Shown here: piece after piece, positions 1 through 64,000 of the stretch
How the letters are laid out: each line of letters starts with the position of its first letter
How positions within the stretch are numbered: the first letter of the stretch is position 1
Assembly: GCA_023251435.1 (NCBI GenBank)
Contig: JAHEYU010000005.1
Coordinates: forward strand, 1 to 64,000
From: Bacteroidota bacterium
Lineage (GTDB): Bacteria > Bacteroidota > Bacteroidia > Bacteroidales > Prolixibacteraceae
Direction of reading: 5' to 3'
Length of the DNA: 64,000 nt
Program-made: the position numbers and the translations under genes
Notes under the pieces: model-generated
Told to the model about the DNA's origin: nothing
Seen by the model: the letters and a program-made list of their open reading frames with translations, nothing else
Database searches by the model: none

Positions 1-1155
1 TCCTATTATCCGGAAGTAAACCCAAAACTCGAAAGTCATACATTCCATACCTGACGGAACAAATTGCACAATGCCCAACTGGTTTTCGAACGCGAAAAGA
101 AAGGGCGTGTGGCATTTTTAGGCGGCTCAATCACACAGGGTGGAGGCTGGCGCGACAGTATCTGTGACTATTTGCAAAAGCGTTTCCCCGAAACACAATT
201 CGAGTTCATTGCTGCCGGAATTTCGTCGATGGGCAGTACGCCGGGCGCTTTCCGGTTCGAGCGTGATGTACTGGCCAAAGGGAAAGTTGATTTACTGTTT
301 GAAGATGCCGCGGTTAACGATCGCGCCAATGGTTTTGGTACTGAAACTCAAATTATGGGGATGGAAGGCATTGTCCGTCATGCACGCGAATCGAACCCGG
401 CGATGGACATTGTGATGATGCACTTTGTTGATCCGGAGAAGATGACGGAATACCGCAAAGGAATTACTCCACCTGAAATTTTGAACCACGAAAAAGTAGC
501 AGCGCATTACGGCCTTTCAACGATCAATCTGGCCAAAGAAGTGACTGACCGTATTGATAATGGCGAATTCACCTGGGAAAAGGATTTCAAAAACCTCCAT
601 CCTTCTCCATTCGGGCATCATATTTATTTTCAGTCGATGAAGTCGTTTATGGAACAGTGTTGGAGCGGTTTTGTGGCCGACGACGATAAACTGACTGCTT
701 ATCCCCTTCCGGCGAAACTGGCCGAAGCCTGCTATAATCGTGGAATCTTAATTCCGGCGGTAGAAACAAAACAGGTCAAAGGCTGGAAAGTTGATCCCAA
801 CTGGATTCCAGCCGATAAAACCGGAACGCGCCCTGATTTCATAAAAGTTCCGATGTTAATAGCCGAAAATCCGGGCAAAACGCTAAAGTTCGATTTTGAA
901 GGAAATGCCGTTGGAATTGCAGTGGCTTCAGGTCTGGATGCCGGAATTATCGAATACCGCATTGATAAGGGCGAATGGAAGACCCAGGATTTATTTACCC
1001 AATGGAGTTCGCAGTTGCATTTGCCTTGGTTTCACACATTGGCGTATGGTTTAAAATTCGGAAAGCATCGCCTCGAAATAAAGGTTTTGCCTGAAAAGAA
1101 CATTCAAAGCAAAGGAACAGCCTGCCGGATCAGGTATTTCTACGTAAATAAATAG
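1..1155 (+). pseudogene. SGNH/GDSL-family hydrolase, 5' end outside window, split by in-frame TGA
   Basis: The frame is open from base 1, is interrupted by TGA at 52-54, and continues to the stop at 1155. The residues before the stop (SYYPEVNPKLESHTFHT) and after it (RNKLHNAQLVFEREKKGR) read as one continuous protein, so the gene probably starts upstream and carries a nonsense mutation. After the break, the FLGGSIT motif supplies the nucleophile serine block and NLHPSPFGH resembles the C-terminal catalytic His block of SGNH hydrolases. A C-terminal beta-rich domain (about residues 230-363) follows. The only nearby restart is a TTG at 64; it would lack a signal peptide. Homologues are often secreted carbohydrate esterases. 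The fold is fairly certain, the substrate unknown. A sequencing error at 52-54 is possible. Confidence 0.7.
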
Positions 1156-1165
1156 GTATGATGCT

Positions 1166-1194
1166 GTAGAGACGCCTTACTAGGACGTCTCTAC
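1166..1194. repeat. GTAGAGACG palindromic hairpin
   Basis: Perfect 9-bp inverted repeat GTAGAGACG / CGTCTCTAC with an 11-base loop, placed between two convergent genes. I recall similar GTAGAGACG...CGTCTCTAC palindromes as dispersed intergenic repeats in several bacterial phyla. There is no T tract, so terminator function is only possible. Confidence 0.6.
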
Positions 1195-1208
1195 CACCAC
1201 ACAAATAT

Positions 1209-1751
1209 TTATTTCACCAGTTTTGAAATCTCTTTAAATCCGGGAGCACCGGCGCCGCGGGTTAGTTCAAAAAGTATTGATTCACAGGATGTCATCATGA
1301 TTCCTTCGTGCCGGAAGCGTTCCATGGCCAAATCAACATTATCGAACGAGCGCGACGAAACACAATCCATCACCACAATCGGTGTATAGCCAGCTTCTTT
1401 CAGATCGATTGCAGTTTGCAAAACACAAACATGCGATTCGATGCCACAGATAATCACATTTTTAGTACCCGACTGATCTAACTTTTCAGCAAAAGCTGGT
1501 TCGTCATAACAGCTAAAATCTTTCTTTTCAATATACTGAAAACCAGGAATTATGGATTTTATTTCGTCGATGGTTTCGCCCAATCCTTTTGTATATTGTT
1601 GCGTTACGAGCAACTGAAGTCCCAGAATTTGCATGCCCTGAATCAGTTTCACACAATTTTCTACCATTTGTTCGCTATCTTCCATTACCGGAACCAGCCG
1701 TTCCTGAATGTCAATTATCAATCCAATGGTATGTTCTTTTAAAATACGCAT
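1209..1751 (-). CDS. isochorismatase-family cysteine hydrolase
   Basis: A 180-residue cysteine hydrolase of the isochorismatase superfamily (YcaC/nicotinamidase-like fold). From the ATG at 1751 the catalytic triad is visible: Asp14 in LIIDIQE, Lys77 in EKKDFSCY and Cys109 in ESHVCVLQT, followed by the conserved VVMDCVSSRS segment. Eight more residues could be read upstream, but that region is the short-word repeat starting at 1760, so the MRILKEHT start is preferred. Members hydrolyse amide or ester bonds in small molecules; the substrate cannot be read from sequence. It is transcribed towards the preceding hydrolase gene and is not clearly in an operon. Confidence 0.85.
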   Translation of the reverse strand: MRILKEHTIGLIIDIQERLVPVMEDSEQMVENCVKLIQGMQILGLQLLVTQQYTKGLGETIDEIKSIIPGFQYIEKKDFSCYDEPAFAEKLDQSGTKNVIICGIESHVCVLQTAIDLKEAGYTPIVVMDCVSSRSFDNVDLAMERFRHEGIMMTSCESILFELTRGAGAPGFKEISKLVK

Positions 1752-1759
1752 AATTAAAA

Positions 1760-1875
1760 TAGTTTCAAGTTTCAAGTTTCAAGTTCAAAGTTCCAAGTTG
1801 CGTGCCTGTCATGTTTCCCTGCTCCATGCTCTCTGCCCCCAGTTTCAAGTTCAAAGTTCCAGGTTTCAAGTTGAG
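1760..1875. repeat. short-word repeat family A (TTTCAAGT words), two blocks
   Basis: Two blocks, 1761-1800 and 1841-1873, are built from the words TTTCAAGT, TTCAAAGT and TTCCAAGT/TTCCAGGT in tandem, separated by unrelated sequence. Read on the minus strand (ACTTGAAACTTGAAAC) they sit directly upstream of the isochorismatase start. Other copies lie at 3956-3985 and 6251-6281. Confidence 0.75.
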
Positions 1876-1890
1876 GTTTGGCACTGTAAA

Positions 1891-1935
1891 AGACTACTGC
1901 GACTGACCACTGGTCATTGAGACTGACCACTAGAG
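1891..1935. repeat. short-word repeat (GACTGACCACT words)
   Basis: GACTGACCACT occurs twice (from 1911 and from 1921) around GGTCATTGA, preceded by CTACTGCGACTG. It belongs to the TGACC-word family also found at 6186, 11514, 43187 and 57936. TACTGCGACTG recurs at 53341. Confidence 0.6.
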
Positions 1936-1940
1936 ATTGC

Positions 1941-2552
1941 CTACTTTTTTATTCCTGCCTGCAGCCTCGATTTGTCACCCAAATATCCGCCGTGGTGGCG
2001 TTTGGCGTAATCTTCATTGCTGAAATTGATTCGCTTCATCATCATCACCACCAAAACATCGCCAATAACAGTCATTACTGTGGTCGACGTGCTGGGGGTG
2101 AGACCGAGAATGCAAACTTCTCTCGGGTTACCGGTTTCCAGACAAACATCAGCCAGCATGGCCAGTTGCGATTCCTTATTACTAGTAATCACAATCAAGG
2201 GTAAATCTTTATACAGATTTTCTGCCAATTCTACAAGCTCCAAAATCTCACGTGTTTTTCCTGAATTCGAAATCAGTAACAGCAAATCGTTGGGCTGAAT
2301 TACACCTAAATCGCCGTGTTGTGCATCGCTTGGGTGCAAAAATACAGCCGGAGTTCCGGTTGAACTGAATGTTGTTGCAATGTTTAAGGCTATTTGTCCG
2401 GCTTTTCCCATTCCGGAGACAACCAGTTTGCCTTTGAGCCGGTGAACACGTTCTTCAATAAGAACAATGGCCTTTTCGTAAGCATCAGTAACCGGAATAC
2501 TTTGAACAGCTTCGGCTTCCTTACGAAGTACTTGTCTGATTTCTTCGAGCAT
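1941..2552 (-). CDS. D-arabinose-5-phosphate isomerase, SIS domain only
   Basis: A 203-residue single SIS-domain sugar-phosphate isomerase. Conserved blocks are VVSGMGKAG near residues 45-53, HPSDAQHGDLG near 92-102 and SNSGKTREI near 114-122, which match the KdsD/KpsF family. That family converts ribulose-5-phosphate to arabinose-5-phosphate, the first step to Kdo of lipopolysaccharide. The tandem CBS domains of the proteobacterial enzymes are absent; short SIS-only forms are known in Bacteroides. No other Kdo gene is next to it. A related SIS sugar isomerase with another substrate remains possible. Confidence 0.8.
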   Translation of the reverse strand: MLEEIRQVLRKEAEAVQSIPVTDAYEKAIVLIEERVHRLKGKLVVSGMGKAGQIALNIATTFSSTGTPAVFLHPSDAQHGDLGVIQPNDLLLLISNSGKTREILELVELAENLYKDLPLIVITSNKESQLAMLADVCLETGNPREVCILGLTPSTSTTVMTVIGDVLVVMMMKRINFSNEDYAKRHHGGYLGDKSRLQAGIKK

Positions 2553-2767
2553 GTAGTTTGTTTTTAGGGCGGTAAAATTATTCTAAAAAACTAAAAATGC
2601 ATCAAAAAGGATGGCTATTATTGACTGTTTCGATAAGAATTAAAGCAACAATTTTTTACAGAAACTGTTAATATGTTTTTAAAATGCAATTTTATTTATT
2701 ACGATGAGTATATAAATGTGCATATTTAGATGTTTTAAAAAACCAATGTTAACTATTACTTAGTATT

Positions 2768-3901
2768 ATGAAAATTCACGAATATCAAGCCAGACAAATT
2801 TTCAGGGATTATGGCATTCCTGTGCCCGATGGGGTATTGTGTTACACCGTTTATGAAGTTGAAAAAGCTGCCAGGGAGATGGATCGGATGGTGGTTGTAA
2901 AAGCCCAGGTTTTAGCTGGTGGCCGCGGAAAAGCAGGTGGGGTGAAGTTGGCTCGTACTGTTGAAGATGCTGTTGCTGCCGGCAAGCAAATTCTGGGAAT
3001 GGACATCAAAGGGTTGACCGTTGAAAAAGTACTGGTAACCGATGCTGTTGATATTGAAAAAGAATTTTATGTTGGGCTGATCAACGATCGCAATACCAAA
3101 AGCATCACACTGATGGTGAGCGCTGAAGGTGGGGTTGAAATTGAAGAAGTAGCCAAAAATAATCCTGAAAAAATCATCAAGTATTCCATCAACCCTTTGA
3201 CAGGCTTGTTGGATTATCAGGCAAGAAATGTTGCAATGGAATTGTTTGGCAATATTAAACTGGCCCAAAAAGCTGCTTCAATTTTTATAAAGCTGTACAA
3301 ATTGTACATTGAAACAGATGCGACGCTTGCTGAAATTAATCCGCTTGTGCTCACTCCTGAAAATGAAATACTGGCTATTGATGGTAAAATGAATTTCGAC
3401 GATAACGCATTGTTTCGTCAGCCCAAAATACTTGCCATGCGCGAGCCCGATGCAGAAGAACTTCAGGAAATAGCAGCCAACGAAAAAGGTCTGGCATACA
3501 TCAAATTAGATGGCAACATCGGGTGCATGGTTAATGGCGCAGGATTGGCAATGGCAACTATGGACATGATTAAATTGTATGGTGGGTCGCCTGCCAACTT
3601 CCTCGATATTGGCGGAAGCTCTAACCCGCAAAAGGTGATTGATGCAATGAATATTTTGCTTAGCGATAAAAACGTGAAAGCGGTGATGATCAACATTTTT
3701 GGCGGTATTACACGTTGCGACGATGTTGCAAAAGGTTTGATCAAAGCTTTGGAAATCATCATGACCGATATACCGATTGTGGTTCGACTTTCAGGAACAA
3801 ATGCTGAAGAAGGACTGGCTTTATTAAAAGAAACAGGTCTTCCAACTGTAAGTTCGATGAGCGAAGCCGCCCAAAAGGCGATTGAGCTAAGCAAACGGTA
3901 G
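2768..3901 (+). CDS. sucC: succinyl-CoA ligase, beta subunit
   Basis: A 377-residue ATP-grasp subunit of succinyl-CoA synthetase, which interconverts succinyl-CoA and succinate with nucleotide triphosphate formation in the TCA cycle. It begins with the family-typical MKIHEYQAR, has the ATP-grasp fold through about residue 235 (VVVKAQVLAGGRGKAGG), and then the ligase domain with INIFGGITRCD near residue 305. Length is normal. It is followed after 102 bases by sucD, and that gap carries a short-word repeat. The 215-base upstream region is AT-rich and shows no confident promoter match. Confidence 0.95.
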   Translation: MKIHEYQARQIFRDYGIPVPDGVLCYTVYEVEKAAREMDRMVVVKAQVLAGGRGKAGGVKLARTVEDAVAAGKQILGMDIKGLTVEKVLVTDAVDIEKEFYVGLINDRNTKSITLMVSAEGGVEIEEVAKNNPEKIIKYSINPLTGLLDYQARNVAMELFGNIKLAQKAASIFIKLYKLYIETDATLAEINPLVLTPENEILAIDGKMNFDDNALFRQPKILAMREPDAEELQEIAANEKGLAYIKLDGNIGCMVNGAGLAMATMDMIKLYGGSPANFLDIGGSSNPQKVIDAMNILLSDKNVKAVMINIFGGITRCDDVAKGLIKALEIIMTDIPIVVRLSGTNAEEGLALLKETGLPTVSSMSEAAQKAIELSKR

Positions 3902-3955
3902 TTTTTATTAAATATCCAATACTGAATATTGAATAATCAATTTCCAAAAGGGACA

Positions 3956-3985
3956 ACTTGAAACCTGGAACTTGAAATTTGAAAC
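3956..3985. repeat. short-word repeat family A inside the sucC-sucD gap
   Basis: Words ACTTGAAAC, CTGGAACTTG and AAATTTGAAAC run in tandem just upstream of the sucD start. Just before them, 3912-3944 holds AATACTGAATATTGAATAA words of a different kind. Both lie within what should be one transcript. Confidence 0.7.
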
Positions 3986-4003
3986 TTTTAAATAACACAT
4001 AAA

Positions 4004-4885
4004 ATGAGCATTTTAGTCAATAAAGATACAAAGCTGGTTGTTCAGGGAATAACCGGTCGCGATGGTAAATTTCATGCCAGTAAAATGAAAGAATACGGCA
4101 CCAACATCGTTGCAGGAGTTTCTCCCGGCAAGGAAGGTGAAACACTCGATGGTATTCCGGTTTTCAATTCGGTAGCCCATGCGGTTAAAGCCACAGGAGC
4201 CAATACTTCTATTATTTTTGTACCTGCCGCTTTTGCTGCCGATGCAATTTTGGAAGCTTCGGATGCAGGAATAGCACTGGTAATCGCTATCAGCGAGGGA
4301 GTTCCAATTCAGGATATGATAAGGATAACTCCAATTCTGAAGCTAAACGGAACGCTTTTAATCGGCCCCAACTGTCCGGGATTAATTACTCCCGGAGAAG
4401 CGCTGGTTGGGATTTTACCTGCCATGATTTTCAAGGAAGGAAATATTGGTTTTATCTCGCGCAGCGGTACTTTGACCTACGAAGTTGTAAATCTGCTCAC
4501 ACAGAACGATTTTGGACAGACTACCTGTGTTGGAATTGGCGGCGATCCGGTTGCCGGATTGTACTTTATCGATTTGCTCGAGATGTTCGAGAATGATCCT
4601 GAAACCAAAGCGGTTGTTTTAATTGGTGAAATTGGTGGTGATGCTGAAGAGCAGGCTGCCCAATATATTGCTGAAAAAATGACCAAACCGGTGGTTGCTT
4701 TCATAGCCGGACAAACAGCTCCTCCCGGAAAAAGGATGGGTCATGCGGGCGCCATCATTTCGAGCGGTTCGGGAACTGCAGAGGAAAAGATTGCAGCTTT
4801 CAACAAAGCCGGTGTACCGGTTGCCAAAGAACCCGGCGAAATACCTGAATTGCTGAGGAGGAGACTGGCGGAACAAAGTAAGTGA
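4004..4885 (+). CDS. sucD: succinyl-CoA ligase, alpha subunit
   Basis: A 293-residue CoA-binding alpha subunit and partner of the preceding beta subunit. The N-terminal CoA-binding domain starts [17 protein letters not shown]. The phosphohistidine is His247 in [21 protein letters not shown] near residue 125 is the family signature. It ends in TGA, showing that UGA is a normal stop here. A strong intrinsic terminator follows at 4985-5012. Confidence 0.95.
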
Positions 4886-4899
4886 TCCTGCCAAAAACG

Positions 4900-4962
4900 T
4901 TCCGAGTTGCGGGATACGGGTTTTGGTTTAACATCGCAATTCGTATCTCGTAACCCGCAACA
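4900..4962. repeat. repeat family C (GAGTTGCGGGATNCGGG)
   Basis: The sequence contains GAGTTGCGGGATACGGGTTT and, at its end, GTAACCCGCAAC, so its ends are inversely related (GTTGCGGG / CCCGCAAC). A second copy at 7788-7843 shares GAGTTGCGGGAT(A/G)CGGGTTT and CAACCCGCA. Confidence 0.7.
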
Positions 4963-4984
4963 ATATATAAATCAATTTGATAAG

Positions 4985-5012
4985 AGGCAAACAGTTCGGT
5001 TTGCCTTTTTTT
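4985..5012 (+). terminator. intrinsic terminator after sucD
   Basis: Perfect 8-bp stem AGGCAAAC / GTTTGCCT with a six-base loop (AGTTCG), followed by a run of seven T. It separates sucCD from the GntR gene. Confidence 0.9.
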
Positions 5013-5041
5013 ATTAATTTCGGGCATCCAATCAAACTGGC

Positions 5042-6055
5042 ATGTTGAAAAACCTTAAAATAAACTCTGAATCGGAAGTCCCCAAATACAGGCAGGTAGT
5101 TGATCTGTTTATTTCGGATATCGAAGCCGGTATTTTCAAACAGGGACAGCGTATTCCGTCCATCAACGAAACCAGTGAAGAATTGCTCCTTTCGCGCGAC
5201 ACCGTTGAAAAGGCCTACGTTTACATGAAAAAGAAAGGTATTCTGTTGGCCGTTCGGGGGAAAGGTTACTACATTAATCAGGTGAATGTGAGCAGGAAAT
5301 TAAAGATTTGCCTGATATTTAATAAACTAAGTAATTACAAGAGAAGTATTTACTATTCGTTTGTTAAGACAATGGGAACCAGGGCAAGTGTCGATGTTGC
5401 AATTTACAACTACGATCCCGATGAATTTGAAGCCATTATCGATAACAACCTGAACAACTACGATTATTTCGTTATTCTGCCACATGTGAGGAACGAAAAT
5501 TCCAATATCAGCCAGGTAATCAAAAAGATTCCGCGCGAAAAAGTATTGTTCATCGACCGTTTTCTCGATGAGTTAAAAGACTATCCGGTGGTTTATCAGG
5601 AATACGACAAGGATATTCAGTCGGCATTAAGCTGCGGACTCGACCTTTTAAGAAAATACACCAGATTAAACCTTGTTTTTCCGCAAGCCGAATTTTACCC
5701 ACCCTATATTGTACGCGGATTTCAGATTTTTTGCCAGGTACACGGATTCCCATTTACCATTATCGATCGGATGGAAGACACCGAAATCCGGCAGGGAGAA
5801 GCCTATATCATTGTTTCTGATGATGACTTGTATGCTTTTATCCGGAAAGTGAAACAGCAATACTGGACACTTGGAAAAGATTGTGGGGTAGTGGCTTACA
5901 ACGAAAATCAGGTAAAAGAAATTCTGTGCGACGGTATTACCACCATCTCGACCAATCACGAAGAAATCGGGCAACTTGCCGCCCAAATGATCCTCACCCA
6001 AAAGTTTGAACAGATTAAAAGCCCATTTGAGTTTATTCGAAGAAATTCGTTGTAG
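5042..6055 (+). CDS. GntR-family transcriptional regulator with periplasmic-binding-type effector domain
   Basis: A 337-residue regulator. Residues 10-75 form a GntR winged helix (VPKYRQVVDLFISDIEAG, QRIPSINETSEELLLSRDTVEKAY, GKGYYI). Residues 90-337 resemble a LacI/periplasmic-binding sugar-sensing domain (KICLIFNKLSNYKRSIYYSF, FVILPHVRNE, TTISTNHEEIGQLAAQMI). Bacteroidota regulators of this build commonly control sugar catabolism. It is followed on the opposite strand by uxaA and uxaB, so it is a candidate regulator of uronate use; that link is positional only. The CGTGTTCGYACACG sites before uxaB have a LacI-like centre, so another regulator may bind them. Confidence 0.85.
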   Translation: MLKNLKINSESEVPKYRQVVDLFISDIEAGIFKQGQRIPSINETSEELLLSRDTVEKAYVYMKKKGILLAVRGKGYYINQVNVSRKLKICLIFNKLSNYKRSIYYSFVKTMGTRASVDVAIYNYDPDEFEAIIDNNLNNYDYFVILPHVRNENSNISQVIKKIPREKVLFIDRFLDELKDYPVVYQEYDKDIQSALSCGLDLLRKYTRLNLVFPQAEFYPPYIVRGFQIFCQVHGFPFTIIDRMEDTEIRQGEAYIIVSDDDLYAFIRKVKQQYWTLGKDCGVVAYNENQVKEILCDGITTISTNHEEIGQLAAQMILTQKFEQIKSPFEFIRRNSL

Positions 6056-6069
6056 AAGGAAAAGCCTCA

Positions 6070-6105
6070 TCCCCAGCCCTTCTCCGGGGGAGAAGGGAGT
6101 CAGGC
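6070..6105. repeat. hairpin repeat family D (CATCCCCARCCCTTC)
   Basis: CATCCCCAGCCCTTC leads into a 9-bp perfect stem CCCTTCTCC / GGAGAAGGG (6077-6097) with a three-G loop. A sister copy lies at 28803-28840. Both directly follow the stop of a plus-strand gene, so they may work as terminators or mRNA 3' stabilisers. Confidence 0.7.
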
Positions 6106-6185
6106 GACCGATATTTCAATTAGGTACTTATTAAAAGTTGATCATTTGCTTGGTGTCATTTTGGGCATTAGATTCGCGTCCTTTT

Positions 6186-6238
6186 AAATGACAATTAAAT
6201 GACTACAAATGACCATCAATGACCTAGCAACCATTAAC
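6186..6238. repeat. short-word repeat family B (AATGACNA words)
   Basis: Four or more tandem AATGAC words (AAATGACAATT, AAATGACTACA, AATGACCATC, AATGACCTAG) in the gap between convergent genes. Confidence 0.7.
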
Positions 6239-6250
6239 TACAGCAGATCC

Positions 6251-6281
6251 ACTTGAAACCTGGAACCTGGAACTTGAAACT
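6251..6281. repeat. short-word repeat family A
   Basis: ACTTGAAACCTGGAAC followed by CTGGAACTTGAAAC, ending three bases before the uxaA stop codon. Same words as at 1760 and 3956. Confidence 0.7.
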
Positions 6282-6284
6282 TTT

Positions 6285-7772
6285 TTACAGCGTCACCCCG
6301 GTTTTGAAAATCGAAATTTCCTTGAAGCCGCTTTCTTCGTGCCTAAGTTTTTTACCTGAAGAAACTTCTATTACGAACTGTATAAATTCTTCGAGCAACT
6401 GATCCATTGTTTTGTCTTCGAGCAACTGCCCGGCATTGAAGTCGATCCAGTTTTTCTTTTTGTTGAAAAGTGCCGAGTTGGTCGATATTTTCATGGTCGG
6501 TACAAAACTTCCAAAAGGAGTTCCTCTTCCGGTAGTAAAAAGTACCAACTGGCATCCGCTGAAACCCAATGCTGATGAGGCAACCAGATCGTTGCCCGGA
6601 GCCGACAATAAATTCAGTCCTTTCACTTTAATTGGTTCAGCATATTTCAAAACATCCATCACGGTAGCAGTTCCGCCTTTTTGGGTGCAGCCCAGCGACT
6701 TGTCTTCGAGCGTTGAAATGCCGCCCTGTTTATTGCCGGGCGATGGATTTTCGTACACCGGCAAATCGTGCTGCATGTAATATTCCTTAAAATCGTTGAT
6801 CAGGCTCACCGTTTTGTCGAAAGTTGCGCGGTCTTTTGCCCTTGCCATCAGCAATGTTTCGGCGCCAAACATCTCCGGAACTTCGGTCAGAACAGTGGTT
6901 CCGCCCTGTGCGATCAAAAAATCGGAGAAGGCGCCGACCAGCGGATTGGCTGTAATTCCTGAAAAACCATCCGATCCGCCACATTTCAACCCAACTTTCA
7001 GTTCAGAAAGCGGAATGGCTTCGCGGCGATCGTTTTTCATCTGTTCGTAAATTTCTTTCAGCAATTCAACTCCGGCTTCAATTTCATCATCTACTTCCTG
7101 TGCCACCAGAAATTTAATCCGTTCAGGATCGTAATCGCCGATAACGGTTTTAAGTTGCGAAATCTGATTGTTCTCGCAACCCAAACCAAGCACCAAAACG
7201 CCACCTGCATTCGGATGGTTTATGATGTCGGCCAACGCTTTTTGTGTATTCTTATGGTCGTCGCCCAATTGCGAGCAACCGTAATTGTGCTTGAAAACCT
7301 CGATGGCATCAATGTTTTCAGGATTTACTTCTTTCTGAAAAAGATTGATGATTTGCTGAGCCTGACCGTTTACACAACCTACTGTTGGCACCACCCATAT
7401 TTCATTCCGTATTCCTGAATTTCCGTTGCTGCGGCGGAATCCGTCGAAAGTTAAAGTGCGTTTCGAATACCTTATTTCATTAATTTTTTGGTTAAACGAA
7501 TAAGTAATTGTTCCGGAAAGATTGGTTTTCAGGTTGTGAGCGTGCACGTGCGCCCCGATTTTAATTTCTTCGGTGGCATGACCAATCGGAGCGCCATATT
7601 TAATGACATTTTTCCCGTTTTCGATGGTTTCGAGCGCTACTTTGTGGCCAACCGGAATTTCTTCCAGAAGAATAATTTTGCGACCGTCAATTACTACAGT
7701 TTCTCCTTTTTGACCTGCTTCCAGGCACACCGCCACATTGTCGATTGGATTGATCGTTATGAATTTTGACAT
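6285..7772 (-). CDS. uxaA: altronate dehydratase
   Basis: A 495-residue UxaA-family dehydratase converting D-altronate to 2-dehydro-3-deoxy-D-gluconate in galacturonate catabolism. An N-terminal SAF-like domain (about residues 1-100) precedes the catalytic domain with NYGCSQLGDDH, LGLGCENNQ, LKCGGSDGFSGITANPLVG and GRGTPFGSFVPTMKISTN. The ATG at 7772 (MSKFITINPIDN) is chosen because the frame further upstream, up to 7856, runs through repeat C and overlaps uxaB. It lies 76 bases downstream of uxaB and is very probably co-transcribed with it. Confidence 0.93.
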   Translation of the reverse strand: MSKFITINPIDNVAVCLEAGQKGETVVIDGRKIILLEEIPVGHKVALETIENGKNVIKYGAPIGHATEEIKIGAHVHAHNLKTNLSGTITYSFNQKINEIRYSKRTLTFDGFRRSNGNSGIRNEIWVVPTVGCVNGQAQQIINLFQKEVNPENIDAIEVFKHNYGCSQLGDDHKNTQKALADIINHPNAGGVLVLGLGCENNQISQLKTVIGDYDPERIKFLVAQEVDDEIEAGVELLKEIYEQMKNDRREAIPLSELKVGLKCGGSDGFSGITANPLVGAFSDFLIAQGGTTVLTEVPEMFGAETLLMARAKDRATFDKTVSLINDFKEYYMQHDLPVYENPSPGNKQGGISTLEDKSLGCTQKGGTATVMDVLKYAEPIKVKGLNLLSAPGNDLVASSALGFSGCQLVLFTTGRGTPFGSFVPTMKISTNSALFNKKKNWIDFNAGQLLEDKTMDQLLEEFIQFVIEVSSGKKLRHEESGFKEISIFKTGVTL

Positions 7773-7787
7773 TTTTTTTATTGTTAT

Positions 7788-7843
7788 GAGTTGCGGGATG
7801 CGGGTTTCGGTAACACGTAACTCGGAACACGCAACCCGCATCA
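7788..7843. repeat. repeat family C inside the uxaB-uxaA gap
   Basis: Contains GAGTTGCGGGATGCGGGTTT and GCAACCCGCA, inversely related ends as in the copy at 4900-4962. It fills most of the 76-base gap between two co-oriented genes and would be transcribed. Confidence 0.7.
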
Positions 7844-7848
7844 TTTCT

Positions 7849-9327
7849 TTACCCAATCTTCATCAGTGGGTTATTTTCGCTCAGCACTGCTTTTACCGCT
7901 TTTTTCATTCCAACCTGTTCAATCAGAAATAAATAGCAGGTTACTGAAATGGTGAGGTTGGGAACTTCATTCAAATCGCGTTTCCAAACTTTTTCAAGTT
8001 TCAGAACTTTTTCAACCAGTTTCTGAATAGAAATCGGACGTCCGTCGCATTCTTCCCAGGATTCCTTGTAAAAATCAAGTATCCATTGGTCATCCTGTAT
8101 CTGGTAACTAACTCCATCGGCTTCGCCTTTAAAATAAGCGATCATGGCAGCCAGCGAAAATACCAGTTTTTGCGGAAGCATTTGGTGAGTCTCGAAATAG
8201 TTAAGCAGGGTAGGTAAGTTGCGGGTTTCCCATTTCGACATGGCATTCAGTGCGATGCTTTGCCACAGGTGACGAATATATGGATTTTTGAAGCGTTCCA
8301 GAATTTTATGGGCAAACGACTGAAGTTCTTTTTCTGTTCCGTCGAGTACCGGCAAAACTTCGTCGTACACCAGTTCTTTCATGAAACTTCCAACTTCGAG
8401 ATTTTCAAATCCTTCGCGTACAGTTTCCAGTCCGCTAAGGTACGATACTGCGTAACTTCCTGTATGGCAGCCATTCAATACAGCAACTTTCTGTTCGCGG
8501 TAGCGGGTCATGTCTTTCACAAATTTCACATCCAATCCGGCTTTTTCTGCCGGAAATTCTTTCTGAACCCATTCCGGAGCTTCGATTACCCAAAAATGGA
8601 AATATTCGCCAACCACTACCAGCTTATCTTCAAATCCTATTTCTTTCTGAATCTGTAGGATTTCGTCTTTCGGAAAACCAGGTACAATGCGGTCGACAAG
8701 TGTGTTACAGAAAGCACACGACTGATTTACCCAGTTGATAAATTCGTCGCCTAATTCCCAGTTATCAGCATGTTGCAAAACGTATTTTTTCAATGTGTCG
8801 CCATTTCTGTCAATTAACTCACACGCGAAAAAGATTAATCCTTTATCAGTTGCACCATCGAATTTTTTAAACCGGTTGTAAAGCAACGAAGCAACTTTTG
8901 CAGGAAACGACTTTTGAGGCTGCATTTCCAATGTATCTGTTTCGTCCATCGCGATTCCGGCTTCGGTGGTATTCGAAAATACAAAGCGAAGATCGGGGTT
9001 CAGGTACGATTGTTCGTATTTTTCGAATTCAGAATAGGGATTGATGCCCACGTTTATACAGTCAATCAGCGAATATTCTTTTACCGGTTGGCCGTTTTTG
9101 ATTCCTTTCAGGTAAACATGGTATAATCCGTCCTGGTCGTTTAACATGCCTGCCATTCCGTTTGGCAAGGGTTGAACCACATCAACTCCGGTATTAAACC
9201 CGATTTCCTTGTTCATTTTATCTACAATCCAATCGGTAAAGGCGCGTAAGAAATTTCCTTCGCCAAATTGAAGGATTCGGGTTGGATAGACTTTTGTTTG
9301 AGTGGCTGTTTTGCGATTAAGTTCCAT
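7849..9327 (-). CDS. uxaB: tagaturonate reductase (altronate oxidoreductase)
   Basis: A 492-residue member of the mannitol dehydrogenase family that reduces D-tagaturonate to D-altronate, the step before UxaA. The N-terminal Rossmann motif is ILQFGEGNFLRAF (about residues 18-30). The catalytic region includes VKDMTRYREQKVAVLNGCHTG near residue 270. The length and the adjacent dehydratase support UxaB over mannitol or fructuronate dehydrogenases. Two tandem operator-like palindromes lie 27-73 bases upstream. Confidence 0.92.
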   Translation of the reverse strand: MELNRKTATQTKVYPTRILQFGEGNFLRAFTDWIVDKMNKEIGFNTGVDVVQPLPNGMAGMLNDQDGLYHVYLKGIKNGQPVKEYSLIDCINVGINPYSEFEKYEQSYLNPDLRFVFSNTTEAGIAMDETDTLEMQPQKSFPAKVASLLYNRFKKFDGATDKGLIFFACELIDRNGDTLKKYVLQHADNWELGDEFINWVNQSCAFCNTLVDRIVPGFPKDEILQIQKEIGFEDKLVVVGEYFHFWVIEAPEWVQKEFPAEKAGLDVKFVKDMTRYREQKVAVLNGCHTGSYAVSYLSGLETVREGFENLEVGSFMKELVYDEVLPVLDGTEKELQSFAHKILERFKNPYIRHLWQSIALNAMSKWETRNLPTLLNYFETHQMLPQKLVFSLAAMIAYFKGEADGVSYQIQDDQWILDFYKESWEECDGRPISIQKLVEKVLKLEKVWKRDLNEVPNLTISVTCYLFLIEQVGMKKAVKAVLSENNPLMKIG

Positions 9328-9353
9328 TTTATTTTGTTTTTTTTATGTTTTTA

Positions 9354-9400
9354 CGTGTTCGTACACGGAATTGAATTAAAAAAAAACGTGTTCGCACACG
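9354..9400 (-). promoter_or_regulatory. two tandem operators CGTGTTCGYACACG before uxaB
   Basis: CGTGTTCGTACACG at 9354-9367 and CGTGTTCGCACACG at 9387-9400 are near-identical 14-bp palindromes (arms CGTGT / ACACG) spaced 33 bp, about three helical turns. The central CG and even spacing resemble LacI-family operators. A -7-like box lies immediately upstream at 9410-9417, so a bound repressor would block transcription start and early elongation of uxaBA. Confidence 0.85.
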
Positions 9401-9409
9401 GTTCGGCCG

Positions 9410-9417
9410 CAAATGTA
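9410..9417 (-). promoter_or_regulatory. -7 promoter box for uxaBA
   Basis: TACATTTG on the minus strand matches the Bacteroidota consensus TAnnTTTG. No well-spaced -33 TTG is evident. The predicted start of transcription falls beside the upstream operator. Confidence 0.55.
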
Positions 9418-9591
9418 TATTTTAATTTTTAGCCGCTGTATATTTCAACCCGCTATTGTTTGTTATGTTGCTGATAATGAGTGATACGTGTTTTATTATT
9501 AATGATTATTTAATAAATATAGTTTCACTGTCTGTTTTCGGTATTAATAATTTCTATTTTTAGCCTTTTAACAATTACAATCGATTGCAAC

Positions 9592-11298
9592 ATGATAAAA
9601 AAAGTACTCCTGGTTTGTTTCTGTTTAATGCTTTTTTCTCCCGTTTTTGCGCAAACATGGCGTAGTAGTTTATATCCTGAAAACTGGATGCCGGGATATA
9701 AAGATTCTCAAGGCAGATTTTTACACGATTTTTCATATTCCGGTTATCGAAGTGGAGATGTTCCTCTTCCTGAAATTACTGCCAATATTTTGGATGTGAC
9801 CAAAGCGCCCTATTTTGCAGATAAAACCGGTGGAATTGATGCCCGTGCAGCCATACAGCTGGCGCTCGACGATGCCGGAAAAGCTGGTGGTGGAGTGGTT
9901 TTTTTGCCGGAGGGAACTTTCAAGATAAATGTATCGGCTGCGGCTAACAACCCTATAAAAATAAATTACAGCAATGTTGTTTTACGGGGCGCTGGTACCG
10001 GCAAAACATTCATATTTAATGAAAATCCGAATGTTCGGGGTCTTTCTGTTATTACTGTCAGACCAGTTACCGGAGGCGATTGGGTTTATTCCGGAACCAA
10101 TACAGTAAATATTACTACTGATATTTTGGAGCCTTCAGAACTGATTCCGGTTACTTCGGTGGCCAACTTTAAGATTGGCGATTGGGTAGTTGTTCGTGCG
10201 GATGTTACTTCAGGATTTATTGAAGAGCACCAAATGGCTGGATTATGGGGAACTGCGATGGTTGGTCCCATTTTTTACCGGAAAATTGTGGCAATCGATC
10301 CATCGGCAAATACTTTAAAAATAGATGCGCCTACAAGATATTTTCTGAAAAAGCGGGATAATGCCAGGGTTTATAAAGTCATTCCGGTTTTAAGTGAAGT
10401 TGGCATCGAGCACTTTTCGATCGCGAACAAGCAAACAACAATTGCAGGACTCGGTGATCTCGATTTTGAAGTTGCCGGAACTGGCGCTTATGAGATACAC
10501 GGATCGCAATTGATCGGTGTTTTCAATGCCATAAATTGTTGGATCAGGAATGTAAATACTTATAAACCATCGCAAAATACAGGTGATTTTCATCTTGTTT
10601 CGAATGGCATTTTGTTGCAGCGCACCCGTTTTATTACTGTTGAATCATGTTTTTTACAGAAACCGCAGTACGAAGGCGAAGGGGGAAATGGCTATATGTT
10701 TATTTTGGGCGGAAATGATTGTCTGATAAAGAATTCACACGCCAATCATGCAAGGCACAACTACGATTTTAAAACGATGCAGGCCAACGGAAACGTAATT
10801 TTACGCTGCCGTGGCGAAAATTCGAGACTGGCCAGCGATTTTCACATGCATCTGAGCATGGCCAATTTGTTCGATAATTTTACTGCCAATAAGGATTTTC
10901 TGGAAGCTAAATTCAGGCCTTACGGAACTTCTCCCTCAATGCACGGTCACCCAACTACCCAAAGTGTATTCTGGAATACTAACGGAGAGGCTTATTCTTC
11001 AGGAAAAACTGCAGTTGTTGAGTCTGTGCAATATGGCTGGGGCTATATAATTGGAACGCGCGGCGCGGCAAGTGCTGTTAAAACCACGCCTGTTTCGGGA
11101 ACAACCAGTAACTATCCGTACAATACTTCTCCCGAAGATTTTAAGGAGGGAATCGGGAAAGGCGATCAATTAGAGCCGCAATCGCTATACGAAGATCAGC
11201 TCAGATTGCGAATTGCACGGAATTCGGTGCAATCGAGTCTGGATAATACAATTTCGCCCAATCGGATTTCTGTTTACCCAAATCCTTCTGTTTCATGA
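9592..11298 (+). CDS. secreted right-handed beta-helix protein (pectate-lyase superfamily, DUF4955-like), truncated at its T9SS tail
   Basis: A 568-residue product with a clear signal peptide (MIKKVLLVCFCLMLFSPVFA, then QTW). GGIDARAAIQLALDDAGKAGGGVVFLPEGTF and later Asn/Gly-rich coils (NGYMFILGGNDCLIKNSHANHARHNYDF, split over the helix) are typical of parallel beta-helix enzymes acting on acidic polysaccharides. The product stops at TGA 11296-11298 right after NRISVYPNPSVS, the opening of a T9SS type A sorting domain. The rest of that domain continues in frame to 11487. The position next to uxaBA suggests a role in pectin or polygalacturonate breakdown. Whether it is a lyase or hydrolase cannot be decided. 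Confidence 0.8.
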   Translation: MIKKVLLVCFCLMLFSPVFAQTWRSSLYPENWMPGYKDSQGRFLHDFSYSGYRSGDVPLPEITANILDVTKAPYFADKTGGIDARAAIQLALDDAGKAGGGVVFLPEGTFKINVSAAANNPIKINYSNVVLRGAGTGKTFIFNENPNVRGLSVITVRPVTGGDWVYSGTNTVNITTDILEPSELIPVTSVANFKIGDWVVVRADVTSGFIEEHQMAGLWGTAMVGPIFYRKIVAIDPSANTLKIDAPTRYFLKKRDNARVYKVIPVLSEVGIEHFSIANKQTTIAGLGDLDFEVAGTGAYEIHGSQLIGVFNAINCWIRNVNTYKPSQNTGDFHLVSNGILLQRTRFITVESCFLQKPQYEGEGGNGYMFILGGNDCLIKNSHANHARHNYDFKTMQANGNVILRCRGENSRLASDFHMHLSMANLFDNFTANKDFLEAKFRPYGTSPSMHGHPTTQSVFWNTNGEAYSSGKTAVVESVQYGWGYIIGTRGAASAVKTTPVSGTTSNYPYNTSPEDFKEGIGKGDQLEPQSLYEDQLRLRIARNSVQSSLDNTISPNRISVYPNPSVS

Positions 11299-11487
11299 TT
11301 ACTCAATATCGAATCGGTTTACGAAATGGATGGTTATCAGTTGTTTAATCTGGCAGGGCAGGTTGTTGCTGAGAATCAGGAAAATCAAGGCAATTGCTTC
11401 GGTATTCATGTTCAGCAAAAGGGATTTTATATACTGAAGGTAACAGTTTCAGGAGAAACAATCAGCCAAAAAGTTGTTGTTAACTGA
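11299..11487 (+). pseudogene. in-frame remainder of the T9SS C-terminal sorting domain
   Basis: Directly after the TGA at 11296-11298, in the same frame, the translation reads LLNIESVYEMDGYQLFNLAG and ends GFYILKVTVSGETISQKVVV plus N and a TGA at 11485-11487. Together with the preceding YPNPSVS this is a complete Por secretion tail. It has no start codon of its own, so a nonsense mutation (or sequencing error) is the simplest explanation. Confidence 0.85.
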
Positions 11488-11513
11488 TATTGGATATCCG
11501 TAATATTACCCAT

Positions 11514-11600
11514 TGTCATAAAAGTCATTCAATAATCATTAAGTTGTCAGGAAATAACAACATAATGACTATAAATGACCACAACTGACCGACAAAAAAT
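11514..11600. repeat. short-word repeat family B, inverted arrangement
   Basis: TGTCATAAAAGTCATTCAATAATCATT is followed some 20 bases later by the opposite-sense words AATGACTATAAATGACC and CAACTGACC, so the block is a loose inverted repeat. It lies between the truncated beta-helix gene and the ATPase gene. Confidence 0.65.
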
Positions 11601-11640
11601 GCCAAATAGGTATTTAAACGGTCAATCATATAACTGATTT

Positions 11641-12183
11641 ATGGCTCAAAAGCAAATCTTTATTATCACAGGTGGCCCCGGGTTTGGAAAAACCGCAATG
11701 ATTGATGAATTGCGTCGTGCTGGATATTTGTGTTCGGGCGAATTTGCACGCGAACTGATTGACCACCAGCAGAAAATAGGTGGTGACTTGCTGCCATGGA
11801 AAAATCCAAAGCTTTTTCAGGAAGAAATATTACGGTTGCGACAAAAATTTTACGAATCGGTTCCGGACCAGCGTATTGCATTTGCCGACCGCGGAATACC
11901 CGATCAATTGGCGTTCGCGCGATACAAAGGGTTTGCAGCGTCGGAAGAATTGAAACAGAATGCCGAAAATTACCGTTACGCACCTCTCGTTTTTGTGACC
12001 CCGCCATGGCCGGAAATCTATATCAATGATGCTATCAGAAAAGAAACTTTTGACGAAGCAGTTTGTATTCATCAGGCTGTTTTGGAAACCTATTCAGGCT
12101 TGAATTATCAAATTATTGAATTACCTTTAATTTCGGTTAGCGACCGAATAAGTTTCATTCTTCAAACCATACTAAATATCTGA
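11641..12183 (+). CDS. small P-loop ATPase (AAA_28 type)
   Basis: A 180-residue protein with an N-terminal Walker A motif GGPGFGKT (residues 11-18) and FADRGIPDQLAFARYKG near residue 81, as in the AAA_28 family of predicted ATPases/kinases. The biochemical role of this family is not established. Its stop is two bases before the start of the next gene, so the two are probably co-transcribed, but no functional link is obvious. Confidence 0.8.
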   Translation: MAQKQIFIITGGPGFGKTAMIDELRRAGYLCSGEFARELIDHQQKIGGDLLPWKNPKLFQEEILRLRQKFYESVPDQRIAFADRGIPDQLAFARYKGFAASEELKQNAENYRYAPLVFVTPPWPEIYINDAIRKETFDEAVCIHQAVLETYSGLNYQIIELPLISVSDRISFILQTILNI

Positions 12184-12185
12184 TC

Positions 12186-12950
12186 ATGAACATTAACCGA
12201 CGTAATTTTCTCTGGAATGCCGCTTCAGGAACAGTTGGATTGGCAGCCATTCCTGCAATATTATCGGCATCAATGCCATCTGCTCCCAAAAAACAGAAAG
12301 GCATTTTGTCTTCACTGAATAAGGGCGATGTAATTCTTTTTCAGGGTGATTCGATTACAGATGCGGGACGTGAAAAAACGAAACAACTGGCTAATTCTGC
12401 CGGATCATTTGGTTCGGGATATGCTTTTCTGTCGGCTTCTTCCATACTGAATGAATTTGCTTCGAAAGAACTTTCGATTTACAATCGCGGTATCAGTGGC
12501 AACAAGGTTTTTCAATTGGCAGACCGCTGGCAGAAAGACTGTTTTGAACTGAAGCCGGGCTTGCTAAGTATTTTGATTGGTGTCAACGATTTTTGGCACA
12601 CCCTCGATGGAAAATATGATGGAACCGTCATAAAATATGAAAATGATTTTCGCCAGCTTTTAACACTCACAAAAAAGATGCTGCCCGAAGTAAAGCTGGT
12701 AATTTGTGAGCCGTTTGCAGTTTTGGGATGTTCTGCAGTAAAAGAAAACTGGTTTCCTTCATTCGATTCGTACCGCATTGCAGCCAGAAAACTGGCCGAA
12801 GAATTCGATACTGTTTTTATTCCTTATCAGTCTATTTTTGACGAGGCACAAAAACATGCCCCCGGTAAATACTGGACCGGAGATGGTGTTCATCCGTCGA
12901 TGGCCGGTAATGCACTGATGGCTGAAGCATGGATTAAAGCTTTGAAATAG
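12186..12950 (+). CDS. exported SGNH/GDSL hydrolase (carbohydrate esterase-like)
   Basis: A 254-residue SGNH hydrolase. The N terminus MNINRRNFLWNAASG has an arginine-rich, Tat-like start (RRNFL) followed by a hydrophobic stretch to about residue 30. All four blocks are visible: GDSITDAGR (Ser), RGISGNKVF (Gly), IGVNDFWH (Asn) and DGVHPSMAG (Asp-x-x-His). Relatives deacetylate xylan, pectin or other glycans. The neighbouring uronate genes fit a pectin esterase role, which is an inference. Confidence 0.85.
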   Translation: MNINRRNFLWNAASGTVGLAAIPAILSASMPSAPKKQKGILSSLNKGDVILFQGDSITDAGREKTKQLANSAGSFGSGYAFLSASSILNEFASKELSIYNRGISGNKVFQLADRWQKDCFELKPGLLSILIGVNDFWHTLDGKYDGTVIKYENDFRQLLTLTKKMLPEVKLVICEPFAVLGCSAVKENWFPSFDSYRIAARKLAEEFDTVFIPYQSIFDEAQKHAPGKYWTGDGVHPSMAGNALMAEAWIKALK

Positions 12951-12968
12951 TGAATTCTATATACTAAA

Positions 12969-12992
12969 CCAGGGCAGGAACTCCTGCCCTGG
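12969..12992. terminator. perfect 10-bp hairpin after the SGNH gene
   Basis: CCAGGGCAGG / CCTGCCCTGG with an AACT loop, 18 bases past the stop at 12950. There is no T tract, so it could be a terminator with help from other factors or a 3' stabilising structure. Confidence 0.55.
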
Positions 12993-13130
12993 AAAGGTTC
13001 TACCGGGAATTGATTGATTAGTTCGGAATACCGATAGATTTTTTTATGAATTACTAAAATCCAATCGCTAATAAAACTACATGCACGAGGTTTTAGTATA
13101 TTGAAACAGTAATTATTTTTCGGAAGCCAC

Positions 13131-13138
13131 TATTTTTG
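13131..13138 (+). promoter_or_regulatory. -7 promoter box for the AI-2E-type transporter
   Basis: TATTTTTG matches TAnnTTTG, 52 bases before the start codon. No matching -33 element at the usual spacing. Confidence 0.4.
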
Positions 13139-13189
13139 ATACAACATATAAATCAAATATACTGAACAATTAAATAAAAATATTTATCC

Positions 13190-14305
13190 ATGACAATTAC
13201 AGAGCAACCCTTTTATTATAAAGCTACCGTAAAACTTTTATTGATTGGCTTAGTCGTGGCTTTCCTAATTTTTGCCAAAAATATACTGATCCCTTTTACA
13301 ATTGCAGTTGTATTTACATTTCTGCTTTTACCAGTTTCGCGAAAACTCGAACGCTGGCGATTCCCGAAAGTTGTAGCTATTTTAATCAGTATAATACTGG
13401 CTCTTTCAATTTTTGTAGCCTTGGTTTATTTTTTTATTGCGCAGGTTTCAAGCTTTGTAAACGACTGGCCGATGCTCCAGAAAATATTGACAATCAAATG
13501 GAATATTTTTCAGGAATATATCAGCGAGACTTTTCATATCAGCAGTCATGAACAACAAGCCTGGCTGAAAACAAAAATTCAGGAAAATGCCAGTACCGGC
13601 GGGGTTCTGGTGATGGGAATTTTTTCTGCAACTACCACATTTCTGGCAAGTTTTGCCCTTATTCCGATTTATATTTTCTTTTTGACATTGTACCAGCAGA
13701 AATTTAGAGAATTTGTGCAACTGATAGTAAAAGACGATAAGAATGACCACGCTTTGCAGGTCGTAAAAAAAGTTTCGAAAGTTTCGCAGAATTACGTTGT
13801 GGGTATTTTTCTTGATGTTGTAATTCTTTCAGTATTAAACTCAACCGGCTTTTTGATACTTGGACTCCCACATGCTATTTTATTCGGTGTATTGGCTTCG
13901 GCTCTTAACGTCATTCCATACATTGGGGTTCTTATTGGCAGTATTTTGCCAATTACAATGGCTTTTCTTACCAAAGACTCAATGAGCTATGCCCTTGCTG
14001 TAGCAGCGATTTGTTTCTTCGTTCAGTTCCTCGACAATAATTTTATCACACCTTATGTAGTAGGAAGCAGTGTAAGTATCAACCCGCTTACGGCAACACT
14101 CGTTTTGGTTGCGAGTGCACTTATTTGGGGTATTCCGGGTATGATACTTTGTATGCCTTTAACGGGCATGGCAAAAGTGGTTTGCGACAATATTGAATCG
14201 TTAAAACCTTATGGATTTTTACTCGGGGAAGAGGTGAATTTCAGGGAAAAGGAACACATTCAGGATAAACTTGTGAGTCGCTTCCGAAAGAAGATTAAAA
14301 AATAA
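13190..14305 (+). CDS. AI-2E family transporter (membrane permease)
   Basis: A 371-residue polytopic membrane protein. Hydrophobic segments near residues 14-50 (two helices), 65-88, 135-165 and a dense C-terminal set (about 205-325) give the seven- to eight-helix pattern of the TqsA/YdiK/PerM family. NVIPYIGVLIGSILP and DNNFITPYVVGSSVSINPL are family hallmarks. Members export autoinducer-2 or act as ion antiporters in different species, so the substrate is open. Three small envelope genes follow in the same orientation. Confidence 0.88.
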   Translation: MTITEQPFYYKATVKLLLIGLVVAFLIFAKNILIPFTIAVVFTFLLLPVSRKLERWRFPKVVAILISIILALSIFVALVYFFIAQVSSFVNDWPMLQKILTIKWNIFQEYISETFHISSHEQQAWLKTKIQENASTGGVLVMGIFSATTTFLASFALIPIYIFFLTLYQQKFREFVQLIVKDDKNDHALQVVKKVSKVSQNYVVGIFLDVVILSVLNSTGFLILGLPHAILFGVLASALNVIPYIGVLIGSILPITMAFLTKDSMSYALAVAAICFFVQFLDNNFITPYVVGSSVSINPLTATLVLVASALIWGIPGMILCMPLTGMAKVVCDNIESLKPYGFLLGEEVNFREKEHIQDKLVSRFRKKIKK

Positions 14306-14505
14306 ACTGAATTATCTGCTAATTGGTGTTTTTTGATTTGCAACGGAATTTATGCCGTTATAATTCTTAGTTTTTGACGCAAATCCGTGCCCGGTTTTCT
14401 TGGTTTTTCAACTGATTTTTGTTATATTGCTATAGCATCGAATTTAATAGATAATTATTGAATTCGGATTGCAGTTGTAGTCATAAACAATTAAAAATTA
14501 AAGCT

Positions 14506-14742
14506 ATGAGTTCAGGAAAAGTGTTTTTAGGTGTATTGGCAGGTTTAGCCGCCGGTGCAGTGTTAGGAATCTTGTTTGCTCCAGATAAAGGAACTGAAAC
14601 AAGAAAGAAAATTGTTGAAAAGGGTGAAGATTATGTCGATGAAGTTAAGGAAAAGTTCAATGGACTGATCGACGATTTATCCAAAAAGATGGACGGAGTT
14701 CATTCGAAAGCAAAAAAAATGGCTGAAGAAACTAAAGCTTAA
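14506..14742 (+). CDS. YtxH-domain small membrane protein
   Basis: A 78-residue protein with an N-terminal glycine-rich membrane helix (FLGVLAGLAAGAVLGILFAP), the DKGTETRKKI turn and a charged helical tail, which defines the YtxH/gas-vesicle-like family. The ATG at 14506 follows an A-rich leader; an upstream TTG would add unrelated residues. It starts a run of three small genes (with 14793 and 15139) that often occur together in Bacteroidota and are probably envelope-stress related. Confidence 0.8.
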   Translation: MSSGKVFLGVLAGLAAGAVLGILFAPDKGTETRKKIVEKGEDYVDEVKEKFNGLIDDLSKKMDGVHSKAKKMAEETKA

Positions 14743-14792
14743 TGATTTTGTTTTGATCGGATTTATTCCTTTATTTCACAAAAAATCTAATC

Positions 14793-15134
14793 ATGGATGA
14801 ACAGCAAAGCTTAATTGAATCCCTTATTGAAAAAGGCGAACAATACGGCAAAACAACGATTGAACTGCTGAAACTGAAAACCCTCGATAAATCAGCAGAT
14901 GTGGTTTCAACTTTAATTTCGTGGTCGATTGTGATTGTATTTGCCGTATTGTTCTTTCTTATCTTAAATATTGGGGTTGCTTTGTGGATTGGCGAACTAT
15001 TGGGCAAGTCTTATTATGGTTTTTTTGCAGTATCAGGCTTTTACGCAATTCTTGGAATCGTATTCGGTATCTTCCGCAAACAGTTGGTAAAGAACCCACT
15101 CAATAATTCTATCATTACACAAGTACTCGAATAA
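14793..15134 (+). CDS. phage-holin-fold membrane protein (holin superfamily III-like)
   Basis: A 113-residue protein with an amphipathic N terminus (residues 1-40) and two membrane helices, near 46-66 and 74-95, matching the Phage_holin_3_6-type family of chromosomal proteins. No phage genes are nearby. The following gene starts five bases after its stop. Confidence 0.7.
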   Translation: MDEQQSLIESLIEKGEQYGKTTIELLKLKTLDKSADVVSTLISWSIVIVFAVLFFLILNIGVALWIGELLGKSYYGFFAVSGFYAILGIVFGIFRKQLVKNPLNNSIITQVLE

Positions 15135-15138
15135 AACT

Positions 15139-15543
15139 ATGAAAAAACAAAATGCAGTTGCCTCGCTTAAAGAATCCATCCGGTTACTTGAGATTAAACA
15201 GGCGGAAGAAGGCGAAATTCTGAAAGAACAGTTTCGGATTACACTTGAAAGCTTTAAGTTAACCAATCTGATTAAGAATTCAATCAAAGAATTGACGGGC
15301 TCTTCTGAAATAAAAGCAAACCTTTTCGAAACCATTATTTCTATAATTACCGGCTATATTACCAAGAAAATAATGATAAAATCAGGAGGCAATCCATTCC
15401 TGAAAATTGTTGGTGTAATGCTTCAATTCGGTGTAACAAGTTTGATCGCTAAAAATGCCGAATCTATCCGAAATTTCATTACCGAACTGATCGAAAAATT
15501 TCTTCGTCCTGCTGAAGAAACGGTTCCCGAAACTGAAGTGTAA
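15139..15543 (+). CDS. hypothetical protein, third member of the YtxH/holin gene trio
   Basis: A 134-residue protein of unknown function. Residues 1-45 are charged and helical. FETIISIITGYITKKIMIKSG and FLKIVGVMLQFGVTSLIAKN are moderately hydrophobic and could be membrane-associated. It is tightly linked to the holin-like gene (5-base spacing) and probably acts with it at the membrane. Confidence 0.65.
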   Translation: MKKQNAVASLKESIRLLEIKQAEEGEILKEQFRITLESFKLTNLIKNSIKELTGSSEIKANLFETIISIITGYITKKIMIKSGGNPFLKIVGVMLQFGVTSLIAKNAESIRNFITELIEKFLRPAEETVPETEV

Positions 15544-15654
15544 AGTTTCATCGCCTTATTTTACGATTCATCCGCTTCAAACTGCGATCCGGTAATTTTT
15601 TATTTTTTACCCCTGATCTTCGGCTTTCCTTTGGGCAAACAAATTCTCAAAGCC

Positions 15655-17787
15655 ATGAGATCAATATTCATTATTTTAGTTTTTGCCCTGATCCAAAGCA
15701 ATATCTATGCACAAGTACAAATTTCAGGGCAGGTTACCGATCCGAAAAAAAATCCGCTTTCAGGAGCAAATATTTTTCTACAGGAAACTTATGATGGAAC
15801 GACTGCCGATAGCTTGGGCCGATTCAGTTTTAAAACCAACAGGAAAGGGATTCATCAGCTTTCGGTAACTTTTATTGGCTACAACCCATTTCTCCAGAAG
15901 CTTGATTTAGACAGCGCCCAGACAATTACCATGAACATTGTTTTACGTGAATCTGACGACCAGATTGATGAAGTAGTAATTAATGCCGGTGCTTTTGAAG
16001 CCAGCGACGAAAAAAAAGCGGTGGTTCTTCGTGTACTCGACATTGCTACTACACCCAGCGCCCAGGGCGATATTTTTGGCGCTTTGGGCACTTTACCCGG
16101 CGTGCAAAAGGTTGGCGAGGACGGACGCGTGTTTGTGAGGGGAGGAGAGGGTTATGAAACAAAAACCTTTATGGACGGAATGTTGGTTTCGTCGCCTTAC
16201 ATGTCGAAAATGCCCGATCTGCCAACGCGCGGGCGGTTTTCTCCATTGCTTTTCAGCGGAACTTTATTTAGTACGGGCGCTTATTCAGCCGAATATGGTC
16301 AGGCGCTTTCTTCTGTTGTTGATATGAAAACAAATTCGCTTGAAAAAACTGATCAATCGAGCATTTCGATTATGACCGTTGGTGTGATGGCCTCTACCAC
16401 AAAATGTTGGAACAAATCGTCACTTTCACTTAGTGGTAGTTATGTAACTTCGGGATTATCCAATAAAATCAACAAACAACTTGTTGACTGGACCAAAAGT
16501 CCCGTTGGACTCGACGCAACTTTGATGTACCGCCTGAAAACAAGCAAAACCGGAATGTTCAAGATGTTTGGAACCTTTAATAACAGCAGCAGTGGAATTC
16601 TCTATCCCAACACGCAAACAGGTGTAAATCAGAATATTTTGCTGAATGGTAATAATGCATTTCTGAACAATACTTATAACGAAATGCTTGGCGATAAGTG
16701 GATGATCAAAACGGGTATTGCTCTGAATTACGACCAGCAGAAATTCGACATTGACAACGATCAGCTTATCACGAACAAAAAGATGGTTCAGGCAAAAATG
16801 GCATTCACTCATTTCCTGAATGAGCAAACCGAACTGAAATTCGGCGGTGATTTTATCAGTTATTCTTATGAGCAAAAGATCCAAATGGACGGAAATTTCC
16901 GGTTACCATTCAGTAACAATCAAACCTCCGGATTTGCAGAATTGGAATATAAGCTGTCGAAGAAATTTGCGACCCGATTGGGTGCCCGGCTCGAAAACAG
17001 TTCACTACTGAATGAAACTACAATTGCACCAAGGTTTTCGGGAGCATACAAAACCGGAAAACATAGCCAGGTTTCGCTCGCTTTCGGCCAATTTTCGCAA
17101 AATCCGGAAGACGATTACCTGAAATTTGCACCCCGGTTAAAACCCGAGAAATCGCAACATACGGTGATGACCTGGCAATATATGACCGATCTGAAGACCT
17201 TTAGAATTGAAGCTTACTCGAAAAAATACAGCAATCTTGTAAAATTCGATCAACCATTTGCAACCAATCCGTTGGATTACAACAACTCCGGAAGCGGTAG
17301 TGCCGAAGGTATCGACATCTTCTGGCGCGATAAAGAAACCTTCAATTTAAACGATTACTGGATTTCGTATTCATGGATTAATGCCCGACGTAATTACAAA
17401 GATTACCTGATGGAGGCCACTCCAAATTACTTGTCTGAACACAATCTGTCGGTAGTTTACAAACGGTTTTTTGTGCCTTTGAATACGTATGGATCGATTA
17501 CCTATTCGTTTGCAAGCAGCAGACCATATCACGATCCAAATCTTTCAGGGTTTATGAATGCCAAAACACAATCGTACAACGACATAAGTTTAAGCCTGAC
17601 TTATCTTACGCAATTGTGGGGAAAACAATCGGTTTTACATCTGATGGTCAATAACCTGGCAGGATTTGATAATGTGTATGGTTACAATTTCTCGAACAAA
17701 CCGAATGCTACAGGAAAATATGAATCAACACCCATTAAATCGCCTTATGTGAGGCAGATTATTTTTCTGGTTTCAATAATGTTGTAA
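15655..17787 (+). CDS. TonB-dependent outer-membrane receptor
   Basis: A 710-residue receptor. A signal peptide (MRSIFIILVFALIQSNIYA, then QVQ) is followed by a carboxypeptidase-regulatory-like domain (ISGQVTDPKKNPLSGANIFL, about residues 22-105), a TonB plug with VFVRGGEGYETKTFMDGML near 165 and a 22-strand-type barrel ending in aromatic-rich strands. The ATG at 15655 is preferred over an earlier TTG. There is no SusD partner. It is followed 55 bases later by a sensor kinase and response regulator, so ligand uptake may be coupled to that pair. The ligand is unknown. Confidence 0.88.
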   Translation: MRSIFIILVFALIQSNIYAQVQISGQVTDPKKNPLSGANIFLQETYDGTTADSLGRFSFKTNRKGIHQLSVTFIGYNPFLQKLDLDSAQTITMNIVLRESDDQIDEVVINAGAFEASDEKKAVVLRVLDIATTPSAQGDIFGALGTLPGVQKVGEDGRVFVRGGEGYETKTFMDGMLVSSPYMSKMPDLPTRGRFSPLLFSGTLFSTGAYSAEYGQALSSVVDMKTNSLEKTDQSSISIMTVGVMASTTKCWNKSSLSLSGSYVTSGLSNKINKQLVDWTKSPVGLDATLMYRLKTSKTGMFKMFGTFNNSSSGILYPNTQTGVNQNILLNGNNAFLNNTYNEMLGDKWMIKTGIALNYDQQKFDIDNDQLITNKKMVQAKMAFTHFLNEQTELKFGGDFISYSYEQKIQMDGNFRLPFSNNQTSGFAELEYKLSKKFATRLGARLENSSLLNETTIAPRFSGAYKTGKHSQVSLAFGQFSQNPEDDYLKFAPRLKPEKSQHTVMTWQYMTDLKTFRIEAYSKKYSNLVKFDQPFATNPLDYNNSGSGSAEGIDIFWRDKETFNLNDYWISYSWINARRNYKDYLMEATPNYLSEHNLSVVYKRFFVPLNTYGSITYSFASSRPYHDPNLSGFMNAKTQSYNDISLSLTYLTQLWGKQSVLHLMVNNLAGFDNVYGYNFSNKPNATGKYESTPIKSPYVRQIIFLVSIML

Positions 17788-17841
17788 AATTATTTGTATT
17801 AATTCTGTAAATTCGAAAAATCTAACAATGCCATCCGACCA

Positions 17842-18882
17842 ATGACTGACAAACAATTCCAATTTAAAAAGCTTATCTGGCAGGTTCCAGCCTTTTTGCT
17901 GCTCCTCGTTGCAATGGGAAATAGCATTATGCTCCTTGTTTTTAGGGGCCAAAGGTTTACATGGGAGATGTTTTTATATAGTTCTGTAAATTCGGTGGTG
18001 GTTGGCGGAATATTTATGATTGGCTTAACAGTTATGATCGCTGTTCTCGACCGGAAACTACCCTGGTTGCATTTCCCACTCAAGCGGTTAATAGTGCAAA
18101 CTCTGGTCACGATTGGCTTTTCGCTGTCAATCATAGTGATCACAATTCTGCTGAACGGTTTTTTTTCGCATGAACAAATTACCACCGGATATTTTCTCGA
18201 CCGGGGCTTTTTTATGATTAAAATTGCTTTCTTTTTTATTGTTTTAGGTTCGTTGATCTCTAATGCGGTGATGTTTTTCAGGAACTGGAAAGAGGTGGCA
18301 ATTCAGCAGGAGAAACTCAAACGCGAACAACTGGCCTTGCAATACGAAACCCTGAAAAGTCAGGTGAACCCTCATTTTCTTTTCAATAATCTGAATTCGC
18401 TGACATCGTTAATCAGCACCAATCCTGATAAAGCCATCGATTTTGTAAAGAAGCTGTCGGAAGTTTACCGCTATGTACTCGATCAAAAAGATCAGGAATT
18501 GGTGTCGCTCAATACTGAACTGAAATTTGTTGAGTCGTACATTTTTTTGCAGAAAATAAGGTTTGGCACCAATCTGGAAGTACAGATGAATGTTGACCTT
18601 AGAAACTTCCGAGTTATTCCGTTGTCGATACAAATGCTGGTTGAGAACGCGATCAAACACAACGAGATCTCCGACCGTAACCCATTGCAAATAAGAATAT
18701 TTGTGAGCGACGATCTGTATCTGATGGTTGAAAACCGGCTTCAGAAGAAACCGGGATCGGAAGGAACCGGAAGTGGAATTCAGAATATTAAAAGTCAATA
18801 TGGATTTTTTACCGACAAAAAAGTGATCATTTCTGAAAATGGGGAGAAGTTTCTCGCAGGCATTCCTTTATTAACCGATTAA
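17842..18882 (+). CDS. LytS-type sensor histidine kinase
   Basis: A 346-residue membrane kinase. Four hydrophobic segments lie near residues 14-34, 45-70, 80-105 and 115-135. Then comes a coiled linker and the His_kinase domain with LKSQVNPHFLFNNLNSL (phosphoacceptor His near residue 180). A degenerate ATPase domain ends the protein (MLVENAIKHNEI, GSGIQNIKSQYGF). This is the short LytS/YehU class. Its partner regulator starts three bases after its stop. Confidence 0.92.
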   Translation: MTDKQFQFKKLIWQVPAFLLLLVAMGNSIMLLVFRGQRFTWEMFLYSSVNSVVVGGIFMIGLTVMIAVLDRKLPWLHFPLKRLIVQTLVTIGFSLSIIVITILLNGFFSHEQITTGYFLDRGFFMIKIAFFFIVLGSLISNAVMFFRNWKEVAIQQEKLKREQLALQYETLKSQVNPHFLFNNLNSLTSLISTNPDKAIDFVKKLSEVYRYVLDQKDQELVSLNTELKFVESYIFLQKIRFGTNLEVQMNVDLRNFRVIPLSIQMLVENAIKHNEISDRNPLQIRIFVSDDLYLMVENRLQKKPGSEGTGSGIQNIKSQYGFFTDKKVIISENGEKFLAGIPLLTD

Positions 18883-18885
18883 TCC

Positions 18886-19653
18886 ATGTATAAAGTACTC
18901 ATTATTGAAGACGAAAAGCCGGCTGCTGATTGGCTAAAACAGTTAATCCTGAAGTTTGATCAGCAAATTTCGGTATTGGCTGTGCTCGATTCTGTTAGCG
19001 GTGCTGAAGAATGGTTTCAGCATCATTCGGCGCCCGACCTTGTGTTTATGGACATTCAGCTGGCCGACGGATTGAGCTTCGAAATTTTCGAGCGGGCAAA
19101 AATAACTTGTCCGGTGATTTTTACCACAGCTTACCAAGAATATGCTGTAAAAGCTTTCAAGGTAAACAGTATTGATTACCTGCTAAAACCGATTGCATGG
19201 AGCGAGCTGGAAGCAGCCATGCAAAAATTCGGGCAGCAGTTTCAGACTGTTCATAATCAGCCAATTGTTACTGTCGAGTTGCTGAGTAAGGTAAAGGAAA
19301 TGCTGCGGAAACAGTACAAAACACGGTTTATTATCAAAGTTGGTGAGCATTTGAAATCCATTCCGGTGGAGGAAATCCTCTATTTTTACAGCCTCGAAAA
19401 AGCAACTTACCTCTGCACTTCCGATTTCAGAACCTACCTTGTTGATTATTCGCTCGACCATATTTCTGAAATGGTTGACGAGCAAAGGTTTTTCCGCATC
19501 AACCGAAAATATATCCTTAGTAATTTGTCGATTGCCGACATTGTTGTTTATTCAAACAGCCGCCTGAAAATTAAACTGAAGAAAGCTGATGAGGAGCCTA
19601 TCATCGTTAGCCGCGATAAAGTTCCGGGTTTTAAAGAATGGCTGGATTTGTAA
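18886..19653 (+). CDS. LytTR-family response regulator
   Basis: A 255-residue regulator. Receiver domain residues 1-120 with VLIIEDE, phosphoacceptor Asp in LVFMDIQLADG (about residue 55), conserved Thr in FTTAYQEYAVKAF and Lys in DYLLKPI. The C-terminal LytTR DNA-binding domain (about 150-255) contains HLKSIPVEEILYFYS and FFRINRKYILS. It is translationally close to the kinase. The most likely targets are the two flanking TonB-dependent receptor units, from position only. Confidence 0.93.
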   Translation: MYKVLIIEDEKPAADWLKQLILKFDQQISVLAVLDSVSGAEEWFQHHSAPDLVFMDIQLADGLSFEIFERAKITCPVIFTTAYQEYAVKAFKVNSIDYLLKPIAWSELEAAMQKFGQQFQTVHNQPIVTVELLSKVKEMLRKQYKTRFIIKVGEHLKSIPVEEILYFYSLEKATYLCTSDFRTYLVDYSLDHISEMVDEQRFFRINRKYILSNLSIADIVVYSNSRLKIKLKKADEEPIIVSRDKVPGFKEWLDL

Positions 19654-19744
19654 AGTAGCTTTCTGGTTAAATTCTGCTTGGCATAATAATTTGGAACGCA
19701 CACCGTTCTAAATAACATCACCAAACTTTATCTAACCCAATTCA

Positions 19745-22123
19745 ATGATTCTTCCAAATCCAAAGTGCATCCTGCTGGTCATCTGTTTGTTCTTTTCATC
19801 ATCACTTTTTTCTCAAAAATTAACTCTGTACGGATCTGTAAAAGATGCTCTTTCCGGAGAAAACCTGATTGGAGCTGTTGTTATAATAAAAGAAACCAAT
19901 CAGGTGGTAGCGGCCAATAAGTATGGGTTTTATTCCATCTCACCCAATTCGGGAAAATGCACCATCGTATGCAGCTATCTGGGGTATTCCGTTTTTACCA
20001 AACCCATTGAAATTGAAAAAAGTACCAAACTGGATATTGAACTTTTGCCGCAAATAAAGTCGCTGGATGAAGTTACAGTTCAGGGAAATAAATCGACACT
20101 TAATTCCACGTCGGTTAGTAAAAACGTAATCGGGATAAAACAGATAAAGTCTATCACTTCGATGACTGGCGAACCCGATGTTTTGAAGAGTCTGCAACTG
20201 TTGCCCGGAGTGCAAACTGCCGGCGAAGGATCTACCAATATCAATGTCAGAGGGGGATCGTTCGATCAGAATTTGATTATTCTTGATGAAGCCCCGGTTT
20301 ATAATCCGTCGCACGCTTTGGGCTTTTTCTCTACTTTTAATACCGATGCCCTCAACAATGTTTCGTTTTACAAAGGAGCATTTCCGGCACAATACGGCGG
20401 ACGTTTATCTTCGATTGTGGACATTACCATGAAAGAAGGTAATTATAAAAAGTATGCTGCCAATGTGGGTATTGGTCTGCTGGCAAGCCGTTTAACGCTT
20501 GAAGGCCCAATTGCAAAAGATAAAGCCTCTTTCATTATTTCAGGGCGTTACAGTTATGCAGGGCAGACTCTGAATCTTCTGGCGGGGAAGTTGGGGCGTG
20601 ATGTCCTTGGCATTTGGGAGTTGCGTAATTTTAACGATAAAAACGAAATCAACTTTTACGATCTGAATGCAAAATTCAATTACCGGATCAACGATAAAAA
20701 CCATCTTTATCTTTCAACCTACACCGGAGGCGACCGGTTTTACAGCTATTCGCTAAATAACGACAACTCATTGAATTGGGGAAATACCACTTCTACACTG
20801 CGTTGGAACCACATTTTTAACAGCAGTCTTTTCTCCAATTTCACAGGCTATTACAGCAATTACAATTACTCATATTCTATCAACGACGATCTGAAAAATT
20901 TCGATTGGAAATCGAACATTCAGGAAGCCGGCCTAAAGGCTGATTTTACGGCCTATCTGAATTCCTCGAATCATATCAGGTTTGGTGCAGCAGCTGTTTA
21001 TCACTATTTCGAACCAGGCCGGATTATGCCCCGAAGTGATCGTTCGAGTATAAAGCCTTATGCGATGAGCCACAAAAATGCAGTAGAAGTTTCGGCGTAC
21101 ATCAGCAACGAACAAAAAATTACAGACAGGTTGAGTATCGATTATGGCTTGCGATACGCCGGTTTCATAAACATCGGAAAGGATACTGTTTTTCAGTACA
21201 ACGAAGAGAAAACACGGGTTACAGGTTTCGAAGCATACAAAAGTGGTGAGATTGTTCAGTTTTACCACAGTTTGGAGCCACGTATTTCGGCACGCTACCT
21301 TTTGGGAAACCGTAATTCGGTAAAGCTGGCTTACGGGCGCACTACTCAATTTTTACATTTGCTAAGTAACTCTGCTTTTGGTTTGCCTACTGATGTCTGG
21401 ATGCCTCCTGACAAGGATATCCGTCCCCAATCTTCCGGCCAGTTTGTATTGGGTTATTATCATTCTTTCAACAACAATCAATATGAGTTTACTTCCGAAG
21501 TGTATTACAAAAACTTACGGAATATCATTGACTTTAAAGACAATGCCAATCTGTTTCTGAATAAGCACATCGTTACCCAAACTTTAAGCGGAGATGGTTA
21601 TGCGTATGGAAACGAGTATATGCTGGAAAAGAAAACTGGTGATTTAACTGGCTGGGTTGCCTATACTTTTTCGAAAACCCAATACCAGATTGATGGGGTA
21701 AACAACAACGTCTATTTTTCGCCACGTTGGGATATCCGGCACAATCTTTCCATTACCGGAAACTACCAGCTCAACCGAAAGTGGAGCGTTTCGAGCACTT
21801 TCAAATTTTCTTCGGGCGGTTTTGTTACTGTTCCTGAAGGTTCGTTTGTGTATAACGGAGTGTCTTTCAGCTACTACTCAAAGCGCAACGGTTACCAAAT
21901 TGAGCCTTATCACCGATTGGATCTTTCCTTCACTTACAAGTCGCCGAAAAATGATACCCGCAAATGGAAGTCGGAATGGGTCTTTGGAATTTACAATGTT
22001 TATGAGCAGAAGAACATTTATATCCTTTTTGCCCGTCAGGAAGGAGATATGACTTCAAGTCAGTTCACTAAAATGTACCTATTCGGTATTGTTCCGTCGA
22101 TCACATACAACCTAAAATTTTAA
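19745..22123 (+). CDS. TonB-dependent outer-membrane receptor paired with DUF4249
   Basis: A 792-residue receptor with a signal peptide (ILLVICLFFSSSLFS, then QKL), a carboxypeptidase-like domain (LYGSVKDALSGENLIGAVV), a plug domain with INVRGGSFDQNLIILDEAPV near residues 165-185 and a long beta barrel to the C-terminal Phe. The DUF4249 lipoprotein gene begins three bases after its stop; this receptor/DUF4249 pair is a common Bacteroidota unit. The substrate is unknown; metal-chelate or peptide uptake are possibilities. Confidence 0.88.
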   Translation: MILPNPKCILLVICLFFSSSLFSQKLTLYGSVKDALSGENLIGAVVIIKETNQVVAANKYGFYSISPNSGKCTIVCSYLGYSVFTKPIEIEKSTKLDIELLPQIKSLDEVTVQGNKSTLNSTSVSKNVIGIKQIKSITSMTGEPDVLKSLQLLPGVQTAGEGSTNINVRGGSFDQNLIILDEAPVYNPSHALGFFSTFNTDALNNVSFYKGAFPAQYGGRLSSIVDITMKEGNYKKYAANVGIGLLASRLTLEGPIAKDKASFIISGRYSYAGQTLNLLAGKLGRDVLGIWELRNFNDKNEINFYDLNAKFNYRINDKNHLYLSTYTGGDRFYSYSLNNDNSLNWGNTTSTLRWNHIFNSSLFSNFTGYYSNYNYSYSINDDLKNFDWKSNIQEAGLKADFTAYLNSSNHIRFGAAAVYHYFEPGRIMPRSDRSSIKPYAMSHKNAVEVSAYISNEQKITDRLSIDYGLRYAGFINIGKDTVFQYNEEKTRVTGFEAYKSGEIVQFYHSLEPRISARYLLGNRNSVKLAYGRTTQFLHLLSNSAFGLPTDVWMPPDKDIRPQSSGQFVLGYYHSFNNNQYEFTSEVYYKNLRNIIDFKDNANLFLNKHIVTQTLSGDGYAYGNEYMLEKKTGDLTGWVAYTFSKTQYQIDGVNNNVYFSPRWDIRHNLSITGNYQLNRKWSVSSTFKFSSGGFVTVPEGSFVYNGVSFSYYSKRNGYQIEPYHRLDLSFTYKSPKNDTRKWKSEWVFGIYNVYEQKNIYILFARQEGDMTSSQFTKMYLFGIVPSITYNLKF

Positions 22124-22126
22124 GCC

Positions 22127-23095
22127 ATGCGAATCAGATTTATAGCTTTCATCCTAATAATCGTTTCATATTCTTGCACAAAAGAGTACGATTTACAACT
22201 GAAATCAAATGACCTTAAATTGGTAGTTGACGCAACGATCACCAATCAAAATGGCCCCTACTACGTACGTCTGACAAAAAGCAGTGCCGATTTTAATATT
22301 TATACCAGCGTAAGACCCGATAACGACACAACCTATTTATACAGCAACGACAGAGCCATTCCTGTTAAAGATGCCGAAATATACGTCACTGATAATAATA
22401 CTTCATTTAAAGATACTTTGATTCCGTGTTCAGCCGGAAAATGGTATCATTATAAAGATAGCATCCACAATGTTGAATATTCACGTTTTGAAATTCCGCA
22501 AAAAACCATTCATACCGGTTATTATGAAACTTCTAAACTCAAGGGAGTTGCAGGTCATACGTATTCGCTGACCATCAAATGGCAAAATAAAGAATACCAT
22601 GCTACCAGTTACATGCCGCCAGTACCTCCGCTTGATTCGGTTAATCTTGATTTTACGTTAGGAGCAGAGGGAAAACCAGATTATTTAATTCCTCTTATTT
22701 ATTTCAAAGAGCCACAAAATGAGCGAAACTATTATTTGTTCATCACCCAAAATGCGGCATATACATGGCCATATTCTGTGTTAAGTGATGAGTACCTGAA
22801 TGAATATGTGAACGGGCTGGATGTTTGTAAAGGTGTTTCACCTTATTACTGGAGAACTGCTTATCCGTTTATAATAGGTGGAAGAATGTTTAACGATTAC
22901 TTTATTGAGATGCACTCCATTACAAAAGAAGCCTACGAATATTACAAAGCCTTACTTCAGCAATTTAAAACCGATGGCGGCGGATATTCTCCAAGTCCGG
23001 CATCGCCACCAACCAATCTGGATAATGGGGCATTGGGTTTTTTCAGGACTTCGGCCGTTGATAGGGTTGATTTTAAACAGGATAGAACAAATTAG
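22127..23095 (+). CDS. DUF4249 lipoprotein
   Basis: A 322-residue lipoprotein. MRIRFIAFILIIVSYSC gives a lipobox ending at Cys17. The beta-rich body contains LKLVVDATITNQNGPYYVRL and YSLTIKWQNKEYHATSYMPP, typical of DUF4249, and the C-terminal GALGFFRTSAVDRV. It follows the receptor by three bases and is presumably its outer-membrane-anchored partner. Molecular function is not established. Confidence 0.85.
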   Translation: MRIRFIAFILIIVSYSCTKEYDLQLKSNDLKLVVDATITNQNGPYYVRLTKSSADFNIYTSVRPDNDTTYLYSNDRAIPVKDAEIYVTDNNTSFKDTLIPCSAGKWYHYKDSIHNVEYSRFEIPQKTIHTGYYETSKLKGVAGHTYSLTIKWQNKEYHATSYMPPVPPLDSVNLDFTLGAEGKPDYLIPLIYFKEPQNERNYYLFITQNAAYTWPYSVLSDEYLNEYVNGLDVCKGVSPYYWRTAYPFIIGGRMFNDYFIEMHSITKEAYEYYKALLQQFKTDGGGYSPSPASPPTNLDNGALGFFRTSAVDRVDFKQDRTN

Positions 23096-23194
23096 AGTGT
23101 GACGTTTAAAAATCGCTTTCGATTTTCTTAATGGTAAAAACCGTTTCGCTTGTTTTAATGTTTAATAACTGTTTCCCTCAAGTAGGGTAAATGT

Positions 23195-23202
23195 TATCTT
23201 TG
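23195..23202 (+). promoter_or_regulatory. -7 promoter box for the S9 peptidase
   Basis: TATCTTTG matches TAnnTTTG, 23 bases before the start codon at 23226. No clear -33 TTG. Confidence 0.5.
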
Positions 23203-23225
23203 AAATCCAAACTTGAAAAACTATT

Positions 23226-26069
23226 ATGAAACGAGCCGGTTTAGTATTCCTGATTATTACTTTATGTTCTTCGCTGATTCTGAATGCCCAAAAAGTTGAT
23301 AAAAAACCAATTACAATCGACGACTTTGCCAAATGGAAAGTATTGGTAAAACCCATTGTCTCGAATGATGGCAAACTGGCCGCTTATGAATTGAACCCGC
23401 AAAAAGGAAATGGTAACCTGATTATTAAATCGACCGACTCGAAAAAATCGGATACCATCAGCCGTGGATTCGACGCACGCTTTTCTCCTGAATCAGATTA
23501 CATTGTTTATAAACTGAAACAACCCGAAGACACCATCAGGAGCGCAAAAAAGAAAAAGCTTAAAAAAGAACTAATGCCCAAAGACAGCCTGGGTGTATTG
23601 GTTTTCAGGCATCACAAGGTTTTCGCGTTTCCAAATCTGAAACAATATTCACTTCCGAAGGAAAATGCCAAATGGGTGGCTTTTTTAACCGATATGAAAA
23701 AGCCTGAAAAAAAGAACGGAAAAGAGGAGGATACAAAAGGGGAGAAGTCAAAACCTAAAATCAACGATCCGCTAAAGGATTCGAAAAGCCAGTTGGTGCT
23801 TCTGAATGCATCTTCGGGCGATACGGTTTGTTTTCAGAATGTTACCGAATATTATTATGCACCGCTCGGGCACAGCGTAACATTTGTCCGCCATTCAAAA
23901 GATTCGCTCGATCGTTCGGAAGTGGTAGTTTTTGACACAGACAAACGAAAAGCAACTGTTATTTTCAGGCAAACAGGGATTGCTAAAAAAATCGCCTCCG
24001 ATCAGCAGGGAGGTCGGTTCGCATTCCTGTTTTCGACCGATACAATCAAGGCAAAAGTCTTCAGTTTATATTACGGATCGCTCACAACAGGCGAGCCAAA
24101 AGCCGCTGTAATTCCTGAATGTCCGGGTATGCCGCTAGGTTGGTCTCCTTCGGAAAATGCAGAGCTTACTTTTTCAGACAATGGTCTTCGTGTTTACTTC
24201 GGTACCAATTCCAAACCAATTGCAGAGCCAAAAGACACCTTACTTGATGAGGAAAAACCGGTACTCGACATCTGGAGCTGGAAAGACAAAGAGCTGCAAC
24301 CAGAGCAAAAGAAAAACCTCGACAGGGAGATAAAGCGAACTTATCGGGCAGTATATTTGGTTGACAAAGACAAATTTGTTCAGCTTGGAGACCCGACCGC
24401 TCGCGATATCCGGACGATTCAGAAAGGAAATGGTCGTTTTGCATTAGGAATCGATCAGTCGCCCTATAAGCTGGAGTCTTCGTGGACAGGCAACTCAAAC
24501 GCCGACTATTATCTGATAGAGATCGAAACCGGCAATAAGCGTCTCATGGTTAAAAATAAGCAGATGGCATACTTGTCGCCTGGAGGGAATTACGTGGTTT
24601 GGTACGATTCCGCTGATAGTACCTATTATTCGCGGTCAACCGATGTGAATTCAGTTGACATTATTGACTTAAGTTCAAGTATTCCGGTTTCATTTTGCGA
24701 CGAACGATGGGATATGCCCGGAGAACCTAATCCGTATGGCATTGCCGGTTGGTCGGAAAGCGAGAAATACCCCTTCCCCGAAAGCGATAAATATTTGTTT
24801 TTGTACGATCGATACGACATCTGGAAAGTTACTTTAGATGGATCGAAAGTGCCTGTTAATGCTACCCGCAACTACGGAAGGAAAAATCACCTGAAGTTTC
24901 GCTACCAAAAACTTGATCCGGAAGAAGAATTTATTGATACAGGCAAACCGTTTATTGTTCATGCTTTCGACGAGCGAAACAAGTCGGAAGGTTACTTTAA
25001 TGCAGATTTCCGCAATTATACCGATCCACGTTTATTGCTGATGGAAGATTTCAAATTCGAAAGTCTGGCAAAAGCCAAAAATGCTGAAACACTCATTTGG
25101 ACACGCGAAAGTTTCACTGAATCGCCTGATTTGTGGAGTGGAGAGTTGACGTTTGAACATCGTCGCCGGCTTTCTGATTCCAACCCGCAGCAAAAATCTT
25201 ACGTCTGGCCGGTTGTTCGTTTGGTTCACTGGGATACTTTCTCCGGAAAATCGCTCGAAGGCTTATTGTATTTTCCTGAAACAATCGATCTCGACCGCAA
25301 ATATCCGATGGTGGTTTATTTTTACGAGCGCAATGCCGATAATTTGCATACTTACACAACGCCCGCGCCCACGCGCTCTACCGTTAACAGAGTGCATTAC
25401 CCAAGCAACGATTACATTGTTTTTATTCCTGATATTACTTACGAAGATGGTTTGCCAGGACGTGCTGCTTTCGATGCCATTGTGAGCGGTACTCAGTTTG
25501 TGAGCAACATGTTTCCGTTTATCGACCGGCAACGAATTGGCATACAGGGACAGAGTTGGGGCGGATACCAAACAGCCTGGCTCATTACCCAAACCAATAT
25601 GTTTGCAGCTGCTATGGCCGGTGCACCGGTTGCCAACATGACCAGCGCTTATGGTGGTATTCGCTGGGAATCGGGTCGCTCACGCATGTTTCAGTACGAG
25701 CAGACGCAGAGTAGGATAGGAGGTACTTTGTGGGACAGGCCTTTGGATTACATCGAAAATTCGCCATTGTTTTATGTGCCGAAGATAAAAACTCCGCTTC
25801 TCATCATGCACAACGATAACGATGGCGCTGTGCCGTGGTACCAGGGAATTGAGTTGTTTACTGCCATGCGCCGACTGAATAAACCGGTTTGGATGCTTAC
25901 TTACAACAACGAAGAGCACAACCTGAAAGCCGAAAGCTGGGCCAACCGAATGGATTTAACCATCCGTATGAAACAGTTTTTCGATCATTACCTGAAAGGA
26001 GATCCTATGCCTTCATGGATGAAATACGGGTTGCCTGCTATTCAAAAAGGAAAAGAATTGGGGTATTGA
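23226..26069 (+). CDS. secreted S9-family (prolyl oligopeptidase-type) serine peptidase
   Basis: A 947-residue exported peptidase with signal peptide (AGLVFLIITLCSSLILNAQ). Residues 30-630 form the beta-propeller, which includes a very basic insert near residues 155-185 (KKPEKKNGKEEDTKGEKSK). The C-terminal alpha/beta-hydrolase domain has the triad Ser in IQGQSWGGYQTA, Asp in NDNDGAVPW and His in NNEEHNLK. It probably cleaves oligopeptides in the periplasm or outside the cell. Long S9 peptidases of this build are frequent in Bacteroidota. Confidence 0.92.
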   Translation: MKRAGLVFLIITLCSSLILNAQKVDKKPITIDDFAKWKVLVKPIVSNDGKLAAYELNPQKGNGNLIIKSTDSKKSDTISRGFDARFSPESDYIVYKLKQPEDTIRSAKKKKLKKELMPKDSLGVLVFRHHKVFAFPNLKQYSLPKENAKWVAFLTDMKKPEKKNGKEEDTKGEKSKPKINDPLKDSKSQLVLLNASSGDTVCFQNVTEYYYAPLGHSVTFVRHSKDSLDRSEVVVFDTDKRKATVIFRQTGIAKKIASDQQGGRFAFLFSTDTIKAKVFSLYYGSLTTGEPKAAVIPECPGMPLGWSPSENAELTFSDNGLRVYFGTNSKPIAEPKDTLLDEEKPVLDIWSWKDKELQPEQKKNLDREIKRTYRAVYLVDKDKFVQLGDPTARDIRTIQKGNGRFALGIDQSPYKLESSWTGNSNADYYLIEIETGNKRLMVKNKQMAYLSPGGNYVVWYDSADSTYYSRSTDVNSVDIIDLSSSIPVSFCDERWDMPGEPNPYGIAGWSESEKYPFPESDKYLFLYDRYDIWKVTLDGSKVPVNATRNYGRKNHLKFRYQKLDPEEEFIDTGKPFIVHAFDERNKSEGYFNADFRNYTDPRLLLMEDFKFESLAKAKNAETLIWTRESFTESPDLWSGELTFEHRRRLSDSNPQQKSYVWPVVRLVHWDTFSGKSLEGLLYFPETIDLDRKYPMVVYFYERNADNLHTYTTPAPTRSTVNRVHYPSNDYIVFIPDITYEDGLPGRAAFDAIVSGTQFVSNMFPFIDRQRIGIQGQSWGGYQTAWLITQTNMFAAAMAGAPVANMTSAYGGIRWESGRSRMFQYEQTQSRIGGTLWDRPLDYIENSPLFYVPKIKTPLLIMHNDNDGAVPWYQGIELFTAMRRLNKPVWMLTYNNEEHNLKAESWANRMDLTIRMKQFFDHYLKGDPMPSWMKYGLPAIQKGKELGY

Positions 26070-26073
26070 TGGG

Positions 26074-26317
26074 TTAAATCATCATTCTTAGCTGCTCGTA
26101 GCTTTTAATCACAGCATCGGCTTCTTTCTGGTTTTCAGGATTTGCACCGGTTCCCTGATAGGCAATGCACGACATTCCGGCCGCACGGGCTGCCTTGATG
26201 CCGTTGGCTGAATCTTCGATAACCAGGCAGTCTTTGGGTGAAATTTCCAATTTTTACGCCGCAAGCAAAAATATCAACAAGCACACCGTCCATATCGAAA
26301 ATAATGGATTTTATCAT
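26074..26317 (-). pseudogene. internally deleted HAD hydrolase (beta-phosphoglucomutase-like)
   Basis: The minus strand starts with MIKSIIFDMDGVLVD, the N-terminal HAD motif I. Within a few codons the frame changes, and the second reading frame carries the conserved C-terminal part, including LEISPKDCLVIEDSANG and IKAARAAGMSCIAYQG, ending at TAA 26074-26076. The middle of the protein (cap domain and motif II, roughly 120-130 residues by family comparison) is missing, and the second frame also holds a TAA before KLEISP. This is a deletion remnant and cannot make an active enzyme. Confidence 0.85.
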
Positions 26318-26329
26318 TGGAAGGAAAAT

Positions 26330-27202
26330 TTATTTGGCCGGTTGGTAAACAGATTCACTTTCAATGTAAACAACCGGAATATTTTTAATAAATGTTTTCA
26401 GCCACGTGGCGCAATACTCCATTCCGGCTTCTTCCGAAGGAATGTGGCCGGTGAAAATGGCCGCTTTTTTCATGCCCATCATCGAAGCGTCGGACACATA
26501 CTGGTAGGTTTCCCATTCGCTGGCTTCTCCGGCTACCAATAGCTCGGTCGATTTGCTGTTGAGCAACCTGATGTGCGATTGCGAACCAGGCGCGCCAACT
26601 GCCAATGCAACTTTGGAGAACTTCATTTCAGGGTCGCCAACAATACGCAGTTGGCTTCCTTTTAGCTTTTCCTGAAGTTTTTTAGCAAAGTCGCCAACTG
26701 TTTGTTCTTTGAATTTGAAAAACCTCATGGATTCGTCAGCCTGATTGGTTTTCCAGCCAAGTTTATCAATCATCCCTACATAAATTCCATCGGGGACAGT
26801 TTGGTGCCAATGGTCGTGAAACCTGAAAATGATCAGGCGATATTGTTTGATATAGGATATTTTTTGCAGATAGACAGGGTCGTTTTTCAGCGATTCGGTA
26901 TTGTCGAGATGGTTGTAGAAAGTGGGTTCGTGCACAATTATCAAGTTGCATTTGTTTTCAACTGCTTTGCGTAAAGTGGCCATGTCGGCAAACATACCGA
27001 CGGCCATGCCGGTTACAGCATCTTTGGGGTCGCCACTTTTAAAGGTATCCACAGTTTCGTGGTTCCATGGGCAGGTAAGGTGGTTTTTCATTTGTTCTAT
27101 AACCTGATTGGCAGTTGGTTTTGTAGTTATAGTCTGTTGTGAAAAAACTTGCTGTGCAAATATAATGAGGAACAGAAAAGTTAAAATAAACAACGATTTC
27201 AT
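26330..27202 (-). CDS. exported Nif3-like (DUF34) dinuclear-metal protein
   Basis: A 290-residue Nif3/DUF34-family protein with a signal peptide (SLFILTFLFLIIFAQQVFS). The metal-site residues are recognisable: HEPTFYNHLD near 95-104 and the C-terminal HIPSEEAGMEY. Nif3 proteins are usually cytoplasmic hexamers, so export is unusual. The function of the family is debated (GTP cyclohydrolase-like or metal-insertase roles have been proposed). It is transcribed from a promoter facing that of the DUF1080 gene. Confidence 0.85.
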   Translation of the reverse strand: MKSLFILTFLFLIIFAQQVFSQQTITTKPTANQVIEQMKNHLTCPWNHETVDTFKSGDPKDAVTGMAVGMFADMATLRKAVENKCNLIIVHEPTFYNHLDNTESLKNDPVYLQKISYIKQYRLIIFRFHDHWHQTVPDGIYVGMIDKLGWKTNQADESMRFFKFKEQTVGDFAKKLQEKLKGSQLRIVGDPEMKFSKVALAVGAPGSQSHIRLLNSKSTELLVAGEASEWETYQYVSDASMMGMKKAAIFTGHIPSEEAGMEYCATWLKTFIKNIPVVYIESESVYQPAK

Positions 27203-27228
27203 GGCTTATCCTTTTTAAATGGCAATTT

Positions 27229-27259
27229 CAAAAATATGAAAAGCTATTGTATTGACAAC
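27229..27259 (-). promoter_or_regulatory. promoter of the Nif3-like gene
   Basis: Minus strand: GTTG (27256-27259), 19-base spacer, TATTTTTG (27229-27236), close to the Bacteroidota TTTG-N19-TAnnTTTG pattern. Confidence 0.7.
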
Positions 27260-27279
27260 ATATATTTAGGGAAGATTCC

Positions 27280-27287
27280 TACCTTTG
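27280..27287 (+). promoter_or_regulatory. -7 promoter box for the DUF1080 fusion gene
   Basis: TACCTTTG matches TAnnTTTG, 33 bases before the ATG at 27321. It excludes in-frame starts at 27285 and 27297, which would lie in the promoter or too near the transcript start. Confidence 0.6.
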
Positions 27288-27320
27288 TTTTTAATGAAAA
27301 CCAACCCAAACTATTCAATC

Positions 27321-28799
27321 ATGAAAAAAAATACAAGGCAACTTTATTTTGTTTTATCCATTCTGTTATTCATTTCCTGCTCGGAAAAAGAGCCACAATG
27401 GACTGAACTTTTCAATGGCAAAGACCTGTCAGGCTGGACAGCCAACGAACATTCCGAATCGTTTAAAGTGGAGGGCGGTTTGCTGGTGGCCAACGGGCCT
27501 ATAAGTCACTTGTTTTATACCGGCGATTTCAAAAAGGGGGTTTTCCACAACTTCGAGCTAAAGGCAATGGTAAAAACCGAACCCAACAGCAATTCGGGAA
27601 TTGTTTTTCACACCCAGGAACAACCTTACGGGCCATTGTTACGAGGTTACGAAGTTCAAATCAACAATAGCTATGAGCGACCAGGTGATTTTCAGGAGTT
27701 AAAGAAAACGGGTAGTATTTATGGCATCCGTAATATTTATTACAACACAGTAAACGACGGCGAATGGTTCGAGCTTTCATTCAAAGTTGTTGAGAACCGT
27801 TGCGAAGTGTTTGTCAATGGCACCAAAGTGGTCGATTATATCCAGCCTGACGAGCCGTACCGCCCTAAAAACGACAAACTGAAAGTATTCAGTACCGGAC
27901 GTATTGCACTTCAAAGTCACGACGAACAAAGCAAAGTATATTTCAAAAGTATTCAGGTAAAACCGCTGCCAAAAGCTGAAAAATCTGAAATGCCGGTATC
28001 GAAGGAATGGGACGACAAAGTAACCAAAATGATGTTCGAAAACTTCCCGCTGATCGATTTTCACGTTCACCTCAAAGGCGGCCTCACCATTGCACAGGCT
28101 TGCGAAAACTCTGTAAAACTCGGCATCAATTATGGCATTGCGCCCAATTGCGGATTGAAATTTCCGGTTACCGACGACGCTTCGCTGGCCGCATATATGG
28201 ACACCGTAAAGTCGCAGCCGATTTTCCGCGGAATGCAGGCCGAAGGCCGCGAATGGGTTACATTATTTTCTCCTGAAGCGGTTGCCAAGTTCGACTACGT
28301 TTTTACTGATGGGATGACCTGGACTGACCATAAAGGCCGTAGAATGAGACTTTGGATTAAGGAAGAAGCTTTTGTTGATGATGAACAGAAATTTATGGAC
28401 GAGCTGGTGGGTAAAATCGAAAGCGTGCTTTCGCAGGAACCGGTTGATATACATGTAAATCCAACATTCCTGCCAGCCGTAATCGCCGACAAATACGAAG
28501 AACTCTGGACGGATGCCCGCATCGATCGTTTCGTAAAAGTTTTAGCTGATAATAATGTTGCATTGGAAATAAACGCCCGATATAAACTTCCGTCAGAAAA
28601 AATACTGCGTAAAGCCAAAGAAGCCGGGGTGAAATTTTCTTTCGGCACCAACAATACCGGAGCCGATTTGGGAACGATTGACTATTGTTTTGAAATAAAG
28701 GAAAAGCTCGGATTAACCTACAAAGACATGTTCATGCCTAAAAAGCACACCGAAAAACCAGTTTTGGTAAAAGGCCTTCCGGCGAAGATTACCGGATAG
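27321..28799 (+). CDS. lipoprotein fusing a DUF1080 domain to a PHP/amidohydrolase-like domain
   Basis: A 492-residue lipoprotein (lipobox LFISC, Cys about residue 20). Residues 25-215 are a DUF1080 (3-keto-disaccharide hydrolase/concanavalin-like) domain: WTELFNGKDLSGWTANEHSE, NSNSGIVFHTQE and GYEVQINN. Residues 240-492 form a second domain starting FPLIDFHVHLKGGLT, with DFHVH as a metal-binding motif of the PHP/amidohydrolase kind, then VDIHVNPTFLP and FSFGTNNTGADLG. The start at 27321 fits the promoter. It probably acts on glycans or their derivatives at the cell surface or in the periplasm; the activity is undetermined. Confidence 0.8.
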   Translation: MKKNTRQLYFVLSILLFISCSEKEPQWTELFNGKDLSGWTANEHSESFKVEGGLLVANGPISHLFYTGDFKKGVFHNFELKAMVKTEPNSNSGIVFHTQEQPYGPLLRGYEVQINNSYERPGDFQELKKTGSIYGIRNIYYNTVNDGEWFELSFKVVENRCEVFVNGTKVVDYIQPDEPYRPKNDKLKVFSTGRIALQSHDEQSKVYFKSIQVKPLPKAEKSEMPVSKEWDDKVTKMMFENFPLIDFHVHLKGGLTIAQACENSVKLGINYGIAPNCGLKFPVTDDASLAAYMDTVKSQPIFRGMQAEGREWVTLFSPEAVAKFDYVFTDGMTWTDHKGRRMRLWIKEEAFVDDEQKFMDELVGKIESVLSQEPVDIHVNPTFLPAVIADKYEELWTDARIDRFVKVLADNNVALEINARYKLPSEKILRKAKEAGVKFSFGTNNTGADLGTIDYCFEIKEKLGLTYKDMFMPKKHTEKPVLVKGLPAKITG

Positions 28800-28802
28800 G
28801 CC

Positions 28803-28840
28803 CATCCCCAACCCTTCCCCAAAAAAGGGAAGGGAGTTTG
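28803..28840. repeat. hairpin repeat family D
   Basis: CATCCCCAACCCTTCCCC leads into a perfect 8-bp stem CCCTTCCC / GGGAAGGG (28812-28834). It shares the CATCCCCARCCCTTC core and the position after a plus-strand stop with the copy at 6070-6105. Confidence 0.7.
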
Positions 28841-28940
28841 GGTAACGAAGAATCTATAAATTTTCAACTTTTGAAGCGAATTTCTTTATTACTTACAAGG
28901 CCACAAGTCTCCCTTTTGTTGGATTTTTGAGTTTTAAAAA

Positions 28941-28971
28941 TTTGCTTTTTTCTTTTCATTTTATACTTTTG
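28941..28971 (+). promoter_or_regulatory. promoter of the GH3 gene
   Basis: TTTG (28941-28944), 19-base spacer, TACTTTTG (28964-28971): an exact match to the Bacteroidota -33/-7 consensus. The start of transcription falls in a tandem AGACC/GACCA repeat (28973-28989). Confidence 0.85.
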
Positions 28972-29009
28972 CAGACCAGACCAGACCAGTACAATTAAAT
29001 CAACAATTC

Positions 29010-31640
29010 ATGAAAATCTTATCGTTTATTTTGTTGCTGATAGCCCTGCCAATGCTTTCAGTTTCTCAACCCAAATTTCAATTTCAAAACACCAGTTTAT
29101 CCACACAGGAGCGGGTTGAGTACCTGCTTTCAGAAATGACTCTTCAGGAAAAAATTGAGCAAATGCGCTACCAATCGCCGGCTATCGAACGGCTAGGGGT
29201 ACCTGAATATAATTGGTGGAACGAATGTTTACACGGAGTTGCCCGGGCCGGTTATGCTACTGTATTTCCGCAGTCGATTTCGATTGCTGCTTCGTGGGAT
29301 ACCGATTTGATCCATACCGTTGCCAATGCAATTTCGGACGAAGCACGCGCCAAACACCACGAATTTGCACGCCGTGGACTTCGGAAGATCTATCAGGGAT
29401 TGACATTTTGGTCACCCAATATCAATATTTTCCGCGACCCACGTTGGGGACGTGGACACGAAACTTATGGCGAAGATCCATATCTGACAGGACAAATGGG
29501 TCTTCAGTTCGTAAAAGGCTTGCAGGGCAACGATCCGAATTACCTGAAAGTAGTGGCAACAGCCAAACATTTCGCGGTTCATTCAGGTCCGGAACCACTG
29601 CGCCACGAATTTGATGCAAATATCAGCGAACGTGATTTTCGTGAAACGTATTTGCCCGCTTTCCGCACTTTGGTGGTCGATGGCAATGCATGGTCTGTGA
29701 TGGGCGCGTACAACCGTTTTCGTGGAGAAGCGTGTTGCGCCAGTACCGAACTTTCAGGAATTTTACGCAACGAATGGGGTTTTCAGGGGTACATTGTGAG
29801 CGATTGCTGGGCTATTTCTGATATATGGAAATACCATAAAATTGCAAAAGACGAAGCAGAAGCTGCTGCTCTTGCTGTATTGCGCGGAACTGACCTCGAA
29901 TGTGGCGACACATACAAAGCTTTGCCTGAAGCTGTGAAACGTGGATTGCTCACCGAAAAAGATCTCGATGTTTCGGTAGCAAGACTGATGACTGCCCGTT
30001 TTAAACTTGGAATGTTCGATCCGGACGAAAAAGTTCCGTTTGCGCAAATCCCTTTTTCGGTAAATAACAACCCTGCCAACGATCACCTTGCACGTGTTGC
30101 CGCTCAAAAAAGTATCGTTCTGCTGAAAAATGCCAATAAAACTTTACCACTGAAGAAAAACCTCAACCGTATAGCGGTTATTGGTCCGAATGCCGACGAA
30201 ATTGAATCACTTTGGGGCAACTACAACGGAATTCCTTCAAATCCAATCACAGTACTTCAGGGAATTATGAATAAAGTTGAACCGCAAACTGATGTGATTT
30301 ATGCACAAGGCAGCGAATTGGCCGATGGTATTTCGAAGCTGGTTCCGATTCCATCTGTTTATCTGGAAACTGAAGATGGCAAACAAGGCGCGTTTGGCGA
30401 ATATTTTGCAAACAATAAATTAGAAGGACAGCCACTCTTTACCCAAATCGATGACAATATTGATTTTTACTGGGAGGCAGGTTCACCCGATCCACGTTTG
30501 CCGGTTGACGATTTTGGGGTGCGCTGGACGACTTTCCTGAAAGTGCCGCAAACAGGCGATTACGAAATTGGCGGCTGGAGTATGCCATCGTTCAAAATTT
30601 ATTTAGATGGGAAGGAACTTTTAGCCGGAAATAACGAGCATCATGCTTTTCATGGTTCAAAAAAAATAAAACTGGAAGCCGAAAAACGCTACAAACTGGT
30701 ATTCGATTACCGCAATTATCATGGCGATGGCGATGCCCGTTTGTTGTGGGCAACACCGCAACCCAACATGCTGGCACAAGCAGTTGAAGCAGCCAGTAAA
30801 TCGGATGTTGTAGTGCTGGTATTGGGACTCAACCAACGTTTGGAAGGCGAGGAAATGCCAATCCAGGTTGATGGTTTTAAAGGCGGCGACCGTACCCATT
30901 TAAACCTGCCAAAAACACAGAGCGACCTGATGGAAGCCATAAAAGCTACCGGAAAACCAATCGTTTTGGTACTGATTAACGGAAGTGCACTTTCAGTCAA
31001 TTATGCTGCTGAAAATATGAATGCTATTCTGACCGCCGGATATCCCGGACAGCAGGGAGGAAACGCCGTTGCCGATGTAATTTTTGGCGATTACAATCCG
31101 GCAGGACGTTTGCCGGTGACTTATTACAAGTCGGTTGAGCAGTTGCCTGCTTTCGAAAATTACGACATGGAAGGCCGCACTTACCGCTATTTCCGCCAGG
31201 AACCGCTTTATCCTTTCGGTTTCGGATTAAGTTATTCTAACTTTAAGTATTCTGATTTAAATATCCCGGCTGAAGCAAAAGTGGGCGATAAAGTAATTGT
31301 ATCGGTTAAAGTTACCAATACAGGCGATTGTGATGGAGACGAAGTGGTTCAGTTGTATTTGACTGACGAAAAAGCCACCAGTCCGCGCCCAATACGTCAG
31401 TTGGAAGGTTTTAAGCGTATTTCGCTGAAGAAAGGCGAATCACAAACGGTTCAGTTTACAATTGAACCACGCCAGCTTTCAATGATTAATAACAAAGATA
31501 AACAGGTAATTGAACCCGGCTGGTTTACAATTGCAGTTGGTGGTGAACAACCCGGATTTTCGGGCGTAAATGATGCCGAAACAACTGAAACAGTTTCTGG
31601 ACGGATCAATGTTAAAGGAAAAATATTGGAAATTAAATAA
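29010..31640 (+). CDS. secreted GH3 beta-glycosidase (beta-xylosidase-like) with PA14 insert
   Basis: An 876-residue family GH3 enzyme with a signal peptide (ILSFILLLIALPMLSVS). The GH3 N-terminal domain (about 25-330) has YNWWNECLHGVARAG, INIFRDPRWGRGHETYGEDP, ATAKHFAVHSG and GYIVSDCWAI, whose Asp is the nucleophile. The C-terminal domain is interrupted by a PA14 domain (about 455-590: GEYFANNKLEGQPLF, FKIYLDGKEL). A fibronectin-III-like domain ends the protein. NWWNECLHG and the length favour xylan 1,4-beta-xylosidase. A strong promoter precedes it and a terminator follows at 31669. Confidence 0.93.
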   Translation: MKILSFILLLIALPMLSVSQPKFQFQNTSLSTQERVEYLLSEMTLQEKIEQMRYQSPAIERLGVPEYNWWNECLHGVARAGYATVFPQSISIAASWDTDLIHTVANAISDEARAKHHEFARRGLRKIYQGLTFWSPNINIFRDPRWGRGHETYGEDPYLTGQMGLQFVKGLQGNDPNYLKVVATAKHFAVHSGPEPLRHEFDANISERDFRETYLPAFRTLVVDGNAWSVMGAYNRFRGEACCASTELSGILRNEWGFQGYIVSDCWAISDIWKYHKIAKDEAEAAALAVLRGTDLECGDTYKALPEAVKRGLLTEKDLDVSVARLMTARFKLGMFDPDEKVPFAQIPFSVNNNPANDHLARVAAQKSIVLLKNANKTLPLKKNLNRIAVIGPNADEIESLWGNYNGIPSNPITVLQGIMNKVEPQTDVIYAQGSELADGISKLVPIPSVYLETEDGKQGAFGEYFANNKLEGQPLFTQIDDNIDFYWEAGSPDPRLPVDDFGVRWTTFLKVPQTGDYEIGGWSMPSFKIYLDGKELLAGNNEHHAFHGSKKIKLEAEKRYKLVFDYRNYHGDGDARLLWATPQPNMLAQAVEAASKSDVVVLVLGLNQRLEGEEMPIQVDGFKGGDRTHLNLPKTQSDLMEAIKATGKPIVLVLINGSALSVNYAAENMNAILTAGYPGQQGGNAVADVIFGDYNPAGRLPVTYYKSVEQLPAFENYDMEGRTYRYFRQEPLYPFGFGLSYSNFKYSDLNIPAEAKVGDKVIVSVKVTNTGDCDGDEVVQLYLTDEKATSPRPIRQLEGFKRISLKKGESQTVQFTIEPRQLSMINNKDKQVIEPGWFTIAVGGEQPGFSGVNDAETTETVSGRINVKGKILEIK

Positions 31641-31668
31641 GGTTGGTTTAGTGAATTGTTTGTGTGTT

Positions 31669-31705
31669 ATCCCCTTCGGAAATTATTTTCGGAGGGGATT
31701 TTTTT
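31669..31705 (+). terminator. intrinsic terminator after the GH3 gene
   Basis: An 11-bp stem (ATCCCCTTCGG with TCGGAGGGGAT, two G-U pairs) followed by seven T. It overlaps the last codon of the convergent kinase gene. Confidence 0.85.
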
Positions 31706-33386
31706 AAAGGTTTTTGGTGGAAATTGGTAGCGTGAAACTGAAACTGCTTCCTTTGTCCGGTTCACTGGAAACAGTTATTCTTCCTCCATGTCTTTCTACA
31801 AATTCCTTACAGATTACAAGGCCAAGGCCGGTGCCTTTTTCATTGGCTGTTCCGTAAGTGGTGAGGTTCGATTCTATTTTGAACAGTAAATCAATGGTTT
31901 TTTGACTCATTCCGATACCTGTATCGGCAACAGTAATCTCGGTATTTTCACCAAGGGAGTTTGCTGAAATAAGTACATTTCCACCCGGATTTGTAAATTT
32001 TATAGAATTGGTTACCAGGTTTCTTAAAACTGTGGTGAGCATATTGGTGTCGGCAAAAACCTCAATGTCAGTATTTTCGTTGATTAAAACCGATATGTTT
32101 TTTAAAGTTGCTGTAGGATGTAAATTCTTAATTACACTTTCTGCAATGTGTTTAAAATTTACTGTTTCCGGATTGAATGAGACATTGCCTGTTTGCGACT
32201 TGGCCCAATCGTATAAAGTTTCAAGAAGTGACAAGGATTCTGTGGCCTGCGATCCTATCATTTCTGAAATTTCAGCAACTGTTTCATAATCTTTCTTTTT
32301 TAGAGAATCTGGTAATAACTCTGTCATTAATACAATACTGCTAACCGGATTCTTCAAGTCGTGTGCAATTATCGAGAATAGCTTGTCTTTCGTTGCATTT
32401 ATTTCATACAATTCGGTATTTTTCTTTTTCAAAGTCTCTTGCTGACCGAATGAATTATTTATAAGCTCTCCCAAGAGCTTAAATTCGTCGTTCCGGCTAC
32501 TTAATAATTCTAAATGCTCTGTATTATGGGTATTTAGTGCAGTACTTATTTTTGATATCGGCTTTAGAATTAATATGTTGAAATAGAATAGGAATACGAT
32601 AATAACCAATAAAGCTATGAAGGTTATAAGTACAGACATCACCTTGAAAAGAAACAAATCTTGTTTCAGCGGGTCTTCAAGGCTAAAAACAAGCGTACTG
32701 ATAGTTTTACCCGAATTATCGGTAAGATGCTTGAAGATGTAGATTTTTGACGGATCTTTTTCCAACTCCGATAATTCGCTTTCGTTCATTAATCTGGTTT
32801 GATAACCTGTAGCTTCGGAATGTTCGGCTAAATATTTTTCGTCCCATTTTCGTCCTAAAAACAGATAACCCTGTGGCGGAGTAATCCGGTCATCCGAATC
32901 TGATGCAGGAACCACTATGGCCCCAAACATTTCGATTACATCGTTGCCGCAATACTGAAAAAAATGTAATAACGGAGTGGTGGAAAATGATGAGTTAATG
33001 AATGACCTATCGGGATATTGAAAATCTTTTAAACATACCGAATCGCCGAACTGATAGACGAGTTCTTTCTCTTTGTTATAGGCAAGTACAAAAGAAAGAT
33101 TAAAAGAATTAACAAAAAAATCGACGTTATCTTTTGCCCATTCAGGGTTGGGATTTGCAAGAAAATCAATCATTTCATCCCAACCGGAATTGTCGTGTAT
33201 TAATATCTCATATTTTAACCGGTTGATTTCCAGTATTTTTTCAATAATTGCCTCCTGATTTTTTCTGTTTTCAGAAGAATAAATCTGTTTTTCATTGATT
33301 CGAATATACTGGAATGTAAAAAAAGACAATAAGATGACTCCAATGATGATTGAGAGTAAAATCAGAATTTTAGATTGAAGTTTCAT
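31704..33386 (-). CDS. membrane sensor histidine kinase with CHASE4-like sensor domain
   Basis: A 560-residue hybridless kinase. TM1 is at residues 7-29 (ILILLSIIIGVILLSFF). The extracytoplasmic part (about 30-245) has HDNSGWDEMIDFL and LVYQFGD, as in CHASE4 domains. TM2 is near 250-275. HisKA has FSIIAHDLKNPVSSI (His near 345), and HATPase_c has NLVTNSIKFTNPGG, VADTGIGMS and GTGLGLVICKEF. No response regulator is adjacent; the NtrC-type gene at 48540 is too far to be assumed its partner. The signal is unknown. Confidence 0.9.
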   Translation of the reverse strand: MKLQSKILILLSIIIGVILLSFFTFQYIRINEKQIYSSENRKNQEAIIEKILEINRLKYEILIHDNSGWDEMIDFLANPNPEWAKDNVDFFVNSFNLSFVLAYNKEKELVYQFGDSVCLKDFQYPDRSFINSSFSTTPLLHFFQYCGNDVIEMFGAIVVPASDSDDRITPPQGYLFLGRKWDEKYLAEHSEATGYQTRLMNESELSELEKDPSKIYIFKHLTDNSGKTISTLVFSLEDPLKQDLFLFKVMSVLITFIALLVIIVFLFYFNILILKPISKISTALNTHNTEHLELLSSRNDEFKLLGELINNSFGQQETLKKKNTELYEINATKDKLFSIIAHDLKNPVSSIVLMTELLPDSLKKKDYETVAEISEMIGSQATESLSLLETLYDWAKSQTGNVSFNPETVNFKHIAESVIKNLHPTATLKNISVLINENTDIEVFADTNMLTTVLRNLVTNSIKFTNPGGNVLISANSLGENTEITVADTGIGMSQKTIDLLFKIESNLTTYGTANEKGTGLGLVICKEFVERHGGRITVSSEPDKGSSFSFTLPISTKNL

Positions 33387-33550
33387 CCGGTTATATATTT
33401 TTGACGGCTAAAATTAGTAATAGTAAAACAAATTATGGAATTTACTTATAGAAAATGTTTGGATTTGCCCGGAAAAGTAAATTTTTGTTAAGCTTAATTT
33501 AAACTATTCAAACAGAGAGTAGTCTAATTGAAGAACTTAAAATTATCATT

Positions 33551-33931
33551 ATGAAAAAATTATTTGTATTTGTTTTGGTGGCTGTACTGGCTGTTGGTTC
33601 AAGTTTTGCTCAACCCGGAGGTGATCCTGCTGAACGGCTTCAAAGAGAAATCGATGGATTAACCACTGCCTTAGGTTTATCGAAAGAAGATGTTGCCAAG
33701 ATAACACCTATTGTAACAGAGGCGCAGAAAAAACAGTCTGAAGCATGGGCTAAAATGCGTGAAAGTGGAAACATGGATCGCGAAAAAATGCGTGAAGAGC
33801 GTACTAAAATGATGACAGAAACCGACAAAGCTTTAAAGGCAGTTTTAACAGCAGAGCAAGGTGTTAAATTAGATGCATTCCGCAAACAGCAAGCAGAAGA
33901 ACGGGCGAAACGAATGCAGGAACGACAATAA
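33551..33931 (+). CDS. Spy/CpxP-like small periplasmic protein
   Basis: A 126-residue protein with a signal peptide (LFVFVLVAVLAVGSSFA, then QPG) and a charged, all-helical body rich in Lys, Glu and Met. LTTALGLSKEDVAKITPIV and LKAVLTAEQGVKLDAF are LTxxQ-like repeats of the Spy/CpxP chaperone type. It is a single-gene unit ended by a strong hairpin. A role in envelope stress is inferred from the family resemblance only. Confidence 0.7.
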   Translation: MKKLFVFVLVAVLAVGSSFAQPGGDPAERLQREIDGLTTALGLSKEDVAKITPIVTEAQKKQSEAWAKMRESGNMDREKMREERTKMMTETDKALKAVLTAEQGVKLDAFRKQQAEERAKRMQERQ

Positions 33932-33954
33932 GAGTTTGCTGAAATTTTATTCAA

Positions 33955-33998
33955 ACAAGTATTAAAAGACTGATTTTTCTTTTAATACTTGTTTTTTT
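33955..33998 (+). terminator. intrinsic terminator after the Spy-like gene
   Basis: Perfect 14-bp stem ACAAGTATTAAAAG / CTTTTAATACTTGT with a 10-base loop and a seven-T tract. Its reverse may also serve the convergent YciI gene. Confidence 0.9.
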
Positions 33999-34284
33999 AG
34001 TCCTTAAACAACCTCGCAAATCCGGGATAAGCATTTAATGTCAACAAATCGAAGTCGATTAGTTTTTGCTGAACCAATGGCAGTTGGTCAACAATTTCTT
34101 GGGCGTGGGCTTTGTCGCGGGCTTCGAGTATCAGTACCGCGCAATGATCGTCGGTGAAATATAATTCGCGGATGAATCCTTCCTGATGAAGCTCCCAGGC
34201 TTTTCGGGCTTCGGGTTCCAGCCAGGGTTTATAATCCGAATTGGCCACTTCTGGCATTTCCTTTTCAATGGCAAGAATCTTCAT
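33997..34284 (-). CDS. YciI-like small protein
   Basis: A 95-residue ferredoxin-fold protein. HQEGFIRELYFTDDHCAVLILEARD resembles YciI-like/DUF3303-type monomeric enzymes. It follows the two glyoxalase-fold genes by 53 bases and may share their transcript. Activity unknown. Confidence 0.6.
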   Translation of the reverse strand: MKILAIEKEMPEVANSDYKPWLEPEARKAWELHQEGFIRELYFTDDHCAVLILEARDKAHAQEIVDQLPLVQQKLIDFDLLTLNAYPGFARLFKD

Positions 34285-34337
34285 AATTGTTTCCTGAAAT
34301 TAATTGCCTGAAATTAATAAATCCTCCTTTTATTTGG

Positions 34338-35177
34338 TCAGGCTTTCAGCAGTTTTTCGATGTCAAATTTCTTCATTTGCAGAAAAGCGTTAACCACCCG
34401 TTCTGACCGGGACGGGTCGCTCATCAGTTTTTCCAGAATGGCCGGAATAATTTGCCACGAAACTCCAAACTGATCTTTCAGCCAGCCGCATTGTTCGGCT
34501 TCGGGCACAGCGGAGAGTTTTTCCCAGTAATAATCAATTTCTTCCTGATTTTCGCATCCAACCACAAACGAAACGGCTTCGTTAAAGCCAAATTCATGTG
34601 GCCAGGAACTATCCATTGCCATAAAAACCTGGTTATTCAGACTGAATTGTGCATGTTTTACATTTCCTTCTATATCCTGATCACCGGCAAGGTATTTCAG
34701 TATTCCCCGAATTGATGAATTGTCAAAAACACTGGTATAGAATTGAACTGCCTGTTCTGCTTTACCGGCCAATGAATTCGTAAACATGAGCGTCGGTGTA
34801 AATTTTTGTCCGACATCCTCCTTTTTCCCGAACGACAACTGCCAGTTTACGCCAAACTTATCCTGCACCCAGCCATACCTTTCGCTCCATTCGTATTTAT
34901 CAAGCGGCATTAATACTGAACCGCCCTCCTGTAGGCTTTCCCAGGCTTTATCAACTTCTGCAATCGTTTCGCAAACCACAAAGAACGAAACCGATGGATT
35001 GAGCTTAAAATGCGGTCCGCCATTCAGGAGCATAAATTTTTGCCCGGCTGATTCAAAGGTCACCACCAATGGATTTTCTGTTGTGATGAGTGTGTCCGGA
35101 AAAACAGTGCAGTAAAATTCTGCAGTTTCTTTAGCCTTTCCGTCGAACCAAAGGCAAGGGTAAATATGGTTTTTCAT
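34338..35177 (-). CDS. tandem PhnB/3-dmu-9_3-mt-type glyoxalase-fold protein
   Basis: A 279-residue protein with two repeats of the VOC-fold PhnB/3-demethylubiquinone-like domain. Repeat one is at about 1-125 (YPCLWFDGKAKETAEFY, ERYGWVQDKFGVNWQLS), repeat two at about 128-265 (PTLMFTNSLAGKAEQAVQFY, EQCGWLKDQFGVSWQIIP). Such proteins are widespread and their reaction is unknown. It overlaps the next upstream gene by four bases, so the two are translationally coupled. Confidence 0.85.
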   Translation of the reverse strand: MKNHIYPCLWFDGKAKETAEFYCTVFPDTLITTENPLVVTFESAGQKFMLLNGGPHFKLNPSVSFFVVCETIAEVDKAWESLQEGGSVLMPLDKYEWSERYGWVQDKFGVNWQLSFGKKEDVGQKFTPTLMFTNSLAGKAEQAVQFYTSVFDNSSIRGILKYLAGDQDIEGNVKHAQFSLNNQVFMAMDSSWPHEFGFNEAVSFVVGCENQEEIDYYWEKLSAVPEAEQCGWLKDQFGVSWQIIPAILEKLMSDPSRSERVVNAFLQMKKFDIEKLLKA

Positions 35178-35611
35178 TTTTCAGCGCAGTTGAACATCCA
35201 TTGTACTCCAAATTTATCGTGGCAGCTTTCGTAATAATCGCCCCAAAACATATCCTGAAGTTCTTGTTGTACTTCACCGCCAGCCGAAAGTGCGTTGAAT
35301 AACCGGTTGGTTTCTTCGCGGGAGTCGGGCTGAAGATTGATGTAAACATTGTTTCCTGAGTTTACTTTAAATCCCATCGATTCGGGTGCATCGGTTCCCA
35401 TTAAAAGGTGTCCGCTGAAAATCGGTAACGAAACGTGCATGACCAGATTCTGGTCGGCTTCGGACAGAGGAGGCATTTCCGGGGAAGGAGGTACGTCTTT
35501 GAACCGCATGATTCCTACACCTTCAAACTCGGTTCCGAATGCAGATTTGTAAAAATTAAACGCTTCCTCTGTGTTGTTTGTAAAATTGAGATAAGTGCCT
35601 ACTCTTGCCAT
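35174..35611 (-). CDS. PhnB-like VOC-family protein
   Basis: A 145-residue glyoxalase/VOC-fold protein (LNFTNNTEEAFNFYKSAFGTEF, FWGDYYESCHDKFGVQWMFN). Single-domain relative of its downstream neighbour, with which it overlaps by four bases. The SRPBCC gene lies 12 bases upstream. The set SRPBCC, VOC, VOC, YciI forms one probable operon of small-molecule-binding folds. Confidence 0.85.
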   Translation of the reverse strand: MARVGTYLNFTNNTEEAFNFYKSAFGTEFEGVGIMRFKDVPPSPEMPPLSEADQNLVMHVSLPIFSGHLLMGTDAPESMGFKVNSGNNVYINLQPDSREETNRLFNALSAGGEVQQELQDMFWGDYYESCHDKFGVQWMFNCAEK

Positions 35612-35623
35612 AATTGTTAAGCT

Positions 35624-36508
35624 TTAAGATGATTGCTCGCAAATTTCTTTTAATTTATTCAGCGCTTTCGGCCAGGTGGTGAGGAAATAGGACATAAATT
35701 CCTGGTTGGCATCCAGGTCAACCGAAATTAATATTTTCCCATTTACTTTCTCAAAAGTATAGTTTTCTAGAGCGCCAGCCCATCCTTCAACTTCCGGGCC
35801 GCTGGTTATTTCTTCTTCACCCTGAATAATGCCAAGGTGTTCGATACTGATGTAGCGGTTGGGAATATTTTCTTTGATCTGGCTTACCATTCCGCCGATA
35901 TTGCCGTCCTGATCGGTTCCGAGGAATAAAATTTTTGCTCCTTTTTCCCACGAACCTTTATATTGTGAGGTTGGACTAAATGCAGCAGTCCATTCCCGGT
36001 AATGTTGCTCGTCAGTCATTGCGCTATACACTTTTTCAATTTCGGCATCGATGATTATTTCAAAATGCAATGTTTCCATTTTTTTCAAAGTTTCCACATA
36101 CCGTTTGAAATTGCTCACGATTGATTGCCAGCCAAATTGCTGTAATTCCAATGTGTTCTCCTGTTCAGCCTCAAAGGTTTCTGTAACCGTTGTTTTATCG
36201 ACTTCAGCAACAAATAAGATTTGCACATTCCGTTCATCTTCAAGCGTATATTCTATTCTTTTGAGAGGCTCCACATTGGTGTAAGTTCCTATAAAGTCGA
36301 AACCAAAACTTCCATCTTTGGCTTCCATCCGTGAAAGAAATTTACCGCCAACGCGCAAATCGTTTTCTGCTTTGAGCGTATGCCAGTCGTCGGAGGCATT
36401 GTTCCAATTAATAATGTGCTTCGGATCAGTCCAAAAGTTCCATACTTTTTCAATCGGAGCATGAATGGTCACTTGAACGGTAAGTTTTGGTCTTTCAATA
36501 GTTTTCAT
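35624..36508 (-). CDS. duplicated SRPBCC/AHSA1-domain protein
   Basis: A 294-residue protein with two START-like (AHSA1/SRPBCC) domains. Domain one, about 1-145, has IHAPIEKVWNFWTDPKHI and YVETLKKME. Domain two, about 148-294, has IDAEIEKVYSAMTDEQHYREW and a C-terminal FLTTWPKALNKLKEI. It is the first gene of the run down to 33997. Ligand or stress function unknown. Confidence 0.85.
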   Translation of the reverse strand: MKTIERPKLTVQVTIHAPIEKVWNFWTDPKHIINWNNASDDWHTLKAENDLRVGGKFLSRMEAKDGSFGFDFIGTYTNVEPLKRIEYTLEDERNVQILFVAEVDKTTVTETFEAEQENTLELQQFGWQSIVSNFKRYVETLKKMETLHFEIIIDAEIEKVYSAMTDEQHYREWTAAFSPTSQYKGSWEKGAKILFLGTDQDGNIGGMVSQIKENIPNRYISIEHLGIIQGEEEITSGPEVEGWAGALENYTFEKVNGKILISVDLDANQEFMSYFLTTWPKALNKLKEICEQSS

Positions 36509-36712
36509 GGTTGAATGATTTTCTGATTATTACTGATAGCAATGAAATTTCAAATTGTCTTTAACGTTGATTTGGGTGCATATTCAATACAAGTCAAAGA
36601 AAACAGATATCCTGTTTTCCCCGGTTAACTTTTAAAAGATTAAGGAGAATGAATTGGTTTTTATTCCTGCTTTGACTGAAAATCTTCAAAAAACAGATGG
36701 TACAGTAACAAA

Positions 36713-36988
36713 TTAATTCTGCAGATTGTTGACGTCGCTGTCTTCGGATTTCGGTTTAAACCAGTTTTTAGGATTAAAATATGCTTTGTATTTGCCGAAC
36801 AATTCTTTTCCAAGCAGCAATCCACCTGTCCAAAATGAGATTTCTCCAATCACAAACAGGATGGTTGACAGGGTGATTTTTGCACTGTTTTCAAGATCGA
36901 GAAAAGGAACAACGGGAATTGCAAGAAACGCAATAACGCAAATGATCAAGAGAATGATCCCGAGTTTAAATTTCCAGGTTTTTTCCAT
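36713..36988 (-). CDS. small membrane protein of the transporter-suffix type
   Basis: A 91-residue protein with two membrane helices (LGIILLIICVIAFLAIPVV and TILFVIGEISFWTGGLLLG) and a hydrophilic tail with KYKAYFNPKNWFKPK. It resembles the stand-alone 'transporter suffix domain' proteins. Function unknown. The 200-base gap before the SRPBCC gene holds no recognised feature. Confidence 0.6.
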   Translation of the reverse strand: MEKTWKFKLGIILLIICVIAFLAIPVVPFLDLENSAKITLSTILFVIGEISFWTGGLLLGKELFGKYKAYFNPKNWFKPKSEDSDVNNLQN

Positions 36989-37162
36989 AAAGTCAGAATT
37001 ATTGGTTTTAATTGACTTTAAACAGTTTAGATTTAATTAGGTTGCCTTCTTTCCTCAACAATATGCAGTTGCCGATTGAAGGTCGCTTCACTGTCGTGCA
37101 GCAAGGCTAAAAATGCGGAGCAGTTTATTCCACAATTGGAACGGATATATTTTTCTATGTGG

Positions 37163-37465
37163 TTATTTGTCTGTTAATCTACTCTTTAAATCCATTTGCT
37201 CATGTAGAATTCTGACTATTTCAATTTCATTATCTTCAATTCTGTGATAAAAAATTATGTGTCGGCCAGCTTTGAATCCTAACAAGTTAACTTTTACCAT
37301 ATAATAATCTTTGCCTAAATTAAGATTTATACCCAACTCATCGAAATTATCTAAAAGCATTTTGTAATATCTGTCTGCTTGATTCTCTGACCATTTGTCA
37401 AACGTGTAATTCCATATTTGAGTCAAATCAGCAACAGCTCTATTCGTTAAACGATACTTAGCCAT
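37163..37465 (-). CDS. ParE/RelE-family toxin
   Basis: A 100-residue toxin of the ParE/RelE superfamily: AVADLTQIWNYTFDKWSENQADRYY at the N terminus and FKAGRHIIFYHRIEDNEIEIVRILHEQMD at the C terminus (both longer runs shortened in meaning to RHIIFYH and VRILHE as key motifs). ParE toxins poison DNA gyrase. The gene overlaps the antitoxin gene by eight bases. Confidence 0.92.
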   Translation of the reverse strand: MAKYRLTNRAVADLTQIWNYTFDKWSENQADRYYKMLLDNFDELGINLNLGKDYYMVKVNLLGFKAGRHIIFYHRIEDNEIEIVRILHEQMDLKSRLTDK

Positions 37466-37709
37466 TCATGCCTCTTTTAGCTTTTAAATTCTCTAAAAGT
37501 GATTCAGGATTGAAATCGTATGCAATTCCGCTTTCTATCCCTTCTTGTATTGCTGTTCTTAAAGCAATAATTTTATTTTCCTCTTCTTCTAAAAGTCGTA
37601 ATCCAGCACGGACTACTTCGCTGGCATTTTTGTATCGTCCAGCAGAAATTCTACTTTGAATAAAGTCGTCAAAATAGTTTCCTATTGAAATTGATGTGTT
37701 TCTATTCAT
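37458..37709 (-). CDS. ParD-family antitoxin
   Basis: An 83-residue ribbon-helix-helix antitoxin (SISIGNYFDDFIQ, YKNASEVVRAGLRLLEEEE) with a toxin-binding tail (PESLLENLKAKR). It precedes and overlaps the toxin gene, the usual ParDE order. A perfect palindrome 17 bases upstream of its start is the probable autoregulatory operator. Confidence 0.92.
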   Translation of the reverse strand: MNRNTSISIGNYFDDFIQSRISAGRYKNASEVVRAGLRLLEEEENKIIALRTAIQEGIESGIAYDFNPESLLENLKAKRGMNG

Positions 37710-37725
37710 GATTTTTTTCTCAAAG

Positions 37726-37742
37726 TTACCAATAATTGGTAA
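37726..37742 (-). promoter_or_regulatory. palindromic operator of parDE
   Basis: TTACCAATAATTGGTAA: two perfect 8-base arms around one central base, ending 17 bases before the parD start. Position and symmetry fit RHH autoregulation. Confidence 0.75.
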
Positions 37743-37848
37743 AATTTACAAGTGTGTCACTTTTTTAAAATCCCACATAACGTTGCCGTATGTTTTCCAG
37801 AGTCCGTTTTTCAGTTGCCGTTTTCATCGGATTTACTGGTGTCGATTA

Positions 37849-39327
37849 TCATTGTATGCTAATATTTTTGTTGCCGGCCAATCCTAATATGCCTAGGTAA
37901 AGTAGTTTGGCCGCATCTTCCATAATTTCAGGAGTCAGAGCATCGGTATTGTCGAGCGGATGGTGATAATAAACCGGTTTCACGGTTCCAGTAGTTCCCA
38001 AGCTGAGGGTTCGGTAGCCGGCTTTGTCGAAAACAGCAGCATCGGTGCGTGGCCGCCCAAAATTAACGCGGGTTTCGGAAGAGATTAAATCGCGGTGCAG
38101 GTATTTTTCATTGGCATCGGCAAAAGGACGCATCAGGTCGGGATGCGATTTTCCATTCGAGATTCGAAATCCCGTTCCGTTGCCCGCCATATCGAGGTTA
38201 ATCATGCAAACCACTTTCTCTTTTGGCCAAACGGGCGACTGCACGCTTTTGCTACTTCCGTAGAGACCACATTCTTCGCCACCGAAAAATATAAAAATAA
38301 TGGTGCGTGCTGGTTTAACTGCCGAAGCGGCCAATGCTTGGGCAGCAGCAAGTATGTCAACAGAACCAGAACCATTGTCGAGCGCTCCGGGAAATAAACA
38401 GCCCGGACTTCCCACCGCATCGAGGTGAGCACCCAAAATGATGGCTTCCGATTTCAGTTTTGGATCCGATCCTTCAATTATTCCCACTACATTGCACGAA
38501 CGGCTGTCGGGGAAGTGTTTGGTGGAAGCCGAAATCTGCACTTTTTTGTTGAGCACAAACGAGTTGGGTTGAATATTTTTCTTGATTGCCGCATTGGTTT
38601 CGCTATATTTCCGGCCAGTTCCGTCAAAAAGTTCTTCGGCTACCGTTTCGCCAATGTGGGCATAAACAAAGCCTTCGAGGTAAGAAGTATTCGGGTTGGC
38701 AATTTTGCTGACATACAGAAACCCGGCTGCTCCCAGCTCTTTGGCCCGCTGAAATTTGTACCGGTGGTAGCTGTATTTCTCCCACTTTAATAGCGTGCTG
38801 TCGTTGCCAATATATGGCAGACCGGTTTCCATCAGCAGAATTTTGCCTTTTACATCCACATTTTTATAGTCGTCGTAACCCAGTTCGGGTGCCGAGATAC
38901 CAAAGCCAACATAAACAATTTCTCCTGAAACCGTTCCTGAAGCAGAATTAGATCCCGGGAAATAATCGTCAGGAAATTTATATTCTTTACGTGGGTTGTT
39001 GTTGCCTGCCAGTAAAGTCACGCTTCCGGGATTTAGCACATCGGTGTATGCATTCGGAAAATACTGAAAATAGGAACCGTCGTTTAGTCCCGGTTTTACA
39101 CTTGCCTGTTTGAGCCGATCGGCCACCCAAAGCGCTGCGGCCTGATAACCAGGTGATCCGGATAAGCGACCTCCGTATTTTGCAGAACTCAATTCGGTGG
39201 CATCGTTTAGCAAATCGTGACTAGAAATGGAATGGAAAGTTTTAAGAATTGCCTTTTCCTGATCTTGTGGATAAGCATTTAGAAACAATAAACAGAGTAA
39301 AATCAGGGACGAATATTTTTGATACAT
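37849..39327 (-). CDS. secreted M28-family metallopeptidase with PA domain
   Basis: A 492-residue peptidase with a signal peptide (SLILLCLLFLNAYP). A PA-type insert sits near residues 130-235 (GEIVYVGFGISAPELGYDDY, GAAGFLYVSK). The M28 zinc aminopeptidase domain has GAHLDAV, LDNGSG, FFGGEECGLYGS and TDAAVFDKAGYRTL, supplying the His, Asp and Glu ligands. Probably a periplasmic or extracellular aminopeptidase. Confidence 0.92.
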   Translation of the reverse strand: MYQKYSSLILLCLLFLNAYPQDQEKAILKTFHSISSHDLLNDATELSSAKYGGRLSGSPGYQAAALWVADRLKQASVKPGLNDGSYFQYFPNAYTDVLNPGSVTLLAGNNNPRKEYKFPDDYFPGSNSASGTVSGEIVYVGFGISAPELGYDDYKNVDVKGKILLMETGLPYIGNDSTLLKWEKYSYHRYKFQRAKELGAAGFLYVSKIANPNTSYLEGFVYAHIGETVAEELFDGTGRKYSETNAAIKKNIQPNSFVLNKKVQISASTKHFPDSRSCNVVGIIEGSDPKLKSEAIILGAHLDAVGSPGCLFPGALDNGSGSVDILAAAQALAASAVKPARTIIFIFFGGEECGLYGSSKSVQSPVWPKEKVVCMINLDMAGNGTGFRISNGKSHPDLMRPFADANEKYLHRDLISSETRVNFGRPRTDAAVFDKAGYRTLSLGTTGTVKPVYYHHPLDNTDALTPEIMEDAAKLLYLGILGLAGNKNISIQ

Positions 39328-39373
39328 CGGTTATTTTTTTATTCGGGACATAAAAGTAAAAAAATGACTGATT

Positions 39374-39470
39374 AACCTGCCATTTTTCTGGCTTTTTCGT
39401 CCACAGTGCCGCCTTCGGTGATGCGGATTATCCGATGTGCAAGAGTTGTAGCCAATCCGGTTTTTTTTTG
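39374..39470 (-). pseudogene. possible 3' remnant of a gene
   Basis: On the minus strand an open frame without a start codon reads GLATTLAHRIIRITEGG and then TVDEKARKMAG before TAA. It has codon use like that of real genes and looks like the end of a lost protein. No family was recognised, and the stretch is short, so this may be chance. Confidence 0.25.
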
Positions 39471-39569
39471 TTCATGTCCGGTTTTGTTTCAAAAGTTTGT
39501 AATAAAGCCCATGTAATGCTGTTTTGTTTTCTGTTTTAGTTTCTTATTAAAATGGTACGCTCTTTACAA

Positions 39570-39577
39570 TACCTTTG
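39570..39577 (+). promoter_or_regulatory. -7 promoter box for the EcsC-like gene
   Basis: TACCTTTG, exact TAnnTTTG match, 13 bases before the ATG at 39591; this implies a very short leader or that the real start is slightly downstream. Confidence 0.5.
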
Positions 39578-39590
39578 CAATTATATTTAA

Positions 39591-40322
39591 ATGTCTTGTC
39601 CAATGGATCAGTATCAGCAAAAGATACATACAGAATTAGTTGTCTGGCAGAAGCAAATGCTTCACCGGCCAACTTTTTTCAATTGGTTATCGAAAGAAGT
39701 TCAGACCAAAGTGAATACCTGGATACCAGAAAAAGTTCACAGTGCGATTACCTCCACCATGAAGCAAATGATACGCGGAGTGCTGTTTGGTGCAGCATAT
39801 ACTACCTCGAAACCTGTTGCCGGACAAAGCTTGCAGGCTCGTGAAGAAGCCGCTCTGCAAAGAATTGAGTTTTACAGAAACACAGCTGCCGTTGAAGGTG
39901 GCATAACAGGCGCCGGTGGTATTTTGCTGGGATTGGCAGACTTCCCGATTTTAATTGGCCTGAAACTGAAATTGTTATTCGATATAGCTTCCATTTACGG
40001 ATTTAATGTAGATGATTATAAAGAAAGGGTGTATCTGCTACATATTTTTGAGCTGGCATTTTCGAGCCACATTCACCGGAAACGGATTTATCTCAAAATG
40101 GTTGATTGGGATAGAAAACGAAGATTGCTCCCTGAAGATATTCATCAGTTCGACTGGCGGAATTTTCAGCAGGAATACCGGGACAACATCGACCTGGCAA
40201 AAATGGCACAAATGATACCGGTGATTGGCGCACCTGTCGGGGTTGTAGTGAATTACCGCCTGATTGAAAAGTTAGGAGTAACAGCTATGAATGCCTTCAG
40301 AATGAGATTGCTTCCAAAGTAG
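39591..40322 (+). CDS. EcsC-family protein
   Basis: A 243-residue EcsC-domain protein. The central TAAVEGGITGAGGILLGLADFPILIGLKL hydrophobic core (key part GGITGAGGILLGLADFP) and the C-terminal MIPVIGAPVGVVVNYRLIEKLG are the family signature. EcsC proteins are poorly characterised and often membrane-associated. It stands alone between opposite-strand genes. Confidence 0.88.
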   Translation: MSCPMDQYQQKIHTELVVWQKQMLHRPTFFNWLSKEVQTKVNTWIPEKVHSAITSTMKQMIRGVLFGAAYTTSKPVAGQSLQAREEAALQRIEFYRNTAAVEGGITGAGGILLGLADFPILIGLKLKLLFDIASIYGFNVDDYKERVYLLHIFELAFSSHIHRKRIYLKMVDWDRKRRLLPEDIHQFDWRNFQQEYRDNIDLAKMAQMIPVIGAPVGVVVNYRLIEKLGVTAMNAFRMRLLPK

Positions 40323-40346
40323 TTCTGGACGAAAATCGATTAAAAC

Positions 40347-40625
40347 TTATTCATTGCCAATAACTACTGTCCACTGACGGATATGCCATTCTAAAATCAA
40401 TCCGTTTTTCACGTAGGGATCGTTAGCCACGAAATCTTCAGCTACTTTTGGGCTGTCGCCTTTGAATATTAGCATTGCTCCGTCAGCAGGATCGGCCAAA
40501 GCTCCACCCAAAACGAGCGAACCATTTTGATGGGCTTTTTGGGCAAGGCTCAAATGCTCATCGCGAAATGGAGCGCGTTTCTCGATGTAGTTGTCAACTG
40601 TCTTGTAAAATAGGATGTAGTACAT
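40347..40625 (-). CDS. YciI-family protein
   Basis: A 92-residue YciI-fold protein: MYYILFYKTV, HLSLAQKAHQNGSLVLGGAL, DPADGAMLIFKGDS and VANDPYVKNGLILEWHIRQW cover the family's conserved His-Asp region. The ATG at 40625 is preferred; eight upstream residues would be atypical. Function unknown, possibly a small-molecule hydrolase or isomerase. Confidence 0.85.
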   Translation of the reverse strand: MYYILFYKTVDNYIEKRAPFRDEHLSLAQKAHQNGSLVLGGALADPADGAMLIFKGDSPKVAEDFVANDPYVKNGLILEWHIRQWTVVIGNE

Positions 40626-40657
40626 TGTTTTGTTGTTATAGCAAATCAAAAATAAAA

Positions 40658-41488
40658 CTATTTCGTTACCAGATTTGTGCTCTGACTGAATTCATTTTTT
40701 GTCTTCAGGTTAAATTCAAAATAGCTAAACTTCTTATTCATATTTATTTCCGTATTCATGGTATAGCCAGAAATGATGCTTTTGTTTATATCGAAGTACA
40801 TTTCACCTTTACCTTGTCCGTTTCCGGTGAATGTGTTGTCCATAAACTCCGGCGTCATCCGGTAGGTTTGTGTTAGTTCGAAGGTGGCAACCTCTTTTTC
40901 AATGCTGATCAGTTTGTAGGTAGTGGTTATAATGGTTTCAATTTCCGATCTTTCCATTGGGAGGAAAGTGGTACGGTCGATCGAAAATTCATCGCCAATT
41001 TTAATCCGTTTTTCCGGGAAATTCAGTTGTTCGAATGTGCTTCTGACAGTTTGCAGAAGTTGCATTTTTTGATGATCGTCGAGTGTTTCGGCGCTTACAG
41101 TATGGAAGTTCGGGAGGTTTTCGGATATAATTTCTCCATGTATTTCGGTTCCTTCCGGGATTTCGTTTTTTCCGTCAAGGCTTAATGTTTCTTTATAAAT
41201 CAGGCTGACGGGGAAACTCAGACTGGTAATTTTTTTACTGGTTACAAGTTCGGTGGTCGATTTTGTTTTTACCTTCGAGATGGTTGGGTTATTAATGTTC
41301 TTGCTCATTAATTTTTGCATGGCAACCTCTTCTCCTGAATAGGTAATTACAGTTTCAGTTCCTCTAATGGTTGAAATGCTGTAAGTCTTTTCGGGTTGGT
41401 ACTGAATTTTCAGAATCAGCCCTTCAGGCTTGGGTTTACCGCATGAAATCAGGATCAGAGGCAATAAATAGGCGAATATTTTTCTCAT
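40658..41488 (-). CDS. hypothetical lipoprotein (DUF6263-like)
   Basis: A 276-residue lipoprotein with the lipobox LILISCG (Cys near residue 16). The beta-rich body includes LKIQYQPEKTYSISTIRG and FPEKRIKIGDEFSIDR. It resembles the DUF6263 type of Bacteroidota surface/periplasmic proteins, but the family assignment is tentative. The ATG at 41488 begins the signal peptide. Co-oriented with the DUF4395 gene 34 bases upstream. Confidence 0.65.
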   Translation of the reverse strand: MRKIFAYLLPLILISCGKPKPEGLILKIQYQPEKTYSISTIRGTETVITYSGEEVAMQKLMSKNINNPTISKVKTKSTTELVTSKKITSLSFPVSLIYKETLSLDGKNEIPEGTEIHGEIISENLPNFHTVSAETLDDHQKMQLLQTVRSTFEQLNFPEKRIKIGDEFSIDRTTFLPMERSEIETIITTTYKLISIEKEVATFELTQTYRMTPEFMDNTFTGNGQGKGEMYFDINKSIISGYTMNTEINMNKKFSYFEFNLKTKNEFSQSTNLVTK

Positions 41489-41522
41489 TAAAAATGATTG
41501 CTCTACAGGCAATTTTTAGGTT

Positions 41523-42185
41523 TTATTTGGTTGGCGAATGGCTCTCAAGTCCAAACAAATCAAATGGTTTGATGCTAAATGATTCATGGAAGAAAACGAC
41601 CAGCAATACTATTAATACGATGAACCCAAGAAGGATTAGCAATTGGGAACCTGAAACTTTTTGGATGGGTTGGCGGTCTTTCACTTCACAAATTTCGCCA
41701 GGGCAATATTGAGCTTTTTCTTTGTAAAAAATAGAATAGAACTTGCAACCGAGGCAAATGCCAAACACCGACTCGAAGAACAGGAAAATTAGGCAAAAGA
41801 GACAAATTATTCCGGATATTGGACTGTAAGAATTGACAATAACCATCAGCACAAACATGGTAGCAGCAAATACAATCCCAATTATCCATGCAAATTTTTT
41901 CTGTGCTGCTCCAACATATTCCGGGGTCTGATTTTTTACGATCAATCTACCCAGAATAAGGGTAGGTGAGTATTTTGGGTTAATTAATACCCGGATGAGA
42001 AAATCAATCAGAAAACCGGTTATCACATATTTGATCAGTGGAAAATAGCCCTTGAACATTATTGCCAGAAGTGCGGTATAAGTAAACAGAAAAAGGATGC
42101 CTGCGGCAGCTCTTACTTCGCGTTCGTTCAGCACCGGAATATTGTATCCGGGAACATCTTCGCCAAATTTGATAAGGTTTTTCAT
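41523..42185 (-). CDS. DUF4395 integral membrane protein
   Basis: A 220-residue membrane protein with five hydrophobic segments (about 25-45, 50-70, 98-118, 122-140, 183-205). NEREVRAAAGILFL, LIRVLINPKYSPTLILGR and SVFGICLGCKFY are the DUF4395 core; CLGC followed by YCPGEIC gives clustered cysteines. Function unknown; the family is sometimes linked to thiosulfate/sulfur metabolism, which nothing here confirms. Confidence 0.85.
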   Translation of the reverse strand: MKNLIKFGEDVPGYNIPVLNEREVRAAAGILFLFTYTALLAIMFKGYFPLIKYVITGFLIDFLIRVLINPKYSPTLILGRLIVKNQTPEYVGAAQKKFAWIIGIVFAATMFVLMVIVNSYSPISGIICLFCLIFLFFESVFGICLGCKFYSIFYKEKAQYCPGEICEVKDRQPIQKVSGSQLLILLGFIVLIVLLVVFFHESFSIKPFDLFGLESHSPTK

Positions 42186-42229
42186 AAACGATAATTGGGT
42201 TGGTAACTATTTAATGGAACAGCTTAACT

Positions 42230-43117
42230 TTAATCAATAAACCTCCTGGTAATATCTCCATAAGCATCAATCCGGCGGTCACGCAGGAAAGGCCAGTTGC
42301 GGCGGACATCTTCCATCAGTGTATGATTGATTTCGGCCATGATGATTTCTTCCTTGTCGTGCGATGCTTCGGCCAGTATTTCGCCTTGCGGACCGGCAAT
42401 AAACGAAGCTCCCCAAAATTCAATTCCAGCCGATGTTTCAACCGGTTTTTCGAAACCTACGCGGTTGCAGGCAGCCACAAAAATCCCGTTGGCCACCGCA
42501 TGTCCGCGCTGTACAGTTCGCCATGCATCGTGCTGTTTTATACCATATTGCGCTTTTTCGTGGGGATGCCAGCCAATAGCAGTTGGGTAGAAGAGTACCT
42601 CGGCGCCTTGCAGAGCGGTAATACGCGCTCCTTCCGGATACCATTGATCCCAGCAAATCAGCGTTCCGATTTTACCCACTTTGGTGTCGAATGCCTTGAA
42701 CCCGATGTCTCCGGGTGTGAAATAGAATTTTTCGTAGTAACATGGATCGTCCGGAATGTGCATTTTCCGGTACAAACCCGCCTGCGAACCATCGGTGTCG
42801 ATGATGTAAGCCGAATTGTGGTACAATCCAGAAGCGCGTCTTTCGAAGAATGGAACAATCAGCACAACACCCAATTCTTTGGCAAGTGCGCTGAAAGCTT
42901 TGTATGAATCGTTGTGCAGCGGTTCGGCCAAATCAAAATAATCGTGGTTTTCGCTTTGGCAAAAGTAGAACGAACTGTATAATTCGGGCAAACACACCAC
43001 ATTGGCTCCCTGTTTGGCGGCTTTCCGTATCCATTCCAGACACTTTTTCAGATTCACTTCCGGAGTTGCATCCAGCGAAATTTGTGTCAATGCTATGTTA
43101 TAGTTTTTATTCTTCAT
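42230..43117 (-). CDS. aguB: nitrilase-superfamily amidase, probable N-carbamoylputrescine amidase
   Basis: A 295-residue carbon-nitrogen hydrolase. The Glu-Lys-Cys triad is seen in CLPELYSSFYF, LYRKMHIPDDP and TLICWDQWYPE. The segments GWHPHEKAQYG and FWGASFIAGPQGEI are characteristic of N-carbamoylputrescine amidase, which makes putrescine from N-carbamoylputrescine. In Bacteroidota its gene often neighbours agmatine deiminase, but that gene is not here. Confidence 0.88.
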   Translation of the reverse strand: MKNKNYNIALTQISLDATPEVNLKKCLEWIRKAAKQGANVVCLPELYSSFYFCQSENHDYFDLAEPLHNDSYKAFSALAKELGVVLIVPFFERRASGLYHNSAYIIDTDGSQAGLYRKMHIPDDPCYYEKFYFTPGDIGFKAFDTKVGKIGTLICWDQWYPEGARITALQGAEVLFYPTAIGWHPHEKAQYGIKQHDAWRTVQRGHAVANGIFVAACNRVGFEKPVETSAGIEFWGASFIAGPQGEILAEASHDKEEIIMAEINHTLMEDVRRNWPFLRDRRIDAYGDITRRFID

Positions 43118-43139
43118 GGTGCTTTTATCGTTTTGACGG

Positions 43140-43147
43140 CAAAAATA
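43140..43147 (-). promoter_or_regulatory. -7 promoter box for the amidase gene
   Basis: TATTTTTG on the minus strand (TAnnTTTG), 23 bases before the start at 43117. Confidence 0.45.
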
Positions 43148-43186
43148 ATGAAATGATTGAAACCGTTCTGTATTCAGTGACTTTGG

Positions 43187-43300
43187 TTGTCATTTCTAGT
43201 CATTAGTCATTCTTTGTCATTTGTTGTAAAATCAGCAGTGTGCAACGGCAATAAATGACCATTCATGACGCGAAGCAAATGACCACTGATTATTGAGACG
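43187..43300. repeat. short-word repeat family B, inverted arrangement
   Basis: The left half (43187-43225) repeats GTCATTT / AGTCATTAGTCATTC words; the right half (43250-43300) repeats AAATGACCATTCATGAC and AAATGACCACTGA, the opposite sense. The two halves could fold on each other. They fill the gap between two co-oriented minus-strand genes. Confidence 0.7.
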
Positions 43301-43309
43301 GAACACTTT

Positions 43310-44050
43310 CTACACCTCCTTAAAATACTCCTTGCTGGCGTTACAGATCGGGCATTTGTAGTCTTCGGGCAGGTCTTCAAAAGCTGTTCCGGGTGGAATT
43401 CCCACTGCTGGATCGCCTTCGTCCGGATCGTATGTAAATCCGCAGATCACGCAAACCCAGCACTTGCCGTCGAAAGTATATTCGTGTTCATGTTCTGGTT
43501 CTTTTTCTTCACCAATATTGGTAGTGGCTTCAGCATCAAGCACTGATTTGTCGATGTATGTAGGCGAATTCTTTGGCGAAAGCATTTTATACTTTTCGCG
43601 GTAATGCTTGTAAGTCAGCGGTTCGTCGTCCGAAATTTCATCGGCATCTAGCACTTCTCCAATGATCAGGTAGTGGGATCCGAGGTCGATGGAATTGGTG
43701 ACTTTGCAGTCGAACCAGGCAACTGAACTGTCGATCACTATGGGAGCGCCTGTTTTAGCGGTGATCGTGTTTATCCCTTTGAATTTGTCGATGTCGGTTG
43801 ACGACATGAAGCCAAAATCGCCAATGATTTTCATGTTTACCTCCTTTTTCAGGACAGAAACCGAGAAAATGCCCGAATCGAGAATTACTTGTGTTGTCTG
43901 GTTTTTTTTATGGCTGGAAATTGCCAGTTGCTCAGGTTCTGAAGTAACCTGAAAAGTAGTGTTGGCAATGTATCCAGACTTTTTTCCCTGATATTCGGAA
44001 GCTACCAGATACAATCCGTAGCTTAATTTATGGAATGCTTTCAGCTTCAT
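43310..44050 (-). CDS. flavin reductase-domain protein fused to rubredoxin
   Basis: A 246-residue electron carrier. Residues 1-165 are a flavoredoxin/flavin-reductase-like FMN-binding domain (LSYGLYLVASEYQGKKSGY, VAWFDCKVTNSIDLGSHYLI). Residues 195-246 are a complete rubredoxin with its two Cys pairs, CVICGFTYDPDEGDP and YKCPICNA. This is the 'high molecular weight rubredoxin' arrangement known in anaerobes, linked to oxygen or NO detoxification. The ATG at 44050 (MKLKAFHKLSYG) is the fold-consistent start; upstream residues would overlap the neighbouring promoter. Confidence 0.88.
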   Translation of the reverse strand: MKLKAFHKLSYGLYLVASEYQGKKSGYIANTTFQVTSEPEQLAISSHKKNQTTQVILDSGIFSVSVLKKEVNMKIIGDFGFMSSTDIDKFKGINTITAKTGAPIVIDSSVAWFDCKVTNSIDLGSHYLIIGEVLDADEISDDEPLTYKHYREKYKMLSPKNSPTYIDKSVLDAEATTNIGEEKEPEHEHEYTFDGKCWVCVICGFTYDPDEGDPAVGIPPGTAFEDLPEDYKCPICNASKEYFKEV

Positions 44051-44166
44051 GGTTGGTGTTTTTTTTCTTAAATATTTTTGCTGAACGAATTTAACCGATT
44101 GTTTTATACTTATCGCTTTTTCAGTGAGAAATTTGTTTTCAGTATCAATTGAAAGTTTACGTAGCA

Positions 44167-44198
44167 TTTGGCCGGTAATTTTGTAAATCATACCTTTC
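44167..44198 (+). promoter_or_regulatory. promoter of the GH36 gene
   Basis: TTTG (44167-44170), 20-base spacer, TACCTTTC (44191-44198), one mismatch to TAnnTTTG. The gene starts 38 bases downstream. Confidence 0.65.
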
Positions 44199-44235
44199 GG
44201 CTTGCCAATTTATTGATCTAAACCCTAAAACAATC

Positions 44236-46404
44236 ATGAAAAAAATACTCCTCATTTTTGCAGCATTAATTGTTGTTATCCAGCTTTTTGCACAACCTGA
44301 ACGCCCGGTTGAAACCGAAAAGCAAATTGTTATCGAAACCAAACATTCAGCCCTTGTTTATTCCGTTGGAAAAAACAAAAAGCTTTATCAGGCATGGTTT
44401 GGCGAAAAACTGAACAATATTTCTGACTATTTATTTCAACGAAATACTCACGAAGCTTACATTCCTTCAGGAACTGATAATCTGTTCGAGCCTGCCATCA
44501 AAATGCTTCACAACGATGGAAATCCTTCTTTGGAACTGTTGTTCTCTGAAGAAAAAATACTGTTCGACGGCAATGTAACCACCACCACAATAGTTCTGAA
44601 AGACCCCGTTTATCCGGTCACTGTGAAGCTGATTTTTGTTTCCTATTTCGAGGAGGACATCATTAAAACATGGACTGAAATCATCCATCAGGAAAAGAAT
44701 CCGGTAGTGATGAGCAATTTTGCTTCTTCAATGATTCATTTGAATGCCGATAATTACTGGTTGACACAGTTTCATGGCGATTGGGCAGAGGAAATGCGGA
44801 TGGAGGAAAGTCAGCTGACCAGCGGAATAAAAACCATCGACAGCAAACTGGGTACCCGTGCAAATATTTTCCAGACACCGGTATTTTTTATGGCAAAAGA
44901 CAACCCCGCCGGTGAAAATTCAGGAGAAGTAATTGCCGGAACTTTGGGCTGGACGGGTAGTTTTCAGTTGTTGTTCGAAATCGACAACAACAATTCTCTC
45001 CGTATGATATCGGGAATGAACCCGTTTGCTTCTGAATATCACCTGAAACCAAATGAGAATTTTGTAACTCCTGAATTTATTTTCACATACAGCGCTGAAG
45101 GAAAGGGATTGGCCAGTCGTAATTTTCACCAGTGGGCTCGCAATTACGGGGTGATGGACGGAAACGGAAGCCGCCTGACTTTGCTGAACAACTGGGAAGC
45201 CACGTATTTTGATTTTGATGAGAAAAAGCTGACCGAATTGTTCGGCGGCGCAAAAGAATTGGGTGTTGATGTTTTTCTGCTGGACGATGGCTGGTTTGGA
45301 AATAAATATCCACGCTCAAACGACCGTGCAGGTTTGGGTGACTGGCAGGAAACTAAAACTAAATTGCCACACGGAATTGGATATTTGGTTGAACAGGCCG
45401 AAGCCAAAGGTGTAAAATTCGGTATCTGGATCGAGCCTGAAATGGTGAACCCGAAAAGTGAATTGTATGAAAAACATCCGGATTGGATACTGAAATTGCC
45501 GAATCGCGATGAAAATTATTACCGCAATCAGCTGGTTTTGGATCTGACAAATCCTGAAGTTCAGGATTTTGTTTATAATGTGGTGGATGAAATGATGACC
45601 GAAAATCCGAGCATCGCATTCATCAAATGGGATTGTAACCGCATGATGACCAATACTTATTCGCCCTATATGAAGAACAAGCAGTCGCATGTTCAGATTG
45701 AATATGTGCGCAGTTTTTACAATGTAATGGAGCGTTTGCGTAAAAAATATCCTGATTTGCCAATTATGCTTTGCTCGGGAGGAGGAGGTCGTACCGATTA
45801 TGGTGCACTGAAATACTTTACCGAATTCTGGCCAAGTGACAATACCGATGCGGTTGAGCGGGTTTACATTCAATGGGGATATTCGTATTTTTTTCCGAGC
45901 ATTACTTCGTGCAACCATATTACTACCATGGGCAAACAATCGTTGAAATATAGAACCGATGTGGCCATGATGGGAAAAATGGGATACGATATACGTGTAA
46001 ACGAAATGACTGCCGACGAACTGGAATTCAGTAAAATGGCTGTTCAAAACTACAACCGCCTGAAAGACTTGATCTGGAGCGGAGATATGTTTCGTTTGGT
46101 TTCGCCTTACGAGCACGAAAGGGCTGTTTTGATGTATGCCAATCAGGATAAAACAAAAGCATTGCTTTTCTCATACGCGTTACATCCGCGTGCATTTAAC
46201 AAGTTTAGTCCGGTTCGGCTGGCCGGTTTGGATGCCGCAAAAAACTACAAGGTTCAGGAAATTAACAAGATGAAGGGTGTATGGAGTTCATTTCCATCAA
46301 ACGGAAAAACTTTTTCGGGCGATTACCTTATGAAAGTCGGATTGTTGTTGCCAAACAACAATGCACTCACAAGCGCGGTAATTGAGATTATTGAGGTGAA
46401 ATAA
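44236..46404 (+). CDS. secreted GH36 alpha-galactosidase
   Basis: A 722-residue family GH36 enzyme with a signal peptide (ILLIFAALIVVIQLFA, then QPE). An N-terminal beta-sandwich (about 25-320) leads to the TIM barrel with NNWEATYFDFDEKKL, VFLLDDGWFG and GIWIEPEMVNP. The nucleophile is Asp in FIKWDCNRM and the acid/base is Asp in FWPSDNTDAVER. It releases terminal alpha-galactose from oligosaccharides or hemicellulose such as galactomannan. It stands as a single-gene unit with its own promoter and a hairpin behind it. Confidence 0.94.
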   Translation: MKKILLIFAALIVVIQLFAQPERPVETEKQIVIETKHSALVYSVGKNKKLYQAWFGEKLNNISDYLFQRNTHEAYIPSGTDNLFEPAIKMLHNDGNPSLELLFSEEKILFDGNVTTTTIVLKDPVYPVTVKLIFVSYFEEDIIKTWTEIIHQEKNPVVMSNFASSMIHLNADNYWLTQFHGDWAEEMRMEESQLTSGIKTIDSKLGTRANIFQTPVFFMAKDNPAGENSGEVIAGTLGWTGSFQLLFEIDNNNSLRMISGMNPFASEYHLKPNENFVTPEFIFTYSAEGKGLASRNFHQWARNYGVMDGNGSRLTLLNNWEATYFDFDEKKLTELFGGAKELGVDVFLLDDGWFGNKYPRSNDRAGLGDWQETKTKLPHGIGYLVEQAEAKGVKFGIWIEPEMVNPKSELYEKHPDWILKLPNRDENYYRNQLVLDLTNPEVQDFVYNVVDEMMTENPSIAFIKWDCNRMMTNTYSPYMKNKQSHVQIEYVRSFYNVMERLRKKYPDLPIMLCSGGGGRTDYGALKYFTEFWPSDNTDAVERVYIQWGYSYFFPSITSCNHITTMGKQSLKYRTDVAMMGKMGYDIRVNEMTADELEFSKMAVQNYNRLKDLIWSGDMFRLVSPYEHERAVLMYANQDKTKALLFSYALHPRAFNKFSPVRLAGLDAAKNYKVQEINKMKGVWSSFPSNGKTFSGDYLMKVGLLLPNNNALTSAVIEIIEVK

Positions 46405-46409
46405 TGCAA

Positions 46410-46448
46410 TATAGTCCGGGTGTGACTTTAAGTCGCGCCCGGACTATA
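46410..46448. terminator. bidirectional hairpin between convergent genes
   Basis: Perfect 11-bp stem TATAGTCCGGG / CCCGGACTATA enclosing a second small stem (GTGAC / GTCGC, imperfect). It is symmetrical, lies six bases past the GH36 stop and nine bases past the stop of the opposite gene; no long T tract. Confidence 0.7.
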
Positions 46449-46456
46449 CTTTCAAA

Positions 46457-46852
46457 CTACCTCTCTGTCATCAATTGTCTTGCTTCCTGCTGTAATATTG
46501 CTGGTAAATGAATGTGTCTGCGCGAAAGGCTGGTCATCCATTTGCTGATTTCTTCAGTTCTGAGAGTATATAAAACTTCGCGTAATTCGTCAATTTGTTC
46601 GGTCGTCAGGTCGCTTTCCCGTATATTTCGCAAACGGTCGAGCTCTTCGTCTTCAAAATAAATAATTATTTCCTCGTTAAAATCAACCTCATCTAATTCG
46701 CATATTTCGTGCGCACCGCAACAATCAGATGCTTTCTGACGGGGAGTTTCCTCTTGTCCTGCCTGCTCTGTCTTGTTGTGTTCTTTTTTCGAAACCCAAA
46801 TTATGACCAGAACAACAACTATTAAAATAGCAAATCCGATAATGTAATACAT
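46457..46852 (-). CDS. hypothetical membrane-anchored protein with CCGAHEICE motif
   Basis: A 131-residue protein starting at the ATG 46852. An N-terminal membrane helix (MYYIIGFAILIVVVLVIIWV) is followed by a polar linker, the Cys-rich motif DCCGAHEICE near residue 43 and a helical acidic C-terminal domain. The motif could bind metal. I do not recognise a named family with known function. Confidence 0.65.
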   Translation of the reverse strand: MYYIIGFAILIVVVLVIIWVSKKEHNKTEQAGQEETPRQKASDCCGAHEICELDEVDFNEEIIIYFEDEELDRLRNIRESDLTTEQIDELREVLYTLRTEEISKWMTSLSRRHIHLPAILQQEARQLMTER

Positions 46853-46946
46853 GGGTGCAAAAGTATAAAATGATAATTGATAAATGAATTCCGGCCCATT
46901 TTCATGCAAAATATGGTAAAGAATTTTTAACCATGCCGATGGGCAT

Positions 46947-46976
46947 TTTGTTGGGAATTTTATTGTGCTATATTTG
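46947..46976 (+). promoter_or_regulatory. promoter of the M64 peptidase gene
   Basis: TTTG (46947-46950), 18-base spacer, TATATTTG (46969-46976), an exact -7 match. Leader of about 70 bases. Confidence 0.75.
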
Positions 46977-47050
46977 GTTTTTAACGGTTAGACTTCAGTT
47001 GCTACCTTGAAGTTCTGAAAATTTTAAACCTTAATTGAAAATCTATACGA

Positions 47051-48322
47051 ATGAAGTACATTTTCCTCTTCCTCGCATTGTTGCTATTTACATATAAGTC
47101 TGAAGCGCAATTCAGTAAATTTTTCAAAGAAAAAACTTTAAGACTCGATTATTATCACTGCGGAAATTCCGGTTCGGAACAGTTTTTTTTCGACGAGCTG
47201 ATTGAGGAGCCATTCTGGGCAGGTTCGAGTACCAATCTGATTGATACCAACGGTTTGGGAAGTCATTTTGTTGAAGTTCGTACTTTAGATACCAGCGAGC
47301 TCATTTTTTCGCGCGGATATTGTACCCTTTTTGGCGAATGGCGTACAACTCCGGAAGCAAAAACCACCAGTCGCTGTTATCCTGAATCGGTGGTGATGCC
47401 TTTTCCCCGCGAAAAAGTGGTGGTATCAATCACAAGTCGCAATCCGGATGGAGATTTTAAAAAGATGTTTGAATACACGGTCGATCCGAAAAGCTATTTC
47501 ATAAAAAAGGAACGCGAAAATCTTCCGGTTTTTGACGTGGTTAATTCCGGAAATACTGCGGAAAAGGTTGACATTGTGCTGCTTCCTGAAGGATATACTG
47601 AAGGTCAGAAAGAACTTTTCGAGAAAGATTGTAACGAATTTGCGAAAGAATTCTTCAGGTATGCGCCATTTTCCCAAAATAAATCCAATTTCAATATTAG
47701 GGGAGTTTGGGCAGCTTCGAAGCAGGAAGGGCCCAGTATTCCGGGTGAAAATATCTGGAACAATACATGTTTCAAAGGTTCGTATTATACATTCGATTCA
47801 GAGCGTTACCTTATGGTTGAAGATTTTCAGGGAGTGCGCGATGTGGCCGGAAATGCGCCTTACGATTACATTTACATTCTCGCAAATACCGATAAATATG
47901 GTGGTGGCGGCATTTATAATTTCTACGGAATAAGCGCAGCCCATCATGTTGATGAAACCGGGAAAATTTACATCCACGAATTCGGCCATTTGTTTGCCGG
48001 ACTTGGCGATGAATATGTTGGGGGAGTTGAGTATTCCGATTTTTATCCGGTGAATGTTGAGCCCTGGGAACCAAACCTGACAACTTTGGTTGATTTCGAT
48101 AAAAAATGGAAAAATATGCTTCCCGAAGGAGCTTTGGTTCCAACTCCTGACAAACAGTGGAAGGAGAAAAAACTTGGTGTTTACGAAGGAGCTGGTTATG
48201 TAACCAAAGGTGTTTATCGCCCCTGGGTTAACTGCCTGATGAATAACTTACATACCATCGACATTTTCTGTCCTGTATGCGAAAAGGCAATTCAAGACAT
48301 GATTAACTTTCATTGCAAGTAG
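47051..48322 (+). CDS. secreted M64-family (IgA-peptidase-like) metallopeptidase
   Basis: A 423-residue exported zinc peptidase with signal peptide (YIFLFLALLLFTYKSEA). An N-terminal beta domain (about 20-160) precedes the M64 catalytic domain with VDIVLLPEGYTEGQKELF and the extended zinc motif HEFGHLFAGLGDEY near residue 313. The family is typified by an IgA1-cleaving enzyme of Clostridium; most members, including environmental ones, have unknown substrates. Confidence 0.92.
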   Translation: MKYIFLFLALLLFTYKSEAQFSKFFKEKTLRLDYYHCGNSGSEQFFFDELIEEPFWAGSSTNLIDTNGLGSHFVEVRTLDTSELIFSRGYCTLFGEWRTTPEAKTTSRCYPESVVMPFPREKVVVSITSRNPDGDFKKMFEYTVDPKSYFIKKERENLPVFDVVNSGNTAEKVDIVLLPEGYTEGQKELFEKDCNEFAKEFFRYAPFSQNKSNFNIRGVWAASKQEGPSIPGENIWNNTCFKGSYYTFDSERYLMVEDFQGVRDVAGNAPYDYIYILANTDKYGGGGIYNFYGISAAHHVDETGKIYIHEFGHLFAGLGDEYVGGVEYSDFYPVNVEPWEPNLTTLVDFDKKWKNMLPEGALVPTPDKQWKEKKLGVYEGAGYVTKGVYRPWVNCLMNNLHTIDIFCPVCEKAIQDMINFHCK

Positions 48323-48332
48323 GACATAAAAA

Positions 48333-48420
48333 CCCCCTGAAGTACGAATAGAGAAATTTTAACCAAGGTTAAAGTTTTCAGCACGCCATGACAAACGTAA
48401 ACTAGCCGTATTCAGGGGAT
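48333..48420. terminator. structured inverted repeat between convergent genes, candidate bidirectional terminator or small RNA
   Basis: CCCCTGAA (48334-48341) pairs with TTCAGGGG (48411-48418); TACG / CGTA extends the stem past one bulged G. Inside lies a second hairpin TTTAAC-CAAG-GTTAAA (48358-48373). The minus-strand reading ends in five T, the plus-strand reading in a T-rich tail. The loop (about 60 bases) is too long for an ordinary terminator. Confidence 0.5.
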
Positions 48421-48539
48421 TATTTTAATTTCTTTAATCAGAAAATAATAACAACCTGAATACAGAGTTGTTTACTCTTTGTTTTTATTTATTCGTAAAA
48501 CGCGTTATTGGGGTAAACTGAATTTCTTCCCGGCGTTTA

Positions 48540-49703
48540 TCAGTTGCGGGGCACAGCATAATTCAGTACATCTTCACGGGTAATTACTTTATCGCAGAGG
48601 ATAATCAGTCGTTCAATCACATTCCTGAATTCGCGGATATTGCCAGTCCACCTCATTTTTTGAAGTTCGCTTATCGCTTCCTCATCTACAGATTTAAGAG
48701 GAACGCCGTATTCCGTACAAATCAGATCAACAAAATAGTCGCAAAGAACTGGAATATCTTCAATCCTGTCATTCAGGTCCGGCACATGAATCAGAATAAC
48801 ACTCAGGCGATGATATAAATCTTCGCGGAAATTATTGGCTTCAATTTCGCGGGTCAGGTTTTTATTGGTAGCCGCCACCACACGCACATCAACTTTTATT
48901 TGGGCGTCTCCTCCAACACGTGTAATTACACTTTCCTGCAAAACACGGAGTACTTTTGCCTGTGCCGAAAGGCTCATATCGCCGATTTCGTCCAGAAAAA
49001 TGGTTCCGCCGGTTGCCTGTTCAAATTTTCCTTTTCGCTGCTTAATGACCGATGTGAATGCGCCTTTTTCGTGACCAAATAATTCACTTTCTATTAATTC
49101 TGAAGGAATCGCGGCACAGTTTACTTCGATAAACGGACCTTCGGCACGATTACTTTTTTCGTGCAGGCGGCGGGCAACCAATTCTTTCCCTGTTCCGTTC
49201 GATCCGGTAATCAAAACCCGCGCATCAGTTGCTGCAACGCGGTCAACCATGTCTTTAACCTTTTTAATGGCAGCCGAATTACCCACAATATCGAACCGTT
49301 TATTTACTTTTTTTCGAAGCACTTTGGTTTCGGTAATCAGCGTCGATTTATCCATTGCATTGCGCAATGTAATCAGTAAACGGTTCAGATCGAGTGGTTT
49401 TTCGATGAAATCGAAAGCTCCTTTTTTTATTGATTCTACGGCTGTATCAATATTTCCATGGCCCGAAATCATTATAACCGGTGTATCAGGTTTTAACTCT
49501 TCAACCTTCTGTAAAACTTCAATACCGTCCATTCCCGGCATTTTAATGTCGCACAAAATCACATCAAAATCGTTGGTTTTTAAAAGTTCCAGCGCTTTAA
49601 ATCCGTCTTCGGCCAGTTCAACCTGGTATTTTTCGAATTCCAAAATGTCTTTTAATGTATGGCGAATGCTGCGTTCGTCGTCAATGACTAATATTCTCGA
49701 CAT
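48540..49703 (-). CDS. NtrC-type response regulator lacking GAFTGA and Fis domains
   Basis: A 387-residue protein. Receiver domain (1-120): ILVIDDERSIRHTL, Asp in VILCDIKMPGMDG (about residue 53), MISGHGNIDTAVES, IEKPLDL. AAA+ domain (about 140-370): Walker A GSNGTGKE, Walker B GGTIFLDEIGDMS and arginine-finger region NIREFRNVIER. The sigma-54 contact loop normally reading GAFTGA is GAFTSV here, and the protein ends right after the AAA+ domain with no helix-turn-helix. It is followed by nothing cognate; the phosphatase gene ppx lies upstream. Confidence 0.9.
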   Translation of the reverse strand: MSRILVIDDERSIRHTLKDILEFEKYQVELAEDGFKALELLKTNDFDVILCDIKMPGMDGIEVLQKVEELKPDTPVIMISGHGNIDTAVESIKKGAFDFIEKPLDLNRLLITLRNAMDKSTLITETKVLRKKVNKRFDIVGNSAAIKKVKDMVDRVAATDARVLITGSNGTGKELVARRLHEKSNRAEGPFIEVNCAAIPSELIESELFGHEKGAFTSVIKQRKGKFEQATGGTIFLDEIGDMSLSAQAKVLRVLQESVITRVGGDAQIKVDVRVVAATNKNLTREIEANNFREDLYHRLSVILIHVPDLNDRIEDIPVLCDYFVDLICTEYGVPLKSVDEEAISELQKMRWTGNIREFRNVIERLIILCDKVITREDVLNYAVPRN

Positions 49704-49738
49704 GTTCCTGTTTTTTTACTGATAATAATTGCCCGAAT

Positions 49739-50659
49739 TTAGCTGAAAATTCGCTCGTATAAAACACCTTCACGAAGTGCAAAATCAGTTTGTGCGATTT
49801 TTTGAATGTTTAACCGGTCAACAATCAGTTTAATAAAAATAACCGATGGAACTATCATCTCAATCCGGATCGATTCCATTCCTTTCATAGCAGTTCTTTC
49901 CATGGTTGTTGAGTTGATCAGCACATTGTATATTCTGCTGAAATCCTGTATTGTTAGTTCCTGATAAATTCTTGTTTTCGTCCCGGGATCGGTCTGGTCA
50001 ATCAGATCGGCCAATGTGTCGAAGGCTCCTGAACAGCCTATTAGCCTGGAAATTTCTGTATTTCTGGTTTCATTCCAGAATTTTTCAAGTCCATTTTCAA
50101 AATAACTGATTATTCGGCTAATTTCTTCCGGAATAATAGGGTTGGAGGGAGGAATTTGTTCAATAATTCGGGCCATCCCCAAAGGAAAACTTTCTTTCCA
50201 GATTGGTTCACCAGCTTTTGTCAGGATAAATTCGTTGCTGCCTCCGCCAATATCAAGAATAAGCGAATGATTTTCTATTTCGCCAAAGGCCAGTTTTACG
50301 CCTTTAAAAATCAGGTCGGCTTCTCTTTCTCCTGAAATTACCAATAAATCAAGCCCGGTTTGCGATTTAATTTCCTGCTGAAACCAGTCTTTGTTGCTTG
50401 CATCTCTGATTGCTGAAGTTGCGATTATTAAAATTTCCGGAGTACCGTATTTACCAATTCGTTCCTGATGTTTTCTGACGGCGAGTATAGCCCGTTCCAG
50501 TCCATCTTCTTTCAGTTGATTCTTATCGATTCCGTTCTTTCCAAGTTTTACAACCTCTTTACCCTGATACAGAATTCGATAGTTTTTGTCCTGATATTCT
50601 GCAATTAACAAGTTGCAGGTATTGGTTCCGAGATCGATTACAGCGATTCGTTTGCTCAT
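49739..50659 (-). CDS. Ppx/GppA-family exopolyphosphatase
   Basis: A 306-residue actin-fold phosphatase. AVIDLGTNTCNLLIAE (phosphate-1 motif), IATSAIRDASN, SGEREADLIFKGV and ILDIGGGSNEFIL (phosphate-2) are all present. The short form lacks the C-terminal HD domain. It degrades polyphosphate or pppGpp; the sequence does not decide between them. The ATG at 50659 (MSKRIAVIDLG) is preferred over one 12 codons upstream. Confidence 0.92.
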   Translation of the reverse strand: MSKRIAVIDLGTNTCNLLIAEYQDKNYRILYQGKEVVKLGKNGIDKNQLKEDGLERAILAVRKHQERIGKYGTPEILIIATSAIRDASNKDWFQQEIKSQTGLDLLVISGEREADLIFKGVKLAFGEIENHSLILDIGGGSNEFILTKAGEPIWKESFPLGMARIIEQIPPSNPIIPEEISRIISYFENGLEKFWNETRNTEISRLIGCSGAFDTLADLIDQTDPGTKTRIYQELTIQDFSRIYNVLINSTTMERTAMKGMESIRIEMIVPSVIFIKLIVDRLNIQKIAQTDFALREGVLYERIFS

Positions 50660-50748
50660 TTTTCTGAAAATATTTTTGTCAACCGAAGGTAGCATTTCGC
50701 GATCAATTCAGTTTCTTTCATCCTGAATAATATTCTTCAGGAAATAGA

Positions 50749-50772
50749 AAAGGCCGGTAAAAACCAGCCTTT
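50749..50772 (-). terminator. hairpin terminator after cysK
   Basis: On the minus strand AAAGGCTGG pairs with CCGGCCTTT (one G-U pair) across a six-base loop, followed by T-rich sequence, six bases past the cysK stop. Confidence 0.65.
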
Positions 50773-50777
50773 CTCGA

Positions 50778-51689
50778 TTAAAACAATCCTTCGATTGATA
50801 AATATCGTTCGCCTGTATCGTAGGCAAAGGTGAGTATCTTTGAACCAGCAGGTAATTCTGTTATCTTTTTGGCAACAGCTGCCAACGAGGCTCCTGAAGA
50901 AATTCCAACAAACAAACCTTCTTCTTTGGCGGCACGGCGGGCATAATCAAAAGCTTCGTCTTTCGAAACCTGAATTACTCCATCGAGCAATTCTTTTTTG
51001 CAATTAACCGGAATAAAACCTGCACCGATTCCCTGAATAGGATGGGGACCGGGCGATCCACCGCTAATCACCGGTGACAATTCGGGTTCAACAGCAAACG
51101 ATTTGAGGTTTGGAAAGCTTAGTTTCAACACTTCAGTAACTCCGGAAATATGGCCTCCTGTTCCAACTCCAGTGATAAGGTAATCAAAACCTTCAGGAAA
51201 ATCGGCGATAATTTCTTTGGCTGTATTCTGTTTGTGGGCAGTAATATTTGCTTCATTATCAAACTGCGATGGAATCCACGAATCAGGTGTTTCAGCCGAC
51301 AGTTCAACAGCTTTGGCAATGGCACCTTTCATTCCAAGTTCTCTTGGTGTCAAAACAAGTTCAGCGCCGTAAGCAGTCAAAATTCTTCTCCGTTCAATAC
51401 TCATCGATTCGGGCATTACCAAAATCAGTTTATATTTTTTTACAGCTGCAACTAAGGCCAGACCGATACCGGTATTTCCTGATGTGGGTTCAATCAATAC
51501 GCTTCCGGGTTTCAGAATTCCTTTAGCTTCAGCGTCTTCAACCATCGAAAGGGCAATACGGTCTTTTATACTGCCGCCCGGGTTGGTTTTTTCCACTTTT
51601 ATATATACTTCGTATCCGGCCGGATACAGGTTGTTGATTCGAACCAGGGGACTATTACCAATGGTTTCCAAAATGTTGTTTACTTTCAT
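50778..51689 (-). CDS. cysK: cysteine synthase (O-acetylserine sulfhydrylase)
   Basis: A 303-residue PLP enzyme making cysteine from O-acetylserine and sulfide. The PLP lysine is in [11 protein letters not shown] (about residue 43), the substrate loop is [11 protein letters not shown], the phosphate-binding loop [11 protein letters not shown], and [12 protein letters not shown] closes the active site. The length matches CysK. The ATG at 51689 ([14 protein letters not shown]) is chosen because the frame further upstream runs through a terminator hairpin. The leader holds a cysteine-codon peptide and attenuator (see 51717-51881). Confidence 0.95.
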
Positions 51690-51716
51690 CTTATTGTCAT
51701 TTTTAGGGTTATAAAC

Positions 51717-51746
51717 AAAAAAAGCCTTCCGGTGTTCGGAAGGCTT
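51717..51746 (-). terminator. intrinsic terminator/attenuator in the cysK leader
   Basis: Perfect 10-bp stem AAGCCTTCCG / CGGAAGGCTT with a five-base loop and seven T on the minus strand, 28 bases upstream of the cysK start and 32 bases past the end of the leader peptide ORF. Because it stands between the leader promoter and cysK, cysK expression from that promoter needs read-through. Confidence 0.9.
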
Positions 51747-51778
51747 CGACATATTATCTCTTTTTCTGAGTTTCAAAT

Positions 51779-51853
51779 CTAACTTGAAAACATACCTTCT
51801 CCTGTCTGTTTATAACAGCAGCACATATACATGTATGAGAAGTTTGATTTCAT
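51779..51853 (-). CDS. cysK leader peptide with three consecutive Cys codons
   Basis: A 24-codon ORF (ATG at 51853, TAG at 51779-51781) whose centre reads [13 protein letters not shown]. The Cys codons TGC TGC TGT occupy 51815-51823. It begins about 14 bases after the predicted transcript start and ends before the terminator hairpin. A GAAGG segment (51795-51799), 16-20 bases past the last Cys codon, could pair with CCTTC in the first arm of the terminator and act as a weak antiterminator. Cysteine is otherwise rare, so three in a row directly before a cysteine synthase points to regulation by charged tRNA-Cys. There is no experimental evidence. Confidence 0.75.
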
Positions 51854-51873
51854 TTTTAAATATTTTATTGTTG

Positions 51874-51904
51874 CAAGTATAAGAATAATATTTAAATAAA
51901 ATAC
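51874..51904 (-). promoter_or_regulatory. promoter of the cysK leader
   Basis: Minus strand: TTG near 51904-51906, about 22 bases, then TATACTTG (51874-51881), one mismatch to TAnnTTTG. It sits between the stop of the ABC permease and the leader ORF. Confidence 0.55.
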
Positions 51905-51920
51905 AATTTTATCTTTTATT

Positions 51921-53267
51921 TTAGTTTTTATAAAACAACCACTTAACAATTTCTTTAAATGTCACTTTTTTACCGTACATTAAAATTCCTGTTCTGTAAA
52001 TTTTCCCTGCTACCCATATTGTTCCAAGAATAGTTGAAATTAACAAAACCATCGAGAGCACAATTTCCCAAACCGGAACACCAAATGGAATACGAACCAT
52101 CATTGTTACCGGCGAAGTAAGCGGAATCATTGAAGCCCAGAAAGCAAGTGGTCCTTCAGGATTTTTAGCTACTGCAAAAAGAATAATAATTGAAAAGATG
52201 AGCGGCATGGTAACCGGAAGCATCATTTGCTGGGCATCTTCGTCGCTGTCAACAGCCGAGCCAATTGCTCCCATAAGTGAAGCATATAATATGAAACCAC
52301 CAATAAAATAGAAGAACAAAGCGAAAATAATGAGCGGTATATTTAGGTTGCCAATCATTCCAAGTATTTCAATTACTTTGTTTTGAGCTTCAGGAGTGGC
52401 GGTTGCTATTTGCCCCATTGCTTGTCCCGACATGATGTTTTGAGCCTGCGCCGCAGTTTCGGCAGATCCACCTCCGATGAAAGCTGTTAATCCAGTGGTA
52501 ATTGCGATGCCGAGTATTATCCATATTGCAATTTGTGTCAGGCCAACAAGTCCGATTCCAACAATTTTTCCGAACAACAATTGAAATGGTTTAACTGAAG
52601 ATATTATCACTTCCACAATGCGGCTCGATTTTTCTTCCATCACCCCGCGCATTACCATAGTTCCGTATATAAAAACGAACATGTAAATCAGGAATCCTGC
52701 TGCATAACCAATGGCCATTGCAATTTCGGTAGAGCTTTTTACGGCTTCGCCTTCTTCGCCCAATTTGATGGTTTCGACTGTAATGTCTGTTTTAGTAGCC
52801 GAAAGTTTTTTTTCCAGATCGGGGACACCGGTTTCATCAATCACCTGCTTCCGCTTTTCACCTTCAATAATATTCTCGATACGCCGGGTGATCATATTTT
52901 TAATATCAAAAGTTACCTGCTTATCTGAAATCATTTCGGCTCTGTTGGTGCTTAAGATGTTCACCGGAATATGCAATACTGCATAATACTTACTCGATTT
53001 GAAATTTTTATTTAATTCATCAAATTCGGGAGCAGGAATGTATTGAAACTTGGTAAATTCATTGCTTTCAAGTCGATTCAGAATCAATCCGGTTGGGTCA
53101 TAAACGGCAATTGTGCGTTCTTCCTTGTCATCCAATGTTGCCAGGTAGGCTGGCAGAATGGTCAGGGCAGCCATCATAAGCGGAACCAAAAGCGTCATTA
53201 TAATGAATGACTTTTTCTTTACGCGTGTAAGGTATTCACGTTTTAAAATGAGGATAGACTTATTCAT
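51921..53267 (-). CDS. ABC-2 type exporter permease (NatB-like)
   Basis: A 448-residue permease. TM1 near 20-40 (FIIMTLLVPLMMAALTILPA) is followed by a large extracytoplasmic domain (about 45-180) and five to six C-terminal helices from residue 190, with FVFIYGTMVMRGVMEEKSSRIVE as the ABC-2 signature (key part MRGVMEEKSSRIVEV). The ATG at 53267 (MNKSILILKREY) is preferred. The ATPase gene lies 94 bases upstream, so the two form an Na+- or drug-export-type ABC pair; the substrate is unknown. Confidence 0.9.
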   Translation of the reverse strand: MNKSILILKREYLTRVKKKSFIIMTLLVPLMMAALTILPAYLATLDDKEERTIAVYDPTGLILNRLESNEFTKFQYIPAPEFDELNKNFKSSKYYAVLHIPVNILSTNRAEMISDKQVTFDIKNMITRRIENIIEGEKRKQVIDETGVPDLEKKLSATKTDITVETIKLGEEGEAVKSSTEIAMAIGYAAGFLIYMFVFIYGTMVMRGVMEEKSSRIVEVIISSVKPFQLLFGKIVGIGLVGLTQIAIWIILGIAITTGLTAFIGGGSAETAAQAQNIMSGQAMGQIATATPEAQNKVIEILGMIGNLNIPLIIFALFFYFIGGFILYASLMGAIGSAVDSDEDAQQMMLPVTMPLIFSIIILFAVAKNPEGPLAFWASMIPLTSPVTMMVRIPFGVPVWEIVLSMVLLISTILGTIWVAGKIYRTGILMYGKKVTFKEIVKWLFYKN

Positions 53268-53304
53268 CTGGGTATATTTTTGTTTTTTAATGTTCACTTT
53301 TATA

Positions 53305-53358
53305 AGTCGCAGTATTTAGTCTCAGTGTTCAAATACTCCCTACTGCGACTGTGACTGT
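53305..53358. repeat. GTCGCAGTA/TACTGCGAC inverted short repeat
   Basis: AAGTCGCAGTATTTAGTC and, about 25 bases on, TACTGCGACTGTGACTG form an inverted repeat in the gap between the ABC ATPase and permease genes. TACTGCGACTG also occurs near 1895. Confidence 0.6.
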
Positions 53359-53361
53359 AAA

Positions 53362-54294
53362 CTATCGGAGGATTTCGCGGTTATTTTGTTCTACTACATG
53401 GATAAAAACATCGTTCATGCTTGGGATTATCTCTTTAAATGATACGATTTCGAATTGATTCATGAGTAATTTTAATAACTCATTGTTAGAGTTGCCGTTC
53501 AAAAACTGAACTTTAATTTGTTTCAGTTGTGAGCTTTCGTCGTGTTCGAGCACGTTGAAATGCGAACCCAAATGATATTGTATATTGGGTGTTTCTCCAC
53601 GGTAAATAATTTCGAAAGTATTGGTCTTGAATTTTTCACGAACCTGATCAATTTGCCCGTCGAGAATCTTTTTTGATTGGTTGATCAGGGCAATATGGTC
53701 GCATATTTCTTCTACCGACGACATATTGTGGGTCGAAAAAATAATCGTTGTTCCTTTTTTCTTTAACTCAAGAATTTCATTTTTAAGCAAATTGGTATTT
53801 ATCGGGTCGAATCCGCTGAACGGCTCATCAAAAATCAGAAGTTTTGGCTGATGAATAACTGTGGTTATAAATTGCACTTTCTGAGCCATTCCTTTCGACA
53901 GTTCCTCAACCTTTTTGCCCCACCATGCCTGAATTTCAAATTTCTCGAACCAGAATTTTAAACTTTTCAGCGCATCTCTTTTCGACATTCCTTTGAGTTG
54001 GGCCAGGTATAGCGCCTGTTCTCCAACTTTCATCTTCTTGTACAATCCGCGTTCTTCGGGCAGATAACCAATCATGCTAATATCATCGGCTTTCAACGGT
54101 CTGCCTTCAAAATACAATTCGCCACTATCGGGCGCTGTAATTTGGTTAATGATTCGGATTAAAGTAGTTTTTCCCGCACCGTTTGGTCCGAGTAAACCAA
54201 AGATCGAAGCTTCTTTTACCGAAATGCTTACTGAACTTAATGCCACATGACCGGCATATTCTTTAACAACATTGTTTGCCTGAAATATTTCCAT
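53362..54294 (-). CDS. ABC transporter ATPase (NatA-like)
   Basis: A 310-residue ATPase: Walker A GLLGPNGAGKTTLI, signature LSKGMAQKVQF, Walker B LLIFDEPFSG and H-loop STHNM. Residues 215-310 form a C-terminal extension with a mixed alpha/beta domain of the DUF4162 kind. Partner of the downstream permease. Confidence 0.93.
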   Translation of the reverse strand: MEIFQANNVVKEYAGHVALSSVSISVKEASIFGLLGPNGAGKTTLIRIINQITAPDSGELYFEGRPLKADDISMIGYLPEERGLYKKMKVGEQALYLAQLKGMSKRDALKSLKFWFEKFEIQAWWGKKVEELSKGMAQKVQFITTVIHQPKLLIFDEPFSGFDPINTNLLKNEILELKKKGTTIIFSTHNMSSVEEICDHIALINQSKKILDGQIDQVREKFKTNTFEIIYRGETPNIQYHLGSHFNVLEHDESSQLKQIKVQFLNGNSNNELLKLLMNQFEIVSFKEIIPSMNDVFIHVVEQNNREILR

Positions 54295-54391
54295 AATGAA
54301 TGAATTGAAAACTTTAGTATAGGTGTTAAATGTAACCCAATTGTTACAGGCAGAATCGTGATTTCAGAAAATAAATTGCCGTTTAAAGGTA

Positions 54392-54940
54392 CTATCCGAG
54401 GTTTGTTTCGGTTGTAAACAAACTGAAATGAACACTTCCGTAACGACGCAAATCCTTGAAATTCGGGTGTCCGGAATAGTCGAAATGTCCTGAATGTTCC
54501 AAAATGAACAGACCATCCGGTTTTAACAGTTTATTGTTGAAAATCAGATCGGCTACTTCGGCGAACTTTGGATGATCGTAGGGCGGGTCTGCAAAAATAA
54601 GGTCAAACTGTTCATTGATGCGTTTTGCAAAAACAAAAGCATTCGATTTTACAATCCGGATGTTTTTTTCACCCAATTTTTCGATTACTTCTTTAATAAA
54701 AACAATGTGTGCCGGGTTGATCTCAACGGCGGTTACATCCGGGCATCCGCGCGAGGTTAGTTCGTAGCTTATACTTCCGGTGCCTGAAAACAAATCGAGT
54801 GCACGAATACTCTCAAAATCGATTGAATTTTGCAAAACATTGAAAAGACTCTCTTTGGCCATGTCGGTTGTTGGCCGGGCTTTAAATGTTTTTCCGGGAG
54901 TAAAAACCCGACCTCTGTATTTTCCGCCAACTATACGCAT
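54392..54940 (-). CDS. rsmD: 16S rRNA (guanine966-N2)-methyltransferase
   Basis: A 182-residue class I methyltransferase. MRIVGGKYRGRVF opens the RsmD family, ARPTTDMAKESLFNVL follows, ALDLFSGTGSISYE is the SAM motif and FADPPYDHP the catalytic N6/N2-type motif. It overlaps the DUF3822 gene by ten bases, a pairing seen in many Bacteroidota. Confidence 0.93.
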   Translation of the reverse strand: MRIVGGKYRGRVFTPGKTFKARPTTDMAKESLFNVLQNSIDFESIRALDLFSGTGSISYELTSRGCPDVTAVEINPAHIVFIKEVIEKLGEKNIRIVKSNAFVFAKRINEQFDLIFADPPYDHPKFAEVADLIFNNKLLKPDGLFILEHSGHFDYSGHPNFKDLRRYGSVHFSLFTTETNLG

Positions 54941-55776
54941 AGATGTGTATTTAACAAGCTTACAAACTGGTGTTTCTGTACTTTCTGGAACAGGTTTCCG
55001 TAATTGATATCTGTTGAAGGCTTCAAAAACTGAACATTACTGATATATTTCTTCAATTGCCTGATATAGGCAGAGTCATCGGCTACGTAACCGCCAATTA
55101 AAATTTCATCACGTTCCGGGTTTATTTGCAGATTCTGGCAAATGTTTAGGGTGTAATACAAAAAATCTGATTCATTTTTGAAATAGAAGCTATTGTACAA
55201 GTCGATATTCATTCCTTTTAGAGCAATTATCCTCACATATTTCTTCTCGAAATTAATCAGAAGTGTATTTTCTCTTGCATTTCGCTGATTAACAGCAGAA
55301 TTCAAAAAAGAAATTGATTTGTGGATAAATTTGAATTCTGTAAATTTTCGGTTCAGCAAATGCATTAATTCTTTTGGATAGCTAAAAATGAGTTGCTGAT
55401 TAAACCCCGGCAATTCGTTCACGCAGATTTCTTCGTTTTTATTGATTTCGTTGGTGAGTTCGGTCACCTTGGTGTATAATTCGGCGTCGGAATATACTTT
55501 TGGAATGAGGGAAGCCCTGTTAGTTGAATAGGCAATTGTAATTGTCTGATAGGAGGTATTCAGCATATCTTCCTGATCAAAAATGGCTTCGATCTTTTTT
55601 GTCAGAAATTGCAGTTTCCCAACTATTAAAGGAATATGACGAATAACAAGCAATTTCTTTCGAATAATGTCGAGGATACAAAAAGAAAATCCATCCAGGC
55701 CAACCTGGATGGATAGTTGATATTCTGATGCGTGTTTTAAATCGAAATTATCGTCAATAAAATTTAACTCATGCAT
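54931..55776 (-). CDS. DUF3822 family protein
   Basis: A 281-residue protein matching DUF3822: YQLSIQVGLDGFSFCILD at the N terminus, IAYSTNRASLIPKVYSD in the middle and ILIGGYVADDSAYI near the C terminus, suggesting an actin-like (pilus/MreB-type) fold. Function unknown. It is translationally coupled to rsmD and starts ten bases after the next upstream gene's stop. Confidence 0.85.
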   Translation of the reverse strand: MHELNFIDDNFDLKHASEYQLSIQVGLDGFSFCILDIIRKKLLVIRHIPLIVGKLQFLTKKIEAIFDQEDMLNTSYQTITIAYSTNRASLIPKVYSDAELYTKVTELTNEINKNEEICVNELPGFNQQLIFSYPKELMHLLNRKFTEFKFIHKSISFLNSAVNQRNARENTLLINFEKKYVRIIALKGMNIDLYNSFYFKNESDFLYYTLNICQNLQINPERDEILIGGYVADDSAYIRQLKKYISNVQFLKPSTDINYGNLFQKVQKHQFVSLLNTHLCV

Positions 55777-55785
55777 AAGGAAAAT

Positions 55786-56418
55786 TTATTCCCAGTTACC
55801 TGCATTGTTGTTGGCTTCTTCCAATGAACCAACTTTAAGGCCCGGGTATTTGCCGTTTGTTCTTCTTGATTCGTTGAGGTTAATAATCAATTGTTTTTCG
55901 AGGTTTACAAGTACGGTGTTATTGTGAACTTTGGCTTCAAAAACAGGTACTTTAATTCCCGATCCTGTAACAATTACTCCTGCACCCAATTGGAACATAG
56001 CAACTGTATCTTTAACAGGAACAAATTTAATATCGTCAATTTTAAAATCTTTTCCGAAGATAGTATCTAAAACGCTAACATAAATAGTATCACGAATGAT
56101 CTTTCCTTCTTTCAAAGCTTGTTTTTCAGTCCATCCGGCTTCAACCATACTGTCAGTTAACATACCAATTTTACGAACCAACGGAATTTCACCTGTTTTA
56201 ACAAAATTGATTAAAGTATCCCAACTACCGGTAAATTTGCCATGAACATTTTTATATTCAATTTCTGCTTTACGGATATCTTTAAGGCGTTCAATAGTTG
56301 CATCATATCTTTCTTTCTTCGCTTCTTCAAAGTCTAACGGTTTTTCTACACTTGTGTATAGAAAATAAGAAAGTGTTATTACCAATGCAACAAGGACGAT
56401 TTGTATTACTGTTTTCAT
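55786..56418 (-). CDS. conserved hypothetical membrane-anchored protein
   Basis: A 210-residue protein with one N-terminal membrane helix (VIQIVLVALVITLSYFLYT), a charged helical stretch (EEAKKERYDATIERLKDIRK) and a beta-rich periplasmic domain ending NNAGNWE. YDATIERLKDIRKAEIEYKN is like the post-prepilin helix region of pseudopilins, but no prepilin site is visible. Common in Bacteroidota beside DUF3822 and rsmD; function unknown. Confidence 0.75.
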   Translation of the reverse strand: MKTVIQIVLVALVITLSYFLYTSVEKPLDFEEAKKERYDATIERLKDIRKAEIEYKNVHGKFTGSWDTLINFVKTGEIPLVRKIGMLTDSMVEAGWTEKQALKEGKIIRDTIYVSVLDTIFGKDFKIDDIKFVPVKDTVAMFQLGAGVIVTGSGIKVPVFEAKVHNNTVLVNLEKQLIINLNESRRTNGKYPGLKVGSLEEANNNAGNWE

Positions 56419-56452
56419 CTTACAAGTTTTAAGATTAGTTTTTGATTGGTTG

Positions 56453-56460
56453 CAAATTTA
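56453..56460 (-). promoter_or_regulatory. -7 promoter box for the 55786-56418 gene and downstream rsmD unit
   Basis: TAAATTTG on the minus strand (TAnnTTTG), 35 bases upstream of the start at 56418. Confidence 0.5.
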
Positions 56461-56509
56461 TAAAAAAAAATAATTTAGAATCTTCGGTTTTGTTTTATTT
56501 TAGCCAAGT

Positions 56510-57934
56510 ATGATAAAAAATCACATCCAGTCTGAAATTCTTGAAAATCTGGGCAGGTTACCAACAACCGGACAGAATGAACTTTCGCAAAAACTCGCTG
56601 ATTTTGTTGCAGAATCGGAGACTGACGCAGTTTTTATACTGAAGGGTTATGCCGGAACCGGTAAAACAACCATGTTAAGTTCTTTGGTCCGGACTTTCAC
56701 GAAGTTTAAATTCAGATCGGTTTTGCTTGCTCCAACAGGTCGGGCAGCAAAAGTTTTGTCAAATTACACTGTTCAAAATGCCTATACAATCCATAAAAGC
56801 ATTTACAGGCAGCAATCTTCAACTGATGGAGCAGGCAGGTTTGTTCTGAACAAAAACTTATATAAAGATACCTTCTTCATTGTTGACGAGGCTTCCATGA
56901 TTTCAAACTCGAATTCTGAAACTTCGATATTCGGTTCAGGAAGATTGCTTGAAGATCTAATCGAATATGTCTATTCAGGATCAAACTGCCGTCTTTTTCT
57001 GGTAGGAGATACTGCCCAGCTTCCGCCTGTGGGTTTGGATGTTAGCCCGGCTTTGTCGAAAAATGAACTTGATTTTTATGACCGGTATGTTTACGAATAC
57101 GAGTTAACTGAAGTTGTGCGCCAGGATCAGCATTCAGGAATATTGTTTAATGCCACTTTTATCCGCAACCTTATTACCGATGGAAATTATAATTCAGGAT
57201 ACTTCCGTATTGAATTCAAACAATTCGACGATATCCGGCGGCTTTCAGGAGCCGATCTGATTGAGGAAATTTCAACCTGTTACGATCGGTTTGGCCTGAT
57301 TGAAACGATTGTGGTAACGCGGTCGAATAAGCGGGCCAATAAATTCAATGAAGGAATCAGAAGCACGATATTATATAAAGAATCAGATATTTCGGTTGGC
57401 GACCTGATTATGATTGTGAAAAACAACTATTTCTGGCTGGAAGCAAACGAGAAAATCGATTTTATTGCCAATGGAGATATTGCCGAAATTATTTCGATTT
57501 ACAAACATGAGGAAATGTACGGTTTCCGTTTTGCCAATGTCAGTTTGCGCTTGCTTGATTATCCTGATATTGAATTCGACTGTAAAATAATGCTCGATAC
57601 TCTAAATATTGAATCGGCTGCATTAGATAATGATCAAAACCGCAAATTGTTCGATGCAGTTTCCGAAGACTATCCCGATATCCGAAGCAAAAAGAAACGA
57701 TGGGAGAAAATACGTGAGAATCCCTATTTCAATGCTCTGCAGGTAAAGTTTTCGTACGCTGTGACCTGCCATAAAGCGCAAGGTGGGCAGTGGAAAGCTG
57801 TATTTGTCGATCAGGGTTATTTAACCGAAGAAATGCTGAATACTGAATTTCTTCGCTGGCTGTACACTGCTTTTACGCGCCCGACAGAGCGTTTGTATCT
57901 GGTGAACTTTAATAAGCAGTTTTTTGAGGACTAA
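56510..57934 (+). CDS. RecD-like DNA helicase (superfamily 1)
   Basis: A 474-residue SF1 helicase. Walker A GYAGTGKTTML (about residue 45), motif Ib region LLAPTGRAAKVL, Walker B FIVDEASMI, motif III LFLVGDTAQLPPV, motif IV VVTRSNKRANKFN and the UvrD_C_2 segment FSYAVTCHKAQGGQW, then LYTAFTRPTERLYLV. It lacks the N-terminal extension of RecD2. A DNA repair or replication-fork role is likely. Confidence 0.9.
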   Translation: MIKNHIQSEILENLGRLPTTGQNELSQKLADFVAESETDAVFILKGYAGTGKTTMLSSLVRTFTKFKFRSVLLAPTGRAAKVLSNYTVQNAYTIHKSIYRQQSSTDGAGRFVLNKNLYKDTFFIVDEASMISNSNSETSIFGSGRLLEDLIEYVYSGSNCRLFLVGDTAQLPPVGLDVSPALSKNELDFYDRYVYEYELTEVVRQDQHSGILFNATFIRNLITDGNYNSGYFRIEFKQFDDIRRLSGADLIEEISTCYDRFGLIETIVVTRSNKRANKFNEGIRSTILYKESDISVGDLIMIVKNNYFWLEANEKIDFIANGDIAEIISIYKHEEMYGFRFANVSLRLLDYPDIEFDCKIMLDTLNIESAALDNDQNRKLFDAVSEDYPDIRSKKKRWEKIRENPYFNALQVKFSYAVTCHKAQGGQWKAVFVDQGYLTEEMLNTEFLRWLYTAFTRPTERLYLVNFNKQFFED

Positions 57935-57935
57935 A

Positions 57936-58013
57936 TTGTCAATCAGTAGTCATTCAATTTTCATTAGAAACTACTGTTTCAATAAATGACGCGCAGCTAT
58001 CGATAACCAATGA
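57936..58013. repeat. short-word repeat family B, inverted arrangement
   Basis: TTGTCAATCAGTAGTCATTC and TTTTCATTAG on the left, AATAAATGACGCG and CCAATGACTA on the right, opposite in sense, filling the gap between convergent genes. Confidence 0.65.
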
Positions 58014-58958
58014 CTATGATTTTTTTTTCTCTACCTGAATTACATCGCCTTCTGAAATGGCTTTTGTTTCAGGAAAAATTTCCTGCGCTTCTTTTAATAT
58101 AGGAAGGTTGTCTTTGTATCTGGCCGAAAAATGTCCGATTAGCAATTTCCCGACTTGCGCTTTTAAGGCTATTGTTGCGGCATCTTTACCTGTTGAGTGG
58201 AAGGTTGAGTGAGCCAATTCCTGGTTATCATGAGCAAATGTAGCTTCGTGGTAAAGCAAATCAACATTCCTGACCGATTCGATATACGACTCGTCGAATC
58301 TGGTGTCGCTGCAAAACGCAAAAGAACGCGACTTGAATCTGTGCGTGGTCAGTTCCGAATGTGGAATCACAAACCCTTCATTTGTTAAAAAATCTCCGCC
58401 TTCTTTTATTCTTTGCCTTTCGCGAATTGGGATATTGTATTCTTTGATCTTTTCAGGAATTAAATTGGGCAACCCTGATTTCTCTTCAAACCTGAAGCCG
58501 CATGTTGGCACCCGATGAGTTAAAGGGAAAGAATAGACCGAAACCTTTTTGTCTTCATAAATTAATTGTTCGCGCTTGTAATTGAGCGGGTGATATGCAA
58601 TTTTAAAGGGAATTTCGCCGGGATAAATAAAGCTGAGCTGAGCTGAAATATATTTCTGCAGTTCGGAATATGAATAAATATGTAAATCCTTATCGCGCCC
58701 CAATAAAATCATGGTCGAAATTAGTCCGATTAATCCGAAAATATGGTCGCCGTGAAGATGGGTGATGAAAATGTGATCAATTTTAGAAAACCCGATTTTG
58801 AATTTTCGCATTTGCGTTTGGGTGCCTTCACCGCAATCGATCAAAAAAAACCGCCCAAGTACATTGAGTACCTGAGCGGTTGGATATCTGTTTGATGTAG
58901 GTAATGCTGAACTTGTACCGAGTATGGTCAGTTGAAATGGCATTGTTTGGTCTGACAT
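58014..58958 (-). CDS. rnz: ribonuclease Z
   Basis: A 314-residue metallo-beta-lactamase-fold nuclease that trims tRNA 3' ends. FQLTILGTSSALPTSNRYPT opens the family, FITHLHGDHIFGL is the zinc motif, FCSDTRF and YHEATFAHDN follow, with HFSARYKD near the C terminus. The ATG at 58958 lies seven bases after the STAS gene stop; a further in-frame ATG is at 58943. Probable co-transcription with the STAS gene. Confidence 0.93.
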   Translation of the reverse strand: MSDQTMPFQLTILGTSSALPTSNRYPTAQVLNVLGRFFLIDCGEGTQTQMRKFKIGFSKIDHIFITHLHGDHIFGLIGLISTMILLGRDKDLHIYSYSELQKYISAQLSFIYPGEIPFKIAYHPLNYKREQLIYEDKKVSVYSFPLTHRVPTCGFRFEEKSGLPNLIPEKIKEYNIPIRERQRIKEGGDFLTNEGFVIPHSELTTHRFKSRSFAFCSDTRFDESYIESVRNVDLLYHEATFAHDNQELAHSTFHSTGKDAATIALKAQVGKLLIGHFSARYKDNLPILKEAQEIFPETKAISEGDVIQVEKKKS

Positions 58959-58965
58959 TGTCAGA

Positions 58966-59319
58966 TTAAATTTTCGCCTTCTCAAAAAGAATCTCTTCTG
59001 CTTCTTTGGCCGTTTTTGTAATAATTAAAACAGTATGAAGCATCGAAATCCTGATAATCTGTTCAACATCGGGACTGAGACCGGATAAAACAAATGTTCC
59101 CATCGAATTTTCGCATAAACGGTTGGCGACCAAAATGGCGCTTAACCCCGAAGAATCACAATATTCACATTCACTAATGTCAAGAACAATGTTCTTTTCA
59201 CCGTTCCCATTTACCAGTACCAGTTCTGATTTTAAATCCGGAGCATTGTTAGTGTCCAATCTGTCGGCCAGAACTTTTACAAGTGTATAGTCTTCAATTT
59301 TATTTACTTCGAAATCCAT
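58966..59319 (-). CDS. STAS-domain anti-sigma-factor antagonist
   Basis: A 117-residue STAS protein with the phosphoacceptor-loop region ISECEYCDSSGLSAIL (Ser in DSSGLS). Such proteins release an anti-sigma kinase when unphosphorylated. No RsbW-like kinase or PP2C phosphatase is adjacent. It lies between rpsA and rnz, all on the minus strand. Confidence 0.88.
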   Translation of the reverse strand: MDFEVNKIEDYTLVKVLADRLDTNNAPDLKSELVLVNGNGEKNIVLDISECEYCDSSGLSAILVANRLCENSMGTFVLSGLSPDVEQIIRISMLHTVLIITKTAKEAEEILFEKAKI

Positions 59320-59362
59320 AGATGCAATTTAATTAATTCTGATGGATTTATTGTATTCAAGA

Positions 59363-61423
59363 CTAATTTTCTTTTTGTTCGTCAGCTTCCATCTGAGTCC
59401 GCAGAGCAGCGAGTTCAGAAATATCTCCAAGTGTGGTTTTTTCAGCACTGTTTTCCTTCACTTGTTTTACGGCTTTAGTGGTAGCTTTAGCCTGAGTTTT
59501 TCTTTTTGCTGTTTCTTCGGCTTTTTTCTCATCTTCGAAAACTCTTGAATGAGATAAAATGATCCGTTTGGCTGCTTTCGAGAATTCAATTACTTTGAAT
59601 TCGAGTTTTTCTTCCAGTTGAGCCTGGCTTCCGTCTTCTTTTACAAGGTGACGTGGAGTTGCAAAACCTTCGACTCCGTAAGGAAGGGCAATAGTTGCTC
59701 CTTTGTCGAATAATTCAACCACAGTTCCTTCGTGAAGTGAATCAACCGAGAAAATGGTTTCGAACACATCCCATGGATTTTCTTCCAATTGTTTGTGTCC
59801 AAGGCTTAAACGACGGTTTTCCTTGTCGATATCCAAAACAGTCACTTCAATTTCAGAACCGATTGAAGTAAATTCTGATGGATGTTTGATTTTCTTGGTC
59901 CAGCTAAGATCCGAAATGTGGATCAGGCCGTCAACACCTTCCTGAATTTCAACAAACACTCCGAAATTGGTGAAGTTGCGTACAGTAGCTTTGTGTTTTG
60001 TTCCAACACCAAATACTGTATCGATATCTTGCCAAGGATCGGTTTTCAGCTGTTTGATACCCAGTGACATTTTGCGTTCGTCGCGGTCGAGGGTCAGGAT
60101 CTGAGCTTCAACTTCGTCGCCAACTTTCAGGAAGTCCTGAGCGCTGCGAAGGTGCTGTGACCAAGACATTTCAGAAACGTGGATCAAACCTTCAACACCG
60201 GCAGCGATTTCAACAAATGCGCCGTAGTCGGCCATAACCACTACTTTTCCTTTGACTGAATCACCAACTTTTAGGTCAGCGCCAAGGCTATCCCATGGGT
60301 GAGGAGTCAATTGTTTCAGACCTAAAGCGATACGTTTCTTATCATCATCGAAGTCAAGAATTACAACGTTCAATTTCTGATCAAGTTCAACGATTTCGTT
60401 CGGGTGAGTAATACGTCCCCATGACAGGTCGGTAATGTGAATTAATCCGTCAACACCACCAAGGTCAATGAATACTCCATAAGAAGTAACATTTTTAACA
60501 GTACCTTCGAGTACCTGTCCTTTTTCGAGTTTAGAGATAATTTCTTTTTTCTGCAATTCGAGTTCAGCTTCGATCAATGCTTTGTGCGAAACAACTACGT
60601 TACGGAATTCATGATTAATTTTAACCACTTTGAATTCCATTGTTTTGTTTACGTACATGTCGTAATCGCGGATTGGTTTCACGTCGATTTGTGAACCGGG
60701 AAGGAATGCTTCAATTCCGAATACGTCAACGATCATACCGCCTTTAGTACGGCATTTGATGTAACCTTTGATTACTTCGTCTTTGTCGAGTGCTTCGTTT
60801 ACACGATCCCAAGAGCGCAATGCTCTTGCTTTTTTGTGTGAAAGGATCATCTGTCCTTTTAAGTCTTCGAGGCTTTCAATGTAAACCTCTACCAAATCTT
60901 TTGGTTTTAATTCAGGATTGTAACGGAATTCGTTCAAACTTACAATACCATCAGATTTGTAGCCAATGTCGATAACAACTTCACGTTTGTTCATCGAAAT
61001 AACTTTTCCTTCAACCACTTCTTTTTCCTGAACAGTGGTCAGAGTTTTCTCATAAAGAGATTCAAGATCTTGTTTTGTTCTTCCGCCGAATCCTTTGTCT
61101 TCTTCTACTAAAGCATCCCAATCAAAATCGGCTGCTTCGGCAACAACTTTTTTAGGCGCTTTTGCTTTTTTTACAACCGGAATAACAACTGGTTCAGCAA
61201 ATTCAGCTGCTTTTTCTTCTGCCTCTGCAACAACTTCTTCAGTTGTAGCTTCTACAGGAGCAATAACTTCTTCAACCACTTCAACTGGTGTTTCGGCAAT
61301 TTCTTCAATTACTGTTTCTTCGGGTGCAACAGTTTCTTCAACTACTGCGGTTGGTGTTTCAACAGTTTCCTGCTGTTCGAGTTCAACCTTTGGATCAAGG
61401 TTCTCATTGTTGTTTTCTACCAT
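59363..61423 (-). CDS. rpsA: 30S ribosomal protein S1 with acidic N-terminal extension
   Basis: A 686-residue S1. Residues 1-110 are an acidic, Val/Glu/Pro/Ala-rich low-complexity extension (for example ETPTAVVEETVAPEET, AKAPKKVVAEA). Residues 120-620 carry six S1 RNA-binding repeats, with GLIHITDLSWGRITHP, GLIHVSEMSWSQHLRS and GLIHISDLSWTKKIKHP easily seen. A Lys-rich tail follows. E. coli S1 has about 557 residues, so the extension is the main difference. In Bacteroidota, which lack strong Shine-Dalgarno signals, S1 is thought to matter greatly for mRNA binding. Confidence 0.95.
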   Translation of the reverse strand: MVENNNENLDPKVELEQQETVETPTAVVEETVAPEETVIEEIAETPVEVVEEVIAPVEATTEEVVAEAEEKAAEFAEPVVIPVVKKAKAPKKVVAEAADFDWDALVEEDKGFGGRTKQDLESLYEKTLTTVQEKEVVEGKVISMNKREVVIDIGYKSDGIVSLNEFRYNPELKPKDLVEVYIESLEDLKGQMILSHKKARALRSWDRVNEALDKDEVIKGYIKCRTKGGMIVDVFGIEAFLPGSQIDVKPIRDYDMYVNKTMEFKVVKINHEFRNVVVSHKALIEAELELQKKEIISKLEKGQVLEGTVKNVTSYGVFIDLGGVDGLIHITDLSWGRITHPNEIVELDQKLNVVILDFDDDKKRIALGLKQLTPHPWDSLGADLKVGDSVKGKVVVMADYGAFVEIAAGVEGLIHVSEMSWSQHLRSAQDFLKVGDEVEAQILTLDRDERKMSLGIKQLKTDPWQDIDTVFGVGTKHKATVRNFTNFGVFVEIQEGVDGLIHISDLSWTKKIKHPSEFTSIGSEIEVTVLDIDKENRRLSLGHKQLEENPWDVFETIFSVDSLHEGTVVELFDKGATIALPYGVEGFATPRHLVKEDGSQAQLEEKLEFKVIEFSKAAKRIILSHSRVFEDEKKAEETAKRKTQAKATTKAVKQVKENSAEKTTLGDISELAALRTQMEADEQKEN

Positions 61424-61474
61424 TTAATAATCAATTAATTAATGAGTTAGACTATATATTAAATAAATGCGCCG

Positions 61475-61482
61475 CAAAATTA
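61475..61482 (-). promoter_or_regulatory. -7 promoter box for rpsA
   Basis: TAATTTTG on the minus strand (TAnnTTTG), 52 bases before the start at 61423. Confidence 0.55.
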
Positions 61483-61648
61483 AGACTATTCTGCTATAAA
61501 AAAAAGATTTTCAGTGATTTTTCCTGTTTTCCTGCTTTTCAGTTTGCATAATTTGAATTTTCAAATTTTTCCTGAATGAATTTAGGGTACTTTCAATTTT
61601 AAATTGTGAATTTTGTAGGTCTGAAGAGTTCTGCTTACTAATAATCCT

Positions 61649-61656
61649 TATTTTTG
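61649..61656 (+). promoter_or_regulatory. -7 promoter box for rfbA
   Basis: TATTTTTG matches TAnnTTTG, 35 bases before the ATG at 61691. No convincing -33 element. Confidence 0.5.
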
Positions 61657-61690
61657 ATTTCACCGAATTGTAAATTTTAAGCTTATAAAT

Positions 61691-62572
61691 ATGAAAGGAA
61701 TTATTCTCGCCGGAGGATCCGGCACACGCCTGTATCCGATTACTAAAAGTATTTCGAAACAAATTATCCCGATCTACGATAAACCTATGATTTATTATCC
61801 GTTGTCGGTTTTAATGCTGGCCGGAATTCGTGAAATACTGATCATTTCGACCCCAAAGGATATTCATTTATATGAAGATCTTTTGGAAGACGGCAGTCAG
61901 CTCGGAATAAAACTCGAATATGCCATTCAACCCTCGCCCGATGGTTTGGCTCAGGCATTTATTATTGGCGCTGATTTTATTGGCGACGACAGTGTTTGCA
62001 TGGTTTTGGGCGACAATATTTTTTACGGCTATAACTTTACATCGATACTCGAAGATGCTGCCGCATTGACAGATGGAGCGATTGTGTTTGGCTACTATGT
62101 GAACGATCCCGACCGGTATGGTGTCGCAGAATTCGATGAAAAGGGAAAAGTCTTATCGATCGAAGAAAAACCTGCTAAACCTAAATCGAATTATGCAGTT
62201 ACCGGCCTTTATTTTTACAGTAACGATGTGGTTTCAAAAGCTATCGGTCTGAAACCCTCGCCGCGTGGCGAACTCGAAATTACCGATTTGAACCGTTTAT
62301 ATCTGGAAGAGGGTCGTTTGAATATGAAATTGCTGGGGCGTGGTTTTGCCTGGCTCGATACCGGAACCCACGAAAGTCTGATGCAGGCTTCTACTTTTAT
62401 TTCTACCATCGAGCAACGTCAGGGATTAAAAGTATCGTGTATCGAAGAAATTGCTTTCAGCAAAGGATACATCAACAAAGATCAATTACTGAAACTGGCC
62501 GAGCCGCTGAAGAAAAACCAGTATGGCGAGTATCTCATCAAACTTGCAAGCGGGCAAATTCAATCTTATTAG
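61691..62572 (+). CDS. rfbA: glucose-1-phosphate thymidylyltransferase
   Basis: A 293-residue nucleotidyltransferase making dTDP-glucose, the first step of dTDP-L-rhamnose synthesis. [18 protein letters not shown] holds the nucleotide-binding loop; [27 protein letters not shown] and [18 protein letters not shown] are the family blocks. Normal length. First of three rhamnose genes in order A, C, D; the 4,6-dehydratase rfbB is not inside the window and may lie beyond its end. Confidence 0.95.
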
Positions 62573-62592
62573 CCTTTTTCGGGCAATGTTTG

Positions 62593-62600
62593 TATTTTTG
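62593..62600 (+). promoter_or_regulatory. possible internal -7 box before rfbC
   Basis: TATTTTTG (TAnnTTTG) in the 79-base gap between rfbA and rfbC, 52 bases before the GTG start. Confidence 0.4.
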
Positions 62601-62651
62601 TGCGCCAATTTTATTGGTTTTAATGGAAGTGAATTACCTAAATAATTAACA

Positions 62652-63209
62652 GTGAAGATAATTGAAACATCTATCCCGGGACTTCTGATTCTTGAGCCCC
62701 GGGTTTTTGCTGATACAAGGGGATATTTTCTTGAAAGCTACAATCAAAAGAAATTGGAGGAAGCGGGTATTTCTGTCTTTTTTGTTCAGGATAATGAATC
62801 AAAATCGGGGAGGGGAGTCATACGAGGCTTACACTATCAGCTCGAACCTTATGCACAAAGCAAATTGGTAAGGGTAATACAGGGCAGCGTGTACGATTTG
62901 GCGGTTGATTGCCGAAAAGGTTCACCGACTTTTGGCCAGTCTTTTGGTCTGGAACTGAGCGAAGAAAATAAATTGCAGTTTTATATCCCGAAAGGATTTG
63001 CCCACGGCTTTTCCGTTTTGAGCGAAACAGCTGTTTTCTCGTATAAGTGTGATGCTTTATACAATCCTGCCGCCGAACGAGGAATATTATACAATGATCC
63101 TGCACTTCAGATAAATTGGGGAATTGATGTTTCTGAAGCAATTGTTTCGGGCAAAGACACAATTTTACCTTTGTTTGCTGATGCTGAAATGAATTTCGAA
63201 TTCAAGTGA
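62652..63209 (+). CDS. rfbC: dTDP-4-dehydrorhamnose 3,5-epimerase
   Basis: A 185-residue cupin-fold epimerase, third step of dTDP-rhamnose synthesis. FADTRGYFLESYNQKK, VIRGLHYQ (with the catalytic His), LVRVIQGSVYDLAVD and YIPKGFAHGFSVLSE are diagnostic. The start is a GTG at 62652; no ATG is available before the conserved N-terminal residues. The next gene starts one base after its stop. Confidence 0.94.
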   Translation: MKIIETSIPGLLILEPRVFADTRGYFLESYNQKKLEEAGISVFFVQDNESKSGRGVIRGLHYQLEPYAQSKLVRVIQGSVYDLAVDCRKGSPTFGQSFGLELSEENKLQFYIPKGFAHGFSVLSETAVFSYKCDALYNPAAERGILYNDPALQINWGIDVSEAIVSGKDTILPLFADAEMNFEFK

Positions 63210-63210
63210 T

Positions 63211-64000
63211 ATGACTAAAATTTTAATCACAGGAGCCAATGGCCAGCTTGGTTCAGAAATCAGAAAATCAAGTGTTTTATTTCCTGATTTTAGCTTTGTA
63301 TTTACCGATTTGAATGAGCTGGATATTACCAGCCCATCGGCTGTTGCAGCAATGCTTGCTGAAGAAAAACCTCAGTGGCTGATCAATTGCGCTGCCTATA
63401 CAGCGGTTGACAAAGCCGAGACAGAGGAAGAAACTGCCTGGCTGATCAATGCGGTGGCGCCTGCAATACTGGCCGAAAAATCAAAGGCAGTTGGTTGCCG
63501 TTTTGTGCAGATCTCGACCGATTATGTTTTCGACGGGAAAAATCACCGGCCATACATTGAAGATGATGAGGTTTGCCCTACTTCAATTTATGGAAAAACA
63601 AAACTGGAAGGCGAGTTGATCAGTTTGACGAATAATCCTGAAACACTTGTTATCCGCACATCATGGCTGTATTCTTCGTTTGGGAACAACTTTGTGAAAA
63701 GTATGATCAAATTCGGAAAGGAACGCGATCAACTCAATGTAATTTTCGATCAGGTTGGAACTCCAACTTATGCCGGTGATCTGGCGGTGGCAATTCTGGA
63801 AATTATCAGGAAAACAGAATCAGGAAAGAGGGAGTTTGTGCCCGGAAAATACCATTATTCGAACGAAGGAGTTTGCAGCTGGTACGATTTTACAATTGCA
63901 ATTCATCAGATTTATGGTATCGATTGTATTGTTAACGCCATAGAATCAAAGGATTATCCTTCTGTGGTAGCCCGTCCTCCTTACAGTGTTCTGAATAAAT
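63211..64000 (+). CDS. rfbD: dTDP-4-dehydrorhamnose reductase, partial at window end
   Basis: An SDR-family reductase performing the last step of dTDP-L-rhamnose synthesis. Translation from the ATG at 63211 gives TKILITGANGQLGSEI (NAD(P)-binding loop), NCAAYTAVDKAE, ISTDYVFDGK, and the catalytic SIYGKTKLEGE (Tyr and Lys). About 263 codons are inside the window; the C terminus lies beyond base 64000. It starts one base after the rfbC stop, so the genes are coupled. Confidence 0.94.
   Translation, partial: MTKILITGANGQLGSEIRKSSVLFPDFSFVFTDLNELDITSPSAVAAMLAEEKPQWLINCAAYTAVDKAETEEETAWLINAVAPAILAEKSKAVGCRFVQISTDYVFDGKNHRPYIEDDEVCPTSIYGKTKLEGELISLTNNPETLVIRTSWLYSSFGNNFVKSMIKFGKERDQLNVIFDQVGTPTYAGDLAVAILEIIRKTESGKREFVPGKYHYSNEGVCSWYDFTIAIHQIYGIDCIVNAIESKDYPSVVARPPYSVLNK

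Follow-up and report, generated by a model that had tools for sequence, protein, structure and literature searches.

Ribosome-mediated attenuators of the trp, his, leu, thr and phe operons of Proteobacteria place codons for the end product in a leader ORF, together with an antiterminator that competes with an intrinsic terminator. Among leaders that carry cysteine codons, the mycobacterial peptides are reportedly leaderless. Cys leaders have been predicted in Actinobacteria, with no conserved terminators according to the accessible part of that report (Seliverstov 2005, PMC1262725), and the available portion of another source describes those of mycobacteria under the name translation attenuation (PMC13236596). 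Among the alpha-proteobacteria, uORFC-8-2 of Rhodobacterales lies before cysS, the cysteinyl-tRNA synthetase gene, and combines two tandem Cys codons with an intrinsic terminator in a predicted ribosome-mediated attenuator, for which the available text mentions neither Met clustering nor tandem modules (PMC8632094). Within the phylum of the DNA described here, leader peptides before amino-acid operons, including pheA and hisG, were inferred from transcripts of Flavobacterium psychrophilum, and no Cys or sulfur leader is named in the accessible sections of the paper (PMC9723704). Small ORFs are also described in 5' UTRs of B. thetaiotaomicron, and the sections at hand name no Cys or sulfur leaders (PMC7366714). 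A search of the open-access literature, outside which most subscription journals lie, returned no report of Cys leaders for Bacteroidota sulfur genes. Because Cys leaders have been predicted elsewhere, this kind of control is already known; what appears to be new, as far as the open-access literature shows, is its occurrence in this host group and before these genes, together with the mixing of Cys and Met codons and the tandem modules.

Here we describe a cysK locus in a 64 kb stretch of Bacteroidota DNA (the window, meaning the whole stretch that was analysed). The 217 bases before cysK are very probably a ribosome-mediated transcription attenuator, which most likely senses charged tRNA-Cys and perhaps also tRNA-Met. 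Like the attenuators of Proteobacteria, it has end-product codons in a leader ORF, a competing antiterminator, an intrinsic terminator and, in the window's genus, a putative protector helix; it differs from them in its Cys (with Met) codons, its host phylum, its sequence and the tandem modules found before some sulfite reductase operons. The actinobacterial leaders, as the accessible part of their description presents them, likewise place a run of Cys codons in a short ORF ahead of cys genes, whereas here a terminator is present and conserved and an antiterminator is present as well. Sequence comparison shows a conserved ORF, conserved Cys codons, a terminator and antiterminator strands complementary to it.

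The initial annotation had described a 24-codon leader ORF, a Cys run, a terminator and cysK, in that order on the minus strand, and this layout was found at the coordinates it gave. A promoter-like element between the permease stop and the leader (51874..51906, minus strand, read directly) consists of TTG (51906-51904), 22 bases and TATACTTG (51881-51874). The leader ORF (51779..51853, minus strand, read directly) runs from an ATG at 51853 to a stop at 51779. Its candidate regulatory codons, TGC TGC TGT (Cys-Cys-Cys; 51815..51823), are supported by a codon table of 15 genus leaders and by an excess of Cys runs over those of all other amino acids in upstream regions, both given below, and are directly preceded by Met-Tyr-Met codons (51824..51832), a possible second (Met) input. 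The beginning of the ORF contains segment 1 (51837..51852), the 5' strand of a putative protector helix deduced from paired cells in A2. Its partner, segment 2, is the antiterminator strand GAAGGT (51794..51799), complementary to the terminator 5' arm; as the initial annotation had noted, GAAGG (51799-51795) occupies bases 16-20 past the last Cys codon. Segments 3 and 4 form the intrinsic terminator predicted from sequence and fold (51721..51747), a hairpin GAAGCCTTCCG-AACAC-CGGAAGGCTTT (51747-51721) of -16.2 kcal/mol that leads into a T run; 31 bases lie between its end and the cysK start. The spacer from leader stop to hairpin (51747-51779) carries a partly conserved AAAAGAGATWATAT in the genus and lies outside the proposed mechanism.

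The controlled gene, cysK (50778..51689, minus strand), encodes cysteine synthase A (TIGR01139, E 3e-120; 401 bits against a curated cut-off of 351), and the nearest named relatives, at 90-92% CysK identity, are two Prolixibacteraceae MAGs and one unclassified Bacteroidota MAG. Upstream, as context outside the switch, lie a gene for an ABC-2 type permease (51921..53261, minus strand; PF12698, E 3.7e-56) and the gene for its ATPase, on the same strand as cysK. An Rfam scan of 48000-55000 returned nothing above threshold; the best leader-family match at the locus, Phe_leader, scored 22.7 bits against a gathering threshold of 55. Neither Pfam nor NCBIfam matched the leader peptide.

The pattern TGYTGYTGY occurs five times on each strand of the window. 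Eight terminator-like hairpins were found there by script (three on the plus and five on the minus strand), and among the ORFs ahead of them that at 51853 alone carries a Cys run, defined as three or more Cys in five codons. Terminator prediction in 50600-54400 gave five, barely more than the 3.6 in shuffles, the leader hairpin being among the longest of the five, and a sigma-70 scan of the same region gave no excess of promoters, 10 against 10.1 in shuffles, using a model that does not cover Bacteroidota promoters. The promoter consensus of Bacteroidota is of the -7/-33 type; among the 50 clusters of leaders defined below, 31 have a TAnn(n)[T/C]TTG-like box ahead of the leader, compared with 10.1 expected from shuffles. 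When a detector for all 20 amino acids was applied to 157 cysK upstream regions with 61 hairpins, Cys was returned in 40 regions, Leu in 11 (several of which look like the +1 frame of TGCTGC) and each of the others in five or fewer. The same detector returned Cys in 15, Met in 5 and Asn in 4 of 30 sulfite-reductase regions with 30 hairpins. On the reverse strand of the two sets Cys was returned in none, but only 14 and 10 hairpins are present there, respectively.

Conservation was followed in 61 genomes: 23 of the genus (the window's own included), 14 others of the family and 24 others of the order. Twenty of the 23 genus genomes have cysK with readable upstream DNA, two being cut by contig ends and one giving no match. 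Joint conservation of leader and hairpin, which the initial annotation had expected among relatives, is seen in most of these: a leader precedes cysK in 17 of the 20, but the remaining three (L015, L016 and L018) keep the hairpin right behind the permease gene and have cleanly lost the whole leader and its promoter. Three Cys stand in a row in 15 of the 17 leaders, L023 among them, the exceptions being L011 (Cys-Ser-Cys) and L019 (two Cys). The initial annotation had stated that it would be refuted by Cys codons not conserved among relatives that keep the hairpin, and this check came out in its favour. In 15 aligned genus leaders (L019 and L023 were left out of the 17), Cys 11 and Cys 13 never change and are encoded by either Cys codon, one leader has Ser in place of Cys 12, Met 8 is present in 14 and Met 10 in all 15. 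Variability at third codon positions is about double that at the other two (0.078, 0.067 and 0.136 for the three positions inside the ORF, against 0.242 for the spacer after the stop). In the terminator, all 135 cells in A2 are paired and eight of nine pairs never vary.

Beyond the genus, 11 of the 14 other family genomes have a close cysK, preceded in nine by a Cys leader (L022, L024, L026, L028, L029, L030, L180, L181 and L182); L027 and L031 have a close cysK and no Cys leader, and a close cysK is missing from G023, G025 and G035. Sunxiuqinia indica (L065), a cultured relative, also has the element. The peptide differs from genus to genus, but a Cys run stays. A 21-residue leader consensus was drawn from 16 rows, two of them from other genera, and a profile of 16 leaders gave 18 strong matches in the 61 genomes (E 3e-10 or better), most of which are the profile's own rows; all lie before cysK, and no second strong locus was found.

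For the comparison of structures, 75 leader-hairpin rows were assembled, one of them entered twice, and the 74 different units were grouped by shared 9-mers into 50 clusters, which may remain related at depth and come from a genome sampling that is not an even census. Sixty-two rows were collected by a script that asked only for a Cys run and a hairpin, 11 (the duplicate included) were added by hand after inspection under a looser rule of two Cys in four, and two came from L143. L143 and L147/L211 had entered via a pattern that already demanded pairing and were kept in the antiterminator tests.

Across other Bacteroidota the layout recurs with different letters: the Cys run is followed by a strand that can pair with the 5' arm of the terminator, and then by the terminator itself. 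The genus pair is GAAGG:CCTTC, and others are TCTGTCCGG:CCGGACAGA (L193), GGAAGAGC:GCTCTTCC (L212) and GAGAGGCT:AGCCTCTC (L226). Tested against dinucleotide shuffles, the antiterminator reached p<0.05 in 35 of 50 clusters (Fisher 9e-32) and missed this level in 15. Cognate pairs gave -14.65 kcal/mol against -11.1 kcal/mol with permuted partners, a value as low being reached in 0 of 20,000 permutations (z -9.9); without the hand-added rows, 32 of 43 clusters reached p<0.05 and the permutation result was again 0 of 20,000. The GAAGG:CCTTC antiterminator put forward by the initial annotation has counterparts in other lineages that beat shuffled and swapped partners, but the window's own pair is short and alone does no better than shuffles (p=0.18). 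L182 also has a Cys leader whose antiterminator is no better than chance (p=0.62). Different genera read GGGAAGG in different frames (GEG, GKV, RKD), so the motif is kept as RNA. Of the 16 leaders at the eight tandem loci, 14 match their own terminator more closely than that of the neighbour, the exceptions being one in L215 and one in L143. The distance from the last Cys codon to the start of the strand has a median of 12 nt (quartiles 8.25-15), an offset that fits the downstream footprint of a stalled ribosome.

Within the genus, the ORF start pairs with the antiterminator strand in 95.7% of 210 cells (A2), compared with 49-64% when slid. Covariation of this protector helix is modest, as 17 of 500 shuffles reach its score and 37 of 500 its share of paired cells. 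Over the clusters, 12 of 50 gave p<0.05 (median p 0.25; binomial against 0.05, 5e-6), so the helix is a feature of some lineages at most.

In the proposed mechanism, transcription would begin just upstream of the leader. With charged tRNA-Cys (perhaps tRNA-Met) scarce, the ribosome would stall at the Met-Tyr-Met-Cys-Cys-Cys codons and cover segment 1, leaving segment 2 (GAAGG) free to capture the emerging terminator 5' arm (CCTTC), and polymerase would then read through into cysK. With Cys plentiful, the ribosome would run over segment 2 to the stop, the terminator would form and transcription would end before cysK. In an untranslated leader of the genus, segment 1 would pair with segment 2 and termination would be the default, as it is without translation in trp. 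We infer the transcription start, translation, stalling and any Met input from this arrangement.

Folding was modelled with the ribosome footprint kept unpaired, on a transcript that stops where the terminator loop ends. Over the 50 clusters, the modelled probability that the arm is captured upstream averaged 0.70 for a ribosome halted at the last Cys codon, as against 0.37 for one at the stop; capture was more than 0.1 higher at the Cys codon in 40 clusters and more than 0.1 lower in one. The window model gave 0.60 at the first Cys codon, 0.21 at the stop and 0.12 without a ribosome. At the last Cys codon its value was 0.60 (0.12 at the stop) when pairing across the ribosome was forbidden, and 0.13, below the 0.21 at the stop, when such pairing was allowed. 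That stalling raises read-through had been flagged as a guess in the initial annotation, and the modelling favours the direction guessed, predicting more read-through into cysK when Cys is short. In full-length equilibrium folds the terminator is favoured in nearly all clusters; since the whole hairpin wins at equilibrium almost everywhere, control would have to be kinetic.

The hairpin might instead be a plain terminator of the upstream ABC permease operon, with the Cys-run ORF incidental. In the window the gap between permease stop and leader start is just 67 bases, and in L015, L016 and L018 the hairpin, directly behind the permease stop and without a leader, can exist as a plain terminator. 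We nevertheless consider this explanation improbable for the locus, as the Cys codons are conserved wherever the leader exists, the promoter-like box is three times commoner before leaders than expected, and this arrangement also occurs ahead of cysE-cysK, of a cysM-like gene and of sulfite reductase, where in L272 the upstream neighbour is metX. Less probable again is translational or Rho-dependent attenuation of the actinobacterial type, in which the hairpin would be of little weight and the leader would influence either cysK translation or Rho. Such a scheme would agree with the name translation attenuation given to the experimentally studied mycobacterial Cys leaders in the available portion of the source (PMC13236596), and with actinobacterial Cys leaders for which, in the accessible part of the report, no conserved terminator was found (PMC1262725). 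The hairpin behind each of the 74 units carries no evidence on this point, because the units were chosen for having one. The match of the leader strand to the terminator 5' arm, however, goes far beyond chance and would be superfluous for Rho or translational control, and the window hairpin stops short of the cysK start, leaving it uncovered.

We give hardly any credence to the ORF as a working small Cys-rich peptide, binding metal or acting in redox binding, rather than as a regulatory leader. Residues beyond the Cys run are conserved in the genus too (GEG-M/F-S), but they coincide with the antiterminator strand, which other genera read in another frame, and a functional peptide argued from the GEG-MFS residues was dropped for that reason. 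Outside the Cys/Met run the peptide is poorly conserved between genera, and the lack of Pfam and NCBIfam matches also speaks against a peptide function.

Where cysE, a serine O-acetyltransferase gene, is followed by cysK, the leader lies before cysE in 12 loci; the type protein scores above the NF041874 cut-off and below that of TIGR01172. Most sulfur genes were picked as queries. A search of 395 class genomes with the exact GGAAGG/CCTTCC pattern was not guided by genes and matched seven genomes, two of which (L143, L147) have leaders before new sulfur genes. The other five matches have no terminator-like hairpin within 200 nt, look like chance and were rejected. A single GGAAGG/CCTTCC pattern is inadequate because the letters of the terminator arm vary too much. 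In L143 (1309-1548), a cysM-like gene and a gene for a JAB-domain protease follow two successive Cys leaders with two terminators, and in L147 the leader precedes a nitrite/sulfite reductase gene. The L147 reductase, used as a query, had matches in 59 of 247 genomes. Thirty of these loci were read, 19 of which have a Cys or Cys-Met leader (15 found by script and four added by hand), and seven, by script, have two leader-terminator modules. The reductase reaches the curated cut-off of neither the sulfite nor the nitrite model and is named sulfite reductase because of its neighbours. Among three operons that were fetched (L271, L272 and L273), the reductase gene of L273 is followed by genes for uroporphyrinogen methyltransferase, siroheme synthase/TauE, CysH and homoserine dehydrogenase, cysD lies downstream in L271, and metX lies upstream in L272. 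L272 has a TACATTTG box before its first leader, and the distance from the first T run to the nearest start codon of the second Cys run is at most about 40 bases, a gap so short that the two modules probably act in series.

By the criteria used, 111 of the 157 cysK upstream regions have no leader; the regions were cut at 1300 bases and include paralogues, short contigs and other phyla. Loci of Hymenobacter, Pontibacter and Spirosoma have none by these criteria, nor have six of seven Flavobacterium loci, L133 among the six. In L133 (Flavobacterium suaedae), a leader beginning MFLDQIYMACCKCCFRIREG (520-600) was seen by eye upstream of the gene preceding cysK, and a TACGGGAG strand matches its terminator arm; this locus is outside the statistics. 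Three of 11 class-level cysK loci have a leader, one of them identical with L094. Both Ignavibacteriales loci L104 and L129 carry a Cys leader and a terminator before cysK; their leaders end in EDIA and share a GGAGGAYATTGCCTGA stretch after the CCC run. In Pyxidicoccus fallax (Myxococcota, L075), an ORF MTLPLTTTGAQCCCCCRVACACCLAGPEHWESA with eight Cys codons lies about 200 bases upstream of cysK, no terminator was found there by script, and it may be a separate kind of Cys attenuation. Thirty cysE loci were read, and none of the 18 from the window's family has a Cys leader; the two matches among the 30 (L245, L248) lie outside the family and are leaders that had already been found ahead of cysE-cysK. 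The cysE of the window's own genome has no Cys leader within about 1.5 kb upstream.

Met residues are frequent around the Cys runs. Of the 358 other residues that lie no more than four codons from the run, 69 are Met, compared with 33 of 763 elsewhere in the leaders (p 9e-15), and internal in-frame ATG makes up 102 of 1323 codons against 41 of 2546 in other frames. Alternative starts could account for some of these ATGs, but hardly for those that follow the Cys run. In the cysK set, 23 of 203 residues near the run are Met, a higher share than the 14 of 353 farther away (p 0.001); for sulfite reductase and cysM leaders the count near the run is 46 of 155 (p 2e-5 against the cysK set); the Met share by gene set follows what the operons make. 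We see an even chance that many Bacteroidota control sulfur assimilation through a family of attenuators reading Cys and Met jointly, some of them stacked in series; these would read mainly Cys before cysK and cysE, and Cys plus Met before sulfite reductase - siroheme - cysH - homoserine dehydrogenase operons. The possible second input by Met, the tandem modules, the wider sulfur gene set and the protector helix of the genus go beyond the initial annotation.

To our knowledge, cysteine sensing in Bacteroidota has been little described, and a leader that counts Cys and Met codons would be a protein-free answer to how these bacteria sense cysteine. The 74 different leader-hairpin units are a ready comparative set, and L015, L016 and L018 represent a natural loss of leader and promoter before cysK. 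If the modules are indeed stacked, antitermination would be needed twice for read-through and the response would be steeper; stacked modules and two amino acids per leader would, if true, be an unusual elaboration of the textbook mechanism.
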